Source of the DNA: a virus
Reading direction: 5' to 3' (one strand)
DNA length: 63,596 nucleotides
IMG/VR virus record: IMGVR_UViG_3300005098_000067
Coordinates: 1 to 63,596 of that record
A model generated the notes under the pieces. That model searched no databases. It saw only the letters and a program-made list of their open reading frames with translations, and was not told the DNA's origin. Made by a program: the position numbers and the translations under genes. This document shows positions 1-63,596 of this stretch, piece by piece; within the stretch, counting starts at the first letter, position 1; each line of letters starts with the position of its first letter.

Positions 1-431
1 GCCCAGGCCAACAACTTAGCGTCTGCATCCTCCTGCTTCAGCCCACGGAGCGGCTCCAGGGCCCGGGTCACCAAAGCCGCGGCCTCGTCCGCCAAGGCCG
101 ACGACCCTTGCCTCCCCAATCGCGCTAGCCGCTCACCGGCGCGGATCAACCCCCGCCTGGCTGCCAGAGTTGCTAGCCCGCTGACCAGTTCCTCGGAGAA
201 TTCTACCTCCGAGAACAACTCGGCCAGCGAATGGTGCACCTCAATCCCGGCCTCCGTTAGCCAAACCCCCAACACCTGGGGGCTGCTCGGGACTCCGCGC
301 TCCAACAGAAGACGCGCCAGAGCTCGTCGCTCCTCGGAGAAAAGAGCAACGTCCAGATTTTCAAGTTTCCCCTGGACAAAAGCTGCAAGAACCGCCCACT
401 CGCCTTGCGGATCAGTTAGCATGGCATTCAT
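1..431 (-). CDS. DnaB-like replicative helicase, N-terminal part (cut by window edge)
   Basis: The reading frame starts at an ATG overlapping the stop of the upstream loader gene (ATGA) and runs off the left edge, so only about 143 N-terminal residues are visible. The visible part is mostly helical and Leu/Ala/Glu-rich, with LTEAGIEVHHSLAELF and a closing segment LKQEDADAKLLAWA, as in the DnaB N-terminal domain that mediates hexamer packing and primase contact. The ATPase domain lies outside the window. The assignment rests on this weak similarity plus the directly coupled DnaC-type loader. It could also be another replication-initiation protein. Confidence 0.5.
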   Translation of the reverse strand, partial: MNAMLTDPQGEWAVLAAFVQGKLENLDVALFSEERRALARLLLERGVPSSPQVLGVWLTEAGIEVHHSLAELFSEVEFSEELVSGLATLAARRGLIRAGERLARLGRQGSSALADEAAALVTRALEPLRGLKQEDADAKLLAW

Positions 432-1138
432 TGTACCCTCAAGTCTGGCACATTCTCGAGCGATATCTCGATGACTTCATCCATTTCGCAACGGGATGAG
501 AGCCAATCAAATCTCCGACTGATCTCCCCCTGAGTCTGGTTCGTGGCCAGGAACGTTGGCATCCAAACCGGGTCCGAGCGAAGGACGAGCAAATCACGAA
601 CAACGCTGTCGCGCCACGGAGTGGGATTGTATTCTGCGAACTCGTCCAGGGCAAGCACGTCAGCCTCAACATATCCGCGCATCGTGGCCAGGTAGCATCC
701 CGTCAATGCCTCCTGCAACTCCTGGAGACAGGTGGATAGCAACGAGTAGCGAGCAGTCTTGCGCTGCGATAAGGCCAGGTTCACGGCTGCAGCCAGCAGA
801 TACGACTTGCCGCGGCCCGGCGGCCCGTATAAGACCACCCAGCCGCGGCCTTCCGTTACCGCCCGATGAACTTGCGCTGCCGCCTCTGCAAGGTCCGGGT
901 GCGAGACCTTCAGGCGCGCAAACGTCCAGCGCTCCATTCCGGGCAACAGGCCCGTGGGAGCTGTGGAGCGAGCCGGGGCCGCCCCACAAGCCGGGCAAAC
1001 TGCTGGCTCGAACACATGCTCCCCTTGAGGGCGAGCTACGTAGCCCAACCCCCCGCAGCGCTCGCACAGCCTTTGGCCCGTGCCCCCACACAGGGGGCAT
1101 CCATCAATCATGCCCTTGCACAGGCAAGCGCCCGTCAT
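428..1138 (-). CDS. DnaC-like helicase loader ATPase with N-terminal zinc-finger region
   Basis: This 236-residue AAA+ ATPase probably loads the phage replicative helicase encoded immediately downstream. The first ~60 residues hold repeated CxC/CxxC pairs (CPLCGGTG, CERCGG, CPACG), a DnaJ-type zinc-binding pattern. The ATPase part shows Walker A GPPGRGKSYL and Walker B ADVLALDEF, followed by a sensor-like ATNQ. I chose the ATG at 1138 because GGAGGAGGG lies just upstream and the start overlaps the preceding stop; longer frames would run into that gene. DnaC/DnaI loaders are usually 230-310 residues, so the length fits. The cysteine-rich N-terminus resembles the zinc-binding region of DnaI-type loaders. 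Confidence 0.82.
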   Translation of the reverse strand: MTGACLCKGMIDGCPLCGGTGQRLCERCGGLGYVARPQGEHVFEPAVCPACGAAPARSTAPTGLLPGMERWTFARLKVSHPDLAEAAAQVHRAVTEGRGWVVLYGPPGRGKSYLLAAAVNLALSQRKTARYSLLSTCLQELQEALTGCYLATMRGYVEADVLALDEFAEYNPTPWRDSVVRDLLVLRSDPVWMPTFLATNQTQGEISRRFDWLSSRCEMDEVIEISLENVPDLRVQ

Positions 1139-1458
1139 AGAACCCTCCTCCGCCGTCGCTTTGTCATGTATGGCTTTGGCTGCTTCTCCGCTTGCTCTAG
1201 AGCTATCGCGTGCCTTAGCTGCCCCACGCGGCTGACCACCGCCCAGAGATTTACCCTGTTCCTGACCAGCCAATCGTCCTTTGCGTACTCTTGCAGCAAA
1301 GCTTTCACTTCCTCCTCTGACTGAGCGCAGGCTCTCAGCAGCTCCTTAGCCGCTTTTAGCTGGCCTCCGGGAGCTACCGAGTGCAGGTCGGGGCGCACCC
1401 CGGTCGCGCGTTCAATCACGGATTCAAACTCCATCAACACATCCCACGGCCTCATCAT
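1135..1458 (-). CDS. small helical protein next to helicase loader
   Basis: A 107-residue protein, predicted mostly helical, with a strongly basic tail (KRRRRR). It starts at a tandem ATG ATG after GTAGGGGG, and its stop overlaps the loader start. I do not recognise a family. Its position directly before the helicase loader suggests a replication accessory role such as a replisome organiser; this is inference from context only. Confidence 0.65.
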   Translation of the reverse strand: MMRPWDVLMEFESVIERATGVRPDLHSVAPGGQLKAAKELLRACAQSEEEVKALLQEYAKDDWLVRNRVNLWAVVSRVGQLRHAIALEQAEKQPKPYMTKRRRRRVL

Positions 1459-1520
1459 GACCCCCTACCAAACCCAAAGAGAGGGGAGACGGGACTGCGC
1501 AATCCCGTCTCCCCAAGTGG

Positions 1521-2426
1521 CTATAACGCAGGCGCAGGCGCGGGCGCAGGACTCTCCTTGGCGAACAGCGCATCGTGCACCGCTGCGAGCTTTCCAGCCC
1601 CCTTCACCTGTGCCAATACCGACTCACCATCCCGGTAGGGCACCCCTACAGACTTGGCCACCTCGATGATCCTGTCCAGGGTGATTTCACCGCGCGCATA
1701 CGCAGACCTGATGGCTTCCTCCATAGCAGCAGCCGAAGGCTCATTGGCATTTCCCTGGGCTGAGCTCGAGCGCTCCACGCGCTCCCAGATGTCGGCTCTG
1801 TCCTCCGCTTCCACCGCACGCAGGCTGTCGTGCTTAAGGAAGTTGCTGGACGGGTAGGTGCGGGCCGTCAGCAGCCAACCTTCGTCCGCTGCCTGGCGCA
1901 TCTTCGCGCCGATGACGTTCAGGACGACCTGGTCGAAACTGACCGGTGGGACGAGGGTCGCAAGCTCCTCGGCCAGGTAATCCGGGTCGTACAACGGCGA
2001 GGACGGGTCAACTTTCGACCGGGAGAACCCGGCCTGGAACGCCATGTTCAGCAGGCCCGGCAACCACTGCCCGGCCAGGTCAAAGGTGAACTCCTCCGCG
2101 GAGACGATGGTCACCCCTTTGGCCGGGACGGAGAAGGGGACTTCCTCGCCCCGAAACTCCTCCGGCATTACTACCTCGAACCGGACAATCAACTTGTCCA
2201 CGAGGTGGCGATGGCGCTCGCCCTCCGGTACTGGAGTCTCGCTGCCCACCTTGTACAGACGGCCATCGTCTCTGAACTCATACCCGTAGGCGGGACGCGA
2301 GTTACGGAGCAAGACCCCTGGCGCTTCAGTGGCGAATTCCTTGAATTTGACGACCAGGGCTTGGTTCGAGAGATCAACATCTGAAGAGCGCGACTGCGCA
2401 GTCGCCCCTTTATACTTCACTGGCAT
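1521..2426 (-). CDS. conserved phage protein of unknown function (replication/recombination block)
   Basis: A 301-residue protein without a signal peptide or membrane segment. The N-terminal two thirds look globular (KLIVRFEVVMPEEF, VSFDQVVLNVIGAKM). The C-terminus is helical and ends in an Ala-Pro repeat (APAPAPAL). It lies between a RecA/Sak4-like ATPase block and the helicase loader, a usual place for ssDNA-binding, annealing or nuclease accessory proteins, but I see no diagnostic motif for any of these. Start ATG at 2426 follows AAAGGAGAAG. Confidence 0.7.
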   Translation of the reverse strand: MPVKYKGATAQSRSSDVDLSNQALVVKFKEFATEAPGVLLRNSRPAYGYEFRDDGRLYKVGSETPVPEGERHRHLVDKLIVRFEVVMPEEFRGEEVPFSVPAKGVTIVSAEEFTFDLAGQWLPGLLNMAFQAGFSRSKVDPSSPLYDPDYLAEELATLVPPVSFDQVVLNVIGAKMRQAADEGWLLTARTYPSSNFLKHDSLRAVEAEDRADIWERVERSSSAQGNANEPSAAAMEEAIRSAYARGEITLDRIIEVAKSVGVPYRDGESVLAQVKGAGKLAAVHDALFAKESPAPAPAPAL

Positions 2427-2438
2427 GTTTCTTCTCCT

Positions 2439-2732
2439 TTACAACGTAGGGGTAGGGCGGGCATCGAATCCCGCCTCGGCTTCAAGTTCCTGCAACTCTT
2501 GTACCACAACTTCCCGAATGTCACGGAAGACCTGGTGCAACGCAACGCATATATCCTCAAGCGTTACCGGTCCCGAGCCCGGAACTTCAACGATGAAGGG
2601 ATTGACCTCGATTCCGGCCGAGCCTATGGTCAACCAGATTTGGGCCTTCCCCCGAACAGCGTTACCGGATACTTTCACCTCCGGCAGCGCATGGAACTCG
2701 ACAACTTTCGTCGTCTCTTCGGCTTCGCTCAT
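2439..2732 (-). CDS. small acidic beta-rich protein, unknown function
   Basis: A 97-residue acidic protein with alternating hydrophobic residues (QIWLTIGSAGIEVNPFIVEV) and a helical C-terminus (VVVQELQELEAE). The start at 2732 lies inside the 3' end of the preceding gene with a GAGAGGAG site, so the two are probably translationally coupled. No family recognised. Confidence 0.65.
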   Translation of the reverse strand: MSEAEETTKVVEFHALPEVKVSGNAVRGKAQIWLTIGSAGIEVNPFIVEVPGSGPVTLEDICVALHQVFRDIREVVVQELQELEAEAGFDARPTPTL

Positions 2733-3036
2733 TCACTACTCTCCTCTCGTAGTGCCACAAAGCTATCTCGACAACTTCCCGTGGCGTGTACATGCGCCAT
2801 TCCTGTCCAGATCCCCAAATGTCGCCGCGTCCTGGGTCAGGGACCGGGAAGTCCGGCTGCTTCTCCCACGCCTGATACGCGCGATGAGCAACCCCTAACA
2901 GGCGCGCAAAGAGCGCTCCGGTCAAGTAGAACTCCGCTTCCGGATCCACCCCCGACCCCTTCACCCGATCCTGGAACCACTCACAGAATCCAGGGCTGTC
3001 TCCCCCGACCTCTTTGGCAATCTGGACCAGATCCAT
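2662..3036 (-). CDS. unknown protein overlapping the Sak4-like ATPase gene
   Basis: A 124-residue soluble protein starting at ATG 3036 behind a strong AAGGAGGGAG site, overlapping the upstream ATPase gene by 56 bp and the next gene by 71 bp. The helical middle contains YQAWEKQPDFPVPDPGRGD and WRMYTPREVVEIALW, which resembles a helix-turn-helix/MerR-like start, but this is weak. The tail after about residue 100 reads through the next gene's 5' end and is low-complexity. Function unknown. Confidence 0.6.
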   Translation of the reverse strand: MDLVQIAKEVGGDSPGFCEWFQDRVKGSGVDPEAEFYLTGALFARLLGVAHRAYQAWEKQPDFPVPDPGRGDIWGSGQEWRMYTPREVVEIALWHYERRVVNERSRRDDESCRVPCAAGGESIR

Positions 3037-3610
3037 ATACTCCCTCCTTCCTTAGCGACCGCGGCAACCATAGCCAATCGTCGTCCTCAAGCCGCCGAAA
3101 CTCAGGTTGCCCCGGCGACCACCACACTAACCACCGATTCTTCCGATCTCCTACAAGCTGTGAGTACAGAGCAGGCCGCCGCCTGACGAGCCGAAGCCTT
3201 CGCCGCTCCACCGTGCTCGCCCAGAAAACGCCTCCCACCGGAGCCGGGAGGCGATCCTGATTGATAATCAGGATGGGCATCGAGGGCTTGAACCAGTTTC
3301 GGCGCACATCGGCAGCTATTGTGTGAGCACCTGAATGCTCCGGCCCTAACCCCGCCAGGGAATCCAACACCAAAAGGTCAAACATGTTCGACTCCTGGAG
3401 CGTTCGCAGAGCATGAAACGCCACGTCTACCCGCCTAACCGAGATGGCTTTCGCCGGCTGGTACTGCAACGCTGACCAGACGGTCGGCGAGTCCTCGAGA
3501 CTGGCAACCACCCAAGCTACCCGCTCGAACTCCTTCGAGATCAGGGTCGCCAGCGTAGTCTTGCCGGCAGAAGGCTCCCCGGTCAGCTCGTAGAAAGCGG
3601 CTACAGGCAC
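2981..3610 (-). CDS. RecA-like P-loop ATPase, Sak4-type
   Basis: A 209-residue RecA-fold ATPase. Walker A GEPSAGKTT is at residues ~11-19 and Walker B LLVLDSLAGL at ~99-108, followed by a conserved HT and an ILIINQDR strand, as in Sak4/RadB-like phage proteins that stimulate single-strand annealing or act as minimal recombinases. The length (~210-230) fits Sak4 better than full RecA (~350). The start at 3610 overlaps the preceding stop. The last ~20 residues overlap the next gene and may not be conserved. Confidence 0.75.
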   Translation of the reverse strand: MPVAAFYELTGEPSAGKTTLATLISKEFERVAWVVASLEDSPTVWSALQYQPAKAISVRRVDVAFHALRTLQESNMFDLLVLDSLAGLGPEHSGAHTIAADVRRNWFKPSMPILIINQDRLPAPVGGVFWASTVERRRLRLVRRRPALYSQLVGDRKNRWLVWWSPGQPEFRRLEDDDWLWLPRSLRKEGVYGSGPDCQRGRGRQPWIL

Positions 3611-4137
3611 GGCTCCGCCTTTCCCAGCTCCGGCAGGGCCTCGGAGACATCCTGCATCGGGATCCGCCCGATGCTCCCCAGAAATCCCAGCATCCTCGCC
3701 CGCCAGGACAGTCGGGTCGTGAGAACTGAAATGCCTTTGGCAGCCAGCTCCAGATCGAGCGTCGCCTCGGCCAACAGCCTCTCAGCCTCACGAAGTTGGG
3801 CAAGAGCCGCTTTGAACCGGGGGTCAGCCTCGATGATGGCGCGACGGGCTTGCTCCCGCTCCGCTTTGGTCTTGCCCTCGACTTCGGGCATCAGGGCGAG
3901 GATCGAAGCCTCGACCGCCGCCAGCTCGTCCTTGGCCAGACCCACGGCTTCACGCTGCTCGGCTTGCTCAGACAATGCCAACACCCACTCTCCGTGCGCG
4001 TTCTCCAGCTCCGAATCTAGGACCGACATGTCCAGATCCAACGCGACCTGCCAACGATAGTCGTCCGAGACTGGAATCCCGGCTACCTTGTCTTGTGGCT
4101 CGAGCTCCGTCGCGCCCCCATAAGTAACTTTTGGCAT
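3601..4137 (-). CDS. coiled-coil protein
   Basis: A 178-residue protein dominated by a Glu/Ala/Leu-rich coiled coil (about residues 45-150). It starts at ATG 4137 behind GGGGAGGAGG, which lies inside the end of the upstream zinc-ribbon gene. The stop overlaps the Sak4-like ATPase start, so the two are likely co-translated; it may be a partner of the ATPase. No family recognised. Confidence 0.7.
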   Translation of the reverse strand: MPKVTYGGATELEPQDKVAGIPVSDDYRWQVALDLDMSVLDSELENAHGEWVLALSEQAEQREAVGLAKDELAAVEASILALMPEVEGKTKAEREQARRAIIEADPRFKAALAQLREAERLLAEATLDLELAAKGISVLTTRLSWRARMLGFLGSIGRIPMQDVSEALPELGKAEPCL

Positions 4138-4138
4138 A

Positions 4139-4261
4139 TTACCTCCTCCCCATCTTTCGCAAACACTTCCCGCACATCCACCGTCCCTGCACCTTGTACA
4201 GGCGGACGTTCACCCGCCCGCACTTCGGGCAGCACCCTTTTTCTTTCGTGTCAAGGGCCAA
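4139..4261 (-). CDS. 40-residue zinc-ribbon protein
   Basis: A short gene starting at TTG 4261 with GGGAGG eight bases upstream, overlapping the previous stop and ending one base before the next ATG. The product contains two CxxC knuckles (CCPKCG and MCGKC) separated by ~18 residues, a typical zinc ribbon, and a basic tail. Its tight placement between two genes and the intact metal ligands support it as real. The partner is unknown; nucleic-acid binding is likely. Confidence 0.7.
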   Translation of the reverse strand: MALDTKEKGCCPKCGRVNVRLYKVQGRWMCGKCLRKMGRR

Positions 4262-4463
4262 CTTTCTCACCTCCCTCCTTGTCGCTCGCTAAGGGCAACC
4301 GTGAATACTTCAGGAACTCACCCAAGTGGTACCGGCAGTGCTCCGCCAGTCGGCACTCCCCGGCCGAGGTCTGGAACCTTCCGTTTTTCACCAGGTGCCA
4401 GAGACCATCGGCCGTCTGGACTTCACGCCCCTCAAGCTTCCGAATCAGCTCCCTTTTCGTCAT
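4251..4463 (-). CDS. small unknown protein
   Basis: A 70-residue protein. ATG 4463 overlaps the stop of the upstream gene (ATGA) and is preceded by a GGGAG site. It has basic N-terminal residues (MTKRELIRKLEGREV) and two cysteines and two histidines in the middle (CRLAEHCRYH) that could bind a metal. No family recognised. Confidence 0.6.
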   Translation of the reverse strand: MTKRELIRKLEGREVQTADGLWHLVKNGRFQTSAGECRLAEHCRYHLGEFLKYSRLPLASDKEGGEKVGP

Positions 4464-5311
4464 TCGGGCATCTCCCACTCGACCTCTGGGCCGAAGTTAG
4501 GGGAGCTTTCCTGCCGAGCTTCCCTCTGGAACTGGGTCATCGCCTCGCTGTCCACAACATGAATGTAGGCGAACTCCCCGTCAAGGATGAACCCCCAACC
4601 CTCGAACGGGCCGAACTCCAGCGCAAAGAGCCCCTCTGAGCCTAGGCAAAGATCAATTTCGAGCTGGCCTAGAGGCAGGGGCAGAGGCGGATACGACAGG
4701 GCCTCGAAGTCCAGAGACCGGCCTAGCCCTTGCAGAAACCACCAATCCCGAAACGCTCCCGGATCAGGGGCCAGAACCAGGGCGATAGGCCGACCGTCCA
4801 GCGTGACCAGGCCCCCCCGCGCCTCCCGAGGCGGGACGAGCCGTGCGCGTCTGCCCTCCAACAACCCGGCAACGCGCTCTTCCTTTACCCCCGCAGTGCG
4901 GGCGCGTTGCCGCATGGACGGCCAGAGGGCCGAATAACCACCGCCACGGGCAGGGAGCGCTGCCAACAGGGAGGGCGGCAACTGGCTAACCTCCACCTCC
5001 TGATCCTGCCACAGGCCTGCTTGGGCGGGCTCGACGCAAACTGCATCGACCCGCTCCTCAGCGAAGGCAACGCAGTAAGCAGGCTCTCGCAGGGCTCGAT
5101 CTTGAGCTCCCGGGACGACAAAGATCATGCCCCAGGGGGCAATGGCCCCCGGGGAGCGCGAAGTCCCAAGAACGAGCTCGCCGTAAGAGACATCCTTAAC
5201 CAGGTGGACGTCTCGCGCAAACCCACAATCCACTGCCGGGCCAAACAGCGGGAGGAACGTCATGCGCCCGCCAACCACCGCCCGGCCCACCCGAAGTCCT
5301 TCGATTTTCAT
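4460..5311 (-). CDS. ARPP-1-like domain protein
   Basis: A 283-residue protein. The N-terminal half (FLPLFGPAVDCGF, then SYGELVLGTSRSPGAI, then a closing VCVEPAQAGLW) follows the general layout I associate with the ARPP-1 family: a hydrophobic opening strand, a central 'Gly-x-Asn/Asp' region and a terminal VE..GxW. The C-terminal half (VLAPDPGAFRDWWFL) is unassigned. The family is recurrent in phages and its function is not settled. The assignment is by pattern only. The gene sits in an unbroken run of overlapping genes with J-domain and polymerase genes upstream. Confidence 0.45.
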   Translation of the reverse strand: MKIEGLRVGRAVVGGRMTFLPLFGPAVDCGFARDVHLVKDVSYGELVLGTSRSPGAIAPWGMIFVVPGAQDRALREPAYCVAFAEERVDAVCVEPAQAGLWQDQEVEVSQLPPSLLAALPARGGGYSALWPSMRQRARTAGVKEERVAGLLEGRRARLVPPREARGGLVTLDGRPIALVLAPDPGAFRDWWFLQGLGRSLDFEALSYPPLPLPLGQLEIDLCLGSEGLFALEFGPFEGWGFILDGEFAYIHVVDSEAMTQFQREARQESSPNFGPEVEWEMPE

Positions 5312-5314
5312 TTC

Positions 5315-6433
5315 CTACCTCCCTCGCTCTCGACGAATCGACTCCAATAGCTCATCAGACCATATGAGCCTGAACACAGCCTCATCCCACGCGTACTTAG
5401 CCCGCTTATTCTCGCGGTCCCAACCCGCTCGCTTGATATGCTCAATGCGATAGCGCAGTGTGCCACGCAACCGGTGACCGGACAACGCTGGGCTAGGCTC
5501 AAACGGCAAGTCCTCGGCCGGTACCCAATGCCGCGCCATCAGCTCCCGAAGCTCTACCTCAATCCCGCCCCTGAAGAAGGCTACGGCTCCCAGGGGCACG
5601 ACCCCCTCCATTACCCGCCGCTCTCGCTCCAGAGACAGTATCCTCTGCACCACCCAGGTGCCACCGCACCGGAAGGCGATGGCTCTCATCCGACAGCATC
5701 CGCCACCTGGCCACCGCCGCGGCCTGTCCACGGCGTGAGACGGAGGCGGGTCAACTAGCATGGCATCGTAAGCTTGCCGCTCATCCACATCACTGAGGAC
5801 TTCGTATGCCTCGGCAATGCTTCTGAATTTCTCCCCGGCTCCAGGCTCGTGATTAACGTCGGGATGGTACCTCCGCGCTAAAGCCCGAAACGCTCTTTTA
5901 ATCTCGGCCGGTGTTGCCTGGCGGGAGACCCCCAAGCGCGAATAGAAGTCTCCGCGAAATGCTCCTCCATCCCGATCCGACGCGGGCGGGACGAAATAGG
6001 CCCGCGCCACCTCATAGGCAACCCGCAACCAGAGACCGTCCTCTAGCTTCGACAGATAATGAAAATCTGTCCCTGCCCACCTGGGGCGGGAGACGTAGCC
6101 CAACGCTACCTCGATCTCCTCCGCTGCGCGTGCAGCGGGGAAGACTCGAAAGTTACGGGGGCGGGCCCACTCCCTCTCAGTCGGTTCAAACTCCAGGACA
6201 TCCCCTGCCTCGAAATCCCCGAACCGGGCCGTGGGGATCATTGCCTTCTGCTCTTGGCCGTCAGCCTCCCTCAGCAAGACGAAAAACTCTTCGTCCACGG
6301 TCTCCTGGGGCGTGCGCGGGTAGGGCCGGCCGGCGGATATGTCCCGCAACCGTGGCATGTACTTCGCAACTACAAAGTGCATATTCGGCCCAACAGGCAG
6401 TGGAGCTCCCTGCCGGCCATCGCTTAGCTTCAT
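5315..6433 (-). CDS. J-domain (DnaJ-like) co-chaperone fused to unknown domains
   Basis: A 372-residue protein with a complete J domain at about residues 162-226: [20 protein letters not shown], then the RYHPDVN catalytic HPD at 190-192, then [13 protein letters not shown]. The J domain stimulates Hsp70 ATPase, so the protein probably recruits host DnaK. The ~160 residues before and ~145 after are unrecognised; there is no Gly/Phe or zinc-finger region, so this is a type III J protein. Start ATG 6433 overlaps the polymerase stop. Phage J proteins can act in replication-complex remodelling or head assembly; its place beside polymerase and ligase genes favours replication. Confidence 0.85.
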
Positions 6434-7128
6434 AGCTGCTCTCCCGGCCGCCAACATGTGCCCTCAGGCGGGGGACTGGAGGGCGGGCGAGACCGAATCA
6501 AGGCAATCCAGAGCGGGCTGTCCCTGTACTCTGGCGGGCAGTAGGGCAGGTGCAACGCCCGAAAGAAAGCCTCTTCGGACTCGAATCCTACCAGCTTCCC
6601 GTGAGCCTTTATCCCTTCATGGGTAAGGGACAGGCCCATTCGCTTCGCCCGCTGCGCCAGAACGATGTTCTGGAGCGCTCCCGGGTCATCTGGGCCATAG
6701 GTGCCGGGCTGCCGAGCAGGACCGGTGCGGATGACCACCAATGGCCAGAACCGGCGCTCGCTGGCCAGGTAGGCATCGACCTGCACCCCGTCCAGGAAGA
6801 AACGCACACTGCGCCGCCCCGTGTCCCAAATGGAAACCGGGTTCTTCGGCGCCCACTTTTGAGTCGGCTTCACCCAGGCCGGTGCCTGGGGGTCAGCGTT
6901 CTCCATCAGCCACTCGAAGAACGGGACAAACCGGCGTGGCTTGTCGTCCAGCATGTCCCTCTTGCGCAGCTTGAAAACCGGGATGCCTACCACGTCCACG
7001 TCATGAACGCGAGGCTGGCCCCGTCTCAAACTGCCACAGAGCATGAGCCGCTCAAACATCCCCTCCGTCTCGCAGCGAAGCCGCCGCCAGACCTCCATGG
7101 CCACGTCCGCTCTCACCAACATTTTCAT
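6430..7128 (-). CDS. Family X DNA polymerase-like nucleotidyltransferase
   Basis: A 232-residue protein with the family X palm signature: CGSLRRG at 31-37, followed by the metal-binding pair in [10 protein letters not shown] (Asp43, Asp45) and the third carboxylate in VQVDAY (Asp118). The C-terminal segment [18 protein letters not shown] matches the conserved end of bacterial PolX thumbs. The helix-hairpin-helix and PHP domains of bacterial PolX are missing, so it is a minimal polymerase or terminal nucleotidyltransferase. With the ATP-dependent ligase at 9.8-10.7 kb it could form a gap-filling/sealing repair pair. Confidence 0.8.
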
Positions 7129-7140
7129 TGCCTCCTTTCG

Positions 7141-7455
7141 CTACTCTCTTGCTGCCCTAATCGCCGCTAAACCTGCCTCGACCCCGGCCGACGATATACT
7201 CCACTCAACCGGGGGCAGGTTAGCAACTACAATCACCTTGAAATCTTGGTACAACTCCAGCGCTTGCTGGTCGTCCCCCAAATGGTGCGCCAGCATGGCT
7301 AGCGCCAATTGCGCCGGGCCTGACCCCAAATAGCCCCACTCGAAACCTGTCGGGCTGTGGTTCACCAAATCCAAACGCGGCTCGAGCGATTCCCCGTCCA
7401 CGAGGACAACGCAACCCTCTGGCTGCCGCGAACCCGTATAAACGTGCTTGCCCAC
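7141..7455 (-). CDS. DUF6166-like small protein
   Basis: A 104-residue protein with the pattern HSPTGFEWGYLGSGPAQLAL followed by AMLAHHLGDDQQAL, matching a small family found widely in phages and mobile elements (DUF6166) whose function is unknown. The family usually begins, as here, with a short strand pair (VYTGSRQPEGCVVLVDG). The start at 7455 is two bases from the upstream stop. Confidence 0.75.
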   Translation of the reverse strand: MGKHVYTGSRQPEGCVVLVDGESLEPRLDLVNHSPTGFEWGYLGSGPAQLALAMLAHHLGDDQQALELYQDFKVIVVANLPPVEWSISSAGVEAGLAAIRAARE

Positions 7456-7456
7456 T

Positions 7457-8209
7457 TCACCCTCCTACAAAATACGCATCGCTAGGATGCACCAAAATTG
7501 CTCCCACCTCGGCATCAGCCACCACCAGCAAGGTGTGGTAGACGGCCCGGTCCAAATAGGGCGACTCCCAATCGCCGAAGCTCCCGTAGCCCGATACCCA
7601 AACCCCAGTTTGGGCGCGAACCAGTTCGAACACTGGGCCTTTGACCTGGCAATCTTTCAGCCAGAATCCTCGTGTCGGCAGGCTAAGGCGGCTGTGATAC
7701 ATGACCTCACGCCACAGGTCGTATTTTACCGATTTCTCGATGGCGAAGCTGATGAGCCCACAGACCTCCAGCAAGTTCTTCGCCAAAGTCTCGAAAGTGC
7801 CGTTGCCGGAGACCTCAGAGGGCAGGGGCAAAATCACTCGGCCGCCCTCCCTCTCAACCTGGGCAGCTTTCGCCAGCTTTTCAGCCAGATACCGAGCCGC
7901 GCGCTCTTGCACTGCGTCTTCGTCTAGGACGATGGTGCTGGGATTTCGGGCATATCCTACCCAGGCCACGTAGCGACGCGCCCGGATCACCCGCCCGATC
8001 CAGTCCGAGCCGGCGCGGGCCGGATAGCGCTCCAGCACCGGGTCCCGATAGAACCGAGCTAGGATGCGCTCACAGGCCGGGCACCGAAACACGACCTCCG
8101 CCGCTCGATGGCTGACTTTGTCACGCTTGCCCGTCAGCCTGAGAGTAAGCCCATTCCAGCAACGGCAATTGGGAACTGCAATTCTCCTGAATTTCTTATG
8201 CCGAGCCAT
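7457..8209 (-). CDS. unknown protein with N-terminal zinc-binding cysteines
   Basis: A 250-residue protein. CRC near residue 17 and CPAC near residue 45 form a likely treble-clef/zinc ribbon. The rest is a mixed alpha/beta domain (VILPLPSEVSGNGTFETLAK, WVSGYGSFGDWESPYLD) I do not recognise. Start ATG 8209 follows GGAGGGCTTG and overlaps the upstream gene. Function unknown. Confidence 0.65.
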   Translation of the reverse strand: MARHKKFRRIAVPNCRCWNGLTLRLTGKRDKVSHRAAEVVFRCPACERILARFYRDPVLERYPARAGSDWIGRVIRARRYVAWVGYARNPSTIVLDEDAVQERAARYLAEKLAKAAQVEREGGRVILPLPSEVSGNGTFETLAKNLLEVCGLISFAIEKSVKYDLWREVMYHSRLSLPTRGFWLKDCQVKGPVFELVRAQTGVWVSGYGSFGDWESPYLDRAVYHTLLVVADAEVGAILVHPSDAYFVGG

Positions 8210-8423
8210 CAAGCCCTCCGCGTTTCATGTCGCCAGTGGGATGTCGAGAGCGAGCAGGCCGCCCTTCGAAGGCCCCCTCAACGTCCCGGCCGTTGCTTGC
8301 TGCCCCTTCTAGAATAGCCATCTCCTGCGCGACGAAATCTTCCGGTGATTGCCCGATAACGGCCGCCCGGATTAGCCGCGCCAGGAACCCACGCCCCTGG
8401 AATTCGTGATCGTACAGCTGCAT
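8196..8423 (-). CDS. small unknown protein
   Basis: A 75-residue protein starting at ATG 8423 behind GGAAGGAGGAAG. The N-terminal half is plausible globular sequence (LYDHEFQGRGFLARLIRAAV). The C-terminal third overlaps the next gene's start and is low-complexity. No family recognised. Confidence 0.55.
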   Translation of the reverse strand: MQLYDHEFQGRGFLARLIRAAVIGQSPEDFVAQEMAILEGAASNGRDVEGAFEGRPARSRHPTGDMKRGGLDGSA

Positions 8424-8458
8424 TTTCTTCCTCCTTCCGCTCATTCAGTGCTGCTGAG

Positions 8459-8782
8459 CTACAGCACCCACGGCTTGTCGAGCACAGCGTGGCAAGCTGT
8501 CTCGACGGAATCGGCATCGGCTGGATCAATGCCCCAGGCTGACGGATGCTTGCGGATGTCACACGCCATCAAGACCAGGACCCTTTCGAGCAAAGCCGCG
8601 TAGAATGGAGCGACAATGTACGCAATGCTCCGAACAGCTGACAGTGGCAGATCGAGATCAAGATTGCAGAGATGCTTCCCCATTACTTCCCTCTGACGAA
8701 CCTCAAAGCCCTGCTCCCTGAGATACCGCCAGACTCGACGCCCGCGTTCTGACTTTGGAATGTACAGGTGCTTTGCAGACAT
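8459..8782 (-). CDS. small unknown protein following structured leader copy 1
   Basis: A 107-residue protein with a basic N-terminus (HLYIPKSERGRRVWRYL) and helical remainder. Start ATG 8782 has AGGAGGTG six bases upstream. Its leader carries the structured element at 8804-8866, which is repeated in front of the next gene upstream, so the two genes may be co-regulated. Function unknown. Confidence 0.65.
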   Translation of the reverse strand: MSAKHLYIPKSERGRRVWRYLREQGFEVRQREVMGKHLCNLDLDLPLSAVRSIAYIVAPFYAALLERVLVLMACDIRKHPSAWGIDPADADSVETACHAVLDKPWVL

Positions 8783-8803
8783 GTTCACCTCCTATGAGTT
8801 ACT

Positions 8804-8866
8804 ACCCGCCTCCCGTGAGCCAGGCAAGTACCCTCATGCCGCGCGATGCTCTGCGCGGCGGCGGGT
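8804..8866 (-). ncRNA. structured leader element, copy 1
   Basis: An outer stem pairs CCCGCC with GGCGGG and an inner hairpin pairs GCCGCGC with GCGCGGC. Between them is a segment (plus-strand AGTACCCTC) identical to copy 2 at 9230-9292. The inner-stem bases differ between copies yet both pair, and both inner loops contain the same core (CGAT then GCTCTG, one base different in length). It lies ~20 nt upstream of the start codon of the following gene, so it is probably a 5' leader RNA element. Class unknown. Confidence 0.5.
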
Positions 8867-8872
8867 CGTGAC

Positions 8873-9193
8873 TCAGCGGCTCAAACCGATGCACGCAATG
8901 GGTCGGCCGTCCTTATCACGGATCAACTCGCCGGGTTGATACAGATCAGGACGGTCATACCCAGCCCGGAACATACCCGACACAACGCAGATTGTGTCAG
9001 GTTGGGCATTGGGCAAACCCTCCGGTTCGCCATATTCGGCGACGAAGAGGGGGATTCCCTCGTCGGTCACGCCGACTTGCCGCCGTGTGGCGGCAATGCG
9101 AGCCACGGTGCCGGATGGGGGAATGACCACGATGACGTTTCCCTCGTTGTCGGCGATGTTTAATACATGCGGGGTCAGATTTACGATGTCCAT
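8873..9193 (-). CDS. conserved small phage protein (VNLTPH family)
   Basis: A 106-residue beta-rich protein. It opens MDIVNLTPHVLNI and continues IPPSGTVARI, then VSGMFRAGYDRPDLYQPGEL, a layout seen in many unrelated phages and mobile elements. The function of this family is not established. Start ATG 9193 follows AAAGGAGC. It is flanked on both sides by copies of the same structured leader element. Confidence 0.75.
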   Translation of the reverse strand: MDIVNLTPHVLNIADNEGNVIVVIPPSGTVARIAATRRQVGVTDEGIPLFVAEYGEPEGLPNAQPDTICVVSGMFRAGYDRPDLYQPGELIRDKDGRPIACIGLSR

Positions 9194-9229
9194 TTTCCTT
9201 GCTCCTTTCGTTTATTCGTTTTGCGCCCC

Positions 9230-9292
9230 CCGCCCCGTGGGCCGGGCCAGTACCCTCGTGCGCGGGGCGATAGCTCTGTCCCGCGCGGCGGG
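9230..9292 (-). ncRNA. structured leader element, copy 2
   Basis: Second copy of the element at 8804-8866, of nearly equal length. CCCGCC/GGCGGG closes it, the inner stem is GCGCGGG/CCCGCGC (different bases from copy 1 but still paired), and the unpaired AGTACCCTC and CGATAGCTCTG segments are conserved. It precedes the 8873-9193 gene by ~35 nt. Confidence 0.5.
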
Positions 9293-9300
9293 TCTAAGTC

Positions 9301-9450
9301 CTACACGGAGCCGGGATAGCCCGGGTGCTTCTTGCGCTCCTCCTCGCTCCCGGGCAAAGGGCGAGGCTTATTAGCGCCGCGTTGCTTCTCAGCCGGGGTT
9401 ATGCGCGGCTGGCGCTGGCGACGCCGTTTCTTGCGCAACACTCTTGCCAC
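9301..9450 (-). CDS. small strongly basic protein
   Basis: A 49-residue protein from GTG 9450 behind GGGAGGTG. About a third of residues are Arg/Lys (VLRKKRRRQRQPRITPAEKQ), so nucleic-acid binding is likely. No family recognised; the end lies just outside structured leader copy 2. Confidence 0.5.
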   Translation of the reverse strand: MARVLRKKRRRQRQPRITPAEKQRGANKPRPLPGSEEERKKHPGYPGSV

Positions 9451-9455
9451 TTCTA

Positions 9456-9815
9456 TCACCTCCCTTCCTCTTCGCTCTCGCCCAACAGAACCAGGGCCGC
9501 CCACGCCTTGGGGTCATGAGGAGCAAACTCACGGAGTTTTTCGACCGGTTGCGAGAGATACGATTCGCGCAACCACTCTGCGAGCTCTCCCTCCCGCTCG
9601 AAGATCAGCCGTGCTCGCTCCCTGGGCGAGGCGGGCCAGAGATCGTACCGGTGTATCTCCTCCAACGAGAGGCGGTCTGGATACACCACCCGGCCGTGGA
9701 ACCACCGCCCCTCCCGCTCCTGGGGCGGGGAATACGTCTCGCGTTCCGTGAACCCATCCGGCTGACAGCCGAGACCGGGCGGTCGGTTCACATACAAGTA
9801 CACGTGTTCCGGCAT
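9456..9815 (-). CDS. unknown protein between ligase and basic protein
   Basis: A 119-residue acidic protein (PEHVYLYVNRPPGLG ... ARLIFEREGELAEWLRESYL). Start ATG 9815 follows GGGAGGTTGATA and lies next to the ligase stop, so it is in the same transcript. No family recognised. Confidence 0.6.
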   Translation of the reverse strand: MPEHVYLYVNRPPGLGCQPDGFTERETYSPPQEREGRWFHGRVVYPDRLSLEEIHRYDLWPASPRERARLIFEREGELAEWLRESYLSQPVEKLREFAPHDPKAWAALVLLGESEEEGR

Positions 9816-9817
9816 TA

Positions 9818-10681
9818 TCAACCTCCCTTTTGACGACTCAAGAGCGGCGGCGCTGTCTTATCCGGGCGCAGACGCTTGAACCTGGGATGGCGAAGCCGCC
9901 CCCCCGAAGTCCAGCGGTCGAACTTCACCTCGACGCAGAACTGCTCTCCGGCTTTGAGCCGATCCGTCAAGGCCCGACGCATCTCGTCGGTCATGCCCGA
10001 CGTGCGCCCCACCTCGACCAGGTTACCTTGTTCGTCCTGGAGCTCCAAGATCAACGCCCCGACCAGGCCCCGATATTTGCCCCGGCCTGGGACGTACCGC
10101 CGCACCCAGGCGTCCACTGTGGACGTCCACTTTACTTTGCGCCAATCCTTTGAGTAGCCGTCTTTGTAGGGCGAGGCCAGGCGTTTCAAGACAAAGCCCT
10201 CTTCGCCTCGTTCCTTCCAGACCTGGATCTCGGCTTTGGTCATTGCTCCCTCCGGGTAGCCTATCTCGATCTCCCAGGCCTGGTTCAGAGTCCAGGCAGC
10301 TACCGCCCGGAGGCCGCGTCGCACCGAGAAGGGCATCCCCCGAACATCCTGCCCGCAAACCCGCGAGCAGTCGAGCAGCGCCGCCCCCGGCTTCTCCACC
10401 CGCTTCCACCCTCCCTCGGAAAGAAGTGTGGCTACCTGCGCGGATGTAGACCGCTCCCCCGCTACCCATTCTACCTGAAAACTGGAATCATACAAGTCGG
10501 GGCAAGTGCACGGCGGCAGCAGGGCTGTGACGTCGCGGGTGACTGTCATGGCGCTGACCCGCCCTCGCTCATCGATGCGAATCTCGCCGGAATAGCCATC
10601 CAACTTGACTTCCGCAACCCAGTCCCCCCTCGCCAAAAGCTCGTAGGCCCTGCCCTCGCTGACCGGTGTTGGCTTCATCAT
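9818..10681 (-). CDS. ATP-dependent DNA ligase, minimal form
   Basis: A 287-residue nucleotidyltransferase-type ligase that would seal nicks using ATP. Motif I is VKLDG (Lys26 is the AMP-accepting lysine), motif III is VEWVAGE near residue 76, motif IV is EEGFVLK at 160-166 and motif V is RKVKW at 181-185. The OB fold follows (about 188-275, with LVGALILELQDEQGNLVEVG). There is no DNA-binding domain before the catalytic core, as in compact phage and LigD-type ligases. It probably works with the phage replication proteins and the family X polymerase nearby. Confidence 0.9.
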   Translation of the reverse strand: MMKPTPVSEGRAYELLARGDWVAEVKLDGYSGEIRIDERGRVSAMTVTRDVTALLPPCTCPDLYDSSFQVEWVAGERSTSAQVATLLSEGGWKRVEKPGAALLDCSRVCGQDVRGMPFSVRRGLRAVAAWTLNQAWEIEIGYPEGAMTKAEIQVWKERGEEGFVLKRLASPYKDGYSKDWRKVKWTSTVDAWVRRYVPGRGKYRGLVGALILELQDEQGNLVEVGRTSGMTDEMRRALTDRLKAGEQFCVEVKFDRWTSGGRLRHPRFKRLRPDKTAPPLLSRQKGG

Positions 10682-10705
10682 CGTCTACCTCCTCATCAAT
10701 CCTCA

Positions 10706-10966
10706 TCAATCCTCATGGGGAACGGTGCCATCCGGCTTGTCGAGGGCTTCAAGAAGCCCATCCCATCGCCCCCTCGCTCCGAGCTCGATGCCGTCCTCCT
10801 CCATGATGGAGAGCTGCCTATCGTTCAGCCCTTGCTGCCTCAACACCAGGGCAAGCCCATTAGCCACGCCCTGCCAATAGGCTACCTGATAGACAACCCA
10901 CGGGTCCTGCGCTTTTGCGTGCCGCCAGCAGGCGGCCTTGAACAAATCCTCGGTAGTGACTTGCAT
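10706..10966 (-). CDS. small unknown protein
   Basis: An 86-residue protein, start ATG 10966 behind GAGGAGGCAGG. Helical (FKAACWRHAKAQDPWVVYQV), acidic tail. The stop lies at the edge of two copies of a 10-bp tandem repeat (CCTCATCAAT on the plus strand, 10691-10710) that also contains the ligase gene's ribosome binding region. No family recognised. Confidence 0.6.
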   Translation of the reverse strand: MQVTTEDLFKAACWRHAKAQDPWVVYQVAYWQGVANGLALVLRQQGLNDRQLSIMEEDGIELGARGRWDGLLEALDKPDGTVPHED

Positions 10967-10984
10967 TTCCTGCCTCCTCAACAC

Positions 10985-11227
10985 CTAATACCTCTCTTCC
11001 CAAATCTCCGCCTCCGGTGAAACTGTGTCGTCGCGCCGGCTGGCCAGGAGCAGCAAGTCCAGCCCCCTGGCAAACTCCAGGATACGATCTGGCTCTTCGC
11101 CTTCGGCTGGCTCCCCCGGAGAAGCGGGTTCGGCTGGCTCGATGCATTCGGTCTTCAAGCGTCGCCGAGCCTCGGCGCAACGGCCTTCAAGCTCAGAGTA
11201 CAAGTTCCAGGCATCAAAGCATCGCAT
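10985..11227 (-). CDS. small unknown protein
   Basis: An 80-residue protein starting MRCFDAWNLYSELEGRC, with a Pro/Glu-rich middle (EPAEPASPGEPAEGEEP) and a helical end. Start ATG 11227 has GGAGGTAAACG upstream. No family recognised. Confidence 0.6.
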   Translation of the reverse strand: MRCFDAWNLYSELEGRCAEARRRLKTECIEPAEPASPGEPAEGEEPDRILEFARGLDLLLLASRRDDTVSPEAEIWEERY

Positions 11228-11345
11228 CGTTTACCTCCTTGCTTGTTGTAGTGACCTGCCTTGTCAACGCTCAGGCGGTCAACCCTGAGCGGATCCGGGC
11301 CGGCGTGAGCACGGCGGCCCGGATTTCGGCTGCAAGCGGAGCTTG

Positions 11346-11543
11346 CTAGATGTAGCCTAAGTACAGCGCCCAAGACGGATGCCCATGCGGGCAAATCCCG
11401 TCAGGCTCCACCCAACACCCATCGGTGGCCTCGCAGCCCCCATCATCGCTGATCCAGCTCTGTATCAGCTCAACATAGGGCTGAGGCACCGAGGGCTTCG
11501 GCCACCTTGAAACCTGCTTCGGCTTCGCTCCCTCTTCGGGCAT
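11346..11543 (-). CDS. small conserved Cys/His-rich phage protein
   Basis: A 65-residue protein ending in CEATDGCWVEPDGICPHGHP then SWALYLG, a short motif I recognise from many phage and integrative-element proteins of unknown function. The Cys/His spacing suggests a small zinc-binding knuckle. ATG 11543 follows GGAGGAAAAC. The palindrome CTTTGCGCAAAG lies 14 bp upstream. Confidence 0.7.
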   Translation of the reverse strand: MPEEGAKPKQVSRWPKPSVPQPYVELIQSWISDDGGCEATDGCWVEPDGICPHGHPSWALYLGYI

Positions 11544-11556
11544 GTTTTCCTCCAAT

Positions 11557-11568
11557 CTTTGCGCAAAG
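11557..11568. promoter_or_regulatory. palindrome CTTTGCGCAAAG, copy in 11.5 kb gap
   Basis: A perfect 12-bp palindrome between two genes, one of five identical copies in the window (others at 17906, 24694, 43748, 60723). Most lie in short intergenic gaps, so a protein-binding operator is the simplest reading. Confidence 0.4.
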
Positions 11569-11569
11569 G

Positions 11570-11830
11570 TTAGTTTTGCTTCGTGAACCGCAGCCCCCGC
11601 TCGTGGACGCCGTATCCGACGGAGCCCGACGAAAACTCCCGGGCCGGCGCCACGGTATCCAACAGGACATTGGACTCATCGGCTGCATCCACAATGAGCA
11701 CGCGGACTTGCTCGACCTGCATCGCCGCTTCCTGCTCCTGGGTCGTCATCTTCTTCGAGCCAGTCAGGACTACATTGAGCCCTACACTGAAGCTAGCCTC
11801 TGTTGCACCTCGTCCCCGAATTATCGCCAC
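11570..11830 (-). CDS. small conserved protein, unknown function
   Basis: An 86-residue protein from GTG 11830 behind AAAGGAGGTG. The core SFSVGLNVVLTGSKKMTTQE then QVRVLIVDAADESNVLL suggests a small alpha/beta fold. It resembles uncharacterised small phage proteins. Function unknown. Confidence 0.6.
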   Translation of the reverse strand: MAIIRGRGATEASFSVGLNVVLTGSKKMTTQEQEAAMQVEQVRVLIVDAADESNVLLDTVAPAREFSSGSVGYGVHERGLRFTKQN

Positions 11831-11837
11831 GTCTGGA

Positions 11838-12074
11838 TCACCTCCTTTCACCATCAGATGACTGCTCTGCTTCCAGGATGGCCTCAACCAAGGGCAGAAC
11901 TCCCCCCCGAATTACCTTCGAGCTGAGCCTCAATCCCCGCCCGATTCCCTGCAACTCCGAGCGATCCAAGGACATCAGCTCACGCCGGCGATCAAAGTAG
12001 CCGTCGAGGGCTTGGCGCAACGGCCGGGCAAGCTTGCCTTGCCCCTTACCCGCGAGAATCCGGGCTAAATGCAT
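11838..12074 (-). CDS. small basic helical protein
   Basis: A 78-residue protein from ATG 12074 with a strong GGAGGTAGGGACG leader. Rich in Arg/Leu (PLRQALDGYFDRRRELM). It overlaps the upstream gene by 29 bp. No family recognised; a DNA-associated role is possible. Confidence 0.6.
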   Translation of the reverse strand: MHLARILAGKGQGKLARPLRQALDGYFDRRRELMSLDRSELQGIGRGLRLSSKVIRGGVLPLVEAILEAEQSSDGERR

Positions 12075-12432
12075 CGTCCCTACCTCCATTCCCCTGTTCA
12101 ATGATGGCCAGGAACATTTCCCTGGCCTTGTCCGCTGAACATCCCACCTCGAACATGATCGCCCGTTGGGCCTCCTCGGGCACGTAGAGGCCCAATCGGT
12201 AGAACCACATCACAGACGCCACCGACCGGGCGAGCGCGTCCTCACGACCCAGGGCCTTGAAAACCCGGGCCAAGAGATCGGCGCGTTCGCGTTCCCGTCT
12301 CTCGAAGATGGCAAAGGCCCCGGAATAGCTGTCGGAATGCACGGCCAGCTTGGTTGAGCACAACTTGCACGTCGCCTCGACCACGCCCGGCCCCACCTCG
12401 ACCGGGGCACCGAATTCATGGAAACAGAGCAT
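12046..12432 (-). CDS. unknown protein with N-terminal CxxC
   Basis: A 128-residue protein. An N-terminal CKLC pair could be half of a zinc site; the rest is helical (ERREREADL-like segment, VEEAQRAIM-like segment). Start ATG 12432 follows AAAGGAGGACGCG, which is the last unit of a 15-bp tandem repeat. No family recognised. Confidence 0.6.
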   Translation of the reverse strand: MLCFHEFGAPVEVGPGVVEATCKLCSTKLAVHSDSYSGAFAIFERRERERADLLARVFKALGREDALARSVASVMWFYRLGLYVPEEAQRAIMFEVGCSADKAREMFLAIIEQGNGGRDDAFSPDSRG

Positions 12433-12440
12433 CGCGTCCT

Positions 12441-12480
12441 CCTTTCGTCGTTCATCCTTTCGTCGTTCATCCTTTCGTCA
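12441..12480 (-). repeat. 2.7 tandem copies of a 15-bp unit containing a ribosome binding site
   Basis: The plus-strand unit CCTTTCGTCGTTCAT is repeated at 12441 and 12456, with a partial third from 12471. On the coding strand each unit carries AAAGGATGA, and the unit nearest the gene carries AAAGGAGG, giving two extra SD-plus-ATG-like sites ahead of the real start at 12432. Confidence 0.7.
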
Positions 12481-12493
12481 TTATCAACCGAAT

Positions 12494-12567
12494 GGGCCGA
12501 CCAGGATTCGAACCTGGATAGCGCCCGGAGGCGGGAGCGCTGTGTTTCCGCTTTACACTACCGGCCC
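12494..12567 (-). tRNA. tRNA-like gene with abnormal anticodon loop
   Basis: Acceptor stem GGGCCGG/TCGGCCC, D arm GTGT/ACAC with a GG in the loop, and T arm CCAGG-TTCGAAT-CCTGG are all normal, and the total is 74 nt. The anticodon arm is not: the best pairing (CGCTC/GGGCG) leaves an eight-base loop CCGCCTCC with no T at position 33. It could be an unusual frameshifting or Arg/Gly-type tRNA, or a tRNA-like element. No CCA is encoded. Confidence 0.5.
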
Positions 12568-12604
12568 GCGCAGAGCCGGGCGATGTCTGCCCGGCTCACT
12601 TGAG

Positions 12605-12937
12605 TCATCCAGCCTGTCGCTCGACGGCGGCCCAATCCGCCAGCTGCAGCCGAACCAAGAAGCGGCTGGCCGGACAAACCAGAATCCGCCAGAGAATCCG
12701 GTTCTTCTTCGGTGCGAGGCTAATGCCACGCCGCCGGCTTCCCATCCGGGGCAAGACCCACAGAGTCCCCATGGTGACCCCGAACATCTCGCTAACCTCC
12801 AGCGAGAGCCGATACGAGTCGATCCCCCGTATCGAAATCACCGCCGTCGCGCCCGCTGAGTCAAACGGCGACCAGCGCCATCCGGCGGGGCGGTAGACCG
12901 TATCTCGCCGAGCAACGTTCAAGAGCTTCTCTATCAT
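12605..12937 (-). CDS. unknown basic protein
   Basis: A 110-residue protein (VARRDTVYRPAGWRWSPF, AVISIRGIDSYRLSLEVSEM, FLVRLQLADWAAVE). It reads as a small beta-rich domain with a basic middle. The start overlaps the upstream stop. The tRNA-like element at 12494 follows it directly. No family recognised. Confidence 0.6.
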   Translation of the reverse strand: MIEKLLNVARRDTVYRPAGWRWSPFDSAGATAVISIRGIDSYRLSLEVSEMFGVTMGTLWVLPRMGSRRRGISLAPKKNRILWRILVCPASRFLVRLQLADWAAVERQAG

Positions 12938-13194
12938 AGCCCACCTCGCAATTCGTCAAGAACCGCCTGGGCGCGTGCTGCCAATTCAGCGCGCGCTTTC
13001 ATGATGGCCTCCAACTCGTCCTCTAGCTCCGCCCGCTTCTCCGGTGCGAGCGCCCGAATCCGGAGCGTGACCTGAGCGATCCGGGCTGGCGGATAGTATG
13101 CCCCGGAAGCATCCAAAAGTACTACGGCTGCTTTCCTATCCGCAGCCGCTTGCCCCATCCTGCCTTGCAAATAGGCTGACTTAGCATCCTGCAT
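12934..13194 (-). CDS. small helical protein
   Basis: An 86-residue protein from ATG 13194 behind AGGAGAGGGG. The C-terminal half is a charged helix (APEKRAELEDELEAIMKARA), probably a coiled coil. Both ends overlap neighbouring genes. No family recognised. Confidence 0.6.
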   Translation of the reverse strand: MQDAKSAYLQGRMGQAAADRKAAVVLLDASGAYYPPARIAQVTLRIRALAPEKRAELEDELEAIMKARAELAARAQAVLDELRGGL

Positions 13195-13411
13195 GTTTGC
13201 CCCCTCTCCTGCTGGCCCTTCGAGCTTGAACTGCCGCCCGACGACGGCATTTTCGGCACATTCCCCCGCCGATGACCATCCGGCCGCACCCTCCCTCGCA
13301 GGGCTTGCGCGTGACCCTCTCCCGCTTCGCAACAGGCTCTGGCTCTACGTCCAAGAGCGGGAATCCCAACATCTCCTCAAGCCTGCGTTTCTGTCCTGCT
13401 GTCCTAGCCAT
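13181..13411 (-). CDS. small zinc-knuckle protein
   Basis: A 76-residue basic protein from ATG 13411 (AGGAGGGCAACG upstream). CEGGCGR, then MCRKCRRR provides four cysteines for one zinc site, and the surrounding sequence is Arg-rich. Probably a nucleic-acid-binding accessory protein; no family recognised. Confidence 0.65.
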   Translation of the reverse strand: MARTAGQKRRLEEMLGFPLLDVEPEPVAKRERVTRKPCEGGCGRMVIGGGMCRKCRRRAAVQARRASRRGGKHAGC

Positions 13412-13898
13412 CGTTGCCCTCCTGTTGTGCATCCCACAGAGCGGCCTTTAGCTCCGTGACCTGGCGTTTGAGCCGCTCAGCTTCGCGCTCCGCCTCCCAC
13501 GCCCGCTCCCCGGCCTCGACCAGCTTGGCTCGCAGGGACGCTACCCGTTCCTGCTCCGCTCCCAGTCGAGCCTCCAACTGCTTGACCCGCAGGGCATCCT
13601 CTTCAATCGTGTCTTGGGCAAGGCGAAGCTTAATCCGTGCCTCCTCGACCTCGCTCTCAGCTGTCTGCGCGTGTGTGAGCGCGCTACTCAGCTCATCCCA
13701 CGAGGCCTCGAGAGCCATGAAGACGTTGCATGAGAGGTCATCGCGGATCTGCTTGCTTACCCAGGCCACGAGCTCTTCCGTGAAGAGCGAGTCGAGGTAC
13801 GTGCCGCGCCCCACCTGGCTGGCCACCAGCTCTAGCCAGGCGATTTCCTCGGCCTTTGTAGCCGAAGACTCAAGCTTTTTCAATAACCTGCTGCCCAT
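13404..13898 (-). CDS. long coiled-coil protein
   Basis: A 164-residue protein; about residues 70-160 form a continuous charged coiled coil (VEEARIKLRLAQDTIEEDAL and further). The N-terminal ~65 residues are globular. ATG 13898 is preceded by AAAGGAGGCATGT, part of the recurring TTAGT(T/C)A-n-GCAAAGGAGG leader of this region. No family recognised. Confidence 0.65.
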   Translation of the reverse strand: MGSRLLKKLESSATKAEEIAWLELVASQVGRGTYLDSLFTEELVAWVSKQIRDDLSCNVFMALEASWDELSSALTHAQTAESEVEEARIKLRLAQDTIEEDALRVKQLEARLGAEQERVASLRAKLVEAGERAWEAEREAERLKRQVTELKAALWDAQQEGNDG

Positions 13899-13937
13899 AC
13901 ATGCCTCCTTTGCTTGACTAACCGTGAAACCGATAAG

Positions 13938-14008
13938 GCTGGCGGCAGGAATCGAACCTACATCAACTGTTTACAAGACAGCCGCTCTACCCATTGAGCT
14001 ACACCAGC
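13938..14008 (-). tRNA. tRNA-Thr (anticodon TGT)
   Basis: A complete 71-nt cloverleaf: acceptor GCTGGTG/CGCCAGC, D arm GCTC...GAGC with GGG in the loop, anticodon stem GCTGT/ACAGT with loop CTTGTAA (T33, anticodon TGT), four-base variable region and T arm GTAGG-TTCGATT-CCTGC. CCA is not encoded. It reads ACA codons. It is the only fully canonical tRNA among six T-arm-bearing elements in this block. Confidence 0.9.
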
Positions 14009-14012
14009 AAGT

Positions 14013-14131
14013 GGGCCAGGCAGGCTTTGAACCTGCATCTGCTCCTGGAAAGCAGAGCCGGGCCTGGTTCCAGGTCATCCCGGCACCGCAGCGATCACAT
14101 CGCTGCTGCTCACCCTCTTGGCTACTGGCCC
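14013..14131 (-). tRNA. expanded tRNA-like element (119 nt) with two anticodon-like arms
   Basis: Acceptor GGGCCAG/CTGGCCC and T arm GCAGG-TTCAAAG-CCTGC are normal. Inside are three hairpins. The first has stem CAGCG/CGCTG and loop ATGTGAT (T33, anticodon GTG, His). The second is a long GCCGGG...CCCGGC stem with inner CCTGG/CCAGG. The third has stem CTGCT/AGCAG and loop TTCCAGG (T33, anticodon CCA, Trp). A normal tRNA has one. It may be a tRNA with a ~45-nt insertion, a fusion of two tRNA halves, or a non-decoding RNA. Confidence 0.5.
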
Positions 14132-14178
14132 TTGAAGCGAGCCGCTACCTCACCACTGCGCAGGTGACGCGTCGTGCA

Positions 14179-14463
14179 CTAGGGCCTATACGGTTCCGCC
14201 CGGCCCTCCTTGATTTCGAACAATCCTCCATTCACCTCAACCACGGCCCCTTCCCAGCCCAGGACCTCGGCCTCCTCAACGCTCGCAAAAGCCGGTGTCC
14301 AGCTCACCAAGTGAACTGTGGCATCTTCGCTCAGAGCTTCCTCCTCGGCCAACCAGCGCTCAAAGGGATAATCACAGCGAAGCTGCTCTAGCGGGATGTT
14401 CAGCTCCCGCGCGACCTGGGCAGAAATTTCAGCGTAGCGCTCATAGGCTTCGGCCTTCGTCAT
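14179..14463 (-). CDS. small unknown protein
   Basis: A 94-residue acidic protein. The N-terminus is helical (KAEAYERYAEISAQVAREL) and the C-terminus beta-rich (VHLVSWTPAFASVEEAEVL). Start at 14463 follows AGGAGGCG. No family recognised. Confidence 0.6.
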   Translation of the reverse strand: MTKAEAYERYAEISAQVARELNIPLEQLRCDYPFERWLAEEEALSEDATVHLVSWTPAFASVEEAEVLGWEGAVVEVNGGLFEIKEGRAEPYRP

Positions 14464-14473
14464 CGCCTCCCTC

Positions 14474-14935
14474 CTAAATTTCGAGCCCCAGGCAAGCTGC
14501 GACCCGAATCATCTCTGAACATACCCTTGACGCCAAGCCCCCCGAGGGGGCGGCTGTCGCTGCTATGTCGGCTGCTATGTCGGAGATTTGCCCCAGGCTA
14601 TGGGCCATAACCTGGTGACCCAACTGATCCTGAGGCCGCATCCGGGAGCGAACCTCCTGCTCCCCGAGCTCCGCGAGAGCCTCTCCCTCGCGGAGAAGGC
14701 CACAGTCCGAGCAGTCTATCCCCAGGGCCTCCGGGATCAAGAGGGCGAGGGTCAAGACCGCCCTGGGGCTGTGCGCCCAATCATAGCTTAGGTCGTAGTC
14801 GATTACCGGCAGCTCGCCGACGAACGAGAGGTAAAAGACGTTCCGCGTTAACCGGTCTCTCACCTCCCAATCCTCGCCATCCTCGGTCACATCGAACTTC
14901 TGGCTGAGGCTATTCAAAATCTCTTCCTTCTTCAC
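14474..14935 (-). CDS. unknown protein
   Basis: A 153-residue acidic protein (LTRNVFYLSFVGELPVIDYD; RAVLTLALLIPEALGI). No signal peptide or membrane segment is convincing. Start ATG 14935 follows AAGGAGGCGAGCCTG at an acceptable distance. No family recognised. Confidence 0.6.
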   Translation of the reverse strand: MKKEEILNSLSQKFDVTEDGEDWEVRDRLTRNVFYLSFVGELPVIDYDLSYDWAHSPRAVLTLALLIPEALGIDCSDCGLLREGEALAELGEQEVRSRMRPQDQLGHQVMAHSLGQISDIAADIAATAAPSGGLASRVCSEMIRVAACLGLEI

Positions 14936-14953
14936 AGGCTCGCCTCCTTGCTT

Positions 14954-15154
14954 TTAATGCACCGTGCCGACCCATTCCATCACAGTGTGCAGCAGATGGT
15001 CATAGTCTCCTGCCATCGCCTGGGCCATGAACTCGTCAATCTCTGCCTGGGACGCCCCCGCTCGCTTGAGGGCCTCGCAAACTCGTCCCAGGATGGCGAA
15101 GGCGTTACCGTCGGAGCCAACCAGCTTTACTTCAACTTCCGGGTATCTTGGCAT
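14954..15154 (-). CDS. small conserved protein (GxDGNAFAIxGR family)
   Basis: A 66-residue protein: VKLVGSDGNAFAILGRVCEA, then IDEFMAQAMAGDYDHLLHTV and MEWV. This pattern recurs in many phages and actinobacterial elements; function unknown. The leader is the recurring TTAGTTAGCAAAGGAGG. The tRNA-like element at 15192 lies just upstream in the transcript. Confidence 0.75.
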   Translation of the reverse strand: MPRYPEVEVKLVGSDGNAFAILGRVCEALKRAGASQAEIDEFMAQAMAGDYDHLLHTVMEWVGTVH

Positions 15155-15191
15155 CTGAAGCCTCCTTTGCTAACTAATGCGAATCCGATAA

Positions 15192-15284
15192 AGCAAGCGG
15201 CGGGAGTCGAACCCGCCTAGCTACCTACACTCCCGAATCGGGCGAGGCGTCTCACCGCGAGACCTTCAACGAGCATTCGCTTGC
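15192..15284 (-). tRNA. tRNA-like element with abnormal interior (93 nt)
   Basis: Acceptor GCAAGCG/CGCTTGC and T arm GCGGG-TTCGACT-CCCGC are intact and adjacent as in tRNA. The ~57 nt between contain a GTCTC/GAGAC hairpin and a CCCGA/TCGGG hairpin, but I find no five-base-pair stem with a seven-base loop carrying T33. It is followed by TTTATCGG and the recurring leader of the next gene. Either a class II tRNA I cannot fold by hand or a tRNA-like element. Confidence 0.45.
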
Positions 15285-15289
15285 TGGTG

Positions 15290-15676
15290 CTACAGCATTT
15301 GCAACTCCACCCTCTCGCCGTCGCGTACCCACCTTTCCAGAAAGGCAGAGCGTCCCGCCTTCGAAAGCTCGTGCCGTGCCCTGGCGCGAACTTCCGTCAG
15401 CGAAGCGTCCGGCGTAATGGGGACGGTCAGGATAGACCGTCCTTTGGCGTCGAGGGCCTTCCAGACGATCACCGGGGGCGGGGGAGCCTCTAGGAATGCC
15501 TGGGCCACCGCCCGCATCATCTCCACCTTCCGGCGAAGGCGGGGGCCATCCCCTGGATCAACCCCTTCCGCATCGTACGTATCCGCGAGTTCCTGGAACC
15601 GATCCGCCTGGCGGCGAATTGCATTAGCAACCGCCACGCGGTCCTCGACGTCCAACCCTCCCACTCGAATTTCCAT
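15290..15676 (-). CDS. unknown protein
   Basis: A 128-residue protein, helical first half (VAVANAIRRQADRFQELADT) and a C-terminal segment (VIVWKALDAKGRSILTVPI). The leader carries the recurring TTAGTTAGCAAAGGGAGG. No family recognised. Confidence 0.6.
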   Translation of the reverse strand: MEIRVGGLDVEDRVAVANAIRRQADRFQELADTYDAEGVDPGDGPRLRRKVEMMRAVAQAFLEAPPPPVIVWKALDAKGRSILTVPITPDASLTEVRARARHELSKAGRSAFLERWVRDGERVELQML

Positions 15677-15705
15677 TGCTGCCTCCCTTTGCTAACTAAT
15701 GGCTC

Positions 15706-15939
15706 TCAACTGCACTCCTTCCAAATCCGCCCCTCGCGTAGGCAAGCGACGGTCACGTGCCCCCAGCAACCTACCCGTGAAGGATGGGTGGCATCTGCTT
15801 GAGGATCGACAAGCACTTCCATGTACACGAAGAGCCCGTTCGGCGTCATGCCGTCCATCCTAGAAACGACGCCGAACCGGTTGACGTACTTTTTCCCGTC
15901 GTACCTCTTGAGAAAATCTTTCGCCTCGCGTTCGTTCAA
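15706..15939 (-). CDS. small unknown protein
   Basis: A 77-residue protein. I chose the TTG at 15939 because AAAGGAGG lies eight bases upstream; any longer frame would run into the tRNA-like element at 15982. Sequence FLKRYDGKKYVNRFGVVSRM, then VGCWGHVTVACLREGRIW suggests a small beta-rich fold. No family recognised. Confidence 0.6.
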   Translation of the reverse strand: MNEREAKDFLKRYDGKKYVNRFGVVSRMDGMTPNGLFVYMEVLVDPQADATHPSRVGCWGHVTVACLREGRIWKECS

Positions 15940-15981
15940 CCTATGCCTCCTTTGCTTTGCTAACTTGCTCCAATGCCGAAG

Positions 15982-16072
15982 AGGACGGGTGGGCTTCGAA
16001 CCCACACCACCACATTGGCTTATTCACCAACGGGCTCAGCTACCCGCGCCGACTTCTACGGTTTGCCGTCCT
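15982..16072 (-). tRNA. tRNA-like element B (91 nt), paralogue of 16507-16596
   Basis: Acceptor AGGACGG/CCGTCCT and T arm GTGGG-TTCGAAG-CCCAC are intact. The interior is shared with the copy at 16507: CCGTAGAAGTCGGC, then GAGCCCGTTGG, a hairpin TTGGT-GAATAA-GCCAA, and GTGGTG. Base changes between copies keep the hairpin and the T stem paired, so structure is conserved, but no normal anticodon loop appears. Confidence 0.5.
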
Positions 16073-16079
16073 CGATGTC

Positions 16080-16469
16080 CTAATCCAGCTTCGAGATTAC
16101 CTCGGCCTTTAACCGAGGTACAAAGACCTCCTGGAAGAACTTCATGGCTCCCTCCAGGTTAAACACGTCGGGATTGTCCTCGCCTTGGTCGGCCCAGGGC
16201 GAGGCCGTCACGAACGCTAGCCGTCCTTCCTCGTTGAAAGCTGGCTCAACGAAGATGGCCGCCTCGGTTTCCTCGTCCCAGAGCAGCATCGGGACCCCGC
16301 ACCGAGGTTCGTAGCCCTCCTGTCCCGCATACTGGCTGTAGGGGACAACTGGCGCCGGGTTGTTTTCCGACCACTCCAGAACCGCCCCCAACAGGGGATG
16401 CTCTGCCCCAGGGAAGCCCCGGCCGACCAAGCTCTCGAACAACTCCTTCGCCTTCACCATTTTGTCCAT
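16080..16469 (-). CDS. unknown acidic protein
   Basis: A 129-residue acidic protein (LFESLVGRGFPGAEHPLLGA, then EAAIFVEPAFNEEGRLAFVT). It lies between the two related tRNA-like elements. The leader has the recurring TTAGTTAGCTTAGCAAAGGAGG. No family recognised. Confidence 0.6.
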   Translation of the reverse strand: MDKMVKAKELFESLVGRGFPGAEHPLLGAVLEWSENNPAPVVPYSQYAGQEGYEPRCGVPMLLWDEETEAAIFVEPAFNEEGRLAFVTASPWADQGEDNPDVFNLEGAMKFFQEVFVPRLKAEVISKLD

Positions 16470-16506
16470 CTTGCCTCCTTTGCTAAGCTAACTAATTGCC
16501 CGAAAG

Positions 16507-16596
16507 AGGACGGGCGGGCCTCGAACCCGCGCACCACGCTGACTTATTCGCCAACGGGCTCGGCTGCCGGTGCCGACTTCTACGGCTTACCGTCCT
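16507..16596 (-). tRNA. tRNA-like element A (90 nt), paralogue of 15982-16072
   Basis: Acceptor AGGACGG/CCGTCCT and T arm GCGGG-TTCGAGG-CCCGC are intact. The internal hairpin TTGGC-GAATAA-GTCAG differs from element B at several bases yet still pairs, and the T-stem bases also covary (GCGGG versus GTGGG). It has no recognisable anticodon loop with T33. It is followed by the recurring leader of the next gene. Confidence 0.5.
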
Positions 16597-16613
16597 GATA
16601 GAACTGCTTGACT

Positions 16614-16892
16614 TTAGGAAAAAATGCGGATGTCCACGCCAGTGACGGTCAGCGCATACGCGCAAACCTCCCTGGCGACTGCCTCGTATTCGCTATCGAG
16701 CCCCCCGGCGTGGAGATTGAGGGCGATCCGCTCAAAAAGCTCGCCCAAGGCCTGCCCGACTTCGCGGGCAGCCTGTCGCTCCGGCGAGTTTCGGGGCGTG
16801 TGCCTTGCAAGCGCATCTGCCTCTTGAGACTCTGCCGCCAGGCGGCATGCTTCCTCGATGTACTTCGATGCTTCTACCTCCGCGAAATTCAT
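16614..16892 (-). CDS. small unknown protein
   Basis: A 92-residue helical protein from ATG 16892 (leader TTAGTTAGCAAAGGAGGC). Sequence VEASKYIEEACRLAAESQEA, then REVGQALGELFERIALNL. No family recognised. An 8-bp perfect hairpin (ACTGGGGG/CCCCCAGT, 16962-16983) lies between this and the preceding gene. Confidence 0.6.
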   Translation of the reverse strand: MNFAEVEASKYIEEACRLAAESQEADALARHTPRNSPERQAAREVGQALGELFERIALNLHAGGLDSEYEAVAREVCAYALTVTGVDIRIFS

Positions 16893-16992
16893 GACTTTGC
16901 CTCCTTTGCTAACTAATCGCTTAGCCTGCCTCATCAGCACCTGGGCGGCTACCCCAAGTGAACTGGGGGCTGAGTCCCCCAGTTTCGGCTCT

Positions 16993-17172
16993 TTACTTAC
17001 CCGCCTCCCGCAATGCGTTCGCGGCCTCCTCTTTCGCGGCCTTCGCAGCCGCATACGCATCCCATTCAGCAGCGGTTGCACCAGAGCGACCATGAACTAT
17101 CAGGGAAAGCCGATTGTACTCCTGCACAGCCTTTTTGTATGCCTCAAGGGCATCGGGTGTTCTCTTTATCAC
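16993..17172 (-). CDS. first small gene of the leftward block
   Basis: A 59-residue protein from GTG 17172 behind GAGAGGAGAAAG. Charged helix (TPDALEAYKKAVQEYNRLSL) and Ala/Glu-rich end. It is the first gene downstream of the 1.7-kb non-coding region, so the leftward promoter should lie just beyond it. No family recognised. Confidence 0.55.
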   Translation of the reverse strand: MIKRTPDALEAYKKAVQEYNRLSLIVHGRSGATAAEWDAYAAAKAAKEEAANALREAGK

Positions 17173-17814
17173 TTTCTTTCTCCTCTCTCTTCCAATTGCG
17201 TGGCTTAACCATCGGGGCAAAGTCAACTCGCCCCTATGTTCTCCTTTGAGACTAGACGAGACTAGAGCGACCTCGTGGTCACTCCGAATCGGTCGGGAAG
17301 GGCACGACCCCTTCGACCCGTGCAATATCGAGGTCGACTGCCGCCAAAGGCTATTTCCCCATCGCACCCGATGATAGCCATCCGAACAATTCCGCTCGCT
17401 TGCACTGGGTCCGCCTGCCGACCGAATACCCGTTCCAAAGTTTGTAACGCAATGTCGCACTCATTGCCCCTTTATCCGTCCGGTGCGAGTTAACGCCTCC
17501 ATTGCCCAACGGGTATAAAATGGCTCTCTCCGCTTCTAACGGCTCGGACGGTGGGTTATCTATGACTGGGAATTTTCCCCCTGCCTCCAGCAGTAGAAGT
17601 GATGAACGCTCCTGGTGGGTACTGCCAATTCGCCCGGCGCTAAGATTGGCGCCTCCGAGGGCTGTTTCCTTCCGTTTCCTGCCTTGACCTGGGGGTCTTC
17701 GGCGAGCTCCCCGATGGAGAGTGTACTCGGGAAGGCTGCATTTTTGAGATTTCAGAGGGTCGTTCCGTATGTCATTGTTAAGGTTCTGGTCGTTGGGTCT
17801 GTTTTGTAAGGGCC

Positions 17815-17885
17815 TTATTATACTCATTATAAAGGATAAAAGTTAGAATGCGGTTAGAATTTTCATAAAAATTTATTAAAAATTC
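17815..17885 (-). promoter_or_regulatory. AT-rich segment with TATAAT-like hexamers
   Basis: On the minus strand TTTATAATGAGTATAATAAGG gives two perfect or near-perfect -10 hexamers, followed upstream by a run rich in A and T. No good TTGACA is spaced 16-18 bp away. A promoter for the leftward block or an unwinding region is possible. Confidence 0.3.
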
Positions 17886-17903
17886 TTGGATTATGGAAAG
17901 TCG

Positions 17904-17919
17904 ACCTTTGCGCAAAGGT
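17904..17919. promoter_or_regulatory. extended palindrome ACCTTTGCGCAAAGGT
   Basis: The longest version (16 bp) of the palindrome repeated in the window, within the non-coding region ahead of the leftward block, where an operator would be expected. Confidence 0.45.
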
Positions 17920-17930
17920 TTGGGAAAAGG

Positions 17931-18240
17931 ACCGATTGTGCTTGGTGCTGCTGGGTTTGCTGGGTGAAAGGGTATAGTGATATGGAAAATGGTAGTGCGT
18001 GGGAGCTGCGGAAGGCTGCAAGGGGCAAGTAAAACGCCCGTTTGTGCTTTGAGCAGCGGGGTTTAGCGAGAATTTAGGATATAGATGATATGGGCCGATG
18101 GTTGCGTTGATTAGCGAGAAGGCTGCATGGAGCATTTTGGGCACCCTGTTGAGCGGGTTGCTGCTGAGTTTGCTGGTAAAATTGGTATGGTGATATGGAA
18201 AGGATAGAGGCGCCGAAGCTAGGGAAGGCTGCGAGGAGGG
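17931..18240. repeat. three degenerate tandem repeats of ~107 bp
   Basis: GGTATAGTGATATGG-type elements start at 17971, 18077 and 18184, and GAAGGCTGC elements at 18011, 18118 and 18224, each spaced 106-107 bp. A further GAAGGCTGC lies at 17731. The first and third units also share GCTGCTG(G/A)GTTTGCTGG. The regular spacing marks a tandem array, possibly iterons or repeated promoters. Confidence 0.6.
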
Positions 18241-18379
18241 CGACTTGGTTTCGGCCGTTTGGAGATGGCATAGCCCGGGCCTTTCTCGGCTCCCGAAACC
18301 TGCCTGTGGCCATTGGTTGCTGACGCAGGTTCGCTCCCGCGTCAGCTTTTCGGGATCCGATACGTGATAGAGAGAGGGG

Positions 18380-18442
18380 TCTTGCGTTTGGGCTGTGGCC
18401 CAAACGCAAGAGAGAAAGGGTGTCGGATGACACCCTTTCTCT
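18380..18442. other. two adjacent perfect 14-bp hairpins
   Basis: Stem TCTTGCGTTTGGGC with loop TGTG (18380-18411) is followed, sharing one boundary base, by stem AGAGAAAGGGTGTC with loop GGAT (18411-18442). Both are perfect and have four-base loops. There is no T-run, so neither is a plain intrinsic terminator; they may be bidirectional stop signals, RNA-processing sites or protein-binding sites. Confidence 0.6.
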
Positions 18443-18839
18443 CCCCCTGATTAGGTTTTGCGAGGTCGCTTAGGGGACAAAGTGGGACCTATATACCCAG
18501 CCCTCCAGGAGGGCTTTGCTGCCTACACTCCGGGGAAGCTCTTTCGCGGATTGCTTCCTAAACTATCAGGTACTGACTCCCCTCGGTTCCTAGATAAAGA
18601 GCGCCTTTCGGCGTTCCCTGATAGCTACCCGACCCCTGACGTGCCCTATATCCGCGTGGGCTTTCGTGGGTCCTCGGAACGGTATCATCGAGTAGGGCGG
18701 TGTGTCACGTCGCCCCTTTGGCCATGCCGGCCGGCTGGGTTGCGACCGGTTTAGGCGAGGCGCTGCACCTGCTCTGAGCAGGCGGGGTATAATCCCAGAC
18801 TCCTAGTTCCCCCAAGCAACCTCCTATACGCTTAGACGC

Positions 18840-18866
18840 AAAAATCCCACCCTAGGAAGGCGGGAT
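18840..18866 (-). terminator. intrinsic terminator ending the structural block
   Basis: On the minus strand ATCCCGCC pairs with GGTGGGAT around a seven-base loop and is followed by TTTTT. It lies downstream of the last gene of the right-hand block. Confidence 0.75.
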
Positions 18867-19084
18867 CGTCTGCTAAGAAAGAGCCCTCCACGTCTCTCTG
18901 CCCCTTTGCCCCTGGCGAAAGAGACGTACAAAGAAAGCCAGTCGAGGTCTGTGCCTCGGGGGCAGAGAGAAGTGAAGGGCTTGAACTCTGATTGTCGATT
19001 TGTGGTCATTGTACGTTCTCTTTCTGTGATAGGGCCGGGCAAAAGGCTCTGTGAAAACCTGTGATGCTTAATTATAAGGGAAAA

Positions 19085-19300
19085 CTACAAAAAAGTCAAA
19101 TTGGCCTGTTTGGGTACTGTGTAGACCCCTCTGGCCTGGAACTTCTCACCCCGACCCTGCAGATAGCGAATAGCATCCTGCCTGGTCGCAAAAGCTATCC
19201 TATGTCGCCGTATGCCCGGCTGTCCTGGCTCGGGTTCCAACACCACCCAGACCTGGAACCCGCCATAGGAGCGAGCCTCCAAAGTGACTCCGCTTGCCAT
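19085..19300 (-). CDS. small last gene of the structural block
   Basis: A 71-residue protein from ATG 19300 (AGGAGCG upstream). Pattern GGFQVWVVLEPEPGQPGIRR, then HRIAFATRQDAIRYLQGRGE looks like a small beta-beta-alpha domain. Function unknown. About 220 bp follow before the terminator at 18866, and I see no gene there. Confidence 0.6.
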   Translation of the reverse strand: MASGVTLEARSYGGFQVWVVLEPEPGQPGIRRHRIAFATRQDAIRYLQGRGEKFQARGVYTVPKQANLTFL

Positions 19301-19321
19301 CCAATCGCTCCTTTCCCTAAA

Positions 19322-19406
19322 CCTTTCGAGCTCGACCGGCCTGGGATGCAACTTGTGGGGGCAAGCTTGCGTCTACGGGGGCCACCGGCCGAGCTCTGAC
19401 GAAAGG
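19322..19406. other. long interrupted inverted repeat in leader
   Basis: CCTTTCG-AGCTCG-ACCGG near 19322 pairs with CCGGCCGAGCT-CTGA-CGAAAGG near 19385-19406. A further CCAAACG/CGTTTGG hairpin lies at ~19411-19431. They lie between the methyltransferase remnant and the last small gene and may be a processing or attenuation structure. Confidence 0.4.
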
Positions 19407-19468
19407 TGCTCCAAACGCGACGACGTTTGGGGGGACTGTGTCCATTATAGCCTAATTATCATCTCCTG

Positions 19469-19759
19469 TCAAGCACGGGCCAGAAGGACAAGCATGTAAG
19501 GGTCACCCTTCCTCTTTCCACGCCGCAGCTCTCTAAACCCTGCTCGCTGTAGAAGCAAGGCCAATCGCCACGACGTGAAGCCCGTCAAGTGGTCGTAGCA
19601 GGCATACGGCTGTCCAGGGCGTTTTCCTCCTCCATAAATCCTTGCCAGGGCCTTCTCATCGCTGAGCTCACGCCTCACCAACCAGGCCAGGCAGACTTTC
19701 TCCAAGTCTGGGACCTCTACCCGAAGTGTGCCTCCAGGCTTAAGCACTCGCAGCGAATG
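19469..19759 (-). pseudogene. C-terminal remnant of a class I methyltransferase
   Basis: The frame encodes LRVLKPGGTLRVEVPDLEKV, then a conserved YDHLTGFTSWRLALLLQRAG end, i.e. the second half of a SAM methyltransferase starting at the post-motif-III region. The SAM-binding half is absent; upstream in this frame the sequence is the out-of-frame 3' end of the intact methyltransferase gene. It resembles that gene (YRVLKPGGKLTIICPD), so it probably arose by deletion between tandem paralogues. Confidence 0.6.
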
Positions 19760-20238
19760 TCTCCCTTCGACCGCCGGGCTGATGGGACCCCTTTCCTGGA
19801 GCTGAGGACGTGCCGCAATGCAATCACTCGAAACCCGAACTGGGGCAAGAGGCTGTGCAGCCTCCGAACTGTGAACCCGTTCCTGTGCGCCATCCCCTCC
19901 CTCTCCTGCAAACCAAAGATGGAATTGAATCCACGCCCCCAGCGGTACTCGAACCCGCCTTGAAGCCAGCACTCAAGCCTGACCTCGAAGTCCGGGCAGA
20001 TGATCGTCAACTTCCCTCCGGGCTTGAGCACCCGGTACCACTCCCGCAGGGTCTCCCCGAGCTGTGAATTCGTCAAATGCTCAATCAGATGCGACGAGAA
20101 AATCTCATCCACCTGTGAGTCAGCATAAGGCAAGGCATGAGCCGGAGCAACAACGTCAGCAGCGGGAGTGGGGTACAGGTCTACCCCAACGAACCCGACC
20201 ATGCGTTTCTTTCCACAGCCGACGTTCAGTCGCAACAT
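19717..20238 (-). CDS. class I SAM-dependent methyltransferase
   Basis: A 173-residue Methyltransf_11-type enzyme. Motif I LRLNVGCGKKRMVGF opens the protein, followed by VDLYP, the motif II/III region IFSSHLIEHL and RVLKPGGKLTIICPDF. I chose ATG 20238 because GGGGGAGG lies seven bases upstream. The substrate is unknown; similar genes accompany glycosyltransferases and modify sugars. The last ~35 residues run into the paralogous remnant and look out of frame, so the native C-terminus may be lost. Confidence 0.8.
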   Translation of the reverse strand: MLRLNVGCGKKRMVGFVGVDLYPTPAADVVAPAHALPYADSQVDEIFSSHLIEHLTNSQLGETLREWYRVLKPGGKLTIICPDFEVRLECWLQGGFEYRWGRGFNSIFGLQEREGMAHRNGFTVRRLHSLLPQFGFRVIALRHVLSSRKGVPSARRSKGDIRCECLSLEAHFG

Positions 20239-20254
20239 CGCCCATCCTCCCCCG

Positions 20255-20488
20255 TCATCCATCCTCACGGAGCCGGGCCGCGCGAGCTTCCAAATCCGCG
20301 ACGAGGCGCTCACGCGCCTGATCCAGGGCTAACCGAGCCGCTGCCAGGTCAATTGCTGAGTCCTCCACAACGGCTTTGAGCGAGTCCTGCGCTTGCTTGC
20401 CCGACTCGTGAACCGCCTCCAGCCGCCTATAGGCGATCTCCAACAGCTGGAGCGCTTCCGCCATGTCTGTTATTCGGCGATCAGGCAT
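20255..20488 (-). CDS. small coiled-coil protein
   Basis: A 77-residue, almost fully helical charged protein (LEIAYRRLEAVHESGKQAQD). Start ATG 20488 follows GGAGGCA and overlaps the upstream stop. It may pair with the upstream membrane-anchored coiled-coil protein. Confidence 0.6.
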   Translation of the reverse strand: MPDRRITDMAEALQLLEIAYRRLEAVHESGKQAQDSLKAVVEDSAIDLAAARLALDQARERLVADLEARAARLREDG

Positions 20489-20915
20489 TGCCTCCCTCCA
20501 GAGCTTGTAATCTTTCCTTCACACTCCGCAGCTCCGCCGCCTGCGCCGTGATTAAGTCCGACATCTCCTGGACGCGCCGAGCGTGCCGTTGTTCTGTCTC
20601 GCGTAATGTCTGCAAGAACCTCCGCTCCTGGTCCTCTGAAATCCGCTGCCAATGCTCACGCATGTCCCTCTCAATCGCCAACTTGCGCTCCAGGTCGTCT
20701 ATCTGCTCCTGCATCAAGGCCGATTGCTCCTGGAGGCGCTTGATTTCTGCCAGCCGCTCTTGTGCCAGGGCCAAGAGCTGTTCGAATTGCTGGCTCTCTT
20801 GGCCCATGGCTTTCTTGGCGTCCTCTCGCCTCTCTCTGCGCAAAGAGAAGTAAAGCGCCGCCAGGCTGCAAACTGCTGTAACACTCCACGCCAGCCAGTT
20901 CAACAACTGATCCAT
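20481..20915 (-). CDS. membrane-anchored coiled-coil protein, spanin-like candidate
   Basis: A 144-residue protein with one N-terminal membrane helix (LNWLAWSVTAVCSLAALYF, residues 5-23), a basic stop-transfer (RRERRED) and a long coiled coil to the end. This N-in type II topology with a periplasmic coil is typical of Rz-type i-spanins. Placement after the tail-fibre genes, where lysis genes are common, supports this, but there is no identified o-spanin. Confidence 0.5.
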   Translation of the reverse strand: MDQLLNWLAWSVTAVCSLAALYFSLRRERREDAKKAMGQESQQFEQLLALAQERLAEIKRLQEQSALMQEQIDDLERKLAIERDMREHWQRISEDQERRFLQTLRETEQRHARRVQEMSDLITAQAAELRSVKERLQALEGGNA

Positions 20916-20918
20916 GGC

Positions 20919-21425
20919 TTAACCCAATCTGTGCAATGCGAACCAGGACGATGAGACGGTCACCACGCCCCCGGAATCTTGCCAAACCTGATGCTGCACG
21001 TAGTCTCCAGCATCCAAATGGTAGACCGCGACAACCTGCACAATTGGCCCCCACGTTGCATTTCCGGCCCCGGCATTCCGCGCTTCCCCCAGGACTGTGA
21101 CTCCATTCAACAATATCCCGCTCCACCTCCGCCCGCCGGCTGCCGGGGACCAATTTGCCTGACCGAGAATCAGGTGATAACCGGTGGCCTGGCAGGTCAG
21201 CCGTGAGTTATTTACGGCATTATCATGAAAGTCATCAGTGTCGTACCGCTCGTTGGGATAGGCCAAACACGTCGCCACCATGTTGGCTATATCCTGATTG
21301 CCCGCGTAGACCCGGCACCCGGAAAACTTCCCCCCCCACTGGGCGGTCTCCAGCTGGCGAACCCTGCGGCCCAGATCGGCTAAAGCGCTTATCAGCTTGG
21401 CGAATTCCGGTGAATCTGTGATCAT
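20919..21425 (-). CDS. C1q-like jelly-roll tail protein, probable receptor-binding tip
   Basis: A 168-residue protein with a short N-terminal helix (KLISALADLGRRVRQLE, likely trimerising) followed by a C1q/TNF-type domain: RVYAGNQDIANMVATCLAYP, ERYDTDDFHDNAVNNSRLTC, then YHLDAGDYVQHQVWQDSGG and a closing HRLG. Such domains end phage tail fibres and baseplate spikes and bind host surface glycans. Downstream of the Gp37-like tail gene, it is probably a distal virion component. Confidence 0.75.
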   Translation of the reverse strand: MITDSPEFAKLISALADLGRRVRQLETAQWGGKFSGCRVYAGNQDIANMVATCLAYPNERYDTDDFHDNAVNNSRLTCQATGYHLILGQANWSPAAGGRRWSGILLNGVTVLGEARNAGAGNATWGPIVQVVAVYHLDAGDYVQHQVWQDSGGVVTVSSSWFALHRLG

Positions 21426-22657
21426 GGCAAATCGGCAAACTCCATTGTTATTCGCTCATCTGGGTTCGACATGTCCACATTGACTGTGACCAGCTTCTTG
21501 TGAAAGACTAGTCCGTCGTAGCTGGCTGTGATCCTGTCGCCCCACCAATAATGCAAACCGTACAAGGTACTTGGAATCTGGAGTGGCTTGAACGAAAATT
21601 TCTCCTGCGCTTGCAATTTTTCCAGCTCTGCAACTGCCTGATCGCCTAGCTGCGCTGGGGTATTCTGGCTGGCTCCGCCCCGGGACGTTTCCAGTAAGTT
21701 GTACGGCGAGTCGGCCATTGCTGCTGGGGCCACGGCTATTCCTACCGGGCGATCCAGGTCTTGACCCGACCCCAGGACATAAGCTGCTGTGCGTTCCCCT
21801 GACCTCGCCAGAGAGTACGTTGGCTCTGTCATGTTACCGTACTCCAAGCTGAACACCACGGGGGCATTGCCCGCTGCATTCAAGCCCGTGGCTGCATCCA
21901 AGCCGTTCGTGGTGCGATCCTGGCCTAGTTGGCCTGGATACGTCCTAAACTCCCAGGCCCCAGGACCAATCCCCACGACGTTGAAATCCAGACCTGAGAA
22001 ATTGGCTATCTCCTGCAGGACTTCGAGCAAGTTGCGGAAAGCTCGGTCTCCCGTCCAGACCCCGCCCCAGCCGGAGTCAGCTTGTACGCTGAATCCGGGC
22101 ATGACGCCTGGAATCCAGGGCCGAGGCGGGGCCGTCGCGCCCGGGCCCAGATTTTCGTCCACGAACTCCTTCATGACCGTCTCCGCTGGAGCGCTTTTGG
22201 AGGCGAAGGGCGATGAGGCAAAGTAGCTTATGATGCGACGAGCTAGGAATGAGTTTGGGCCAAAAGCCAAGGCCGTAAAGTGCTTGGCTCCATTGGCTAA
22301 CGTCTGGCGCACCGTGTCCCGAATCACCGACTCAAACTCAAGATACCAGTCCAGGCCCGCGCCCGGAACGGAGCGCCAGACTTCTATCTGCCCGTCAAGC
22401 TCGAACAGCGGCACGCGGGGGTCGTGCCCGTCTATACAAAAGACCAGAGAGCCTTGGTCGTTCAGTTGGTGGCTAAAGCGAAGGACTTTCCAATGGTCAA
22501 AGATGGCAACTTGATTGCCCAGCGGATCCCGAAGCAGGACGTAGTAACGCGCCGCAAGCCCCGCCCCTGTTGCAACCTCCGGCAAAGGCCCGGGTCCCGG
22601 AGACCCACAGGTCTCGGCGTAGCATTGCTGCGCATACCTCCAGTTTGAGTAAGGCAT
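21422..22657 (-). CDS. Gp37-like tail protein
   Basis: A 411-residue structural protein. It opens with a beta-rich module (YVLLRDPLGNQVAIFDHWKV, FSHQLNDQGSLVFCIDGHDP) and later shows LEFRSVIRD-type and GP-NSFLARRI segments. I associate this with the siphovirus Gp37-like tail family (ReqiPepy6 type), a hub-like protein below the tape measure. Start ATG 22657 directly follows the upstream stop, with only a weak GGAA site, so coupling is likely. Confidence 0.65.
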   Translation of the reverse strand: MPYSNWRYAQQCYAETCGSPGPGPLPEVATGAGLAARYYVLLRDPLGNQVAIFDHWKVLRFSHQLNDQGSLVFCIDGHDPRVPLFELDGQIEVWRSVPGAGLDWYLEFESVIRDTVRQTLANGAKHFTALAFGPNSFLARRIISYFASSPFASKSAPAETVMKEFVDENLGPGATAPPRPWIPGVMPGFSVQADSGWGGVWTGDRAFRNLLEVLQEIANFSGLDFNVVGIGPGAWEFRTYPGQLGQDRTTNGLDAATGLNAAGNAPVVFSLEYGNMTEPTYSLARSGERTAAYVLGSGQDLDRPVGIAVAPAAMADSPYNLLETSRGGASQNTPAQLGDQAVAELEKLQAQEKFSFKPLQIPSTLYGLHYWWGDRITASYDGLVFHKKLVTVNVDMSNPDERITMEFADLP

Positions 22658-22659
22658 GA

Positions 22660-23580
22660 CTACGTTCCATTGATAATCGGCGAGCCAGAATTTCCCTCGA
22701 AGTAGCGAACGAAATCGAAAGCGGCAATGGGCGAGAAGCGAGGAGCGTCCGCGTCGACAAACCCAGGCCACCGGACGAAGAGCGTCAGGTGCGTGATTTC
22801 CTCCGGGGCAATCGGGACTTCCGCCACATCTAGGGGCCCCTCCTCTGTGAACGACCCTGCTATGGGCGCCCACGTTCGCCCATCCCCAAACCAGGCGCTA
22901 AAAGCGGGACCGAGGTAGACTGTCGTGCGCAAGACTATCATCAGGTACTCCGCCCCCGCCGCGAACCCTCCTGCATCCAGGCAGGTTCCCATCGCACACA
23001 ACTCGCCGTGATAGAGTTCGCCTCCCCAGGGCATTGCGCTCTTACAGATGTATATCTTCTCCCGTGAGTCGAACCCTTGCCCGTACACATCCGTTCCGCT
23101 GAGCATAATGCCTGCCGAGTACGGCACTGCGTACTGGGCCGTGACATGCGAGACCTTGCACACAAACCGGCATTCGCTGACCCCGGACAAGTCGACCGAT
23201 TTCCTGATCATGGCCGCGTTGTTCTCCGGGTCCCAACCTCCGAGATAACTCTCGTCAAACCTGGCCTGCATCCCCATCATGCCCCGATAGGTCGTCGGGT
23301 CGTAGATGCCACCCCCAGGCGGGCCTTCGTAGAACAGGTCTACCGTGCCCAATGTGCAATTGAGAGGCGTCCATGCCGGATCCAGCACCCCGGACTCAAA
23401 CTCGTCATCATAGGCTGACGGGGCAGGGGGCTTGAGGTCAGGCCGATACGTCCGATGGATCTCCCTCTCCAAGGCCATGATAGCGTCCTGCATGTTGTTG
23501 ACATGCGAGGCCATAATCAGATCGACGTTATCTACCTTGTCGGCCCAGGTGTCCTCACTGTAGGGCCAATTCGTGGCCAT
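22660..23580 (-). CDS. tail/baseplate structural protein
   Basis: A 306-residue protein. It opens WPYSEDTWADKVDNVDLIMA, then HVNNMQDAIMALEREI, an N-terminal helical module common at the head of phage fibre and baseplate proteins. The remainder is beta-rich with a concanavalin/LamG-like feel (FYEGPPGGGIYDPTTYRGMM, SAWFGDGRTWAPI). A carbohydrate-binding role is possible. GGAGGAGCC precedes the ATG. Confidence 0.65.
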   Translation of the reverse strand: MATNWPYSEDTWADKVDNVDLIMASHVNNMQDAIMALEREIHRTYRPDLKPPAPSAYDDEFESGVLDPAWTPLNCTLGTVDLFYEGPPGGGIYDPTTYRGMMGMQARFDESYLGGWDPENNAAMIRKSVDLSGVSECRFVCKVSHVTAQYAVPYSAGIMLSGTDVYGQGFDSREKIYICKSAMPWGGELYHGELCAMGTCLDAGGFAAGAEYLMIVLRTTVYLGPAFSAWFGDGRTWAPIAGSFTEEGPLDVAEVPIAPEEITHLTLFVRWPGFVDADAPRFSPIAAFDFVRYFEGNSGSPIINGT

Positions 23581-23589
23581 GGCTCCTCC

Positions 23590-23706
23590 TTAAAAGGTCA
23601 GCGGGAATTCAAGCGGGAAAGTGGCTTTAGCCGGCTTTAGCAACCAACGCAGAAGCCAGAGCAAGACTTTAAGGCAAACTTCCAAAAACTCGCGCAGATT
23701 CCGCAT
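23590..23706 (-). CDS. 38-residue hydrophobic/amphipathic peptide
   Basis: ATG 23706 follows GAGGTGAGAC and the stop is just before the next gene's ribosome binding site. The product is a single Leu/Trp-rich helix with spaced Arg/Lys (VCLKVLLWLLRWLLKPAKA) and could insert in or lie on a membrane. Whether it is structural, lytic or a leader peptide is unknown. Confidence 0.5.
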   Translation of the reverse strand: MRNLREFLEVCLKVLLWLLRWLLKPAKATFPLEFPLTF

Positions 23707-23714
23707 GTCTCACC

Positions 23715-24665
23715 TCAGCGTTCCGCATCGTACAGGAGCAGGAACCCCACGAGGCTGATGGGACCTGGATTCGTGTCTGCTGGGCTCGAGCCCTTGCGAT
23801 AAATGGAGCAATCCAGGAAATCTCCCGGTTGTGCCCAGGCCGAGACGTCCATTTCGCAGATGCAATTGTAGTCTATCATGGACCCCTCGAGCGTTTCGAC
23901 GTGCCAGGACAAGTAGCTCTCGTGCAGGGCGTGACTCTCCCCGCAAGCTCCCCCCTTAACGGCGGCTTCGACATAGACATCCCCATCGTTGTAGGCTACA
24001 ACGACTGCATAAACTTTCCCTGAGGCCTTGTAGTCGTCGGGGATCATCATTGAGGCGTAGGCAATGCAATCGTCTGTCGGGGGAAGACCGCCCACCCAGG
24101 GATAACTGCTCAAGTACCCTATCTTTGCAGCCGTCGTGTGGTTATAGCCGCATGTAGCTTGCCCCAGTTTCATACCGGCTCGCAACGTCTTGAATAGGCA
24201 AATGAGCTCCCGCTCATCCGTGATTTCCAGGGCTCCGGCATTCTCCTGGATCGTAGCTAACGGGATTTCCCACGTCGTCCCGTCCACCTGCGTCAGGGCT
24301 GGCACGCCTCCTGCTGGCCCTAGCACAACTTGCCTGACCGTCTGCGCCGCCCAGTCCTTCCGCAGAACTATCCGCTCGAACTCCCCCGCGGCTCCCGCGA
24401 ACGTGTAGCTCTCCACTGCATTCGACTCGTAGAACTTCCCGTCCACCAAAGCTGCACCTGTGTCGACTTGGTAGTTCAGTCCACCAGGGGTCGTTACCTC
24501 TAGCTCGTTGCTGTACCCGGCAATGACCCCCTCGGCCGCCCTATCACCGATGAACAGCTTCCGCCAAACGTCCGACCACTCATCGTCCGAGTACGGGGCG
24601 GGGAACAGCCCTCCTGCTGCATCCCCGATTGAGACTCCACCCCATGGAAGGCTACCTTGTGTCAT
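23715..24665 (-). CDS. tail structural protein (baseplate/fibre-like)
   Basis: A 316-residue beta-rich protein. The N-terminal part (NELEVTTPGGLNYQVDTGAA, LVDGKFYES, then ERIVLRKDWAAQTVRQVVLG) matches a recurrent module of phage tail-tip proteins. The C-terminal part is probably a binding domain. It lies between the distal tail protein and the other tip proteins. Start ATG 24665. Confidence 0.7.
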   Translation of the reverse strand: MTQGSLPWGGVSIGDAAGGLFPAPYSDDEWSDVWRKLFIGDRAAEGVIAGYSNELEVTTPGGLNYQVDTGAALVDGKFYESNAVESYTFAGAAGEFERIVLRKDWAAQTVRQVVLGPAGGVPALTQVDGTTWEIPLATIQENAGALEITDERELICLFKTLRAGMKLGQATCGYNHTTAAKIGYLSSYPWVGGLPPTDDCIAYASMMIPDDYKASGKVYAVVVAYNDGDVYVEAAVKGGACGESHALHESYLSWHVETLEGSMIDYNCICEMDVSAWAQPGDFLDCSIYRKGSSPADTNPGPISLVGFLLLYDAER

Positions 24666-24693
24666 GACTGCTCTCCTTTCTTCGACCTGAAAT

Positions 24694-24705
24694 CTTTGCG
24701 CAAAG
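24694..24705. promoter_or_regulatory. palindrome CTTTGCGCAAAG, copy in 24.7 kb gap
   Basis: A perfect copy of the 12-bp palindrome (14 bp including flanking T...A) in the 48-bp gap between two tail genes. Confidence 0.4.
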
Positions 24706-24713
24706 AATCTGCG

Positions 24714-25697
24714 TCAAATCCCTATATAGCGCACGAGCCACTCTATTCGCACCGACGTAGCTGGCGTGCCGCTGGCCCCAACAACGTTCAGCTCGTTAGC
24801 TCCACTTGGCGCTTCCGGCTCCGGCGCGATGTGAAACGTGGCCAGGTCTGAATCCGTGCTAACTGTGCCAATCAAGTTCGTGCCGTGATTATCAATGACG
24901 GTCTTGAAACCGTAAGCCAGCGTTATCGTCACCGTGTCCCCGGCAGGTATGTTGTACTCCAGTTCAATTTTCTCGCCGGTAGTCACATTCCGAACGGCCG
25001 GTGCATTGAGCGGCCCGGTTATGACAATCGTCGGGAACGTCGGCCACGTCCCTGGATACGTGACAACCAGCGTGTCGGAGATAACTCCTCCGCCAAAGAC
25101 GATCGGGAACTCCGCGCAGGAATCCGTCCAAGGGGCGCAGCCCAGGCCCGCCGCGTTGGGCGTGCAACCGAAGACCAAATTGTCCAGGGTAGTCAGGAGC
25201 CACGCCGCAACCTGTGGCTCCGGATCGTAGAACGTCGGGTCATAGGCTATGAACCGCAGGGTCTCCAGGATGTTCCATTCCGACCATTGGTCACGAGTTC
25301 GAGGAGCAAAGACTGGCCCCTGCTCAATGAGCACATCGATGCACCTCACGCTTCCATCAGGCAGGATTTTGCGCAACGTGCCGGGCTGGAACTGGCCCGC
25401 TAACTGGCGATTGGGGCGGAGCAAATTCAGGATGTCTGCCCGCGCATCCCAATAACCCTGCCGGCTGTCGGCTCTCCGGCTGTGTACAAACTGGATCGTC
25501 CGCGGCCGAAGGCGATAGTCCACCAGTGTCTCCCCATGCTGAAAGGGGCCTCGCTGCGATATGTACTCAACAGGGGGCATCCCCAGGCCCGTGAACGAAA
25601 CCAGAAAGCGCATCGCCCCGGTATCGAACTTGTACACCCGGCCATCTGGAGCAACGTAGTCATCGAATTCAATGAGCTCGCGTCTGTCAATTCGCAT
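24714..25697 (-). CDS. distal tail protein (Dit-like)
   Basis: A 327-residue protein placed directly after the tape measure. The N-terminal domain (RFLVSFTGLGMPPVEYISQR, GETLVDYRLRPRTIQFVH, then RADILNLLRPNR) is the siphovirus tail-component (Sipho_tail/Dit) pattern, a ring joining the tail tube to the tip. The C-terminal ~150 residues form a beta-rich extension (EFPIVFGGGVISDTLVVTYP). Confidence 0.8.
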   Translation of the reverse strand: MRIDRRELIEFDDYVAPDGRVYKFDTGAMRFLVSFTGLGMPPVEYISQRGPFQHGETLVDYRLRPRTIQFVHSRRADSRQGYWDARADILNLLRPNRQLAGQFQPGTLRKILPDGSVRCIDVLIEQGPVFAPRTRDQWSEWNILETLRFIAYDPTFYDPEPQVAAWLLTTLDNLVFGCTPNAAGLGCAPWTDSCAEFPIVFGGGVISDTLVVTYPGTWPTFPTIVITGPLNAPAVRNVTTGEKIELEYNIPAGDTVTITLAYGFKTVIDNHGTNLIGTVSTDSDLATFHIAPEPEAPSGANELNVVGASGTPATSVRIEWLVRYIGI

Positions 25698-25703
25698 CTC
25701 AAC

Positions 25704-28700
25704 CTACAGACTAGCCGCTGCTAAAGCGGCTACAACATCGTAGTAAATCTCGGCCTCCGACTGTTGATTCGCATAAGCTGCGTTGACTTCTATGTGCACC
25801 GAGCGATCTACTTGACCGCCTCCACCTCCGCCAGCCGCAGCAGGCATGGCCGGCATAACCACCCGGATCTCGGACGCCAATCGAGGTAGCTCAACTCCCG
25901 CCAGCCGGTGGGCTTGCTCGGCAATGTCCGCCAAACCCTGAGCCCACGGCGCCATCGAGTGACTGACCAAATCCACCGGAGCGTCGGGCATCCCCCTGAT
26001 GACATTCGCTAGCTTGTTCAAAACATCTAGAGCAAGGCTAGCCCACCTGCTTAGCTCCTCGAGACCGCTCAGGAACGGATTCAGGATTTCCTCCATGAAC
26101 CAGTTTATCGCCTTACCCAGGACTTCCTCAACGACACGGGCTCCCTCCTTCAGCCACGGCACCACATCCTCCTCGATGACTTTGCGAACTTTGTCCAGTG
26201 CCGGATAGAGCGTATCACTCCACAGGCTTGCCAGGTCAGTAACGTTCTTTTTCATGGCTGAAATGTAGATTTCGACCAAATCCTGGAAAATCGGCATGAC
26301 ATTCTCTTGGATGAAGGCCCAGACTTTCTTTAGGGCGGGCCACAAGACCTCGCTCCAGAAGTCCGCCAGGTCCGAAATATTCCGCATCATGGCAGCGATG
26401 TAGATTTCAACCAGGCTCTGGAAAATCGGGATGATGTTCTCCTGGATGAAGGCCCAGACCTTCTGCAAAGCTGGCCACAGGGTCTCGCTCCAGAAGCTCG
26501 CTAAGTCCTTCACGTTTTTTATCATGGCTGCAATGTAGATGCTGACCAAAGCCTGGAAGATAGGGATGACCGACCCCTGAATGAAAGCCCAGACTTTCTT
26601 TAGGGCCGGGGCCAACACATCCTCCCAGAAGCTTGCCACCTTGCTTAAGGTGGCCGGTACATTATCGCGCAACCAGGTGATGAACGACTCAAATCCAGCT
26701 TTCACCTGTTCGCCGTGCTCTGCCCACCAGGACTGCAAAGCCGCAAGCAGATCCTCGATGGCCGACAGGGCTATGTGCATAACCTTTATGATCGTGGCCG
26801 CTATCTTCGGCCAGTGCTCCTCCAGCCAAATGCTGATAGCTGCAAAAGCATCTGTGACCAGCGGCCCTATCGTCTCGGCCAAGTAAGCTAATGCACCCGT
26901 GACGCCCTCGATGACCGTCCGAACGATGATCTCGACGCGCGGCCAATTGAACTCCAGCCAGCGCAGCACCGCCGCAAAGATGCCCACCAGCGAGGGCATG
27001 ACGCGACCCACAAAATCTCCGATTACATTCGTGACTACCTCTGACCAGGCCAGTAGCACCCGTTCAATGTCAGGCCAAATTCGCTTCGCCAGGCGCTGGA
27101 TTCCGCCCCAGGTCTGGCTTATGATTTGGCCTATGCTCTTTGCGGCTTTGCCCAGGAGATCAAAGGTCTTGCCCAACCCGGTCAGAACCTTCTTGACCCA
27201 GGGGATGGCCATGGCCTTGTCAAGCATATCCTGAAACAGCCCTCCTAGCGCATCTCGCAGGCTCTCTACCTCCGGCATCGTCTCGCCCAAGTCGAGTTCG
27301 ACTTCTACCTGCAAGTCTTCTGCCTCGCCTAAGGCTTGAGCAACAGCCTCCGTTGCCTCGGCGACCTCCTCCATTGATTCGCCTAGGTCTTCAATACTCA
27401 GCTTCGCCACCGCGTCGGCGAGTTTGGCCATGATGTCTTTCTGCTGCTCCATGACCTGCTTGGTCTGATAGTGCAGGTCTAGCTTGGCCTCGGCAATGGC
27501 CATCTCCTCTTTCAGCTCATCCATCCGGTCTTGCGCCTGCCGCTGAGCATTGCGCAGAGCTATTCGCTCCTCGACCTGCATGGCGTGCTGGATGCGCTGC
27601 TGGCGCCGTGCCTCCTCCACTTGCTTGTGCAGGGCGCTCGCCCCGGCTTCGTACTGCTCTTCGGTGATTTCCCCGGCCTCGAGCTTCTGGCGTAGCTCCT
27701 CAAGACCGAGAACCTCGGCGGCTTCGGCGCGCTCAATCGCCTCACTGAAGGGCCGCAGAGCATCGTCGAGCTCCTCGAACCGCTCCTGAATCCGGGCCAG
27801 GCCTTCCGCCTCCTCTTGGTACCTGACCTGGAGCCGAATCACGTCCACCAGCCCTTGCCCGACCTCCCCCAGTGAGGAGCTAATATTCTCCAGGGACTCC
27901 TCGAAGACGTCCCAATTCGTCCAATCGGGAGTGCCGATGCTGATGACCGATGCCAGGGCTTCCCGAAGCTCTACAAACGTCTCGGCAAACTTCCCGACTT
28001 CAATTTCCCCACCCAGTACCATGAGCTCCAGCGGCCCTCGAAACCGCTCCGCTAAATCCTTTAGCATATTGAAATCGGCAGACGAGAAGCCTGCCAAATA
28101 GACGTTCATCGCCTCCGTGCCCCATTTGCCCAAATCCGGCAAGAACTGGGGCGGGGACTTGGCCTTCATCATGCCTGAAATGAAAGATGCCACCGACTGA
28201 AGCGCCGAGGCCAAATAGGTCTTTATACCTTCGATTATCCCCCCGGCGTAGGAGGCCATGAGATTTCTGCCCCAACCCACGACTCGTTGCACCATCCCTT
28301 TGAACAGCACTATCACTGACGCCAGAGCCGTCTGCCAGGCCCTGGCAAACAGTCGACCGGCCTCCTCCGCGTTCCCCGACAGCAACTCCTTGAATGAATC
28401 CAGGATCAGCGACACGGCGCGAAAGACGTAGTTAAAGTGCTCCCCAAACTTGCTGATGTATGAAGTCGCGCGTCCCAACGTGGAGCCGATGCCCGCCGCC
28501 AACTGCTCAAAGATCGGCTGCAGGCGACCCACCACTAGGGAGACGACCTCCTGCACCTGGGCGCTGATCTGCTGCCCCCAGTTCTGCCATATCTCGATTA
28601 CCGGAGCCATGGCTTCCTTGATGCTGGTCATCACTTGCTCTATGGCTGTACCCAATCCGCCCCAGTCCCGCTTAATTGCCAAAGCCACCAACCCAATGGT

Positions 28701-29753
28701 CGCGCCCAGGGCAGCTAACGGGATGGACAGGGGCAAGACCGTCTTCACAACCGCGCTCAGGGCAACTTTCACCAAGGCCAACTGGGATGCTATCTTGGGC
28801 AATAGCGCCAACTTGAGCGCAAGAGCCCCGGTCAAGAGTCCTATTGCAGCCGTGGCTGCAATGACGGACGCGATTAACTTGTGCACGACCGGCGGCAGGG
28901 CAATTATGAACTTGAGCACATCTTTAGTAGCGAAGACTATCGCCCGAAAGGCGGGGAACAGGTGCTCACCTATGGCCAGGGTAGCTGTGTGAGCGTACCG
29001 AGACAGCGAGCGCATCATCTTCGCCGGATTTTTCATGGCCTCAGCGTAGACCCCAGCGTACTTGCTCGCCGACTCCATGATCGTGTTCAACATGGCTTGC
29101 CGCTTCTCGGTGACCGTCAGCTGCTCAGCCGTCTTGCCCACGGATTTAGCGTACTTCCCGTACATCTTCTCGCCGGACGTTATAATGCCGAACTGCCACA
29201 GCAACATCGGGTTCAGGCCCACCAACGCGGCTGTCAAGCGCTGCGCTGAGAGCGAAGAGTCCAGTCCGGCAACGACGGCCATGTTCTGGGCGGCCGTGGC
29301 TATGTCTGTAGCTTGAGCAACGTCCAGCTCAGATTGCATGAACTGGGTTAGCATCGTCCGCGAAGCGTCCACGGTCATTCCGACGTTGCGGAGCTCCATC
29401 TCAAGCTCGTGGAGACGCTCCTTGCTTATGTTTGCATTCTGGCCCACGACCTCCATGACGATTCGGAGCTCGTCCGAGCGAGCAGCGGTCATGGCGAACT
29501 TCTTGCCCAGAGCTAGTGCCCCACCTCCCAGAGCGCTCAGGGTGCCGCCCAAGACAGCTAACCCGGGGCTTGCAGCCTCCAACGTGCCGAGCAAACCCCG
29601 GGTTCGTTCTTCCATCTGAGTCGTGGCTTGTGCCGCCGCGCCCATGCTATCCGCTATGCCTGCATTCGACATCTTGACCGAACGCGCGGCGCTCTCATAC
29701 GCGGCCAGCCCGGCCATAGTCAGTTGTAAGCCTAGCGTCCGGGCCAAAGTCAT
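25704..29753 (-). CDS. tape measure protein
   Basis: A 1349-residue protein, the longest in the window. It sets tail length and probably enters the host during DNA ejection. The N-terminus (~1-300) is a typical TMP region (GTLSALGGGALALGKKFAMT; ELRIVMEVVGQNANISKERL). Hydrophobic segments occur at ~290-370, and a coiled-coil follows at ~640-790. Long amphipathic helices and ~39-residue tandem repeats follow (see 26230-26590). It follows the tail-assembly chaperone genes and precedes Dit, the standard order. GGAGGGTAAG precedes ATG 29753. Confidence 0.95.
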   Translation of the reverse strand: MTLARTLGLQLTMAGLAAYESAARSVKMSNAGIADSMGAAAQATTQMEERTRGLLGTLEAASPGLAVLGGTLSALGGGALALGKKFAMTAARSDELRIVMEVVGQNANISKERLHELEMELRNVGMTVDASRTMLTQFMQSELDVAQATDIATAAQNMAVVAGLDSSLSAQRLTAALVGLNPMLLWQFGIITSGEKMYGKYAKSVGKTAEQLTVTEKRQAMLNTIMESASKYAGVYAEAMKNPAKMMRSLSRYAHTATLAIGEHLFPAFRAIVFATKDVLKFIIALPPVVHKLIASVIAATAAIGLLTGALALKLALLPKIASQLALVKVALSAVVKTVLPLSIPLAALGATIGLVALAIKRDWGGLGTAIEQVMTSIKEAMAPVIEIWQNWGQQISAQVQEVVSLVVGRLQPIFEQLAAGIGSTLGRATSYISKFGEHFNYVFRAVSLILDSFKELLSGNAEEAGRLFARAWQTALASVIVLFKGMVQRVVGWGRNLMASYAGGIIEGIKTYLASALQSVASFISGMMKAKSPPQFLPDLGKWGTEAMNVYLAGFSSADFNMLKDLAERFRGPLELMVLGGEIEVGKFAETFVELREALASVISIGTPDWTNWDVFEESLENISSSLGEVGQGLVDVIRLQVRYQEEAEGLARIQERFEELDDALRPFSEAIERAEAAEVLGLEELRQKLEAGEITEEQYEAGASALHKQVEEARRQQRIQHAMQVEERIALRNAQRQAQDRMDELKEEMAIAEAKLDLHYQTKQVMEQQKDIMAKLADAVAKLSIEDLGESMEEVAEATEAVAQALGEAEDLQVEVELDLGETMPEVESLRDALGGLFQDMLDKAMAIPWVKKVLTGLGKTFDLLGKAAKSIGQIISQTWGGIQRLAKRIWPDIERVLLAWSEVVTNVIGDFVGRVMPSLVGIFAAVLRWLEFNWPRVEIIVRTVIEGVTGALAYLAETIGPLVTDAFAAISIWLEEHWPKIAATIIKVMHIALSAIEDLLAALQSWWAEHGEQVKAGFESFITWLRDNVPATLSKVASFWEDVLAPALKKVWAFIQGSVIPIFQALVSIYIAAMIKNVKDLASFWSETLWPALQKVWAFIQENIIPIFQSLVEIYIAAMMRNISDLADFWSEVLWPALKKVWAFIQENVMPIFQDLVEIYISAMKKNVTDLASLWSDTLYPALDKVRKVIEEDVVPWLKEGARVVEEVLGKAINWFMEEILNPFLSGLEELSRWASLALDVLNKLANVIRGMPDAPVDLVSHSMAPWAQGLADIAEQAHRLAGVELPRLASEIRVVMPAMPAAAGGGGGGQVDRSVHIEVNAAYANQQSEAEIYYDVVAALAAASL
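26230..26590 (-). repeat. three ~39-residue tandem repeats in the tape measure gene
   Basis: The unit FWSE(T/V)LWPAL(Q/K)KVWAFIQ followed by PIFQxLVEIYIAAM and N-xx-DLA recurs three times with a period of ~117 bp, with diverged units on either side. Such repeats follow the helical pitch of the tape measure and can change tail length by unit gain or loss. Confidence 0.75.
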
Positions 29754-29759
29754 GACGAC

Positions 29760-29951
29760 TTACCCTCCCATTGCGCCGGCGGCAATGGCTTCTTCCGCCA
29801 TCGCTGCCAGGTAGAAGGCCACGTACTCCGACTGAATCGGTCCCGGCAACTCCCGGAATTCTGTCCAGGGGATGCCGGAGAACCTTGCTGCCTTCCGATA
29901 CAGATATGCCTTACTCGCTGTCACCTTGCTCTTCGGCAACCGAAGTTCCAT
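29760..29951 (-). CDS. tail assembly chaperone, second (T-type) reading frame
   Basis: The frame encodes AYLYRKAARFSGIPWTEFRE, then SEYVAFYLAAMAEEAIAAGA, a helical domain typical of the downstream part of tail-chaperone pairs. It overlaps the first chaperone frame in the +1 frame. The ATG at 29951 has a poor ribosome site, so a frameshifted fusion with the first frame is likely, although direct initiation is possible. Confidence 0.6.
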   Translation of the reverse strand: MELRLPKSKVTASKAYLYRKAARFSGIPWTEFRELPGPIQSEYVAFYLAAMAEEAIAAGAMGG

Positions 29952-30447
29952 CACCGGAATCTCGCCCATCCATCTCAGGTCGAAACCTGTCGAGGGCGGC
30001 TTCCACCTCCCCATTGGTGACCGTGCTGAGGCGCAGCACCTCATTGATAATGACCTCGTAGTCTGTCTCCGGGTCACCGATGTAGAACGCTTTGAGCATG
30101 GCCAGGTCCGAGACGGGAATGCCGTAGCGTTCCAATCTCCTCTCCCACGACTCGATCAGGGCAGGATCGTCCGGCAGAATCGGATCTACAAAGTCAAAAA
30201 TCAACTCCCGTAGGTCGATTCCCCGTTTCGCCCCGAATTCCTCCATGCTCTTCAGATAGGTCGGATCTTCCACGTCATCGACCCACTCTGTCCCGCCCCC
30301 GATGGTCTTCGCCTTTCGCTTAGGTGGGCGAGGGGGCTGATGCGCACGATCAAAAGCCTCGAGCAAGTCAGGCGGGATGCGCCTGCAGCGTACCTGCCGT
30401 CCGGTGCTGGGCAAGACTACCACGCCCACTTCTGCATTGTTGGTCAT
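29911..30447 (-). CDS. tail assembly chaperone, first (G-type) reading frame
   Basis: A 178-residue acidic protein between the tail tube gene and the tape measure gene, the standard place for G/GT chaperones that keep the tape measure soluble. It opens VGVVVLPSTGRQVRCRRIPP and has a helical middle. The final residues (EEQGDSE) overlap the second frame. Confidence 0.7.
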   Translation of the reverse strand: MTNNAEVGVVVLPSTGRQVRCRRIPPDLLEAFDRAHQPPRPPKRKAKTIGGGTEWVDDVEDPTYLKSMEEFGAKRGIDLRELIFDFVDPILPDDPALIESWERRLERYGIPVSDLAMLKAFYIGDPETDYEVIINEVLRLSTVTNGEVEAALDRFRPEMDGRDSGDGTSVAEEQGDSE

Positions 30448-30456
30448 AGCATCTCC

Positions 30457-31947
30457 TTACGCAAACCTAACCCTGGTTCCTAACGCGCCCACATAGGTGA
30501 CATCCCCTACCGCCAGGAACAGGTTTTCGTGGCAAGAGTCGAGCTGCATCAAAAGCCCTGTGGACGGGGGGACTTCCAAGTCCTCCCAATGCCCTGGTGC
30601 GCCGTGGACGTTCTCCAGAGCAACTCCCGTGTCCCCATCCAACGCTCCCACCGCCACGAGCCGGTCGCAGGCCACGCAATGCACGTCCGCCAGGTTCGGC
30701 AGATTCTTATCCGCTATCTGCGCATCCTGCACCCAATCGGCCGCGGCTGTGTCTTCACCTTTGTCAGTCCAGTAGAGGTCGCCGTCAACGTAGACCAGCG
30801 CCCAGATCATGCGCTCTACAAAGCAGAACGACGTGATCAGGGTCGCGGCTTTCGCCGCTGGCCCGGGGACGGGCTGCCAAATGTCACCCGAGTTGCTGGT
30901 GAACACGATGGCATTGTTGTCTCCCACGGCCAGCACCACGTCTTCGGTGTAGCACTTGATCCGGTACAGGTCTTGCGTTGTCACATCCCCTGCATCTCCA
31001 CCCTCGGCTGTGCTGGCTGAGGCTCCGGAGTCAGTCGATTTCCAGATGTAGCCGCCCGCCCCGCAGATCCAGATGTCGTTCGGGCTCCAGATTGCGACCG
31101 CGAAAGGAGCATGAGCGGCATAGTCCGCCAGCGTGACCTCCGTCCAGCTCTCCCCTCCGTCGAGCGAGTAGGCATGGGCTCCGTCAGTGGGGCTGACCGC
31201 GATGATCAGGCTGCCCAGGCAGGCAATTCCCGTGATTGCACCCGCCCAATTTGGCGTGCCGTTAGTCCCATCGAAAGCTTGCCAGGTGACCGTCTTCCCG
31301 CTGTCTGTAGACAGGCCGAAGTACGGATTGCCCCCTATGGCTGCTGTACCGTAGACAACACGGCATCCTTCACCCGGCGCGCTCTCGGCCGGGCAAACCT
31401 CGGCATTGCAAACGGCCAGGGCTGAAATCATGTCCGTGATTGCATCATCGGTGAGCAACTCACTGGACAGCCGCCACAGGTGATAGATAGGCGGCCTTCC
31501 CTTGAACGGGGCTGTGATGATGACCTCTCCCTGGTCGTCGTCTGAGTACGCCGACTCATCGTCCGTCGAGTACTCCGTGAACTTGGCCTCGCAGAGCCGA
31601 TCGATGGACTCCCAGTTGAACGGGTCGTCACGCCTGCTGCCCAGCTGATAACGAATGTCGAGGTGCCAGCGGCACTTCTTCATGGACGTGGCAATCTTGT
31701 TCCTGACTGACTTCTTCATGATCAGCGAGCCGTCCGCTGACTTGCCGGATGAGACAAGCTCGGCATCGACCACAAAGGCTCCCGACTCCGCTGGGTCTTG
31801 ACATTGCGTCCACTCAATGTCCCCCAAGTCTTCCGTCAAACCAGACCACCGAGAGCACGCCCCGAGCCACTCGAAAGGGCTGAGCGACGGCGCTACCTTA
31901 GCGAATCCGGTTTGCTTTCCCCTGACGATCGTTGTTGATTGGGTCAT
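30457..31947 (-). CDS. probable major tail tube protein fused to an Asp-box beta-propeller
   Basis: A 496-residue protein. The first ~170 residues (KTGFAKVAPSL-type start, DLGDIEWTQCQDPAESGAF, FKGRPPIYHLWRLSSELLTD) fit a tail-tube domain by position, before the chaperones and tape measure. The rest carries repeated Asp boxes (STDSGKTVTW, SLDGGESW, STDSGAS, TSNSGDIW), as in BNR/sortilin-type propellers that bind sugars or proteins. The propeller would decorate the outside of each tail ring. Confidence 0.7.
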   Translation of the reverse strand: MTQSTTIVRGKQTGFAKVAPSLSPFEWLGACSRWSGLTEDLGDIEWTQCQDPAESGAFVVDAELVSSGKSADGSLIMKKSVRNKIATSMKKCRWHLDIRYQLGSRRDDPFNWESIDRLCEAKFTEYSTDDESAYSDDDQGEVIITAPFKGRPPIYHLWRLSSELLTDDAITDMISALAVCNAEVCPAESAPGEGCRVVYGTAAIGGNPYFGLSTDSGKTVTWQAFDGTNGTPNWAGAITGIACLGSLIIAVSPTDGAHAYSLDGGESWTEVTLADYAAHAPFAVAIWSPNDIWICGAGGYIWKSTDSGASASTAEGGDAGDVTTQDLYRIKCYTEDVVLAVGDNNAIVFTSNSGDIWQPVPGPAAKAATLITSFCFVERMIWALVYVDGDLYWTDKGEDTAAADWVQDAQIADKNLPNLADVHCVACDRLVAVGALDGDTGVALENVHGAPGHWEDLEVPPSTGLLMQLDSCHENLFLAVGDVTYVGALGTRVRFA

Positions 31948-31998
31948 TTTGCTTATCCTCCTGTTTATCTAACTGGCAGCCATAATTCACGGCGATCT

Positions 31999-33114
31999 TT
32001 ACATCCGGCCGCCACCTTTCCCGTAGTTGTACGGCGAGTGCTCGGCGAACATCCAGGCCGCCCAGGCCCCATTACTTAGCCCCCAGGGGCAATTCACTCG
32101 CTCCCTGGTCATCGTCGCCGGTTCCGCCCGATCTCGCTTCCAAAACCGGTGCTGGACGTCCTTTCCCGATGGGCATTCTACTTCCGGCATCAGTGAGTGC
32201 GCCAATCTGAGAACGGCATCCTCGAAGGTCGGCAGCGCGTGCGCCAGGCCGGCCCGATAGGCTACCTTGACCTGGCTGGGCTGCCCTTTGAAACAAGTGC
32301 CCCTGTACCACCTCCCACCGCTGTACGTCGCCGGGAAGATGTTCACCCAGGATAGCTCCCGTTCTACAGGCACTATGCAGGCTGATTGCAACGCTATCTC
32401 GCAACTCCCTGCGCAAACGCAGTCTTCCACCTGGACTTGAGCTTGCTGAGATACATCTGCATACTCGCGGGTGACTGCTAACTCGGTGACAAAGTTGTCC
32501 AAGTCTTCCCAGGCAACCGGCACATTCTCCTCACCCATAAGCTCCGGCTTGACCAACCGCCATCGGGGGAACGTGACGGTGACGTTTACCGGCCCAAAAT
32601 CTATCGCCGAGGGCTCTGGTCCGCTTTCGTAGAGCATATCGCTGTACCAAACCCGCACTTCGTCCACCGCCCCCACGCCTCCATGCGGGACTTGGACTTG
32701 CCCTGTTTCTCCAGCATAGACTACCGGAGCATGGGCCTCGTACACCGATACCGCCTTAGCCCCCCCCGTGATGAAGTGATGCCAGCGCAGCGATATGGGA
32801 TTTCGACCGACAAACCTGACCCACTCCTCCGGTATCCAGGTTGGCAACAGGTGAACCCCCAACTTGCTGGCCATCAGAGCCCGAGCCTCACAGAGCCGAA
32901 GGGCTATCCTCCACCGCTCCGGCCCTGTCCAGAACTGGCATTTAGGTGAGGTATAGCTCCCTCGCTTGACTCCCCAAAACTCCAGCTCAGGAATGCCGAG
33001 AACCCGAGCATACCTGGAAAGCGAGACGGCGCACATGCCAGCGCCGGGTTCCCCGCCCCAGGGAGCTCCAGGTGCTACCGGATATCCTAGACCAAACCCT
33101 GCCTCTACCGTCAC
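31999..33114 (-). CDS. head-tail structural/connector protein
   Basis: A 371-residue protein from GTG 33114 (GGGGGAG upstream) between small connector genes and the tail tube gene. Mixed alpha/beta with WRIALRLCEARALMASKLGV and several Trp-rich segments, and a cysteine cluster (CVCAGSC) near residue 240. By position it is a neck, tail-completion or connector protein; no family is recognised with certainty. Confidence 0.6.
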   Translation of the reverse strand: MTVEAGFGLGYPVAPGAPWGGEPGAGMCAVSLSRYARVLGIPELEFWGVKRGSYTSPKCQFWTGPERWRIALRLCEARALMASKLGVHLLPTWIPEEWVRFVGRNPISLRWHHFITGGAKAVSVYEAHAPVVYAGETGQVQVPHGGVGAVDEVRVWYSDMLYESGPEPSAIDFGPVNVTVTFPRWRLVKPELMGEENVPVAWEDLDNFVTELAVTREYADVSQQAQVQVEDCVCAGSCEIALQSACIVPVERELSWVNIFPATYSGGRWYRGTCFKGQPSQVKVAYRAGLAHALPTFEDAVLRLAHSLMPEVECPSGKDVQHRFWKRDRAEPATMTRERVNCPWGLSNGAWAAWMFAEHSPYNYGKGGGRM

Positions 33115-33287
33115 CTCGCTCCCCCACCCTCGGCCTCCCGCTCAAAATCCTTACTGTCCTCGAAGAATTTGACGTCTTCGGGATGCACTATGACCGGTCG
33201 CCCGGGGAAAATGGAATACGACCCTACCCTGAAATTCCCGGTTCGCCTTCCTATGTACTTGAATCTAACCCAGGCTTTCCCAGGCTT
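33111..33287 (-). CDS. small connector-like gene with unresolved start
   Basis: The frame encodes AWVRFKYIGRRTGNFRVG then FPGRPVIVHPEDVKFFEDSK, typical of a short head-tail protein. No ATG, GTG or TTG precedes it in frame except ATG 33338, which is separated by a TGA after one codon (ATG GGC TGA). Either an unusual start, readthrough or a sequence error is involved. The coordinates mark the part with clear coding character. A 7-bp hairpin (GCACGCC/GGCGTGC) lies just upstream. Confidence 0.5.
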   Translation of the reverse strand, partial: KPGKAWVRFKYIGRRTGNFRVGSYSIFPGRPVIVHPEDVKFFEDSKDFEREAEGGGAR

Positions 33288-33341
33288 GCTTGCACGCCAC
33301 CGGCGTGCTGGCGCTCGCCTCGTTCCTCCTCAGCCCATTTC

Positions 33342-33848
33342 CTAGTCCTTGATGCAGCGGTGGAACCGCTTGAACCGAGGATCGTAGCGGGCGTCCTCAA
33401 GCGTCAAGAACTTTCCCACCGGTTTGGTCGGTGCATTGGGGCAGGTTCGACGATGAACAAGCCCGGCTGAGGACATCAGGAACGGGTACTCGCCCGCTTC
33501 CATCTCCTCCGTTAGCTGTTCCTCGGACTGGGCCAGCAACTCTGCCGCTTTCAGCAGGGCATCGACGTCAGGAGCGTCCGGCAAGCTGCCAGGCGGGTAA
33601 CGCATCCGCCCGTGCAGCAGGACTGGCTCCTCTGGCTTCGGCTTGGGCTTGGGCTTTGTCCCGCCCCAACGAACCAGCTCGAAATCCTGAAGCTTCTGAT
33701 AAGCCAGAGCCTCTGCCTCAGGCAACCACTTGCGACGCAGGGCAGGGTGCCTGCTCCATCGCCGCGTCTTGCCTCCCCGTGTCACGGAAAACGGCGCTGC
33801 ACGCGGCCCGGTGTACTTAATCAACCCTAAACGCCCCTCGTTGGCCAT
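33342..33848 (-). CDS. head-tail region protein, unknown
   Basis: A 168-residue protein with a basic N-terminal domain (GRLGLIKYTGPRAAPFSVTR), a KPKPKPKPEEP linker and a helical/cysteine-bearing C-terminus (VHRRTCPNAPTKPVGKFLTL). The start (GAGAGGAGGTC upstream) overlaps the glycosyltransferase stop by 22 bp. Many phages carry a small Lys/Pro linker protein here; role unknown. Confidence 0.6.
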   Translation of the reverse strand: MANEGRLGLIKYTGPRAAPFSVTRGGKTRRWSRHPALRRKWLPEAEALAYQKLQDFELVRWGGTKPKPKPKPEEPVLLHGRMRYPPGSLPDAPDVDALLKAAELLAQSEEQLTEEMEAGEYPFLMSSAGLVHRRTCPNAPTKPVGKFLTLEDARYDPRFKRFHRCIKD

Positions 33849-34960
33849 CTTGACCTCCTCTCACGTGCTCTAAAAAACGCTGGATTTCTATCGTACACTT
33901 CGGCTACATATTTTTGCTTATCGCGCAGAATTCTGGACAGCATCCCCCGGCCCCGTCGCTTCCTGTAGAACACTAATGCCTCGACCACTCGCTCTGGCTG
34001 AACCCCCGCCTGCATCAACCGCGCGTGAAAATCCCAGCTCTCGAAAGCCGCAATCGTCTCGTCGTACCCTCCCACCGCTATCCAATCGTCCTTGGCGAAC
34101 AGGATCGCCGGGTGCGCCGGCTGCATGGACTGCATTGTGCTCTCGTTGACTACAACCTTGACGTGCCGGTTTGCATCGCCGAAAAGCTGGACATCTGGAT
34201 GCATCCACCGGCCGGGCTTCCAGGCGGCACGCATGGCAGCAACCGCTCCCGGTTCGAGAGCATCGTCGGCATCCAGGCTAACTATGAATTGCGTCCTGGC
34301 CACCCTAATACCTGCATTCCGAGCTTTCGGCAACCCCCGGTTCTCTTTGAGCTGCAAAACATACACGGGCCTGCCCCTGAACTCTTCCAGTGCTCCTGGA
34401 ACGTCCGGTGAACCGTCGTCGACTACCAAGACGATGCAGCCTGATGCTAGCGCTGACTTAACCGCCTGCGGCAAGAACTCTTCGTGCCGGTAGCACGGCA
34501 CAACTGCTGTGACCAGCCCGTCTGCCTTACCCTGCCACCAACTTGTCGGCGCAGGCCAAAACCGAAGCGGGCTCTCGAAGAGGGCTTCCCGAAACGCCTG
34601 CCAGGGATTCAGACTTTGGAGCTTATTCTGCCACCTGGCTATCAGCCTGTCCGTCCCCGGCGAGCGCTTGACAAAGGCCAGGGGCAAGAAATAGCCTACC
34701 GGGTCATCCTTGTAACCTGCCAGCGGACTTATCCACTCGTAGCCTCGCTCCAGCTGCTTGAACGCTAGTCTGACAAATGCCGATTTCGGACAGCGCGCCT
34801 CCGAGCCCAGGAACATGAACTCGTCGAACTGCGCCTCGGCGAGCCTGTCGGCGTAGTGCAAGGGCATGGCATACTCAACCTCTTGCACCTCCCAATCGGG
34901 GTAACAGGCCGCTGCTCTCTGTGCCGCTTCCGCTCCCACGGCCACGATCCCGCGTTTCAT
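33827..34960 (-). CDS. GT2-family glycosyltransferase with N-terminal extension
   Basis: A 377-residue protein. The GT-A domain (about 150-350) shows TAVVPCYRHEEFLPQAVKSA, VVDDGSPDVPG, RGLPKARNAGI and the metal-binding DxD in SLDADDALEPG. The first ~140 residues (AVGAEAAQRAAACYPDWEVQ; DEFMFLGSEA) look like a second nucleotide-sugar-type module. Its target is unknown; clustering with a GT4, a GT8-like protein and a methyltransferase downstream of the capsid gene suggests glycan synthesis on the virion or the host surface. Confidence 0.85.
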   Translation of the reverse strand: MKRGIVAVGAEAAQRAAACYPDWEVQEVEYAMPLHYADRLAEAQFDEFMFLGSEARCPKSAFVRLAFKQLERGYEWISPLAGYKDDPVGYFLPLAFVKRSPGTDRLIARWQNKLQSLNPWQAFREALFESPLRFWPAPTSWWQGKADGLVTAVVPCYRHEEFLPQAVKSALASGCIVLVVDDGSPDVPGALEEFRGRPVYVLQLKENRGLPKARNAGIRVARTQFIVSLDADDALEPGAVAAMRAAWKPGRWMHPDVQLFGDANRHVKVVVNESTMQSMQPAHPAILFAKDDWIAVGGYDETIAAFESWDFHARLMQAGVQPERVVEALVFYRKRRGRGMLSRILRDKQKYVAEVYDRNPAFFRARERRSRWPTRGV

Positions 34961-35421
34961 CCCACCTTCCTCAGGTGTACCACGATGGCATTGCCTTTAG
35001 CGACTCTCTGCAAATGCAGGATGCGCCAGGGCTTGATGCCGTACATGGCCCCGCGCTTTCCATACGTGCCCCTGGTCGGGTCAAAGAAGTCGAACGTGCG
35101 CTCCGTCCATCCCCGCCAGATGTGCGTCGGGTCGTCCGCAACCGTGCTGGCTTCTACGGCCGGTACCTTCAGCTTGAGCACCCCGCTGGGGCGAAGAATC
35201 CGCCAGCACTCGTCCAGCGACTCAACCAGGGTCAGGTGCAGATGCTCGAAAACTGCCCAGGAGACCACAACGTCGAACGCTTCGTCCTCCCAGGGCCAGG
35301 GCAGCACGTCCAGGTCGTGGGCTGCGTCAACGCCCGGCCTCGGCATCCGATCGTGATTTACCGCACCGGCAATTAGTCGGTCTCCCGCACCCAGGTTCAG
35401 CGTGCGTTCTTTCTTACCCAT
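34957..35421 (-). CDS. class I SAM-dependent methyltransferase
   Basis: A 154-residue compact methyltransferase. Motif I LNLGAGDRLIAGAVNHD, then DLDVLPWPWEDEAFDVVVSW, the post-motif region FEHLHLTLVESLDECWRILR and PSGVLKLKVP are intact. I chose ATG 35421 because it overlaps the preceding stop and gives a normal start. It lies between two glycosyltransferase genes, so sugar methylation is likely. Confidence 0.85.
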   Translation of the reverse strand: MGKKERTLNLGAGDRLIAGAVNHDRMPRPGVDAAHDLDVLPWPWEDEAFDVVVSWAVFEHLHLTLVESLDECWRILRPSGVLKLKVPAVEASTVADDPTHIWRGWTERTFDFFDPTRGTYGKRGAMYGIKPWRILHLQRVAKGNAIVVHLRKVG

Positions 35422-35605
35422 GGCCCAGCGCTTCCAACCGATTGAGGACCTCCCGTTCCTGGGCAGGCGTGTAGACCCCATCCGGGCTCTTAACCTCGGT
35501 CAGAATCTCCAGCCTGCGTTGTAGATCGACGATGAGTCTTCCCAAATCCTCGGCCGTGAGACTGCTGACTAGGCGGCAGGCAATCTCCTGGACCTGATCC
35601 TCCAC
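35414..35605 (-). CDS. small helical protein
   Basis: A 63-residue acidic helical protein (IACRLVSSLTAEDLGRLIVD; LQRRLEIL). It overlaps both neighbours by a few bases. No family recognised. Confidence 0.55.
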   Translation of the reverse strand: MEDQVQEIACRLVSSLTAEDLGRLIVDLQRRLEILTEVKSPDGVYTPAQEREVLNRLEALGHG

Positions 35606-36252
35606 TACTGTGCTCCTTTCCTTCGAGCTGCCCCGTGAAAATGATACACCTCGGCAGCAAGGGCGCGCTCCTCACAGTTGGCTTGCCAGGGCAATATCCA
35701 GACCTTGACCGGCGTGAGCGCCAGGGCCCTAACCAATGCTCCCTGGTCTCGGTGGCGAAATCTGCGCCATTCAGCAGCCCAGGTCTTGAAGACCTGCTCC
35801 ACTGGCTGGCATTTCCTCCAGGAGAACGCGCCTCCGGCCATTTGCGCAAGTTCCAGCGTGCCGAACAGGCGAGAACAGTACGCCGTCTCTGCCCTGTTCT
35901 TCAGCCGGCACTGCCCCAGGGTGCCCGCGAACGCATCCAGGCAGAAGGCCATCTCCCAGCCCCGCTCCAGGGGAGCGAAGAACCGAGTCAGGGGCTTTAG
36001 CGGGACGGTGTCCACGTCCAGGTACAACGTGTGCTCCCAGGGCAGTAAATCGTACAGGCTCGTCTTTACCGACCGAGCCCCTAAATCCTCAGTTTTCCTG
36101 ACTATCGAGGGCAACTCTGGCACCGCCCGATCGGATACTACCACCGCCTCTAAGTCCGGCTCGACGAGGCGCAAGGCTTTGACGCTGACCCTCAAGCACT
36201 TCAGCGCTGGCTCGCCGTAGGCCACATAGACAACTCCCCGCTGGCTAGTCAT
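35605..36252 (-). CDS. GT8-like glycosyltransferase
   Basis: A 215-residue protein starting at ATG 36252 (overlapping the upstream stop). GVVYVAYGEPALKCLRVSVK opens a Rossmann-like fold, followed by the DxD motif in TLYLDVDTVPL and FGTLELAQMAGGAFSW. This matches retaining GT8 or similar GT-A enzymes. Donor and acceptor unknown. Confidence 0.75.
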   Translation of the reverse strand: MTSQRGVVYVAYGEPALKCLRVSVKALRLVEPDLEAVVVSDRAVPELPSIVRKTEDLGARSVKTSLYDLLPWEHTLYLDVDTVPLKPLTRFFAPLERGWEMAFCLDAFAGTLGQCRLKNRAETAYCSRLFGTLELAQMAGGAFSWRKCQPVEQVFKTWAAEWRRFRHRDQGALVRALALTPVKVWILPWQANCEERALAAEVYHFHGAARRKGAQ

Positions 36253-37063
36253 GCAGAAACTCCGCGAAAGCGCGCTCGTAAGCAAGCGCGAAAGCTTCCT
36301 CGGTTCGGGCGAGTACCGCCTGGCGTCTCCTGTAGCGAACTGCATTTATCTCCCGCAGGCTGGCAACCATGGCCTCGAAATCCCCGCGTGGATAGCGAAA
36401 ATCGACTGGCAATTCGTCGCAGAATCCTACTCCCAGTGGGGCAACAACCGGCAGGCCGCAGGCTAACGCTTCGAGCAAGGTGTCCGGCCCTCCCTCAACC
36501 TCGCTCGTGATCAGGAAAACATCCAGCGAGCGAAAGAAGTCAGGCAGGGCATCGCGTGAGTAGAACGTGGTCGGGCAAGGCCAACCCTTGCCCGCTCCCA
36601 CCACCTCGAACTCCTCTAATTCCAAGAGTTTCCTGACCAGGTGTTCGCCTTTGCGCGACGGGTGCTTGTACACCCGCCCGGCAACCCCCACCCGAAGCCG
36701 CCGAGGGTGAAAAGCCTTCGCGTCCACTGGCGTGGGAATAACTACTGTCGGCCCGTTGCCCGATAGCATATCGGCATACTTCTGGGCCTGGCAACAACGC
36801 AGATCGACCAGTCTAGCGGCGCGGTGCCAACGCCCTATCTTTGACCCAGGTGTCGTGGGCCCTCGCTCCTCCAGGTGCGTGAACCAAGCTGACACTTTGC
36901 CCTGAGCAGGGCGATCACGCAGCAGAAGATAGGGCATGAAGTGATTTACTTCCGCCCCGGCGCGTGGCTGCCGGCCTACAGTCCAGCCCAGCAACCGGCC
37001 CAGGCAACGCGCATATCGATCTAGTATCCAGTTATCACCGGGCGCGACAACGTGAACGTCCAT
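36245..37063 (-). CDS. GT4-family glycosyltransferase
   Basis: A 272-residue GT-B enzyme. The C-terminal domain has VGVAGRVYKHPSRKGEHLVR, and the donor-binding end has FLITSEVEGGPDTLLEALAC with GLPVVA, the EX7E region of GT4. It is shorter than typical GT4 (~350), with a reduced N-terminal acceptor domain. ATG 37063 follows GAGGTGTG. It is the first gene after the capsid gene. Confidence 0.85.
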   Translation of the reverse strand: MDVHVVAPGDNWILDRYARCLGRLLGWTVGRQPRAGAEVNHFMPYLLLRDRPAQGKVSAWFTHLEERGPTTPGSKIGRWHRAARLVDLRCCQAQKYADMLSGNGPTVVIPTPVDAKAFHPRRLRVGVAGRVYKHPSRKGEHLVRKLLELEEFEVVGAGKGWPCPTTFYSRDALPDFFRSLDVFLITSEVEGGPDTLLEALACGLPVVAPLGVGFCDELPVDFRYPRGDFEAMVASLREINAVRYRRRQAVLARTEEAFALAYERAFAEFLHD

Positions 37064-37160
37064 CACACCTCGGCCATCATAAGACCTGGCAGGAGGCGGC
37101 CAACCTCCCGAGCGTCGGATGGCATCCGACTACCCGTGCCAGGTGCTTATCTACGCTGCA

Positions 37161-38612
37161 CTATTGCGCAGCTCGAGCTGGGCCATGGCAATGCGTCTCG
37201 TCGTCGTACCACGCTTCGTACGCCCCACCGTCAGGGTAGTACGGGCTATCGCCCGGATACGGCGAGAGTGGCGCTTGCAGGCTCTTGCAGCACACGTTCG
37301 TGACGCGACCTTGCAGGAAGGGCAGCAGGATGACCAGCCGTGGCTTGAGAGCCACACGGGTGTCAAAGCAGGTGTTGCGCCGCTCTTGCCAGACGTAGAA
37401 CCTGCCATCGTCCACCGGGCGGCCTCCGACGAGTTCCGTTGTCCAGCCGGTCAGGGCATCGCCGACTCCCTTTCGGAAATCCTGGTACTCACCCCTGATG
37501 ATGGGCAGACCGCCGACCTGCATGGTCAGGACGTAGATGTCTGCCATATACCCGCCTCCCGGGACGTGAGTGAAAGGCTGGTAGTCATCTGGGATCGTCG
37601 GGATATCCATGCCCCGTACCCGCAGCACGCCCCGCTTTCGCAGGTCGTCGGCTGTCGAGCGGGCCCAGTCTGCTGAGACGAACTGCATCTGCCCTGCGCC
37701 TCCGCCTCCGCCTACTCCTGTGCCGCAAGGGCCTAGCGTGCAGGCCCAGTACTCGTACAGGCAGTCCAGCAGCCAGGACGGGGCGACGATGCGCATGTCA
37801 CTGGCGGCCGGGATGTCAAGCCCTGCTCCGGTTGCCCGCTGGATGATCCGGCCGACAATGGCGTCCAGATAGGCGTAGATATTCTTGGTGCTGGACGGGT
37901 CATTGATGCAGTCCCCGCCGAAGTCCTTGACGTCCGGGTCTACGCCTGGACAGGGCAGCTTAGACCGCAAGTCGAAATAGCCCGTATTGACCAAGACCTG
38001 CAATCCGTCGAACTGGTGCGTCCCGGTCGCCACGGAGCCGGTGTACAGCCACCGACCCAGAATCTGGCGAATTCCAACTGCGGCTGTGACAGCGCCCCAC
38101 TCGGCATCGTTGTCGATCATGCTGCCCTGGGGGGCAACCGTCACTCCGCCGACCGAGACATTCCCGAACAGCCGGAACCGTGGCACCTTGTTGCACCAGC
38201 GCATCCCCAAATCGAGCCTGTCGTACTCAGGCGATTTGCGGCGAATGCGGCCGAAGCACCACTCGAGCTCGCAACCCTTCCAGCCCGTGCCGTGGGGATC
38301 GCCACACTGATCTTCGACTTCGGGCTGGGGATCCAGGTCACCCATGGCAGACATGATCGGCTGACGAAAGACCTCCACATCGCTAGCCACCCAGGGAATG
38401 TGACCCGCCAGGCCCACATCGTTCAAGGAGGCGTTGATCAGCGTGTCTTCGGCGCAGACGCTGAACAATCCTCCCTGCCCGTAGAGCAGATTGGTACTCA
38501 GCTGTTTTTGCTGCACCCCTACGTTTGAGCCGAGCAACTTCAGGAGCCCTTCTACTTGACCAGAGTCGGCCAGTCTGGTCAGCAGTTCCAATTGTTTCAC
38601 CGTCAGGTTCAT
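37161..38612 (-). CDS. major capsid protein (HK97-like, by position)
   Basis: A 483-residue protein directly after the protease-scaffold gene, the place of the major capsid protein. The N-terminal helix (LTVKQLELLTRLADSGQVEG) fits a delta/N-arm; the middle is a mix of strands and helices (FDGLQVLVNTGYFD, NIYAYLDAIVGRIIQR, MRIVAPSWLLDCLYEYWA), with a C-terminal VLTMQVGGLPIIRGEYQDFR. The 13 or more cysteines are unusual for an HK97-type coat. Assignment rests on position and size rather than a motif. Confidence 0.75.
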   Translation of the reverse strand: MNLTVKQLELLTRLADSGQVEGLLKLLGSNVGVQQKQLSTNLLYGQGGLFSVCAEDTLINASLNDVGLAGHIPWVASDVEVFRQPIMSAMGDLDPQPEVEDQCGDPHGTGWKGCELEWCFGRIRRKSPEYDRLDLGMRWCNKVPRFRLFGNVSVGGVTVAPQGSMIDNDAEWGAVTAAVGIRQILGRWLYTGSVATGTHQFDGLQVLVNTGYFDLRSKLPCPGVDPDVKDFGGDCINDPSSTKNIYAYLDAIVGRIIQRATGAGLDIPAASDMRIVAPSWLLDCLYEYWACTLGPCGTGVGGGGGAGQMQFVSADWARSTADDLRKRGVLRVRGMDIPTIPDDYQPFTHVPGGGYMADIYVLTMQVGGLPIIRGEYQDFRKGVGDALTGWTTELVGGRPVDDGRFYVWQERRNTCFDTRVALKPRLVILLPFLQGRVTNVCCKSLQAPLSPYPGDSPYYPDGGAYEAWYDDETHCHGPARAAQ

Positions 38613-40321
38613 GATCCTCCCTCCTTCTTTGTCGGACCGCCGAACATGCCGGCCAACGGATGTACCGGGCCGGCACCCAAACTCTCTTGGAGCTCCTTGA
38701 CGACCTTCTCCCCCTTCGAAACCTCAGGGGCTTCCTCCGAGGGGCGAATAGCTGAGGACGGCATCCGCTGCAAGAGAGACTTCATGGCTTCAACCAACTC
38801 TGCCTGCTCCTCGACCGCCTTGAGCCGGGCTTCCATGCCCAAAACGCCGACTTGCAGGGCCTCCAGGCTGGCGCTGACCTTGTCCAACGTCTTGCTGACC
38901 TTGGCTTCCTCACTTGCCGCTTCCTCTTTCGGTTCTGGAGCGGCTGGAGATTCAGTCTTGGCGACCTTCTTGGTCTCCTCTTCGCCTGGCTCGCACTTCT
39001 CGACTTTCTTTTCCTCCTCCTCCTCCTCGCCTTCGTCCGCAGGAGCTTGCTTGGCCTCGGGATACGGATACTTTTCGCCCGCCGACTCCAGAGCGGCGAT
39101 AGCATCCTGTACCAACTTCTGCGTCCCGGCCGGGAGGTCGTCCACAACCCCCTTGAGAGCGGTCAACGCCGCAGCGATGGCCTTAGCGCCTTCGGCCTTC
39201 TGTACTGCGGTCAGTGACTTGGCCTCGCTGCCCAGGAGCTCCTGGAGCATTTTACGCAGGCTCACGGCCTCGTCCTCGTCCTCTGGGTTCAACAACCGCA
39301 GAATCTTTTCCAAATCCATGACTTTCCCTCCTTCTTTCGTAATCGGAGCAATAGCTGTCAAGGGCATGGCGGGCTCATCTGTGATGCTGGAGTCAAACTT
39401 GAGGACCCGCGTATATATGCCCCTCCGCATCTGCCCTATAGGGCACAAAAATCCTATGCTTATACGACATTTACTCCCTCCGTCTCGCTGCAATGCTTTG
39501 TACATCGCGTCCGCCAGGGGGCTTTCGCCGGGTGGCAGGAACGTGCCGAGCTCCAACCAGAAAGGCCCCAATCGCATTTCAAACCTGGAATGCCCTATCA
39601 ACGTCTGTGGTACAGCGTGGGCTATGTACAACTTCGAGCGATAGCCGTACTTCTTCGCCAAGGCTATCGAGAAGTCCATGCCCTCGCGGGTCACCGTCTG
39701 GCCCTCCAGATCCTTCACCGCTGTGGAGACCACAGCGGCATACCAACGCTGCCCCTTGCGATCTTTCCACACCGGGACGGCCGAGCGCCGTCGCAGGGCC
39801 AGAAGCAAGGCAAACAGCGGATATAGCACCTTCTCTTTGGCTGTAGGCGCTGGCTGCGACTTCTCCCATTGCCATAAGCCTCCCACACCCGCCTCGGCTT
39901 TCAAGACGAACAGGCCTTTGAGCTTTTCACCTCCTAGCTTCAGCTTGACAAGCTCTGGCGAATCCTGAACAACGGTGACCGACCCGCTGTCAATGACCTC
40001 GGCTTGGGCCGCTGTGTCTTTGGACGGATTAGCGTCCGTCCCTGGCTCCAAGTCTACCTTGCCTGTTAGCTCATCCGCCGACTTGCCTCCATACTGCAAG
40101 CCGCGCGTGCGCCGCGCCAGGACGGGCCCCTCAGACGCGGGGTCTCGCTCCAGGCCCACCATGCCCACTCCGCCGACGTGCAAGTCCCAAGCTACATCTG
40201 ACGGCCCCCACCTAGTCTGGATCGGCCCTCGCCAAGTGCGGCGAATGAGCACAAACTTGCCGTCTGGCACTCGTTTCTGCTCCACTCCCAGAAATTCGTC
40301 CAACAGAGCTAGACTGTCCAT
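38609..40321 (-). CDS. prohead protease (XkdF-like) fused to an acidic scaffold
   Basis: A 570-residue protein. Residues ~20-160 resemble a phosphoesterase-like fold (VAWDLHVGG; LKGLFVLKAE). Residues ~190-340 fit an XkdF/S78-type protease: YGYRSKLYIAHAVPQTLIGH carries a probable catalytic His, CRISIGFL a probable Ser, and SSITDEPAMPLTAIAPI closes it. The remainder is a long acidic, Glu/Lys-rich coiled-coil scaffold. It starts at ATG 40321 (GGAGGGGG upstream) and ends by overlapping the capsid start. Confidence 0.75.
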   Translation of the reverse strand: MDSLALLDEFLGVEQKRVPDGKFVLIRRTWRGPIQTRWGPSDVAWDLHVGGVGMVGLERDPASEGPVLARRTRGLQYGGKSADELTGKVDLEPGTDANPSKDTAAQAEVIDSGSVTVVQDSPELVKLKLGGEKLKGLFVLKAEAGVGGLWQWEKSQPAPTAKEKVLYPLFALLLALRRRSAVPVWKDRKGQRWYAAVVSTAVKDLEGQTVTREGMDFSIALAKKYGYRSKLYIAHAVPQTLIGHSRFEMRLGPFWLELGTFLPPGESPLADAMYKALQRDGGSKCRISIGFLCPIGQMRRGIYTRVLKFDSSITDEPAMPLTAIAPITKEGGKVMDLEKILRLLNPEDEDEAVSLRKMLQELLGSEAKSLTAVQKAEGAKAIAAALTALKGVVDDLPAGTQKLVQDAIAALESAGEKYPYPEAKQAPADEGEEEEEEKKVEKCEPGEEETKKVAKTESPAAPEPKEEAASEEAKVSKTLDKVSASLEALQVGVLGMEARLKAVEEQAELVEAMKSLLQRMPSSAIRPSEEAPEVSKGEKVVKELQESLGAGPVHPLAGMFGGPTKKEGGS

Positions 40322-40332
40322 ACCCCCTCCTC

Positions 40333-41979
40333 TCACGCCCACTTGTCGGCTTTGTCACCAATGGCTTCCACCGCTGCCCTGCGCTTTGCCAGGCGAGTGG
40401 CCGTATCCCCTTTCTGCCAGTACTGTGCGTCTTTGGGCACCAATTTCAGTAGGGCAGGGGGCAAGGCTGCATGGCCCACAGGTGGCAACCAATCTTTGGA
40501 CACCGCCCCGCGCAGGACATAGGGGGCTTGCTCCTCAACCTGCATCATCTGCCAGTGGATGTCCCGCCCTCCCTTCTCCTCGGCCGGAGGCAAGATTGCC
40601 GCGGCCATTGACCGCACCGCTGCCTCGGAGAACTGGGGCATGGCCAGGCCCAGGAGAAGCTTCACGTCTTCGGGCGAGAGCTCATCCCCGACTTCCTCTG
40701 TCAGTTCGTGGAACTTCGCCAGGGCATCTCCAATCGCGCTGGAGAGAGTCAGGCGTGTGTCACGGTCTATGAACCCTTGAGCAAACATCCGGTCGGCCAA
40801 CACTGTCAATACAAGGTGAATCTGGCTCTCCAGAAACTCGCCAAGCTTGACCGGCTTAGCTTCCTTATCGGAATGTCCTAGAGCGCGGAGCAAATAGCGG
40901 CCTGGAGCCAACCCGTGGCCGCCCCACAAAAAGTACTCGTGCGACCAGGGCTTTTGGGCGCCATAGGCCATCACCCCCTTGTCGGCGATGTAGAAGACTC
41001 CCGCTTCCCCACTGGTTGCCCCGACCGAACCGGGTTCAACCCGACCCTCGACTTTCATCCATTCTATCGGCTCCGGTGCTTTCTCGAAGCAGAGGATGGC
41101 GGTCTTGCGAACGGTGCCGCCGCGCACCTGGCGCTTTCGAAACTGTCCGGTCGTGAAGTTCACCTTCCACCTGGACGGGTCTTTCGAGAGCTGGCGCAGC
41201 TGGGCGACGCTCTCAATGTCTGGCAAAGCTCCCGGCATTTGGACGGCCATTGTCCAGCCCACGAGCAGGTCTTTTGTCAACCGAAAGCGCAAGTCCCCGT
41301 GCACCGAGGCGCCGCGAGCGTGCAAGTGCAACATGTACGGCTGTGGAGCATTCGGATCGGGCGGGAGACGAACATACGGATCAGCAGGCACGGCTTTGGC
41401 TTTAGCGGCTGCCCCATCCTTTTGGGCATCCGCCAGCTGTTCCAATCGCTCGATCAGCTGCTCCGTGCTAAGTTGCTCCCCGACCTTCCTGACCTGCGCC
41501 CCCTCGTCGCCTATCTTTTCGGGGACTTCGCCGTTCGCAACAAACCAGCACCGAACTATGTCTCGCTCTTCCTCCCGAGCCCAATCCTTGAAATGGCGAA
41601 GGCAGAACCAGGCCCGTCCGCGCCCGTCAGCCCAATGAACGTCCACCTGGGGCGGGGCTGAGCAGACCATGCACTTGTCGCGGCGATGGCGGGTCTTTTC
41701 CTGAGCTTCGCCTTCGCGGGCGAGCGGCTCTCCCTGGTCCCCTTCCCCTTCGACAACCCACAGGCGCGATCCTGCAATCAAGCGGGGGAGCAACTTCCAG
41801 TGCGTGGGATTGCTGGGGTCAAAATTCTCGCCGTCCAAACCCCCAAAAGGAGTTTCCAGCAGGAAGGAGCGGAGCTTCAGGTCTCCCTCCCACTGGGCGC
41901 GCCGGCCGATGACCGTCGCACGGGCTTTCTCATGCGTTTGTCCTTCGCTGTCCCTGCTCAGAAACCGATAGACGCTCAT
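40333..41979 (-). CDS. head-region protein with zinc finger and LigD-type phosphoesterase-like domain
   Basis: A 548-residue protein. CMVCSAPPQVDVHWADGRGR, then CLRH (residues 103-129) forms a likely zinc site. Residues ~214-400 contain MLHLHARGASVHGDLRFRL and LVGWTMAVQMPG, then GSVGATSGEAGVFYI and HEYFLWGG, which follow the order of LigD 3'-phosphoesterase domains: H...H.DLR and a later G..GA...G...H. The C-terminal ~150 residues (FAQGFIDRDTRLTLSSAIGD) are helical. It overlaps the ligase-kinase gene (ATGA). Confidence 0.6.
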   Translation of the reverse strand: MSVYRFLSRDSEGQTHEKARATVIGRRAQWEGDLKLRSFLLETPFGGLDGENFDPSNPTHWKLLPRLIAGSRLWVVEGEGDQGEPLAREGEAQEKTRHRRDKCMVCSAPPQVDVHWADGRGRAWFCLRHFKDWAREEERDIVRCWFVANGEVPEKIGDEGAQVRKVGEQLSTEQLIERLEQLADAQKDGAAAKAKAVPADPYVRLPPDPNAPQPYMLHLHARGASVHGDLRFRLTKDLLVGWTMAVQMPGALPDIESVAQLRQLSKDPSRWKVNFTTGQFRKRQVRGGTVRKTAILCFEKAPEPIEWMKVEGRVEPGSVGATSGEAGVFYIADKGVMAYGAQKPWSHEYFLWGGHGLAPGRYLLRALGHSDKEAKPVKLGEFLESQIHLVLTVLADRMFAQGFIDRDTRLTLSSAIGDALAKFHELTEEVGDELSPEDVKLLLGLAMPQFSEAAVRSMAAAILPPAEEKGGRDIHWQMMQVEEQAPYVLRGAVSKDWLPPVGHAALPPALLKLVPKDAQYWQKGDTATRLAKRRAAVEAIGDKADKWA

Positions 41980-44690
41980 CTGATGAGATCCTCCGGGGCT
42001 AAGGCTATGCGCCGCTCCATGGCTCGCCACTCCTTCAGGGTTATTACTCCCTCGGCTACCAGCCTGTCACGTAGCTTCTTGTCGGCCAGTACCCGCCTCG
42101 CCGGGGCCAGGTCCTCCGACGTCAACCCTCGCAAACCGTACCGCTTAAACGTCGTGGGCCAGTACTTGTCGCGCTGCTTGCCCCTCAGCCTCCTCGGATA
42201 ACCGTTATCAATTGCATAGGCGTGCTTGCCGTCCTTCGAGAAGATTATGTTGCCGAGGTGCCTGTCTTTGTTCCCGGTCATCAGGTCCAAAACCCGTATT
42301 CGGATCAGGTCTTCCTTAGCCGAGTCCTTTAGCTCGCCCCCGAACTCCAACGCCACTTCCGTGTCCTCTATCCAGTGATGGACAGACTCTGTCTCTGAGC
42401 GAACTACCGTCCGAGGCACCAATCCCGTGTAGCCCATAGCCTCAGCAAGCTCATAAGCTGACCGCTCCATGCGCGGATCGCTGCCCGCGGCCGACCCCTG
42501 CCTGTACTGCCCCTTGACCAGCACCCGACCGTCACCCTCCAGAAAGGCAACGTAACTGGGATTTATCCCCGCTTCGTAATCCGCATCGGCTTGCTTGATC
42601 AGCCGGCCGTTGCGCATCAACTCCTCTGAGGGAGCTTGATGCCTGAACCTTCGCGCTTGTATCCGCGCATTCACTTCGTCCACGGACATGCCCGGCTTAA
42701 TCCCAAGCGCCGCATGTCCCCCTCCGGGCGCTGACCCACCACGGTGACCAGGTATGCCGGCATGAGCCCAATGGCCCGAGGCGGAAGTTCCCACTTTCTC
42801 GACAAGCGTGAATTCCCCGTCCTTCCGAACCGTGAGTATTCCTGCTTCACGAGCTCGCTTGACCACGGCGTCCAATGAGTCGGCCTTGTCCGTTGTTGCC
42901 TCCAGGACGCGCGGCTTCCAGAACGTGACCCGCTTGCTGCCCGCATCGTCGTACAGGTTTACGGTCTCGGCTTCAACCTTGAACGTGTCGCCGGGCTTTA
43001 GCTTTAGAGCTGTGCCGAAGCTGTTGCCCACCCGGCTGACCTTGCCCTCGTGCATGACTCCAAACGTGTAGACGTGCGCTGGGCCTTTGGTCGGTTTCTC
43101 CTCGATGACTTGCACGGTGGCCACAATTGCTTTGTGGTACTTCAACCAGGTCTTATTGTCCTCCGACTGGACAACGAAGCCCTCGCTGCCAGGATAGCCG
43201 GGCAAAGCTTTAGCCCACTTGGCTAGGTCAGCCTGAGTGCTGCACTTGAAATGCTTCAGGACATACAGCTCTCCGTTCTTGGGCGTCTGCTTATCCAGGA
43301 CGGGCGGGCCCCAAGACTCTAGCGCCGAGACCACCTCCGGCATGGGCAGCAGCTTGCCTCCCGGCCCAAACCAACCGTAGACCACCAAGCTGAACTTACC
43401 CCTGAGGTCACCGGTATGCATCAACCCCACACTGGCCTCACGCGGGAAGTGGGCTCCACCCTCCCAATGCTCGAGCTCCCCGTCTACAAGCCAATCTCCC
43501 GCTGGCCAGTCGAAGTCCAGGCCCTTATCGCCTCCTACTGCCAACTTGGTTCCGTCCTCCGTCCAAGCCTCAACCTTCCCGCCGCGCCGGGAGATCACCA
43601 GGTGCGCCCCGTCCCGCTTAACCGAAATCCATACGGGCAAGGGGACATCCTTCAGGGCTGCAAGCACGTTCTCCACCGTCTGAGGTCGTTCCCCTGTCGC
43701 GCGAGCAGGCTTCGGCGGGTAGAACCATTCTTTGGCGACTGTAACTTCTTTGCGCAAAGATTCGAATTCCGGCTCCTCGATGTCCTGCACTATGGCTGTG
43801 CGCTTGGGCCGCAGTACCAGGTCGTAAACCGAGACGTAGGGCCAGTTCGGGCCAAAAGCTGTAGGATGCCAATCGATGTCCAGGTCCTCAATCCCTAACC
43901 TCTCTCGTAACGCACGCTGGAGCTTCAGAGCGAAGGAATCATCTACCTCCAGATGGAACCGACCCGACTTCTCGTCAGCGGTTGCCCGCAGAACTACATC
44001 TACGTCGTGGGGCAGCCTGTCTCCCTCTTTCAAATAGACCAGGCTACCCGTCACACTCAGGAAATCCGGCACCCAAACGAACTCCGGCAGGTCAGACAGA
44101 TCCAACAGGTGCGATCCTGTCATCTTGAGGACGACCTCGTCCATGAACGTTTGCACGCCCTGAGGGACGGCGACCTCGGCTGGTCTCCCGAAAGGCGTCC
44201 AGCGTCTCAAATTGTAAAGGTACAGCTTGTCGTGGCCCGGCCACCATTCTTTGCGCTCTTCCTCCGTAACGCGGTGCTTGTCTGCTTGGCGGGCAAATTC
44301 TGACAGGTCAATCTCCACTGGTTCGTCAAATTCTGCCAGACCGAAGGCTAATCCTGTCCCGTTCTCCTTGGAGACTATGACCAACGGCCCGCGCATGTCG
44401 AACTTCTTGGCCTTGACCACAGCCTTCTTCTTGCCCTCCCAAATCAGCCGACCGTGGGGCGGGACCAGGTACAGCCCCCTATGACGGCCTTTGACCTCCT
44501 TGAGGGGCGAGGCGTGTTTCATCTTGCGCCGGCGCATCTCGGCTGAAATCAGCCTGTGTGCTCGCTCCACCTTGCGCTTGAGCTTGGCGTCTCCCTGCGA
44601 CCAAAGCTGGTGACAGCGAAAGTGCAGGGACAGAAGCTCCTGGTCGTCTACGTCTTGCAGTTTGGCAGCAAAGATTTCATCGAGGTTCAT
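41976..44690 (-). CDS. giant multidomain protein: ASCH-like, nucleotidyltransferase, ATP-dependent DNA ligase, capsid-type linker, PI3K/HipA-like kinase
   Basis: A 904-residue protein. Residues ~75-165 resemble an ASCH domain (IWEGKKKAVVKAKKF; HRVTEEERKEWWPGHDKLYL). Residues ~190-295 are a nucleotidyltransferase: TGSLVYL (215), HDVDVVL (Asp229, Asp231) and SVYDLVL (Asp290). Residues ~350-598 are an ATP-dependent ligase: motif I VKRDG (Lys358), III LVDGELE, IV SEGFVVQS, V TWLKYHK, then an OB fold. A Gly-rich linker GHWAHAGIPGHRGGS follows at 639-653. Residues ~700-840 are a kinase: VLVKGQY (Lys726), catalytic loop GNKDRHLGN (806-814), metal-binding AIDNG. It lies within the head module. Confidence 0.8.
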   Translation of the reverse strand: MNLDEIFAAKLQDVDDQELLSLHFRCHQLWSQGDAKLKRKVERAHRLISAEMRRRKMKHASPLKEVKGRHRGLYLVPPHGRLIWEGKKKAVVKAKKFDMRGPLVIVSKENGTGLAFGLAEFDEPVEIDLSEFARQADKHRVTEEERKEWWPGHDKLYLYNLRRWTPFGRPAEVAVPQGVQTFMDEVVLKMTGSHLLDLSDLPEFVWVPDFLSVTGSLVYLKEGDRLPHDVDVVLRATADEKSGRFHLEVDDSFALKLQRALRERLGIEDLDIDWHPTAFGPNWPYVSVYDLVLRPKRTAIVQDIEEPEFESLRKEVTVAKEWFYPPKPARATGERPQTVENVLAALKDVPLPVWISVKRDGAHLVISRRGGKVEAWTEDGTKLAVGGDKGLDFDWPAGDWLVDGELEHWEGGAHFPREASVGLMHTGDLRGKFSLVVYGWFGPGGKLLPMPEVVSALESWGPPVLDKQTPKNGELYVLKHFKCSTQADLAKWAKALPGYPGSEGFVVQSEDNKTWLKYHKAIVATVQVIEEKPTKGPAHVYTFGVMHEGKVSRVGNSFGTALKLKPGDTFKVEAETVNLYDDAGSKRVTFWKPRVLEATTDKADSLDAVVKRAREAGILTVRKDGEFTLVEKVGTSASGHWAHAGIPGHRGGSAPGGGHAALGIKPGMSVDEVNARIQARRFRHQAPSEELMRNGRLIKQADADYEAGINPSYVAFLEGDGRVLVKGQYRQGSAAGSDPRMERSAYELAEAMGYTGLVPRTVVRSETESVHHWIEDTEVALEFGGELKDSAKEDLIRIRVLDLMTGNKDRHLGNIIFSKDGKHAYAIDNGYPRRLRGKQRDKYWPTTFKRYGLRGLTSEDLAPARRVLADKKLRDRLVAEGVITLKEWRAMERRIALAPEDLIR
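43748..43759. promoter_or_regulatory. palindrome CTTTGCGCAAAG inside the ligase-kinase gene
   Basis: The only intragenic perfect copy. It lies in the segment encoding the region between the nucleotidyltransferase and ligase domains. Confidence 0.3.
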
Positions 44691-44699
44691 GTCTAGCTT

Positions 44700-45170
44700 T
44701 CACGGCTTGCCCATGGATAACTGGCCCTGAGTCGGGAAATACACCCTCATCTCCCCCTCTCCTATTGGATCCTCCGGGGGATCTACCTCGGCCCACACTT
44801 CAAATGACCCGGGCCTGCCCCTCGCCGTGACCTTTACCCGTGCCCACCGAGGGGAAAAGAACCGTCTGAGCTTGGGCTGTGGAATGGCTGTCACCTTCAG
44901 AATGTCCTTGGGCTTGAACCCTGCTTCCTCGACAAGAAACGTTCGCGCCTTCTCCGCCGCCGCATCTTGGAACTCCTCCCAGGACATGGCGAAATAGGCT
45001 GCACGCCTGTCAGCTGGAGCGCTACCTCCTCTGTGCCCCGGCCTCCCAGAATGTCCGAAATTCCCTGATCCGGGCCCTCCCTTAGAAACTGGAGGCAGCC
45101 GATTGTACCAGTTCACCAGAAGCTCCACGTCCATGCCTTGCAATTCGGCACCGGTTCTATCGAGGCTCAT
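44700..45170 (-). CDS. head-region protein with SGNFGHSGRPG motif (short)
   Basis: A 156-residue protein. VNWYNRLPPVSKGGPGSGNF, then GHSGRPGHRGGSAP is at residues ~20-55, nearly identical to the neighbouring 233-residue protein. The C-terminal domain (AAAEKARTFLVEEAGFKPKD; RVKVTARGRPGSFEVWAEVD) is a different small alpha/beta fold. The motif is shared with two adjacent head genes. It may mark proteins carried in the capsid, or be a maturation-cleavage or packing site. Confidence 0.65.
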   Translation of the reverse strand: MSLDRTGAELQGMDVELLVNWYNRLPPVSKGGPGSGNFGHSGRPGHRGGSAPADRRAAYFAMSWEEFQDAAAEKARTFLVEEAGFKPKDILKVTAIPQPKLRRFFSPRWARVKVTARGRPGSFEVWAEVDPPEDPIGEGEMRVYFPTQGQLSMGKP

Positions 45171-45191
45171 GTCAGTCTCCTGACCCGTTTG

Positions 45192-45893
45192 CTACTCCGG
45201 GACTTCATCTATCTTTTTCGCAAACTCACTCTCCGGGAATTCTCCCGTCCGAATGAAATGGTCACACAGGGCTAGGGCTGGCTCTAGCTTCATCCCTTCG
45301 TACTCGTACAACGCCTCGTACGGCAGTCCTGGCGAGCCCCACCTCTTACCGAACAACCAAAGCCCAACCTTGACTACGGGCGCTCCTCCCCGACCGCCTT
45401 CTGGCTCGCACAATATTTGAACTGACTTGTTTGGATCATCTCGCTTATCCCTGATGTACACAGCACCATGACCAGAACCTCGCTTCTGCCACCCCTTCGG
45501 CGCAGGCGGCGTTATATCGGGGGGCGGCTGATTCCAACGGCCCCTACGAGGCCTCATCCACCAAGGTTGCTTGCTAGGCGCGGAACCTCCTTTCTGTCCC
45601 GGCCTGCCGGCATGACCAAAATTCCCTGACCCGGGCCCTCCCTTAGAGACTGGGGGCATCCGGTTGTACCAGTTCACCAGGGCTGCGTCGAGTCCCACGA
45701 GTGCAACGCCGCATTCGGGGCATTTTTGGGCTGTGCAAGGCTTCCCGCGCTCATGGGCATACTTCTTCCCACACTTGGGGCAGACACACTGCGCTGGCCC
45801 TCCGTCCCCCTGCCGAGGGCCGCCCATCCCTTGCCCCTCGCCCCGCGTTCGTGAAACTGGCAAGCAATCCAACCAACCAATGACTCTTGGCAT
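45192..45893 (-). CDS. head-region protein with zinc ribbon and SGNFGHAGRPG motif
   Basis: A 233-residue protein from ATG 45893 (AAAAGGAGCG upstream). CVCPKCGKKYAHERGKPC then CPECG is an intact zinc ribbon (residues ~36-61), followed by VNWYNRMPPVSKGGPGSGNF and GHAGRPGQKGGSAP. The C-terminal domain (GAVYIRDKRDDPNKSVQILC) is unassigned. It is closely related to the next gene in its motif region. Confidence 0.65.
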   Translation of the reverse strand: MPRVIGWLDCLPVSRTRGEGQGMGGPRQGDGGPAQCVCPKCGKKYAHERGKPCTAQKCPECGVALVGLDAALVNWYNRMPPVSKGGPGSGNFGHAGRPGQKGGSAPSKQPWWMRPRRGRWNQPPPDITPPAPKGWQKRGSGHGAVYIRDKRDDPNKSVQILCEPEGGRGGAPVVKVGLWLFGKRWGSPGLPYEALYEYEGMKLEPALALCDHFIRTGEFPESEFAKKIDEVPE

Positions 45894-45894
45894 C

Positions 45895-46599
45895 TCACTC
45901 GCTCCTTTTCGGGATGGCTTTAGGCGGGCCGTGGCCTGGCCACCAACGGCCCTCAAACTTGCGCCTGGTTCCGGCTCGAAGGTGGCGGACGTAGCGAGCT
46001 ATCGGGAACCGAGCTAACCTCAAGCCTCGCCTGCTGGCCTCACGCATGTTCCAAAAGGCCGGGGTACCGTGATGCCGAAAGGGCGGCAGCTCCAGGTACT
46101 TCTCCCGATCCAGTAGCATTCGAGCCGGGTGGGCTCCGGGGACATACCGGCTTCCCTCGTGACTGAAAGCCTCTGCCCTCTGCACAGAGGGCTGGTGTGC
46201 ACGCAGCACCGCTCCGCTTGCCGGGCGAGTGCTTACCCAATAGCGAATTGCTCCCACCGCATACACCTGGTCATCCTGGAAGAACTCAAGCATCTGTTCC
46301 AGGAATCCACCGGCAATGACCTGGCAGTCCGAATCCAGCGTGAAGACGTACCGAGTCTGAGCAGCGAGGATGGCTTGATGCAGAGCCGGACCGTGACCCA
46401 CGTTGTCCTCATTCAAGAGGGCTCGCGTGACCTTGCTCCTCCGGGCCAAATTGCAGATGTAGCGCGTCGAACTGTCATGCGAGCCGTTGTCTACAATCAG
46501 CAAACTCACGCCAGGATAGAAACGACGCAGGCTGCGGATGCAATCCTGAATCAAGGCCAACGTCTGAAAGTTAACCGAGACAACGGTTACGTCCACCAT
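45895..46599 (-). CDS. GT2-family glycosyltransferase in the head module
   Basis: A 234-residue GT-A enzyme: VDVTVVSVNFQTLALIQDCI, LLIVDNGSHDSSTRYI, HGPALHQAILAAQTRYVFTL and the metal motif in LDSDCQV. It starts right after the T-run of a terminator with no visible ribosome site, and its stop is two bases before the next ATG. Expression control here is unusual. Confidence 0.8.
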   Translation of the reverse strand: MVDVTVVSVNFQTLALIQDCIRSLRRFYPGVSLLIVDNGSHDSSTRYICNLARRSKVTRALLNEDNVGHGPALHQAILAAQTRYVFTLDSDCQVIAGGFLEQMLEFFQDDQVYAVGAIRYWVSTRPASGAVLRAHQPSVQRAEAFSHEGSRYVPGAHPARMLLDREKYLELPPFRHHGTPAFWNMREASRRGLRLARFPIARYVRHLRAGTRRKFEGRWWPGHGPPKAIPKRSE

Positions 46600-46602
46600 A
46601 GC

Positions 46603-46640
46603 AAATAAAAAAACGGGCAGGTGAATAAATCACCTGCCCG
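46603..46640 (-). terminator. strong intrinsic terminator between portal and head modules
   Basis: An 11-bp perfect stem (CGGGCAGGTGA/TCACCTGCCCG) with a five-base loop is followed on the minus strand by TTTTTTTATTT. It ends the portal transcript and lies four bases from the ATG of the glycosyltransferase. Confidence 0.9.
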
Positions 46641-46672
46641 AAGGATGCTGAGCATAAATTTCAGCGGGCGGC

Positions 46673-46891
46673 CTATGAAGGCTGACTGGTCTCTTGCTCC
46701 TGTGCCGGGCGCAAGATTTCAGCCCTACGGGCTATCCCCTTCAAGTGGATATGCCCGTCTTTTCCCCACACTACCTCTATTCTACCACATTTTGCCTGGT
46801 TTTGCAACTGGCGAAGACGCAAAAGCAGGCAACGCTCCCAACGCGCCACCTCGATTGGCCTTCTAGGAAAATCCCCACCTTTTGGCGACAC
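46673..46891 (-). CDS. small unknown protein before terminator
   Basis: A 72-residue protein from GTG 46891 behind GGAGGTA, overlapping the upstream gene. It is basic and helical (RPIEVARWERCLLLRLRQLQ), then has a beta segment (GRIEVVWGKDGHIHLKGIAR). No family recognised; the terminator follows ~35 bp downstream. Confidence 0.5.
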   Translation of the reverse strand: MSPKGGDFPRRPIEVARWERCLLLRLRQLQNQAKCGRIEVVWGKDGHIHLKGIARRAEILRPAQEQETSQPS

Positions 46892-47336
46892 TGCACACTA
46901 CCTCCAAAGCCTCGGACCCTTTAGACTTTGCTACCGAGTCCGGCGTTGGCCAATCCGAGTGCATTTCGACCCGCTTCGCATCAGACTGAACGTACACGTT
47001 GTACGGCGCTTCCGACGGATCTGAGAAGACGTCCACGGCCGGATCGCCCGCCACCTTGGTCAAGACGACTGACCACGAGCGCTCCAGGTTGGCTGTCCGC
47101 TTGTAGGGGACTTTCAGCGTGCCTGCCCTCACGCCCCCGATGACAAACGCTCGCTGCCTGAGCGTGTAGAATCCCCCGGTCAGCGGCCCACCGAGATGCT
47201 TGGCTCCCGGCTTCTGGGCCGGGCGCTCTACAAACCCCTCCCGTAGGATGTGTCCTGCCTTGAGCAGGGCTCGCTCCATCTCACGCCGGAACTGGGAAAC
47301 GTCCGGCTCTGCTCCCTCATCTATAACGTGGGCCAT
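46863..47336 (-). CDS. HK97 gp10-like head-tail protein
   Basis: A 157-residue protein with the pattern LKVPYKRTANLERSWSVVL, VDVFSDPSEAPYNVYVQSDA and MHSDWPTPDSVAKSKG, i.e. strand-rich core with Y..YVQ..., as in HK97 gp10-type connector proteins. Position after the portal module fits. Family members are usually 100-150 residues. Confidence 0.6.
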   Translation of the reverse strand: MAHVIDEGAEPDVSQFRREMERALLKAGHILREGFVERPAQKPGAKHLGGPLTGGFYTLRQRAFVIGGVRAGTLKVPYKRTANLERSWSVVLTKVAGDPAVDVFSDPSEAPYNVYVQSDAKRVEMHSDWPTPDSVAKSKGSEALEVVCSVAKRWGFS

Positions 47337-47364
47337 TTCTCCTCCTTTGTCTGAGACCTAACGG

Positions 47365-47592
47365 CTAACGGCATAACCCTGCTGCTTCGTCCAGCCAGGC
47401 GATCTCCGTCTGGCCATTGTGTCCATGGATGGCTCGGACGTCGGCTATGTCGTCATAGACGGCAACCGACCTTAGCTTTGTGAGCCAGGCTACCACGCAT
47501 TTGCCCGTGGAGAACTGCACTCCCTCCGCGACTATCCCTGTGCCCGAGATCCCCGATTCGTCTACCTTCCTGTCCAAGATGAAGCAACGCAT
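47365..47592 (-). CDS. small conserved protein coupled to portal
   Basis: A 75-residue protein from ATG 47592 overlapping the portal stop (ATGA). RCFILDRKVDESGISGTGIV, AEGVQFSTGKCVVAWLTKLR and IHGHNGQTEIAWLDEAAG follow a small beta-barrel-like family common in actinobacterial phages and other elements, of unknown function. Confidence 0.7.
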   Translation of the reverse strand: MRCFILDRKVDESGISGTGIVAEGVQFSTGKCVVAWLTKLRSVAVYDDIADVRAIHGHNGQTEIAWLDEAAGLCR

Positions 47593-49697
47593 CACCGAAA
47601 CCTCAGGAAGCAATAGCAACCCGGGTGATAGGCAGGACCGAAGTAGCCGGGTACTACCTCGGCACTTAACGGCACCCAGCCGGCCGCCTCCGCTCTGATG
47701 CAGACTCCAGAAGGGCAGGGGCGACCGTAATCCGCCCGAACTGATGACTTCTCGACCATACCTGCATCCTCGGCGGCAGTGAGCTGACCTTGGGCCCATA
47801 GAGCTGTATTCTCAGTGACCCCTATCCTCTTGGCGCGGGCTTCCCCGAAAAGAGGAATCAGAGCGTCTTCCAAATCTGACCAGGCCAGAGTGCCATCTGC
47901 AAGCCGGGCGCGAACCTTGCCCAACTTGGAGCGAGTCACGCGGACTATGGACTCGTCCCCATCCAACTTGACCAGAGCAAACGCCTGCTGCTCGGCCAGC
48001 AGGCGAATCCGATCGTTGATCCGCTCGAACGAGAAGTCTAACCCTGTGGAGCTCGCACCCTGGCCCGCTGTCAACTGGTAGGGACCTAATACTTGCTCGC
48101 GGATGGAATCCCCCCAGTCCTCCCAGTAGGAATCCTCATCAAGACTGTCAGGGTCATCCTCGAGGCGGGCAAGCACATCCCTCTTCCACCGAGCCAGAAT
48201 AGCCGTGAACAGTGCTGTCAACGTCTCCCAATCCTTGCGCATCAGGCTGATCATGGCCTCTATGCCTGCTCGCTCGCGGGCTGTCTTCAGCACGGGTAGG
48301 GCGGAGCTGTTCAGGTCCCAATAGCGACGGTGGCGAATCAGTACCCCTTCGGGATACCGCATTGTCCCCACGTCGCAACCCCACAGCTCACGCAATACAT
48401 CCGTCGCCAACCGTTCGGGCGGGGTGACGTAGCGCTGTGGGATTACCTGCTGCTCGGCCAGCATTTCCCGGATTTCCTCCCGCTCGAAGAGGCGCTCTCC
48501 CTTAGCATCCGGAGCCCACAGTTCCTTGGCATTCCTGATCCGTAGGGCGCGGATCTCCTCAACCAGCTTGTCCTGCTCGTCGTCAGGCGTGTCAAACCGC
48601 CAGTAGAATCCCTTGGGCAGCTGGCGATTCACCCAACGCTCCCAAGAGACCATGAACTCGGCCGGGCCTTTGCCCAGAGCCTTCCGATGTTGCAAGGACG
48701 CCTGGGCCTTGGTCGCCCCGTGCGCCTCGATCTGATAGAATTCAGCCACGTCCTCCCCGGCGTCCAGGGCAAGGGTCTTCATGAACCGCTGCATGAACGC
48801 CGCATCGTCAAATCCTTCCCACACCGAGCGAAAGGACGTCCAGGAGACCTCAGCTTTTTGACCATACGTGTTACTGACCAGCCACAACACCCCAGGGAAG
48901 ACCAGCGAGCCTGCCTCCTGCCGCTTTAGATCGAACTCCAGCAAAGCATTCTCCAGCTGGGGCTTCGTCAAGCCCGTGACGCTGGCAATCCCTGAAGGCG
49001 GCAGATTTCCCAACCGCTCCTCTTTGAACTCCAACTCCTCGGCTGCCAGGGCTGCCTCCCTGAGAACCCGGCTCATGAAACAAAAGCCCAGCATCCGCCG
49101 CCACTGGTCGGCGCTGGGCATAGAGCAAATCCGCACAAACTGGCCCCGCTTGAGCCCCTTCCAACGTCCGTCAGCATCCATGAACAAAAGGTCGAATATT
49201 TCTGTCCCCACGCGTACAGGGCCAGGGACGCAGGTTCGCGCCTGCATCCACCAGATCTTTTGCAGCGGGCCGTCTGGTTGCCATTCCCGAGCTGTCTCGA
49301 TGATGAACCCCTCGTCAGTGCTCAGGTAGTCGATGTAGCCGGGGCGAATGAAGTCCGTCCAGCCGTCCAGGTCGGCCCCGGCGAATATCTCATACTGGCG
49401 CTCCAGCTGCTTGACCGGGCCCGAAATGGACCAACCCAATGCTGCCACACGCGAGACCATGCTGAACATGACCCCCGACAGGCGCGAGTCGGCTCTCCAG
49501 ACAGCCTCCAGGAAGGCAGGGCGGGTTATGGGCGTCCCCCAGGGCGGAGCGGCGTCGTGGGCCGTGCGCAGCCAGTCCGCGTAGGAGGCCATGATCCAGC
49601 CGCCCTGGGCCAATATCTCGGGCCTCTCGATCCGCGCCTGGACGCTTCTCGGCGAATCTCCCTTGGCATCCGTGATAGCTACCAATTCATCCAGCAT
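47592..49697 (-). CDS. portal protein with C-terminal MuF-like domain
   Basis: A 701-residue protein. The first ~470 residues form a portal of the DUF935/Mu-like type (DWLRTAHDAAPPWGTPITRP, SRVAALGWSISG, GWTDFIRPGYIDYLSTDEGF, EGFDDAAFMQRFMKTLALDA). The rest has RWKRDVLARLEDDPDS and a MuF-type ending with cysteine/histidine pairs (CPSGVC, HPGCYC). MuF domains are inner-capsid proteins. The start overlaps the sulfotransferase stop and has GGGGAGG. Confidence 0.85.
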   Translation of the reverse strand: MLDELVAITDAKGDSPRSVQARIERPEILAQGGWIMASYADWLRTAHDAAPPWGTPITRPAFLEAVWRADSRLSGVMFSMVSRVAALGWSISGPVKQLERQYEIFAGADLDGWTDFIRPGYIDYLSTDEGFIIETAREWQPDGPLQKIWWMQARTCVPGPVRVGTEIFDLLFMDADGRWKGLKRGQFVRICSMPSADQWRRMLGFCFMSRVLREAALAAEELEFKEERLGNLPPSGIASVTGLTKPQLENALLEFDLKRQEAGSLVFPGVLWLVSNTYGQKAEVSWTSFRSVWEGFDDAAFMQRFMKTLALDAGEDVAEFYQIEAHGATKAQASLQHRKALGKGPAEFMVSWERWVNRQLPKGFYWRFDTPDDEQDKLVEEIRALRIRNAKELWAPDAKGERLFEREEIREMLAEQQVIPQRYVTPPERLATDVLRELWGCDVGTMRYPEGVLIRHRRYWDLNSSALPVLKTARERAGIEAMISLMRKDWETLTALFTAILARWKRDVLARLEDDPDSLDEDSYWEDWGDSIREQVLGPYQLTAGQGASSTGLDFSFERINDRIRLLAEQQAFALVKLDGDESIVRVTRSKLGKVRARLADGTLAWSDLEDALIPLFGEARAKRIGVTENTALWAQGQLTAAEDAGMVEKSSVRADYGRPCPSGVCIRAEAAGWVPLSAEVVPGYFGPAYHPGCYCFLRFR

Positions 49698-50466
49698 CGC
49701 CGACCTCCCCTGTCCTAGCGGTCAAATAATCTGACTCATCCTGTAGCCAATCTGGATTGCCGCTAACTCGCACCGCCCGCTCCAAGACATCGTAGTTCTC
49801 GACAATGAGCGACAACGGGTACAAGTTCTGCCGCCGCAGTGGGCTGGTCATGGGGCTGTCCTGGACGCCCAGAAATTCACAGATGCGGCGATTTGTCTCC
49901 GGTGGCAAAGCTGAGGCTTCCATCGCTTCCGCGCCCACGATCTGCGCATAGGTCAGCTCCAAGACCGGGAGCCCGGTGCCCGCAAGCCTCTCCCGCATCC
50001 TCCCTATCTGGCGCTCCAGCTTCCTGGCCTGCTTGAGGACATTTTCTGGATCAACCGTTATCCTGGTCAACGGCCCGACCTCGAACGAGTGCTCCTGGCG
50101 AGAGGGCAAATCCCCCCGCCTGGCCCTGGTGTGCAGGATGGCCGAGATCGCCGTACGTAGGAGATTGCCTCTGGTCAGGTGGATGACCTTGGCCTGACGG
50201 TTCGTTAGATAGTTCAAAACTGGATCGGTGACCTGCTTGTACGTGACCTTGCACATGGCTACTGAGTAGCCCCATTGGCCATGGACGATCTGAAGTATCT
50301 GAACCGGGGACAGCTTGGCTTTGCGGAAGGCGGAGCGCATCTCGAGGGGCTCCGAACGAGGGCAGAAAACCTGAGGATGCGTGGATAAACAGTGCGCCAG
50401 GAACGTGGAACCGGAACGCACGTGCGCTATCAGAATGGCCGGCCTGGTTTCGAGCCACGACTTCAT
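49687..50466 (-). CDS. PAPS-dependent sulfotransferase
   Basis: A 259-residue sulfotransferase-fold protein. The 5'-phosphosulfate-binding motif VRSGSTFLAHCL is at residues ~16-27, and the 3'-phosphate-binding RGNLLRTAISAIL is at ~103-115, with a later YAQIVG and YDVLERAV. It probably transfers sulfate from PAPS to a sugar or protein; Stf0 or heparan-type relatives are the nearest. The gene lies between terminase and portal. AGGAGCTTGCA precedes the ATG. Confidence 0.8.
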   Translation of the reverse strand: MKSWLETRPAILIAHVRSGSTFLAHCLSTHPQVFCPRSEPLEMRSAFRKAKLSPVQILQIVHGQWGYSVAMCKVTYKQVTDPVLNYLTNRQAKVIHLTRGNLLRTAISAILHTRARRGDLPSRQEHSFEVGPLTRITVDPENVLKQARKLERQIGRMRERLAGTGLPVLELTYAQIVGAEAMEASALPPETNRRICEFLGVQDSPMTSPLRRQNLYPLSLIVENYDVLERAVRVSGNPDWLQDESDYLTARTGEVGDAG

Positions 50467-50558
50467 TGCAAGCTCCTATGTGACTCAGTGCAATACTAGC
50501 CTACATTATAACAGAAGACAGGCGATCTGTCAATCACTCCACAAATCTTATCCGTCGC

Positions 50559-51095
50559 TCAGAACCTCCTGCACTTTACCCGCTTGCACCCTAACTCAAC
50601 TTGACGCGGGCCGAACCCTGCACGCGCCTCCTTGTCGAGCCACAACGGATGGTCGGCCAGAGAAGCGTACTCAATCTCGAAGGCATTGGGGATCAACGCT
50701 CTCTGATGCGAGGCCCAAAAGTCGTACTTGACCTGGGCAATGCAGCCCTCCGTGAGACCGTAACCGGCCAGTTCACGCTGCATCCTGCGCCCTGTCCAAC
50801 CTATCCGCTGCTGTGACTCCAGAATCTCGGCCAGGGGGCGACGCATGAGCACTACGGCCACTTCCGGCCCCGCAAGCTCGTGAATCCAGCGGCAAAGGCC
50901 CGGGCACTGCAAGACAAACTCGCTCTCCTCGGCAAGCAACCTCCGAGCCGCGTCTAGCGAGCGAACACTCACGACCTCCTCCGGCAAGAACCTGTACCCC
51001 AGGTCATGGGCAATCATCATCGCGCAAATGGTCGTCCCTGACCGCTGAGGACCGGTGACCAAAATCTGACCGAACCTGGACAACTGGGCGAACAT
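50559..51095 (-). CDS. second sulfotransferase-fold protein
   Basis: A 178-residue protein from ATG 51095 (GGTGGAGG upstream). LVTGPQRSGTTICAMMIAHD is a clear phosphosulfate-binding loop, and VVLMRRPLAEILESQQRIGW the following strand-helix. It is shorter than the neighbour, so the acceptor side is reduced. The P-loop could also fit a kinase, but the RSGTT signature favours a sulfotransferase. Confidence 0.7.
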   Translation of the reverse strand: MFAQLSRFGQILVTGPQRSGTTICAMMIAHDLGYRFLPEEVVSVRSLDAARRLLAEESEFVLQCPGLCRWIHELAGPEVAVVLMRRPLAEILESQQRIGWTGRRMQRELAGYGLTEGCIAQVKYDFWASHQRALIPNAFEIEYASLADHPLWLDKEARAGFGPRQVELGCKRVKCRRF

Positions 51096-51596
51096 CAACC
51101 TCCACCTAACGCCCCAAGGGGCAGGATTTTGAGAAAAATAGACCGAGTCGGGGGACGGGATACCTGGTATTCTGAGACCGCCAATATTTTTTTCTGACTT
51201 AGGGTAGGGATAATAAGAATTATGCGAACCATGACCGGCCTGGGCGCATGTTAATGTAAGTTAGCGATGTTTAGCGTATAAGCGTTAAATGCGCTAGTGG
51301 GGCAGGAAAATAGGAAGCCCTCTAGCCTTATGAGAGGCGGAACACTCCGCGTCCCTTTGCTCCGCCTCGTCTCCCCAAACCTTCTAGGGCTCTCCTGGCC
51401 CTAGAGCGGGTTTCAGTAGGGCAGGGAAGGGGATAGGGAAGCGGGAAGGGCGATTGGCAGCTGTGATGCTGCGAAGAGTTTGCTCGCCCTAGCTCCTCGG
51501 CCTGTATTGTGGGCCTATGAGCTATGGTCTTGTCCTTGTTGCCGGGTAAGCCTACCATACCTTCCTCGCCGGTCTGGTTACCCTCGCGTTCTTACT
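51096..51596. other. 500-bp non-coding gap after terminase gene
   Basis: Between the terminase stop and the second sulfotransferase. Near the right-hand edge are several GC-rich and AT-rich tracts, a GCCCC/GGGGC stem just before the sulfotransferase ribosome site, and TTAGCG/AGCG repeats (~51260-51290). I see no good promoter or gene; a 76-codon frame at 51328-51558 is low-complexity and was not accepted. Confidence 0.4.
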
Positions 51597-53054
51597 CTAG
51601 ACGACCAATGCCCCCCCGGCTTGTATGCCCCCAAATCGGGCGGCCTCGGCGAGGACGTGTTCAGCGGCATCCGAGAAGTCGTTGAGCTTCTTCACCTCTA
51701 ATCCCTTTGTGTTTCTGTGGAGTGCTTTGAACTGTTGGGCGACCGTGGGGCAGGCCTCGCGGTCTATCTGGAGCAGGGGGCCTTTGTCGGGGTCAATGAG
51801 CCTCCGTACCAGCCTATGGCGTTCTTCACGCCGCATGACCCGCAGGGGGACGACCACCAGGCCTGCCTCGGCGAACGCGGCAAGGGATGAGGGCTGATCT
51901 GGCGGGCAGAAGAAGGGCGTATCCCAGCCGTACTTGTCGGCCAGCGATACTGCTATCTCCAGTTCCCTGGATGGGGTGCAGAAGCGCTCTCCCCGTTCCT
52001 CAATGAGCCAATAGCGGCCCCCTGGGAGCTCAGCAGCGACGACGAAGACGAGCGGGTGATCGAACCCCCAGTCCACTCCTACGCCCTGGGGAGTACGGCG
52101 CAGCTTGGCTACCTCAGGAGCTAGGCGGGAGGCGTGCACCTCGACGGAGAAGCGAGGGAAGATGAGCATTTCGCGCTCCGGGGCGGCCAGGAGTTTCTGT
52201 ACCAGGAAGGTCTCCGCGTCCGAGGATAAGTACTCGTCTATGGCATCGACGCGTCTTACCCAGCCGTCCGCTCTAATGCACCGCCCGCCGCAGAGTGGCT
52301 CTTTCTTGTTCGTTCGCGGGTTCGTCCAGACGAAGAGCGGGCACTTCTCCCGGAGGCAGGTCTCACAGCGCTGCATGGTCTCCCAAAGGCACCATCGGTA
52401 GGTCTTGTACCCCCGCGCCCTTGCTATGGGGAGCAACTCTTGCATGAGCCCGTAGGCTGTGTACCGAGTGCTTATAGCCGCGCGTTGGGGCGGGTTGGCT
52501 TTCGAGCCCGAAAGCATGAGCTGGGCCGTCTCGAAGTTCTGGAACGACCAGAGGTCTATCTCGTCCATGATCAGCCTGTTACAGCGAATGGCCGTGACCC
52601 CTGTAGGCGTGTGACCTGAAAGGGCGCGAACCCAGGACCCGTTCTTCCAGGTGATGCTCCCGGCCACGTTCCGCGCAATGTCGGCAGCTAAAGCTGGCTC
52701 TTTGAGCATGTCGACCAGGTAGCCGTGCCCCCATTCCCCCTGGCTGCCTATGGCCCCATAGTGCGCTGTGCCTGAACCTGGATAGAACTTCGAGGCGAGC
52801 AGGTTCAGGATGGCCAGGTTTCGGGTCTTGCCTGCACCACGAGCGGCCAGGACCAGGGCTCTCTGAACCTTGCGGAAGAACATGTCCGAGACGAACGTGA
52901 AGGGGGCTTGGTGGTCTGGACAGACGGCTACACGGGGAATCTTGAAGCCGAGGACGGCATGGATCCAGGCGTGGAGCGCTTCGGGCGTCTTGGGGCGACG
53001 GCCGGAGACTACCAGGAGCTGCCAAAGGTTGCTGAGGAGGCTTTCGTCGGTCAT
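51597..53054 (-). CDS. terminase large subunit
   Basis: A 485-residue packaging motor/nuclease. Walker A LAARGAGKTRN (69-79), Walker B RLIMDEIDLW (160-169), a coupling region, and nuclease carboxylates GVDWGFDHPLVF and NDFSDAAEHVLAEA. A cysteine cluster (CETCLREKCP; LCGGRC) lies between the ATPase and nuclease domains, which is unusual. The start overlaps the DpdA stop (ATGA). Confidence 0.95.
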   Translation of the reverse strand: MTDESLLSNLWQLLVVSGRRPKTPEALHAWIHAVLGFKIPRVAVCPDHQAPFTFVSDMFFRKVQRALVLAARGAGKTRNLAILNLLASKFYPGSGTAHYGAIGSQGEWGHGYLVDMLKEPALAADIARNVAGSITWKNGSWVRALSGHTPTGVTAIRCNRLIMDEIDLWSFQNFETAQLMLSGSKANPPQRAAISTRYTAYGLMQELLPIARARGYKTYRWCLWETMQRCETCLREKCPLFVWTNPRTNKKEPLCGGRCIRADGWVRRVDAIDEYLSSDAETFLVQKLLAAPEREMLIFPRFSVEVHASRLAPEVAKLRRTPQGVGVDWGFDHPLVFVVAAELPGGRYWLIEERGERFCTPSRELEIAVSLADKYGWDTPFFCPPDQPSSLAAFAEAGLVVVPLRVMRREERHRLVRRLIDPDKGPLLQIDREACPTVAQQFKALHRNTKGLEVKKLNDFSDAAEHVLAEAARFGGIQAGGALVV

Positions 53055-54646
53055 TTGTCGTCGTTGGGTGGGCGGAGCAATTCAGGGGCCAAATCCCGAA
53101 TGCCAGCGATCTGCTCCAGCAAGCGTGTGAACTGCTCCTCCTCCATGCCTGCAACGATGACATTCAGGGTTCTAGCGTCTACCTTCGTCCCGGTCTCCAG
53201 CTTGCCCAGCAACCGGCCCAGGAGCGCAATGTCTCCTGAAAGCTGAGCTGAGAGACCGGATGCCTCTTTGGTCAGAGCCCCTCCCAGGGCCACCGACTCG
53301 ATGAGCAACTGGCGAGACAGCCGCGCTGAGTCCATCTGAACTTTTGCCCACATGAAGTTCAACAGGCCCTCGAAGTTGCGACTGCCTAGCATATCGCCTA
53401 GGGCCGCAAATTCATTATCAAACGCGCAAGCTGCCCCCTCTTCATACCTGGGGCATTTGCCCATCAGGGCGCAATCGTCACAGCGCAGCCGAGGCACCCG
53501 AGCCGTGTCCTGACCGGCTCGAAGAGCGTAAACATTGCCCTTCTGCGCCTCGGAGATGGCTGCCTTGTGCTCCGGGGAGAGTGTCACTTGCCGGGGAGGC
53601 TTGTTGCCGCCCCGACCTAACCCGTGCCTTTTACACGCCCCTTCTGTCTCCGGTGACCCACAGGTGCAGATTTCATTTTCATTCACCACGGGCAAGAGCT
53701 CTGGCGGGGGCTGATTCCAATAGTCGAGCTTGCGACGGCGCTGGACCTCCGTCAAATAGGTCTCAAAGTAGGCCCACACCCTGGCATTGACAAAATCTAC
53801 CGCGCGTGCGTCGTCTTCGAGGTAGGGCGTGACCAGCTCCTCAGGGACGGGCAAACCCTTGGCTTCTAGGTCACGGAGCACTTTCTCCCGTCTATGCCTC
53901 CTCTCCCGCAGGTCCCCGGTCTCAAAGTGCCCAATCCCTCGCGCCGGGTCCAGGAAATACGTCGAGCCGTACATCGACCCGGCCTTCCAGGACGTGGAAT
54001 CGACCGAGAAGAACCCCGGCACCTTGTATAGCACCTCCAAAGCTGTCGTGGCAAAGGAGTGCAACTTCGCCCCGTGCTTCCTGCACCTTCCCAAAATCCG
54101 CATCTGGCCGTTCACGCCGGCGAGAATCCCGGTTGAGCCCGCTCCCTGGGTGGCCACATACGGGAACTCCGAGGCCCACTCCTCCCAAACCTGCCAGCAC
54201 CGCCCTCCCACCTGCACGTCCTGGCTGGTATGAAAAACAGGAACGTACTTCTCACGGGGGAATCCGGCCTTGAGCGCCTGCTCACGCCAGGACAAGACCG
54301 TGGGCAAGCCCACGATGCTGTCGATGTCTAGCTCCACAAACGCATCGGCATACTCGTGGAACTCCAGAAGAAACTCCAGGTAGTCGGCCCAGAAGTCCTC
54401 CGGCTTGCCTACGGAGGTCTTGCGCTGCTTGGTGGCAATGAAGCCCGCCTCCGAGAAAAACGAGTGAGCCCCTGAGTCGATCATGACAAACTCGAAGTTC
54501 TTTCGCAGCTGTTCCAGGCGCTCCCGTTTCTTGGCTGGCGATAGTTTGCGCAGGATGACGAAGGACGTCAAGACTGACTTGGCCCCTGCCCGGGCCAGCA
54601 GTTCAATGTCCTTCGCCCTATCCGCCCCTGCCAAACAGAGATGCAT
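53051..54646 (-). CDS. DpdA-like deazaguanine DNA transglycosylase fused to a cysteine-rich (terminase-small-like) tail
   Basis: A 531-residue protein. The first ~310 residues follow phage DpdA (TGT-like TIM barrel): MHLCLAGADRA start, FVMIDSGAHSFFSE (Asp57), ELDIDSIVGLP, KYVPVFHTSQD, KLHSFATTALE and FFSVDSTSWKAGS (Asp216). TGT enzymes use two Asp residues for base exchange. The last ~200 residues have C327/C329, then a C389, C392, C398, C407 cluster, LSPEHKAAISEAQKGNVYAL and a helical end, resembling proteins beside terminase genes. I chose ATG 54646, after the upstream stop, because GGGAG precedes it. Confidence 0.7.
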   Translation of the reverse strand: MHLCLAGADRAKDIELLARAGAKSVLTSFVILRKLSPAKKRERLEQLRKNFEFVMIDSGAHSFFSEAGFIATKQRKTSVGKPEDFWADYLEFLLEFHEYADAFVELDIDSIVGLPTVLSWREQALKAGFPREKYVPVFHTSQDVQVGGRCWQVWEEWASEFPYVATQGAGSTGILAGVNGQMRILGRCRKHGAKLHSFATTALEVLYKVPGFFSVDSTSWKAGSMYGSTYFLDPARGIGHFETGDLRERRHRREKVLRDLEAKGLPVPEELVTPYLEDDARAVDFVNARVWAYFETYLTEVQRRRKLDYWNQPPPELLPVVNENEICTCGSPETEGACKRHGLGRGGNKPPRQVTLSPEHKAAISEAQKGNVYALRAGQDTARVPRLRCDDCALMGKCPRYEEGAACAFDNEFAALGDMLGSRNFEGLLNFMWAKVQMDSARLSRQLLIESVALGGALTKEASGLSAQLSGDIALLGRLLGKLETGTKVDARTLNVIVAGMEEEQFTRLLEQIAGIRDLAPELLRPPNDDK

Positions 54647-54648
54647 TA

Positions 54649-55407
54649 TCAATCTCCCAAACGCGAACGCCGCTCCTGACGCACGTCGAGCCAACCGTCC
54701 ACAAACAGGCTGTGCACCGAGAAAGCCGACCACTCCGAACTCGGTCGAGCGTGCACCATGTGCAATACCTCGGCAGCTGGCACTACCGCCTTCGGGCCGG
54801 GCATGTCCAACGTCGAAACGGTGTCGAAGTCCACGGGCACAGCCTTCCAAGCCCCGCGCAGATCCGAGGCCCAACACAGAAACGTCCCTGAAACGAACGG
54901 CACCTCGAAGGGCGGCGTTCCTTCGAGATAGCGGTAGTGATCCGGGGCGGGGCCGCTGCGCCCCTCCTCGAGGGTCACCCGCCGCTGGCCCGTGAAGTCG
55001 GGGAACCCACGGTCAAATAGCTCGATCTTGACCGGGCTGGCCACACGATATGACTCCATAGCTGCTACGAGCTTTTCCACAGCTCCCGGCAGGAACAGGC
55101 AGTCATCGTCCGAAAACAGAACCAGCCCGTCAAGGGCGAGAGCGTCCGTGGCCTCCTTGACCGGCAGGCCATTATTATCATTCCATTCCTGCCGGTGGTA
55201 GAGGAACGTCCAGCCACAGAACTCGGTGGCCGCCTCGACCAAGCCCCGGAATGCAGGCGTGGCGAGGACAGGCTGCGAGCCGTTGTCCCACAGGTCAAAG
55301 ACTGTCCCCCTGGGCAGCTGGAACAAGAGGCTGGAAACCGTCAAGGCGGCCATCTCCGGCCGACCCCCGGTAAGCATCAGGAGCGTGAACTTAGTCCCAG
55401 TATTCAT
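54649..55407 (-). CDS. GT2-like glycosyltransferase
   Basis: A 252-residue GT-A protein. LLMLTGGRPEMAALTVSSLL opens it, LVLFSDDDCLFLPGAVEKLV contains the metal motif (DDDC), and EVPFVSGTFLCWASDLRG follows. Donor and acceptor unknown. It overlaps the upstream GT2 and is followed by DpdA. Confidence 0.75.
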   Translation of the reverse strand: MNTGTKFTLLMLTGGRPEMAALTVSSLLFQLPRGTVFDLWDNGSQPVLATPAFRGLVEAATEFCGWTFLYHRQEWNDNNGLPVKEATDALALDGLVLFSDDDCLFLPGAVEKLVAAMESYRVASPVKIELFDRGFPDFTGQRRVTLEEGRSGPAPDHYRYLEGTPPFEVPFVSGTFLCWASDLRGAWKAVPVDFDTVSTLDMPGPKAVVPAAEVLHMVHARPSSEWSAFSVHSLFVDGWLDVRQERRSRLGD

Positions 55408-56419
55408 CGGCGCTACCCCTCACTAACTGGCTGGCTTGTGCCCCGAACTCGGCTAGCGGCCCGGGCAGGGCTTGCAACGCATCGGCGTATCCCTCTATCC
55501 GATCGCCAAACCCAACTGCCAGCGCAATGCCCAACGCGCCAGCACTGTAATGCTCCCGCCAAGGATCTATCTGTTCTCTGAACCGCTTGAAAAACCCGTC
55601 ATCGAGGCTTTGCGCTTGGAGCAGGTGCGCAATGGCTAATTCCGGTGCCCCCCCGGCTAATTCCAAGAGCCCGCCCCAGACGAGGGCGAAGACCCGCGCC
55701 TTGGTGGCCAACGGCTCTGGCTGCTTTTCCGCTAACCTCAGCATTGCTCGCGTGAGCTTGCGCCGAATGGAAATCTCTGGAAAGCCATCTGGCGCCCTGT
55801 AGACCATCAAGGGCTCGTCTATGTACGTCACCGCGAAGAATCTGGTGAACCGAGCGGCGAAATCCCGGTCTTCCGTCCCGGCTATCGATGGATCGAAGCC
55901 GCCCATGGCCAGAAATGCCTCGCGCCGAACTAGCCAAGACGAGGGGCATAGGAGCAAGTTGCCGAGGCAACAGTCCTCCCAGATTTCCCCCGGAGCATAG
56001 GCAACCGCCTTGACCCCTTGCACATCTTCTTCCTCACGAGAGCCTGAGACCCTTGCTCCCCATATGTCCTCCTTGCCTCCCGCCTTGGGGACTGTTGCCG
56101 CCGTGTAAACCAAGTCCGCGCCCGTGTGAAGGGCAACCCGCAGCTGCTTGGCTAGCTTGCCGGGCAGCCACAAGTCGTCTGCGTCCAAAAACGCTATCCA
56201 GTCCCCGCGAGCCGCGTCAACCCCCACGTTACGGGCCACGGCCTGCCCTTGATTGGGCTGCCGAAGGACTGTCGCCCACGTTCCCGGTGCCAGAGTGACC
56301 GGTGGGACTGACCCATCGTCCACGACTATGACCTCTGACACCTCCGGCTGCTCCCAGGCTGAGGCAATTGCCTCCTCGACCCTGGGATCATTGTACACCG
56401 GAATGACAACGCTGATCAT
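55391..56419 (-). CDS. GT2-family glycosyltransferase
   Basis: A 342-residue protein. VVIPVYNDPRVEEAIASAWE, VIVVDDGSVPP, GQAVARNVGVDAARGDWIAF and LDADDLWLPGKL (DxD) give a standard GT2 catalytic domain; the C-terminal ~120 residues are helical. The start overlaps the upstream stop. Substrate unknown. Confidence 0.9.
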   Translation of the reverse strand: MISVVIPVYNDPRVEEAIASAWEQPEVSEVIVVDDGSVPPVTLAPGTWATVLRQPNQGQAVARNVGVDAARGDWIAFLDADDLWLPGKLAKQLRVALHTGADLVYTAATVPKAGGKEDIWGARVSGSREEEDVQGVKAVAYAPGEIWEDCCLGNLLLCPSSWLVRREAFLAMGGFDPSIAGTEDRDFAARFTRFFAVTYIDEPLMVYRAPDGFPEISIRRKLTRAMLRLAEKQPEPLATKARVFALVWGGLLELAGGAPELAIAHLLQAQSLDDGFFKRFREQIDPWREHYSAGALGIALAVGFGDRIEGYADALQALPGPLAEFGAQASQLVRGSADEYWD

Positions 56420-57528
56420 GCTCCCTCCGTACCTGACTGAATGACATCCAAAATCCTATCAATCGCCTTGTCGTGGCGGCTAGCCAAGTGACAGGGCACA
56501 TCGGTCGGCTCGTCCAGCCAACGCATTATCAAATCCGCTGCCTGCTCCTCCGAGGAGTACAAGAACCTGGGGTCGGAGTCGAGCAGCTCGGGATAAGAGA
56601 ACGCCCTGGGCACAACGGGAACGCAGCCCAAAGCCAGAGCTTCCACGAGGCAATAGCCAAAGTTCTCCTCTATCGCTGTGGAGACGAAGATGCGAGCGGC
56701 GGCGAGCTCGTGATAGTACTCGGCCTTGGAGAGTCCTGCTTTCACGACAACCGGGAACGAGCTTTCCTGCAAGGCTCTTACCAGCCACGGCCGATTTGAA
56801 CGAAACTTCGGCCGGCTGGTCGTGACGACCAGCCTGAAATCTTGGCGCAGCTCCCAGACGTTCTCCAGGATGCGAAGCAACTTGTTGGGCCTTTTTTCAA
56901 TATCCCACCTGTGCGGGAAGATGATCGTCCTCTCGCGCTCCTGCGCTGGCCGAATTGCTCCCGCCAGCCGCCGCACCTCCCCCGAATCAAAGGGATTGCC
57001 GGTGACATGAATCTTGTCCTGCATCCGGCCCTCGCTGTGAGGACGGGCAAAACGCCTCTCCAGGAACTTCTCCTTGTGATACTGGCTGCCTACGAAAATC
57101 CCGTCGCAGATCGCCGCCCAGCCTCGCTCGAAGTGCTGCGCCCAGGCAGCCATCGGCACCGCAAAATCCTCCGTGGTGTAGCTCCCGGCGTGCAGGAATC
57201 CGTAGACCTGGACTCGAAGCCCCTCCAGGCAAGCCATGTACGGGACTGCTTCCAGGCCCGGATGCCACAGATCCATGGTGAAGACGGCATCCCCATCCCT
57301 GATGGCTCCCGCCTTGAAGAGACGGCAGACTTCCTGGAGCTGCCTGAACTTCCAGAAGTTCGTGCCCTCGGCGTCCAGGACCGTGCCGGTCTCCACCGAG
57401 TCGGTGAGCATCTGCCCGTCAATGTACCGATACTCCAACCCGCGCTTGTCTAACGCCCCGGCAAACCAGCGGTACCACTGTTCAGTGTACCTTTCCACCA
57501 ACGGCTCAAGCGGTAGCACCCAAAGCAT
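56416..57528 (-). CDS. GT-B glycosyltransferase (GT4-like)
   Basis: A 370-residue protein from ATG 57528 (AGAGGAGC upstream). RTIIFPHRWDIEKRPNKLLR and a donor site FVSTAIEENFGYCLVEALAL with GCVPVVPR match GT4. HAGSYTTEDF and GIFVGSQYHKEKFLE occur in the acceptor domain. Substrate unknown. Confidence 0.85.
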   Translation of the reverse strand: MLWVLPLEPLVERYTEQWYRWFAGALDKRGLEYRYIDGQMLTDSVETGTVLDAEGTNFWKFRQLQEVCRLFKAGAIRDGDAVFTMDLWHPGLEAVPYMACLEGLRVQVYGFLHAGSYTTEDFAVPMAAWAQHFERGWAAICDGIFVGSQYHKEKFLERRFARPHSEGRMQDKIHVTGNPFDSGEVRRLAGAIRPAQERERTIIFPHRWDIEKRPNKLLRILENVWELRQDFRLVVTTSRPKFRSNRPWLVRALQESSFPVVVKAGLSKAEYYHELAAARIFVSTAIEENFGYCLVEALALGCVPVVPRAFSYPELLDSDPRFLYSSEEQAADLIMRWLDEPTDVPCHLASRHDKAIDRILDVIQSGTEGA

Positions 57529-57529
57529 C

Positions 57530-58408
57530 CTAGCTCCTCTCAATGACGTCACGATCCATCGGGATGTCGAATTCCTTGCACGAGGCGCAAGGCTCTGAGA
57601 CCCAATGGCCCGATTCCATCTCCTCCCGCAGGGCTGCAACCCTGGGCCCGGCCCAAACCTCCGCCAACGACTCCTTTTTCAAGTTGCCGTAGACATACTT
57701 GCCGTCCCAATCGCGGCAGCAGGGGACTACCGAACCGTCTTGGAGAACCGCAACTCTCTGGAAGGGCTCAGCGCAAGGGTGGCGATGGCTGGGCGCTACA
57801 ACTTCGTGCTCAAACAGCGTTCCAGCCCACGAGTCCAGGAACTTGACGGTCACCCGATCAACCCCCGGAATTGACCACCGACGCAGGAATTCCTCGCTTT
57901 CTCCCATCTGTAACCAGGGATGCTCCACCATCTGGAGCACGACCCTGACCGGGCTTCCAGTCTTGATTTTCAAGTCCAGGAACCGCTCAACGTTTCCGAC
58001 AACCGTGCTGTAGCAGGGCGAGCTGCGCACCTGGGCATAGGTCTCCGGGCAAGCTGCATCCAGCGAAAACCAGATGGTGTCAAGCCCGGCAGCCATCAAG
58101 CCCAGGGCCAGCTTGGCTGGCAGAGCTAAGGCGTTCGTGGCCAGCTCTGAAACTATCCCTGCCCCCGTCAGGCACGCTACCATCTCCACCAGGTCGGGAT
58201 GCAGAGTCGGCTCACCCAGGATGTGCAGGCCCACCTTGTCCGTGGCTCCCATGTCACGCTCCACGATCAGCTTGAACAGGCTGAGATCCATGTGACCCAC
58301 CGGCCTGGTCATCCGCGAACGAGGGCAGTGCGCGCACCGCATGTTGCAGACGTTGGTCGTCTCGATCTGGAAGATCGCCGGGTGCTCTACAACTCCAAAC
58401 TTGCTCAT
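57530..58408 (-). CDS. radical SAM protein with SPASM-type C-terminus
   Basis: A 292-residue radical SAM enzyme. IETTNVCNMRCAHCPRSRM supplies the CxxxCxxC cluster site; the C-terminal cysteines (CAEPFQRVAVLQDGSVVPCC, later CASC) form an auxiliary cluster (SPASM-like). HILGEPTLHPDLVEM is typical of the partial barrel. Such enzymes modify peptides, sugars or other substrates; in a glycosyltransferase cluster a sugar-related step is plausible. Confidence 0.85.
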   Translation of the reverse strand: MSKFGVVEHPAIFQIETTNVCNMRCAHCPRSRMTRPVGHMDLSLFKLIVERDMGATDKVGLHILGEPTLHPDLVEMVACLTGAGIVSELATNALALPAKLALGLMAAGLDTIWFSLDAACPETYAQVRSSPCYSTVVGNVERFLDLKIKTGSPVRVVLQMVEHPWLQMGESEEFLRRWSIPGVDRVTVKFLDSWAGTLFEHEVVAPSHRHPCAEPFQRVAVLQDGSVVPCCRDWDGKYVYGNLKKESLAEVWAGPRVAALREEMESGHWVSEPCASCKEFDIPMDRDVIERS

Positions 58409-59063
58409 GAACTCTCATCCTTTGCTTCCTAAATTCGCCCGCTGAGCCAAACAACCCCCGAACCTGAGACCTGTACTCTTGCCCGGCAGCCAGGGCCTGA
58501 ACAGTGGTCGGCTTCTCCCTGAGGGCTAGACCCTCCGGTGGGGCAGGGGAGTCGTGCAGAACGTAGGGCCAATCTGCCCAAAAAGACACGTCGAGCCCCA
58601 ACTTCTGCAACTCCTGTCCCACGCGAAAAGCTATCCGGTGATCCACGTGGCCGCCCACGCCCAGCGGGGCAAAGAAGCGAGCTCTTGCCTGGGCCAGGGC
58701 AGCAGCTAGGCCGCAGGCAAGCCCATTTTCAATCTCGTTCGGCAGGCGATAGAGCTGGCTCTCTTCGGTCACGCGCTCCCTGAAAATAGCGTCCCAAAGT
58801 GGCCAATGCCTCGCTGCAAAACCTAACGAGCGTGCGGCAAGCCGGTCCTCGGCCCGCCGCACGCTCATCGCTTGCTCTGGCTCGAGGGGCAAGCCTGCTT
58901 TTTTCAATAGCTCGCAGGCCAGAGGAGCAATGTATCGCCCCGGAGGGCTGCCGGCGAAGAGTGTGACTACCGTGGCCCGAGGCCCCCACTCCGCCAAAAA
59001 TGAGCCGACCGACCAGACCGCGTCATCCAGATGGGGCGAGACGAAAACGGCCCTAACCGCCAC
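58254..59063 (-). CDS. PIG-L-family deacetylase
   Basis: A 269-residue protein from GTG 59063, overlapping the upstream stop. VSPHLDDAVWSVGSFLAEWG is the PIG-L metal motif (HxDD), and GVGGHVDHRIAFRVGQEL gives the third ligand. PIG-L enzymes remove N-acetyl from sugars, fitting the neighbouring glycosyltransferases. The last ~50 residues overlap the radical SAM gene and look out of frame, so the native end may be near 58410. Confidence 0.85.
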   Translation of the reverse strand: MAVRAVFVSPHLDDAVWSVGSFLAEWGPRATVVTLFAGSPPGRYIAPLACELLKKAGLPLEPEQAMSVRRAEDRLAARSLGFAARHWPLWDAIFRERVTEESQLYRLPNEIENGLACGLAAALAQARARFFAPLGVGGHVDHRIAFRVGQELQKLGLDVSFWADWPYVLHDSPAPPEGLALREKPTTVQALAAGQEYRSQVRGLFGSAGEFRKQRMRVHEQVWSCRAPGDLPDRDDQRLQHAVRALPSFADDQAGGSHGSQPVQADRGA

Positions 59064-59415
59064 GGCGAACCCGCTCGCTGACCCAGTAGGGCATGCCTTC
59101 GAAGGGCCTGGCAATGGGCAACAGCGCTGGCTGCCACGAGGGGCGAGAGGGCGATCGATCTGGGGCGGCTTCCTGCGGGAGCTGCGCCTCCGACTGCGCC
59201 TCCATAGCTTCCCAAAGGCGATCTTGCCAGACTCGCAGGGTCTCGAAGCACTGCGCCATCTGCGCAAACATCCCGAGAACCCTCTCCGCTGACACGGCCA
59301 TGGCCCTAGCCAACTCCTGGGCCAGTCTCTCCATAGTCAGGTCCTCCACCGGTTCGTAGCCCACCGGGACTCCCTCGCAATCCACCAGGTCCGCCGGCAG
59401 GCGCTCCCACTCCAT
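59053..59415 (-). CDS. unknown helical protein
   Basis: A 120-residue protein from ATG 59415 (GGAGCAAGTGAGG upstream; ATG 59439 is an alternative). Helical first half (VEDLTMERLAQELARAMAVS; FETLRVWQDRLWEAMEAQSE) and a Pro-rich second half. It overlaps the QueD-like gene's 3' end. No family recognised. Confidence 0.6.
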   Translation of the reverse strand: MEWERLPADLVDCEGVPVGYEPVEDLTMERLAQELARAMAVSAERVLGMFAQMAQCFETLRVWQDRLWEAMEAQSEAQLPQEAAPDRSPSRPSWQPALLPIARPFEGMPYWVSERVRRGG

Positions 59416-59752
59416 CCTCACTTGCTCCAAAATCCCCATCCTCGAAGACTGAGACCTTGAGCCACCTCCCCGGAAAGTGCCTGAGCAGCCGCGCCCGAAG
59501 AAGTCGAGCTATCTCTTCACAGGAGGCAAACTCCAACTGGCCTGATTCGTCTAACACGGCCAGCTCGCCTGCCGCCAGGTCGCGGAGCGCGTAGAACTCG
59601 ATCTCCCGATCTAGCCCGCGCACCTCGAGCTCGGCCGTGACCCTGAATTCATGCCTGTGCGGGAAGCGAAGGAAGCTGTACTTGCCCTCAGCAGGACAGT
59701 CGGGCCAACTGTGCACCATCTCCCGCGTAAAGCTAATCTGAATCGTCTGCAT
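59306..59752 (-). CDS. QueD/PTPS-like protein (degenerate)
   Basis: A 148-residue protein. QISFTREMVHSWPDCPAEGK, then FLRFPHRHEFRVTAELEVRG resembles 6-pyruvoyl-tetrahydropterin synthase-type folds with two clustered histidines, and REIEFYALRD follows. QueD makes carboxytetrahydropterin, an early intermediate of 7-deazaguanines. The catalytic residues are not fully in place, so a binding or altered role is possible. The residues after ~100 overlap the next gene and look out of frame. Neighbouring QueF-like and transporter genes support a deazaguanine link. Confidence 0.5.
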   Translation of the reverse strand: MQTIQISFTREMVHSWPDCPAEGKYSFLRFPHRHEFRVTAELEVRGLDREIEFYALRDLAAGELAVLDESGQLEFASCEEIARLLRARLLRHFPGRWLKVSVFEDGDFGASEDGVGAPAGGPGGLRGSPGGLRTGGGPDYGETGPGVG

Positions 59753-60074
59753 CGCGCGAATCCTTGACCACTCTGGCCGGTCCGTGAACGACGGCCACGG
59801 CCTCGACTTCGACACGAAGCCACCTGGGGCGCGCCGCCTCCCACAGGGCCGCAAAGACGGCGGCGCAGACATCCTCCACCGTCCCGTTATCAAGGCTGAA
59901 CGTCAGCCAGTCTTGAACCGAGATAAACTCTAGGAGCAACTTGTCCGGCCGGTACCGAACACTGACTTTGCCCACATACGGCCGGTTCGGTACCGGGCAG
60001 ACAAGAGCAAACTCGCACTCAAACTCAACCTCCGAAAGCCCTTGGCTGTGCTCTAGGACCTTCAGTTCAGGCAT
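59733..60074 (-). CDS. QueF-like protein
   Basis: A 113-residue protein in the QueF (preQ0 reductase) pattern: FECEFALVCPVPNRPYVGKV has the active-site Cys in VCPVPNRP, then YRPDKLLLEFISVQDWLTFS and NGTVEDVCAAVFAAL. In QueF an Asp follows this motif (QPDFA); here a Tyr sits at that place. The length is close to the single-domain QueF-like group. It could make a preQ1-related base or be a diverged amidine-forming enzyme. Confidence 0.65.
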   Translation of the reverse strand: MPELKVLEHSQGLSEVEFECEFALVCPVPNRPYVGKVSVRYRPDKLLLEFISVQDWLTFSLDNGTVEDVCAAVFAALWEAARPRWLRVEVEAVAVVHGPARVVKDSRDADDSD

Positions 60075-60705
60075 ACTCCCTCTCCAGCGCGACCGGCTTT
60101 TCCCTGTCTTTTACGATGTAGATGCCGGGCAGGGATACCAGGCTGACGGCCCACTTGAACACGGTCTGGCCCACGATCAAGCTGACCAGGCCCTCCAGGG
60201 GGAAGACCCCACCAAAAGCTAGCGTGGCGAAAAGCAAGCTGTCAAGCGGGCAGGAGAACAGGTTTGAAAATAACACCCGGCCCCACTGCCACCGATCTGG
60301 GAAACGACGAACATAAACTTCGTACAGCCACGTATCCGCTCGTTCGGAGGCCCATTCCGCTGCAATGCTGGCTACCGTGATCCTGGGCAACCAGGCCAAC
60401 GTGCTGACAAACGCCTCCTGACCTGTCCAGAACCCGGGGAACGGCAACCTGGCCGCCCACCAGAGATAGGCGGCCATCAAGACGTTCATGGCCGCTGCCG
60501 CATTTATGGCAGCAATGGCTGCGCCCTGGCCCAGCCTCTTGTGCAGGATGTCCCTCACGGTGAACGTGAGGGCAAAGACTAACGAGCCCGCAGGCAAGGC
60601 GAGCCCCCATACGGCCACCTGCTTGACTGCCGAGACGTCGGCGATCAACTGCAGGGCTATGTACAGGGCCACCAGCCAAACGGCCTTGCTCGAAACCTTC
60701 ATCAT
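60067..60705 (-). CDS. YhhQ-family queuosine-precursor transporter
   Basis: A 212-residue membrane protein with about six helices. VALYIALQLIADVSAVKQVA, LPAGSLVFALTFTVRDILHK, then ASEWASERAD-like and FSNLFSCPLDSLLFATLAFG match the VUT/YhhQ family, which imports preQ0/preQ1 or queuine. ATG 60705 follows AAAGGAACG. A phage-encoded transporter would raise supply for DNA modification or tRNA queuosine. Confidence 0.85.
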   Translation of the reverse strand: MMKVSSKAVWLVALYIALQLIADVSAVKQVAVWGLALPAGSLVFALTFTVRDILHKRLGQGAAIAAINAAAAMNVLMAAYLWWAARLPFPGFWTGQEAFVSTLAWLPRITVASIAAEWASERADTWLYEVYVRRFPDRWQWGRVLFSNLFSCPLDSLLFATLAFGGVFPLEGLVSLIVGQTVFKWAVSLVSLPGIYIVKDREKPVALEREYA

Positions 60706-60722
60706 CGTTCCTTTCTGGAAAC

Positions 60723-60734
60723 CTTTGCGCAAAG
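60723..60734. promoter_or_regulatory. palindrome CTTTGCGCAAAG ahead of the transporter gene
   Basis: Perfect copy in the 31-bp gap between the holin-like gene and the transporter gene, just upstream of the latter's ribosome site. Confidence 0.4.
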
Positions 60735-60736
60735 AT

Positions 60737-61141
60737 TTACTTGACCAGCTTGCTCACGTTGTAGCGGGCCATCAATCTGTCCACGCGCCTTTGGAAACGA
60801 GTGCTGTCCGACTCTGCCATGACCACTTTGCCTGCCATACCGAATGCCTTGAGCCGAACCAAATCACTGCCTGCACGCAGGAGGCTTGCCGCTTCATCGA
60901 GGTAGCCCATCGCTCCCAGGAACGCTGAGAGGGCAGTCAAGCCCAAGACCACGTAGGATTCCGTCTCCGGCCCCAGGATGACTCCCTGCTGTTGCAGACC
61001 CACCAGGACCACGACCCCTGCTGTGAGCAAGGCGTGGATCAGCCGGCTTAACTTTGCCGGCACCTCCACGAAATCCTCGATGAGCTTCATCAAGCCGACG
61101 ATCAGTACAGTCAGGTCAACCCCGAATAGAACCGTGTTCAC
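60737..61141 (-). CDS. holin-like membrane protein
   Basis: A 134-residue protein from GTG 61141 (AGGAGAGCG upstream) with two or three helices (LFGVDLTVLIVGLMKLIEDF, LIHALLTAGVVVLVGLQ, YVVLGLTALSAFLGAMGYL) and a charged C-terminal tail. This layout fits class I/II phage holins, but no lysin lies beside it, so an inner-membrane protein of other use is possible. Confidence 0.55.
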   Translation of the reverse strand: MNTVLFGVDLTVLIVGLMKLIEDFVEVPAKLSRLIHALLTAGVVVLVGLQQQGVILGPETESYVVLGLTALSAFLGAMGYLDEAASLLRAGSDLVRLKAFGMAGKVVMAESDSTRFQRRVDRLMARYNVSKLVK

Positions 61142-61178
61142 GTTACGCTCTCCTTTCTACAAGTCTTTGAGCTTCGAG

Positions 61179-61208
61179 TTACGCGCGATTATCAATACCA
61201 ACGTCCAT
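61179..61208 (-). CDS. possible 9-residue leader peptide
   Basis: ATG 61206-61208 with an excellent GGAGGGACT ribosome site encodes MDVGIDNRA, followed by TAA. It lies just after the terminator and before the holin-like gene. It could be a leader peptide for attenuation or coincidental. Confidence 0.25.
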   Translation of the reverse strand: MDVGIDNRA

Positions 61209-61255
61209 AGTCCCTCCTGCGCAGGCTGTTTCAAGTGACTTCGCCCGAAAGGGGC

Positions 61256-61295
61256 AAAAAAAATAGCGGCAACGAGGCAACCTCAACCTCGCCGC
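61256..61295 (-). terminator. intrinsic terminator after the HNH-like gene
   Basis: On the minus strand GCGGC pairs with GCCGC and GAGG with CCTC (bulged), followed by TATTTTTTTT. The stem overlaps the stop codon of the HNH-like gene. Confidence 0.75.
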
Positions 61296-61663
61296 CACTG
61301 CTCCAGTGCTTCGTGAAACTTCGCAACCGAAAACGGTTCGTAGCCCAATTTCCGCAACCTCCGCCGAAACCGCTCCCTGAACTCCTCCGTCTCCACCGGG
61401 GGCAGGGGGCCTCCCTGGTGACAGGCTCGGCAAACCCCCGCACAGTTTTCCCGCACAAAGATCAAGTGCTGGAGATGGCGGGGGACCGCCGACCGCAGGA
61501 CAAAGACCTCGTGTACGTCGTGCACCGGCCCGGCATTGCAACACTCGCAGATACCGTCCACTTCCTCCCAAATCAAATCCCGCAGCTCTGCCCTCTGTTT
61601 GCGCAGCTGCTCGTCTAGATTATACCCGTTTTCGGCATCAGTGTCAAGCTCCCTCGGGGCCAT
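61283..61663 (-). CDS. HNH-like zinc protein
   Basis: A 126-residue protein. ICECCNAGPVHDVHEVF, then RENCAGVCRACH supplies two CxxC-type pairs around a His-rich strand, as in degenerate HNH nucleases. The usual catalytic His is present in HDVHEVF. It starts at ATG 61663 (AGGAGAGCAG upstream) overlapping the preceding gene. HNH genes commonly sit near terminases, but here it is 8 kb away. Nicking activity is unproven. Confidence 0.6.
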   Translation of the reverse strand: MAPRELDTDAENGYNLDEQLRKQRAELRDLIWEEVDGICECCNAGPVHDVHEVFVLRSAVPRHLQHLIFVRENCAGVCRACHQGGPLPPVETEEFRERFRRRLRKLGYEPFSVAKFHEALEQWRRG

Positions 61664-62150
61664 AGCGCTGCTCTCCTAACAAAGCTGGCCACACCTCAAC
61701 CAGGTTGTCAAGCCGCCCACGCAGGGCTCCAAGCGCCCCCGCATCGGCAGTACTCCAGCGCTCCGTCCCCGGCTCCCTGCTTAGCGAGTCCAAAAAGGCT
61801 GAGACCATCTCGACCAAGCCTACTATCGCTTCCTCCAGCTGCCGCGCTTGGTCGTCTAGCCGACTATAAGCTTGCGTCCAGACCATGGCCGTCTGCTCCC
61901 AGTCTTTCCGCTCACCAAGCAGGAGCGCGATGCGCTCCGCAAGCTCTAACTCGCGCCCATCCAAAGAGACCGGGATTCCAGCCTCCGTGAGGACCTTCGA
62001 TGCCTCCGCCTGGACACGCAATAGCATCCGCACCGAGTTGCGCGCCACCTCCGCCTGCACATACTTCTGATGCCAATGGGCAGCGGCATCACGGAGACGC
62101 TCCATCTCCTCGGCCACGGGATCACCCGTCAACTCATCCAATGCAGTCAT
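61644..62150 (-). CDS. unknown helical protein
   Basis: A 168-residue helical acidic protein (VAEEMERLRDAAAHWHQKYV, QAEVARNSVRMLLRVQAEAS). I chose ATG 62150 because it overlaps the upstream stop (ATGA) with GGAGG six bases away. No family recognised. Confidence 0.65.
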   Translation of the reverse strand: MTALDELTGDPVAEEMERLRDAAAHWHQKYVQAEVARNSVRMLLRVQAEASKVLTEAGIPVSLDGRELELAERIALLLGERKDWEQTAMVWTQAYSRLDDQARQLEEAIVGLVEMVSAFLDSLSREPGTERWSTADAGALGALRGRLDNLVEVWPALLGEQRYGPEGA

Positions 62151-62377
62151 GCTGGCCTCCATTTGACATAATTATCAATCCTTTCGCCCTCGCATAACGC
62201 GGCCCACAAATCCAAGTCATGGGTTAGGGAGCTCCTTTGGCATCGGCTGTCATCGGCCGCGCTGTCCGCTGGTTCTGCCGGCTGATGACCTCGAGCCCTC
62301 TTGTGCCTCATCGCCGCTTGCCAGCCGCACAGATAGCCGAACAGATGGCTAGCTCCGGCGATCCAAAGGGTCAACAC
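62147..62377 (-). CDS. small membrane protein with unusual start
   Basis: The frame encodes a hydrophobic segment (TLWIAGASHLFGYLCGWQAA), then a charged tail (HKRARGHQPAEP...). GTG 62377 is the first standard start, but the helix continues upstream in the same frame as GAIILVL. The best ribosome site (AAGGAGGACGAA) sits before a GTG that is one base out of frame (62405) and before ACG 62407 in frame. The protein is coupled to the next gene. Start is uncertain. Confidence 0.5.
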   Translation of the reverse strand: MLTLWIAGASHLFGYLCGWQAAMRHKRARGHQPAEPADSAADDSRCQRSSLTHDLDLWAALCEGERIDNYVKWRPA

Positions 62378-62440
62378 CAGGATGATGGCCCCACTGTTCT
62401 GACACGTTTCGTCCTCCTTACCTACACCGGATTTTCAAGG

Positions 62441-62464
62441 TTCGCATAACAAGACTTGTGCGAA
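62441..62464. promoter_or_regulatory. interrupted inverted repeat
   Basis: TTCGCA(TAA)CAAG-A-CTTG-TGCGAA on the plus strand forms a hairpin or operator ahead of the 62147 gene. TATGCGAACC-like sequence recurs near 51222. Confidence 0.3.
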
Positions 62465-62501
62465 TCTTACACCTTTTCTCCCCCTGCCCTCGCCGCTTTC
62501 T

Positions 62502-62876
62502 CTACTTCTTTCGGGCGGCTTGGCCGTGACGCTTCTCCGCTGCCCGGATGTTGGCCTCTGTCTGGCCTACATCTATCCAGTTCCACTCACCGCACTTGGG
62601 GCAATAGCCGACCCCGTCCCTCGGCTTCAGCTTGCTTGGCTTGTGCCCGCAAGTGAGTACAATGAACTGCCTCTCCCAAGTCCCATAACCCGCCACCGTG
62701 CCTACCTCCTTCTCCAAGCACTCCCAATGATACACCCTGACCTCCCCATCGACCGACCGAATGGCCAGCTCGGGAGCGGCCTGGTGGCAGACATCACACC
62801 GGCGACTTGCCACGACCCGAACTGTGCCCTCCTGCCGCAGCAACTTCCGGAGCTCCGCGTGCTTCAGCCGGCTCAT
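62502..62876 (-). CDS. zinc-ribbon protein
   Basis: A 124-residue protein from ATG 62876 (GGAGGGAGGAG upstream). CDVCHQAAPELA, then YHWECLEKEV, and a later CGHKPSKL, CPKCGEW give two probable zinc sites. Basic tail. No family recognised; DNA or RNA binding is likely. Confidence 0.65.
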   Translation of the reverse strand: MSRLKHAELRKLLRQEGTVRVVASRRCDVCHQAAPELAIRSVDGEVRVYHWECLEKEVGTVAGYGTWERQFIVLTCGHKPSKLKPRDGVGYCPKCGEWNWIDVGQTEANIRAAEKRHGQAARKK

Positions 62877-63267
62877 CCAGCTCCTCCCTCCAAAACGAGC
62901 AAAACCGAATGGCAGTTCGTAAGCCTTCGGGCATGTGGCCCGGCTCCACAAACCAAGACCGGGCAACGTCCTCGAAGACTCCCTTGCCACAGTCCAACCT
63001 GTAGCCCTTGCCCGCCATGTTGGGCCGGCAAGTGCAGAACTTGCACCTCAGGCAGGGCAAACCTTTGCGATGCTTCCGCCGCCTAGCTGCTGGGAGGCTC
63101 AACCCACGGCGCTCGGCTTGAGGCTGAAACAGGCACCCTTCCCCCATGAACTCGAACTGGCAATAGGGACAAAACGCTCTCTCACGGGATGAGCCGAAAG
63201 GGATAGGCCGCAAGCTGCCATTGGGCTTTCGACAGGCATACCTGCGCTCACTCACCGTCATTATCAT
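62794..63267 (-). CDS. zinc-ribbon protein, unknown
   Basis: A 157-residue basic protein. CRKPNG, FCPYCQFEF, LPCLRCKFCTCRPN and LDCGKG supply several CxxC pairs. The tail overlaps the next gene by 83 bp. Function unknown; nucleic-acid binding is likely. Confidence 0.6.
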   Translation of the reverse strand: MIMTVSERRYACRKPNGSLRPIPFGSSRERAFCPYCQFEFMGEGCLFQPQAERRGLSLPAARRRKHRKGLPCLRCKFCTCRPNMAGKGYRLDCGKGVFEDVARSWFVEPGHMPEGLRTAIRFCSFWREELDEPAEARGAPEVAAAGGHSSGRGKSPV

Positions 63268-63385
63268 TGCCCTTGCGACCGACCGCCCAAGCAAGAACTG
63301 CGGTCAACGCGACCATGATTGCCAGCCCAAGGATGCACCCCAGGCAGATTCCCGACCAATTCGGGACAGGAACGTAGAACTCCAT
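63248..63385 (-). CDS. 45-residue single-helix membrane protein
   Basis: ATG 63385 with AAAGGAGACTAGCG encodes a short protein with one membrane helix (CILGLAIMVALTAVLAWAVG) and a charged end (RKGNDNDGE). The start of the next gene lies inside its 3' end. Could be a small lysis-associated or regulatory membrane protein. Confidence 0.6.
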   Translation of the reverse strand: MEFYVPVPNWSGICLGCILGLAIMVALTAVLAWAVGRKGNDNDGE

Positions 63386-63403
63386 CGCTAGTCTCCTTTC
63401 TAT

Positions 63404-63595
63404 CTAACCGTAGATCATGGTCGCCGGAGCAAACGCCGCAGCCCCCGCCGACCCCTCATCATCCGTGCGCTCGCCCCGACGCCTCGAAGAAGGAGCGTCA
63501 GCAGTCGGAGTGATACCGAAGGCCATGGCCACGGTGACCAACGCGGCCTTGTATCCTTCACGATACGCCCGCAGGTAGCGAGCATCCCCCACCAC
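63404..63595 (-). CDS. small protein at window edge (possibly incomplete)
   Basis: The frame (GDARYLRAYREGYKAALVTV) has an apparent GTG start at the last bases of the window, so the real start may lie outside. An Arg-rich helical N-terminus is followed by an Asp/Glu-rich, Ala-rich tail. No family recognised. Confidence 0.4.
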   Translation of the reverse strand: MVGDARYLRAYREGYKAALVTVAMAFGITPTADAPSSRRRGERTDDEGSAGAAAFAPATMIYG

Positions 63596-63596
63596 C

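Follow-up and report, generated by a model that had tools for sequence, protein, structure and literature searches.

Large proteins that combine several enzymes and are encoded among virion genes have been described as polyvalent proteins. They are multidomain and are proposed to be packaged into the virion and injected, and in the survey that describes them (PMC5512222) they include kinases, pol-beta nucleotidyltransferases, and methylases. In that survey, the pol-beta nucleotidyltransferases are reported from conjugative-element proteins only, and the processing enzyme is a zincin metallopeptidase. A search of the text of the survey for DNA ligases, LigD-type phosphoesterases, ASCH, or HipA returned none of these; the word "ligase" was found three times, and the passages listed are on RNA ligases. 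Several other systems are relevant. LigD links polymerase, phosphoesterase (PE), and ligase domains (POL-PE-LIG). Its PE uses Q40 and the Mn-site residues H42, H48, D50, and R52, also needs H84 and Y88, and acts on 3'-ribonucleotides too (PMC8656161). In MuF-effector fusions, enzyme domains are attached to a head-morphogenesis protein. In phage SPN3US, the prohead protease cleaves head proteins, and the head also carries proteins that are ejected with the genome (PMC10052503). The XkdF proteases (PF14550) have a homolog in ORF12 of psiM2, whose annotation is structural protein. Finally, the ANMV-1 virus, which was assigned to an archaeal host (PMC4372165), encodes an 866-aa protein annotated as "ATP-dependent DNA ligase" (AJP62006, from KP703175); a ligase is not mentioned in the text of the ANMV-1 paper. 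In the open-access literature that we searched, we found no description of a family that brings LigD or ligase domains together with head proteins.

We analyzed a viral record of 63,596 bases (the window). The initial annotation of the window had reported a 904-residue protein at 41976-44690 that joins ASCH-like, nucleotidyltransferase, ligase, and kinase domains. The coordinates are right, and we add the strand, which was not given: P0001 (904 aa; ASCH-NTase-ligase-OB-linker-kinase) runs on the minus strand from an ATG at 44690 to a stop at 41976, and the plus strand has many stops over this stretch. (All of the window coordinates given below are on the minus strand.)

P0001 begins with a helical leader (LEAD; residues 14-59, 44514-44651), which was identified with an HMM and is a helical hairpin in the structural model. 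LEAD is common to 41/53 loci of the family described below and often lies immediately ahead of the nucleotidyltransferase (NTase). The leader is followed by an ASCH/PUA-like domain (residues 72-186, 44133-44477), which was recognized by its profile. The ASCH-like identity is probable: the domain is present in 25/53 loci, it is modeled at ~96 pLDDT, and the region has a weak match in the PDB (TTHA0113, 2dp9/1wk2; phmmer E ~0.09). This domain probably recognizes nucleic acid. Next is a predicted pol-beta superfamily NTase (residues 203-294, 43809-44084). The GS...DxD motif that was noted initially is conserved: an alignment of 29 sequences shows no variation at G215, D229, and D231, but leaves the position of the third carboxylate ambiguous. 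Over this domain, the family profile matches DNA polymerase beta in the PDB weakly (E 0.05).

The middle of P0001 corresponds to an ATP-dependent DNA ligase, with an adenylation domain (residues 321-525, 43116-43730) and an OB-fold domain (residues 526-600, 42891-43115). K358, D360, G361, E405, S502, E503, G504, and K517 are invariant in 29 aligned sequences, and the KxDG motif, the E of motif III, the (S)EG of motif IV, the K of motif V, and the OB fold are all present. The initial annotation had named the loss of key residues on careful alignment as a refutation; the tested ligase residues and the G..DxD of the NTase are kept. Against the PDB, the family profile matched DNA ligases (archaeal, LIG1, LIG4, and LigD) with E values down to 9e-25. 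The OB-fold region is beta-rich, with pLDDT ~95. In the AlphaFold2 model of P0001, the ligase and OB domains have pLDDT ~90-97, while the leader and NTase are moderate. When this model was compared to the PDB with Foldseek, the 50 matches listed were all DNA ligases or ligase-containing complexes (best E 1e-13), with the ligase matches spanning ~380 columns. These results agree with the earlier description of a complete ligase with an OB fold. Pfam does not call the ligase from the window sequence by itself, so its identification rests on the family.

The initial annotation missed a key partner, which is the phosphoesterase gene next to P0001. P0009 (40333-41979; ATG at 41979, within a frame that is open from a GTG at 42030) combines a Cys/His zinc-finger-like segment with a LigD-type 3'-phosphoesterase. 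Its ATG overlaps the stop of P0001 (ATGA at 41976-41979), which suggests that the two genes may be translationally coupled. P0009 itself has no match in Pfam or PHROG. Its relatives match LigD_N from Pfam at 1e-5, which is below the curated cutoff, and the profile of the phosphoesterase family matches 3p4h in the PDB (E 0.0015). The model of P0009 has pLDDT 90-98 over positions 220-384, and Foldseek found only two significant matches for it in the PDB, 3p43 (E 9e-5) and 3p4h (E 5e-4). Both are archaeal LigD 3'-phosphoesterases (TMt 0.74-0.75, probability 1.0 against the model). Among viral structures (BFVD), none matched the model at E<=0.001.

Within the phosphoesterase domain of P0009 (PE1; 40879-41376), H237, H244, D246, and R248 (numbered from the GTG at 42030) do not vary among 35 sequences, 27 of which have Q at position 235. 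These residues equate to H42, H48, D50, R52, and Q40 of LigD, with one extra residue between the histidines. The equivalents of H84 and Y88, which we aligned by eye, are replaced (E/Q320 and W324), so the phosphatase chemistry may differ from that of LigD. An alignment of diverse PE sequences gave no usable pattern. Taken together, the conserved and changed residues imply that the fold and the metal site are retained and that part of the phosphate-binding site is altered. Sequence comparison and modeling thus identify P0009 as a predicted, divergent LigD-type 3'-phosphoesterase. Downstream of PE1 is a conserved segment, PEC (KxWxPPxGxSALP..YW; 40381-40554).

The following gene encodes P0010 (38609-40342), which lies between the phosphoesterase and capsid genes. 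The N-terminus of P0010 matches the PE profile weakly and contains a second phosphoesterase-like domain (PE2; 39881-40258, identified with an HMM). In most relatives PE2 comes after PE1, and the segment is fused inside the ANMV-1 protein and other polyproteins. The middle part of P0010 is of no known family: there was no PHROG or Pfam call, and a profile comparison with XkdF was negative. This is followed by an acidic coiled tail. Judged by position only, P0010 is a probable head protease or scaffold.

A scan of viral contigs with P0001 as a single protein found nothing. ANMV-1's AJP62006 is 24% identical to the NTase-ligase-OB part of P0001 (E 3e-16 pairwise; tblastn E 5e-11), and its C-terminal third is 38% identical to P0009 (E 6e-28). 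AJP62006 contains NTase-ligase-OB and PE in one chain; its PE-PEC-PE2 part corresponds to P0009 and P0010, and its gene lies after a portal-like gene and before one that encodes a protein with a MuF-like end. Unlike the proteins of the window, it is a single chain and is without the ASCH domain, the linker, and the kinase. The ligases of Rhizobium/Sinorhizobium phages, which were found along with ANMV-1, are not adjacent to annotated head genes.

When we searched viral contigs, the conserved PE stretch of P0009/ANMV-1 yielded 7 contigs and the ligase region yielded 60 loci. We built locus profiles by iteration (E<=1e-4) and removed obvious duplicate contigs, which gave 53 loci, including the window; some near-duplicates, such as L036/L037, remain among them. 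The NTase, the ligase, and the phosphoesterase are all present in 46/53 loci. All three are in a single ORF in 27/53, and the NTase and the ligase share an ORF in 44/53. The polyproteins are up to 2011 aa, with extra domains that include D12 methylases, a second methylase-like domain, and metallo-beta-lactamase. The order ASCH-NTase-ligase recurs in two other loci (L013 and L042), which rules out the artefactual assembly join that the initial annotation had considered, at least for this part of P0001. In the single close pair with measurable dS, dN/dS was 0.06, which points to purifying selection in that pair.

A scan of 84,980 species genomes gave three matches, all to metagenome-assembled contigs (two from Planctomycetota and one from Dehalococcoides), so the family is essentially viral in this search. 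One of the Planctomycetota contigs (L072) has a tail-sheath-like ORF nearby. Since TBP is found in ANMV-1 and in another contig (L016), some of the hosts are archaeal, and the Planctomycetota case suggests that some are bacterial.

Like LigD, the viral set includes a DNA ligase, a LigD-fold PE whose metal-site residues are kept, and a polymerase-like enzyme. But in the viral set a pol-beta-type NTase takes the place of the AEP polymerase, H84 and Y88 of the PE are replaced, the genes are in viral head operons, and there is no Ku. (Ku, PF02735, is absent from 38 records, several of which are fragments.) We therefore rejected an identity with LigD or with classical NHEJ, given no Ku, no AEP, and two changed residues in the PE.

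The gene order on the minus strand of the window is P0012, the terminase large subunit, P0007, small ORFs with GGPGSGNFGH linkers, P0001, P0009, P0010, and P0011. The terminase large subunit (51597-53054) matches phrog_2 weakly (E 2e-4) and is related to TerL of two other loci (L004/L005). P0007 (47592-49697) is portal-MuF-like, with a weak match to the portal family phrog_2662 (E 7e-4) and a Cys/His MuF-like C-terminus. P0008 (44700-45170) is a small ORF upstream of P0001 with the canonical GGPGSGNFGHSGRPGHRGGSAP linker. P0011 (37161-38612) has no PHROG match and is, by its position, the probable major capsid protein. P0012 (53051-54877), which adjoins TerL directly on its upstream side, is similar to queuine tRNA-ribosyltransferases (TGT-like; phrog_887, E 6e-34); a further match, to a terminase small subunit family (phrog_6902, E 1e-4), lies in its C-terminal part. 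P0012 might perform DpdA-like DNA modification. Sulfotransferase-like ORFs and a glycosyltransferase-like ORF, which we recognized by eye from their N-terminal sequences, also lie within the head module (49687-51098 and 45895-46599).

Across the family, one or more head-gene signals accompany 45/53 loci. Most of the remaining loci are truncated at one end or have untyped neighbors. The PHROG-typed neighbors are TerL, portal, and MuF upstream and the head protease and major capsid protein downstream. The assignment of P0001 to a head module by the initial annotation holds, and we consider both the domains and the head location to be well supported.

Furthermore, some of these enzymes are fused to head proteins. 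In 14 loci (15 ORFs; L062/L063 are duplicates), the phosphoesterase ORF, which usually includes the ligase too, ends in a head-maturation protease, as identified by profile. We compared seven of these protease C-termini to PHROGs, and 7/7 match phrog_3017 (E 1e-17 to 2e-41); the three that were compared to Pfam all match XkdF (1e-30 to 1e-32). In L013, PE2 is fused in front of the protease. Five loci (L030, L035, L040, L041, and L049) encode a portal with an ASCH domain joined to its C-terminus. Enzyme domains in this family are thus carried mainly by the protease and by the portal and not by MuF, which distinguishes them from MuF-effector fusions, and the fused peptidase is XkdF and not the zincin of polyvalent proteins. 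With the protease and portal fusions, it is likely that the enzymes are loaded into the procapsid, and the fusions are the best evidence for this step. This evidence stems from the relatives; no protease domain can be recognized in the equivalent part of P0010 in the window. The C-termini of relatives also match phrog_1530 (named DNA methyltransferase) and phrog_14859 (named RNA ligase), and the C-terminal parts of these profiles match XkdF, hinting at either further enzyme-protease fusions or misnaming.

Because the same enzyme set is found in the same place in ~50 other viruses, and is often fused to the protease, it is probably packed and delivered with the DNA. Our preferred reading, to which we give an even chance, is that P0001 and P0009 form a LigD-like kit for healing and sealing ends that is packed in the head, processed by the protease, and ejected with the DNA. 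The polyprotein would enter the procapsid via its protease or portal partners, and the head protease would cut it into working pieces, which would be retained in the virion and ejected together with the DNA. Once inside a new host, the phosphoesterase would clean 3' ends that are blocked by a phosphate or a ribonucleotide, the NTase would add or fill nucleotides, and the ligase would seal nicks or join ends ahead of any viral gene expression. A virion-carried repair enzyme had been suggested initially; that idea gains from the fusions in relatives and from the LigD-type partner, while carriage, injection, and catalysis are inferred. The polyvalent proteins and the prohead-protease processing in SPN3US are precedents for such a route.

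More broadly, these loci may represent an undescribed and widespread class of archaeal and bacterial tailed viruses with a Ku-free LigD-like end-joining machine in the capsid. This machine would reach the cell together with the genome and be freed by the protease, allowing viral DNA to be healed, sealed, or circularized at entry without host enzymes or newly made ones. We offer this general form tentatively, with the balance tipping against it. If it is true, the virions of tailed viruses contain a kit for DNA repair, carried as a processed polyprotein that is built on head proteins. This would change views of genome entry, damage survival, and circularization for many uncultured archaeal and bacterial viruses, and an independent LigD-like enzyme set without Ku would become available. 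The protease and portal fusions make the packaging claim directly testable. P0001 unites several disparate domains in one protein in a virion and packaging gene context, as polyvalent proteins do, and the system is best read as a variant of that kind, in which the Ku-free LigD-like ligase/PE/NTase set in head genes would be new.

Alternatively, the enzymes might act during assembly, by sealing nicks and cleaning ends of the DNA during packaging at or in the procapsid, instead of being injected effectors. The fusions and the place between the portal and capsid genes fit this role equally well, and this virus also encodes P0012, which is TGT-like, may modify DNA, and has a segment similar to a terminase small subunit. 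However, the catalytic domains would be packed alongside the DNA anyway, and injection has been proposed for comparable multidomain proteins (PMC5512222). We consider a role confined to assembly to be unlikely, although it is, with RNA repair, one of the two main rivals.

Another possibility is that an injected NTase-ligase-phosphoesterase set mends tRNA or other RNA that has been cut by host antiviral nucleases. RNA binding is frequent for ASCH/PUA-like domains, which fits this idea. The ligase does not: its profile matches DNA ligases to 1e-24, none of the 47 PDB matches of the family profile is an RNA ligase, and it bears a DNA-ligase-type OB fold. Pairs of a pol-beta NTase and an RNA ligase do occur in phages, as with RlaP of jumbo phages (PMC7824862), and 3'-ribonucleotides are also substrates of the LigD PE (PMC8656161). 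On the whole, RNA repair seems distinctly unlikely.

The C-terminal region of P0001 (residues ~700-880, 42051-42593) has the motifs of a PI3K/HipA-like kinase in order, as was first noted: K726, E742, D809-R-H-x-x-N814, and D828. Its match to PF00454 is below the cutoff (E 9e-4, 19.7 bits versus 27.1), and AlphaFold2 modeled it poorly (most of it at pLDDT <50), with no homologs of the kinase in the alignment. The kinase resembles domains in head genes of HRTV-type haloviruses; a scan with a longer query found only a halovirus, and a scan with a shorter query found mixed kinases. Gp16 of HRTV-11 (L003:8218-9690), whose gene lies between head-completion and tail-completion genes, has a PI3K-like kinase domain, and so does a protein from another large phage contig (L075:6756-8480; PF00454, E 1.5e-11). 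Among the 53 loci, the kinase was detectable with its profile in the window only (1/53), and there is no other independent case of the ligase joined to a kinase. The occurrence of P0001's domains together elsewhere, which the initial annotation had asked about, is thus confirmed for ASCH-NTase-ligase and not for the kinase, whose fusion appears to be unique to this window. In our preferred reading, the kinase would be an extra effector, with a protein of the host or of the head as its substrate.

The initial annotation also proposed host takeover. In such a reading, the kinase would be the main activity, the ASCH domain and the NTase would modify host proteins, and the ligase would be secondary or structural. 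The presence of the kinase in just 1/53 loci, together with the invariant residues of the ligase and the PE, makes this very improbable, although PI3K-like kinases do occur in halovirus head genes and in one predicted protein from a different phage, and protein modification has been proposed for the kinases and NTases of polyvalent proteins (PMC5512222).

Ahead of the kinase is a divergent SGNFGHAGRPG-type linker (residues 634-661, 42708-42791; SGHWAHAGIPGHRGGSAPGG), with the divergent copy itself at residues 638-652. Perfect copies are found in two ORFs upstream of P0001, and none are expected in shuffled sequence; canonical GGPGSGNFGHxGRPG copies are at 45612-45638 and 45051-45077. The linker is found in at least 119 viral contig stretches, and the 132 ORFs that we examined have 166 copies, with at most 5 per ORF. 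The copies separate unrelated domains, so the linker is possibly a hinge for domain shuffling. A tblastn search with the linker peptide gave no match, and we found no description of it in the literature. The initial annotation was correct that the linker is present, but its diagnostic value is lost: as a general phage element, the linker alone is no evidence for virion carriage, and we dropped the idea that it marks virion cargo.

Least probable of all is that these are ordinary replication or repair genes that lie beside head genes by chance: the stand-alone ligase and a PolX-like ORF elsewhere in the window show that the virus has repair genes, but the position is conserved across most of the 53 loci, and both the head protease and the portal occur covalently fused to parts of the set.

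The stand-alone ATP-dependent ligase is encoded outside the head module (9818-10681; DNA_ligase_A_C, E 1e-11), so the ligase in the head module is not the sole ligase of this virus. The PolX-like ORF (6430-7128), which is also outside the head module, has a PolX thumb domain and a GS..DVDVV motif. A 380-aa ORF at 5315-6457 has a DnaJ domain (E 2e-23).

Two of the relatives have intein-like insertions. One is inside the ligase, beside motif V (L007:4983-9941). The other, with LAGLIDADG, is inside the phosphoesterase (L010:3143-6133). Inteins are usually placed in conserved active-site stretches.
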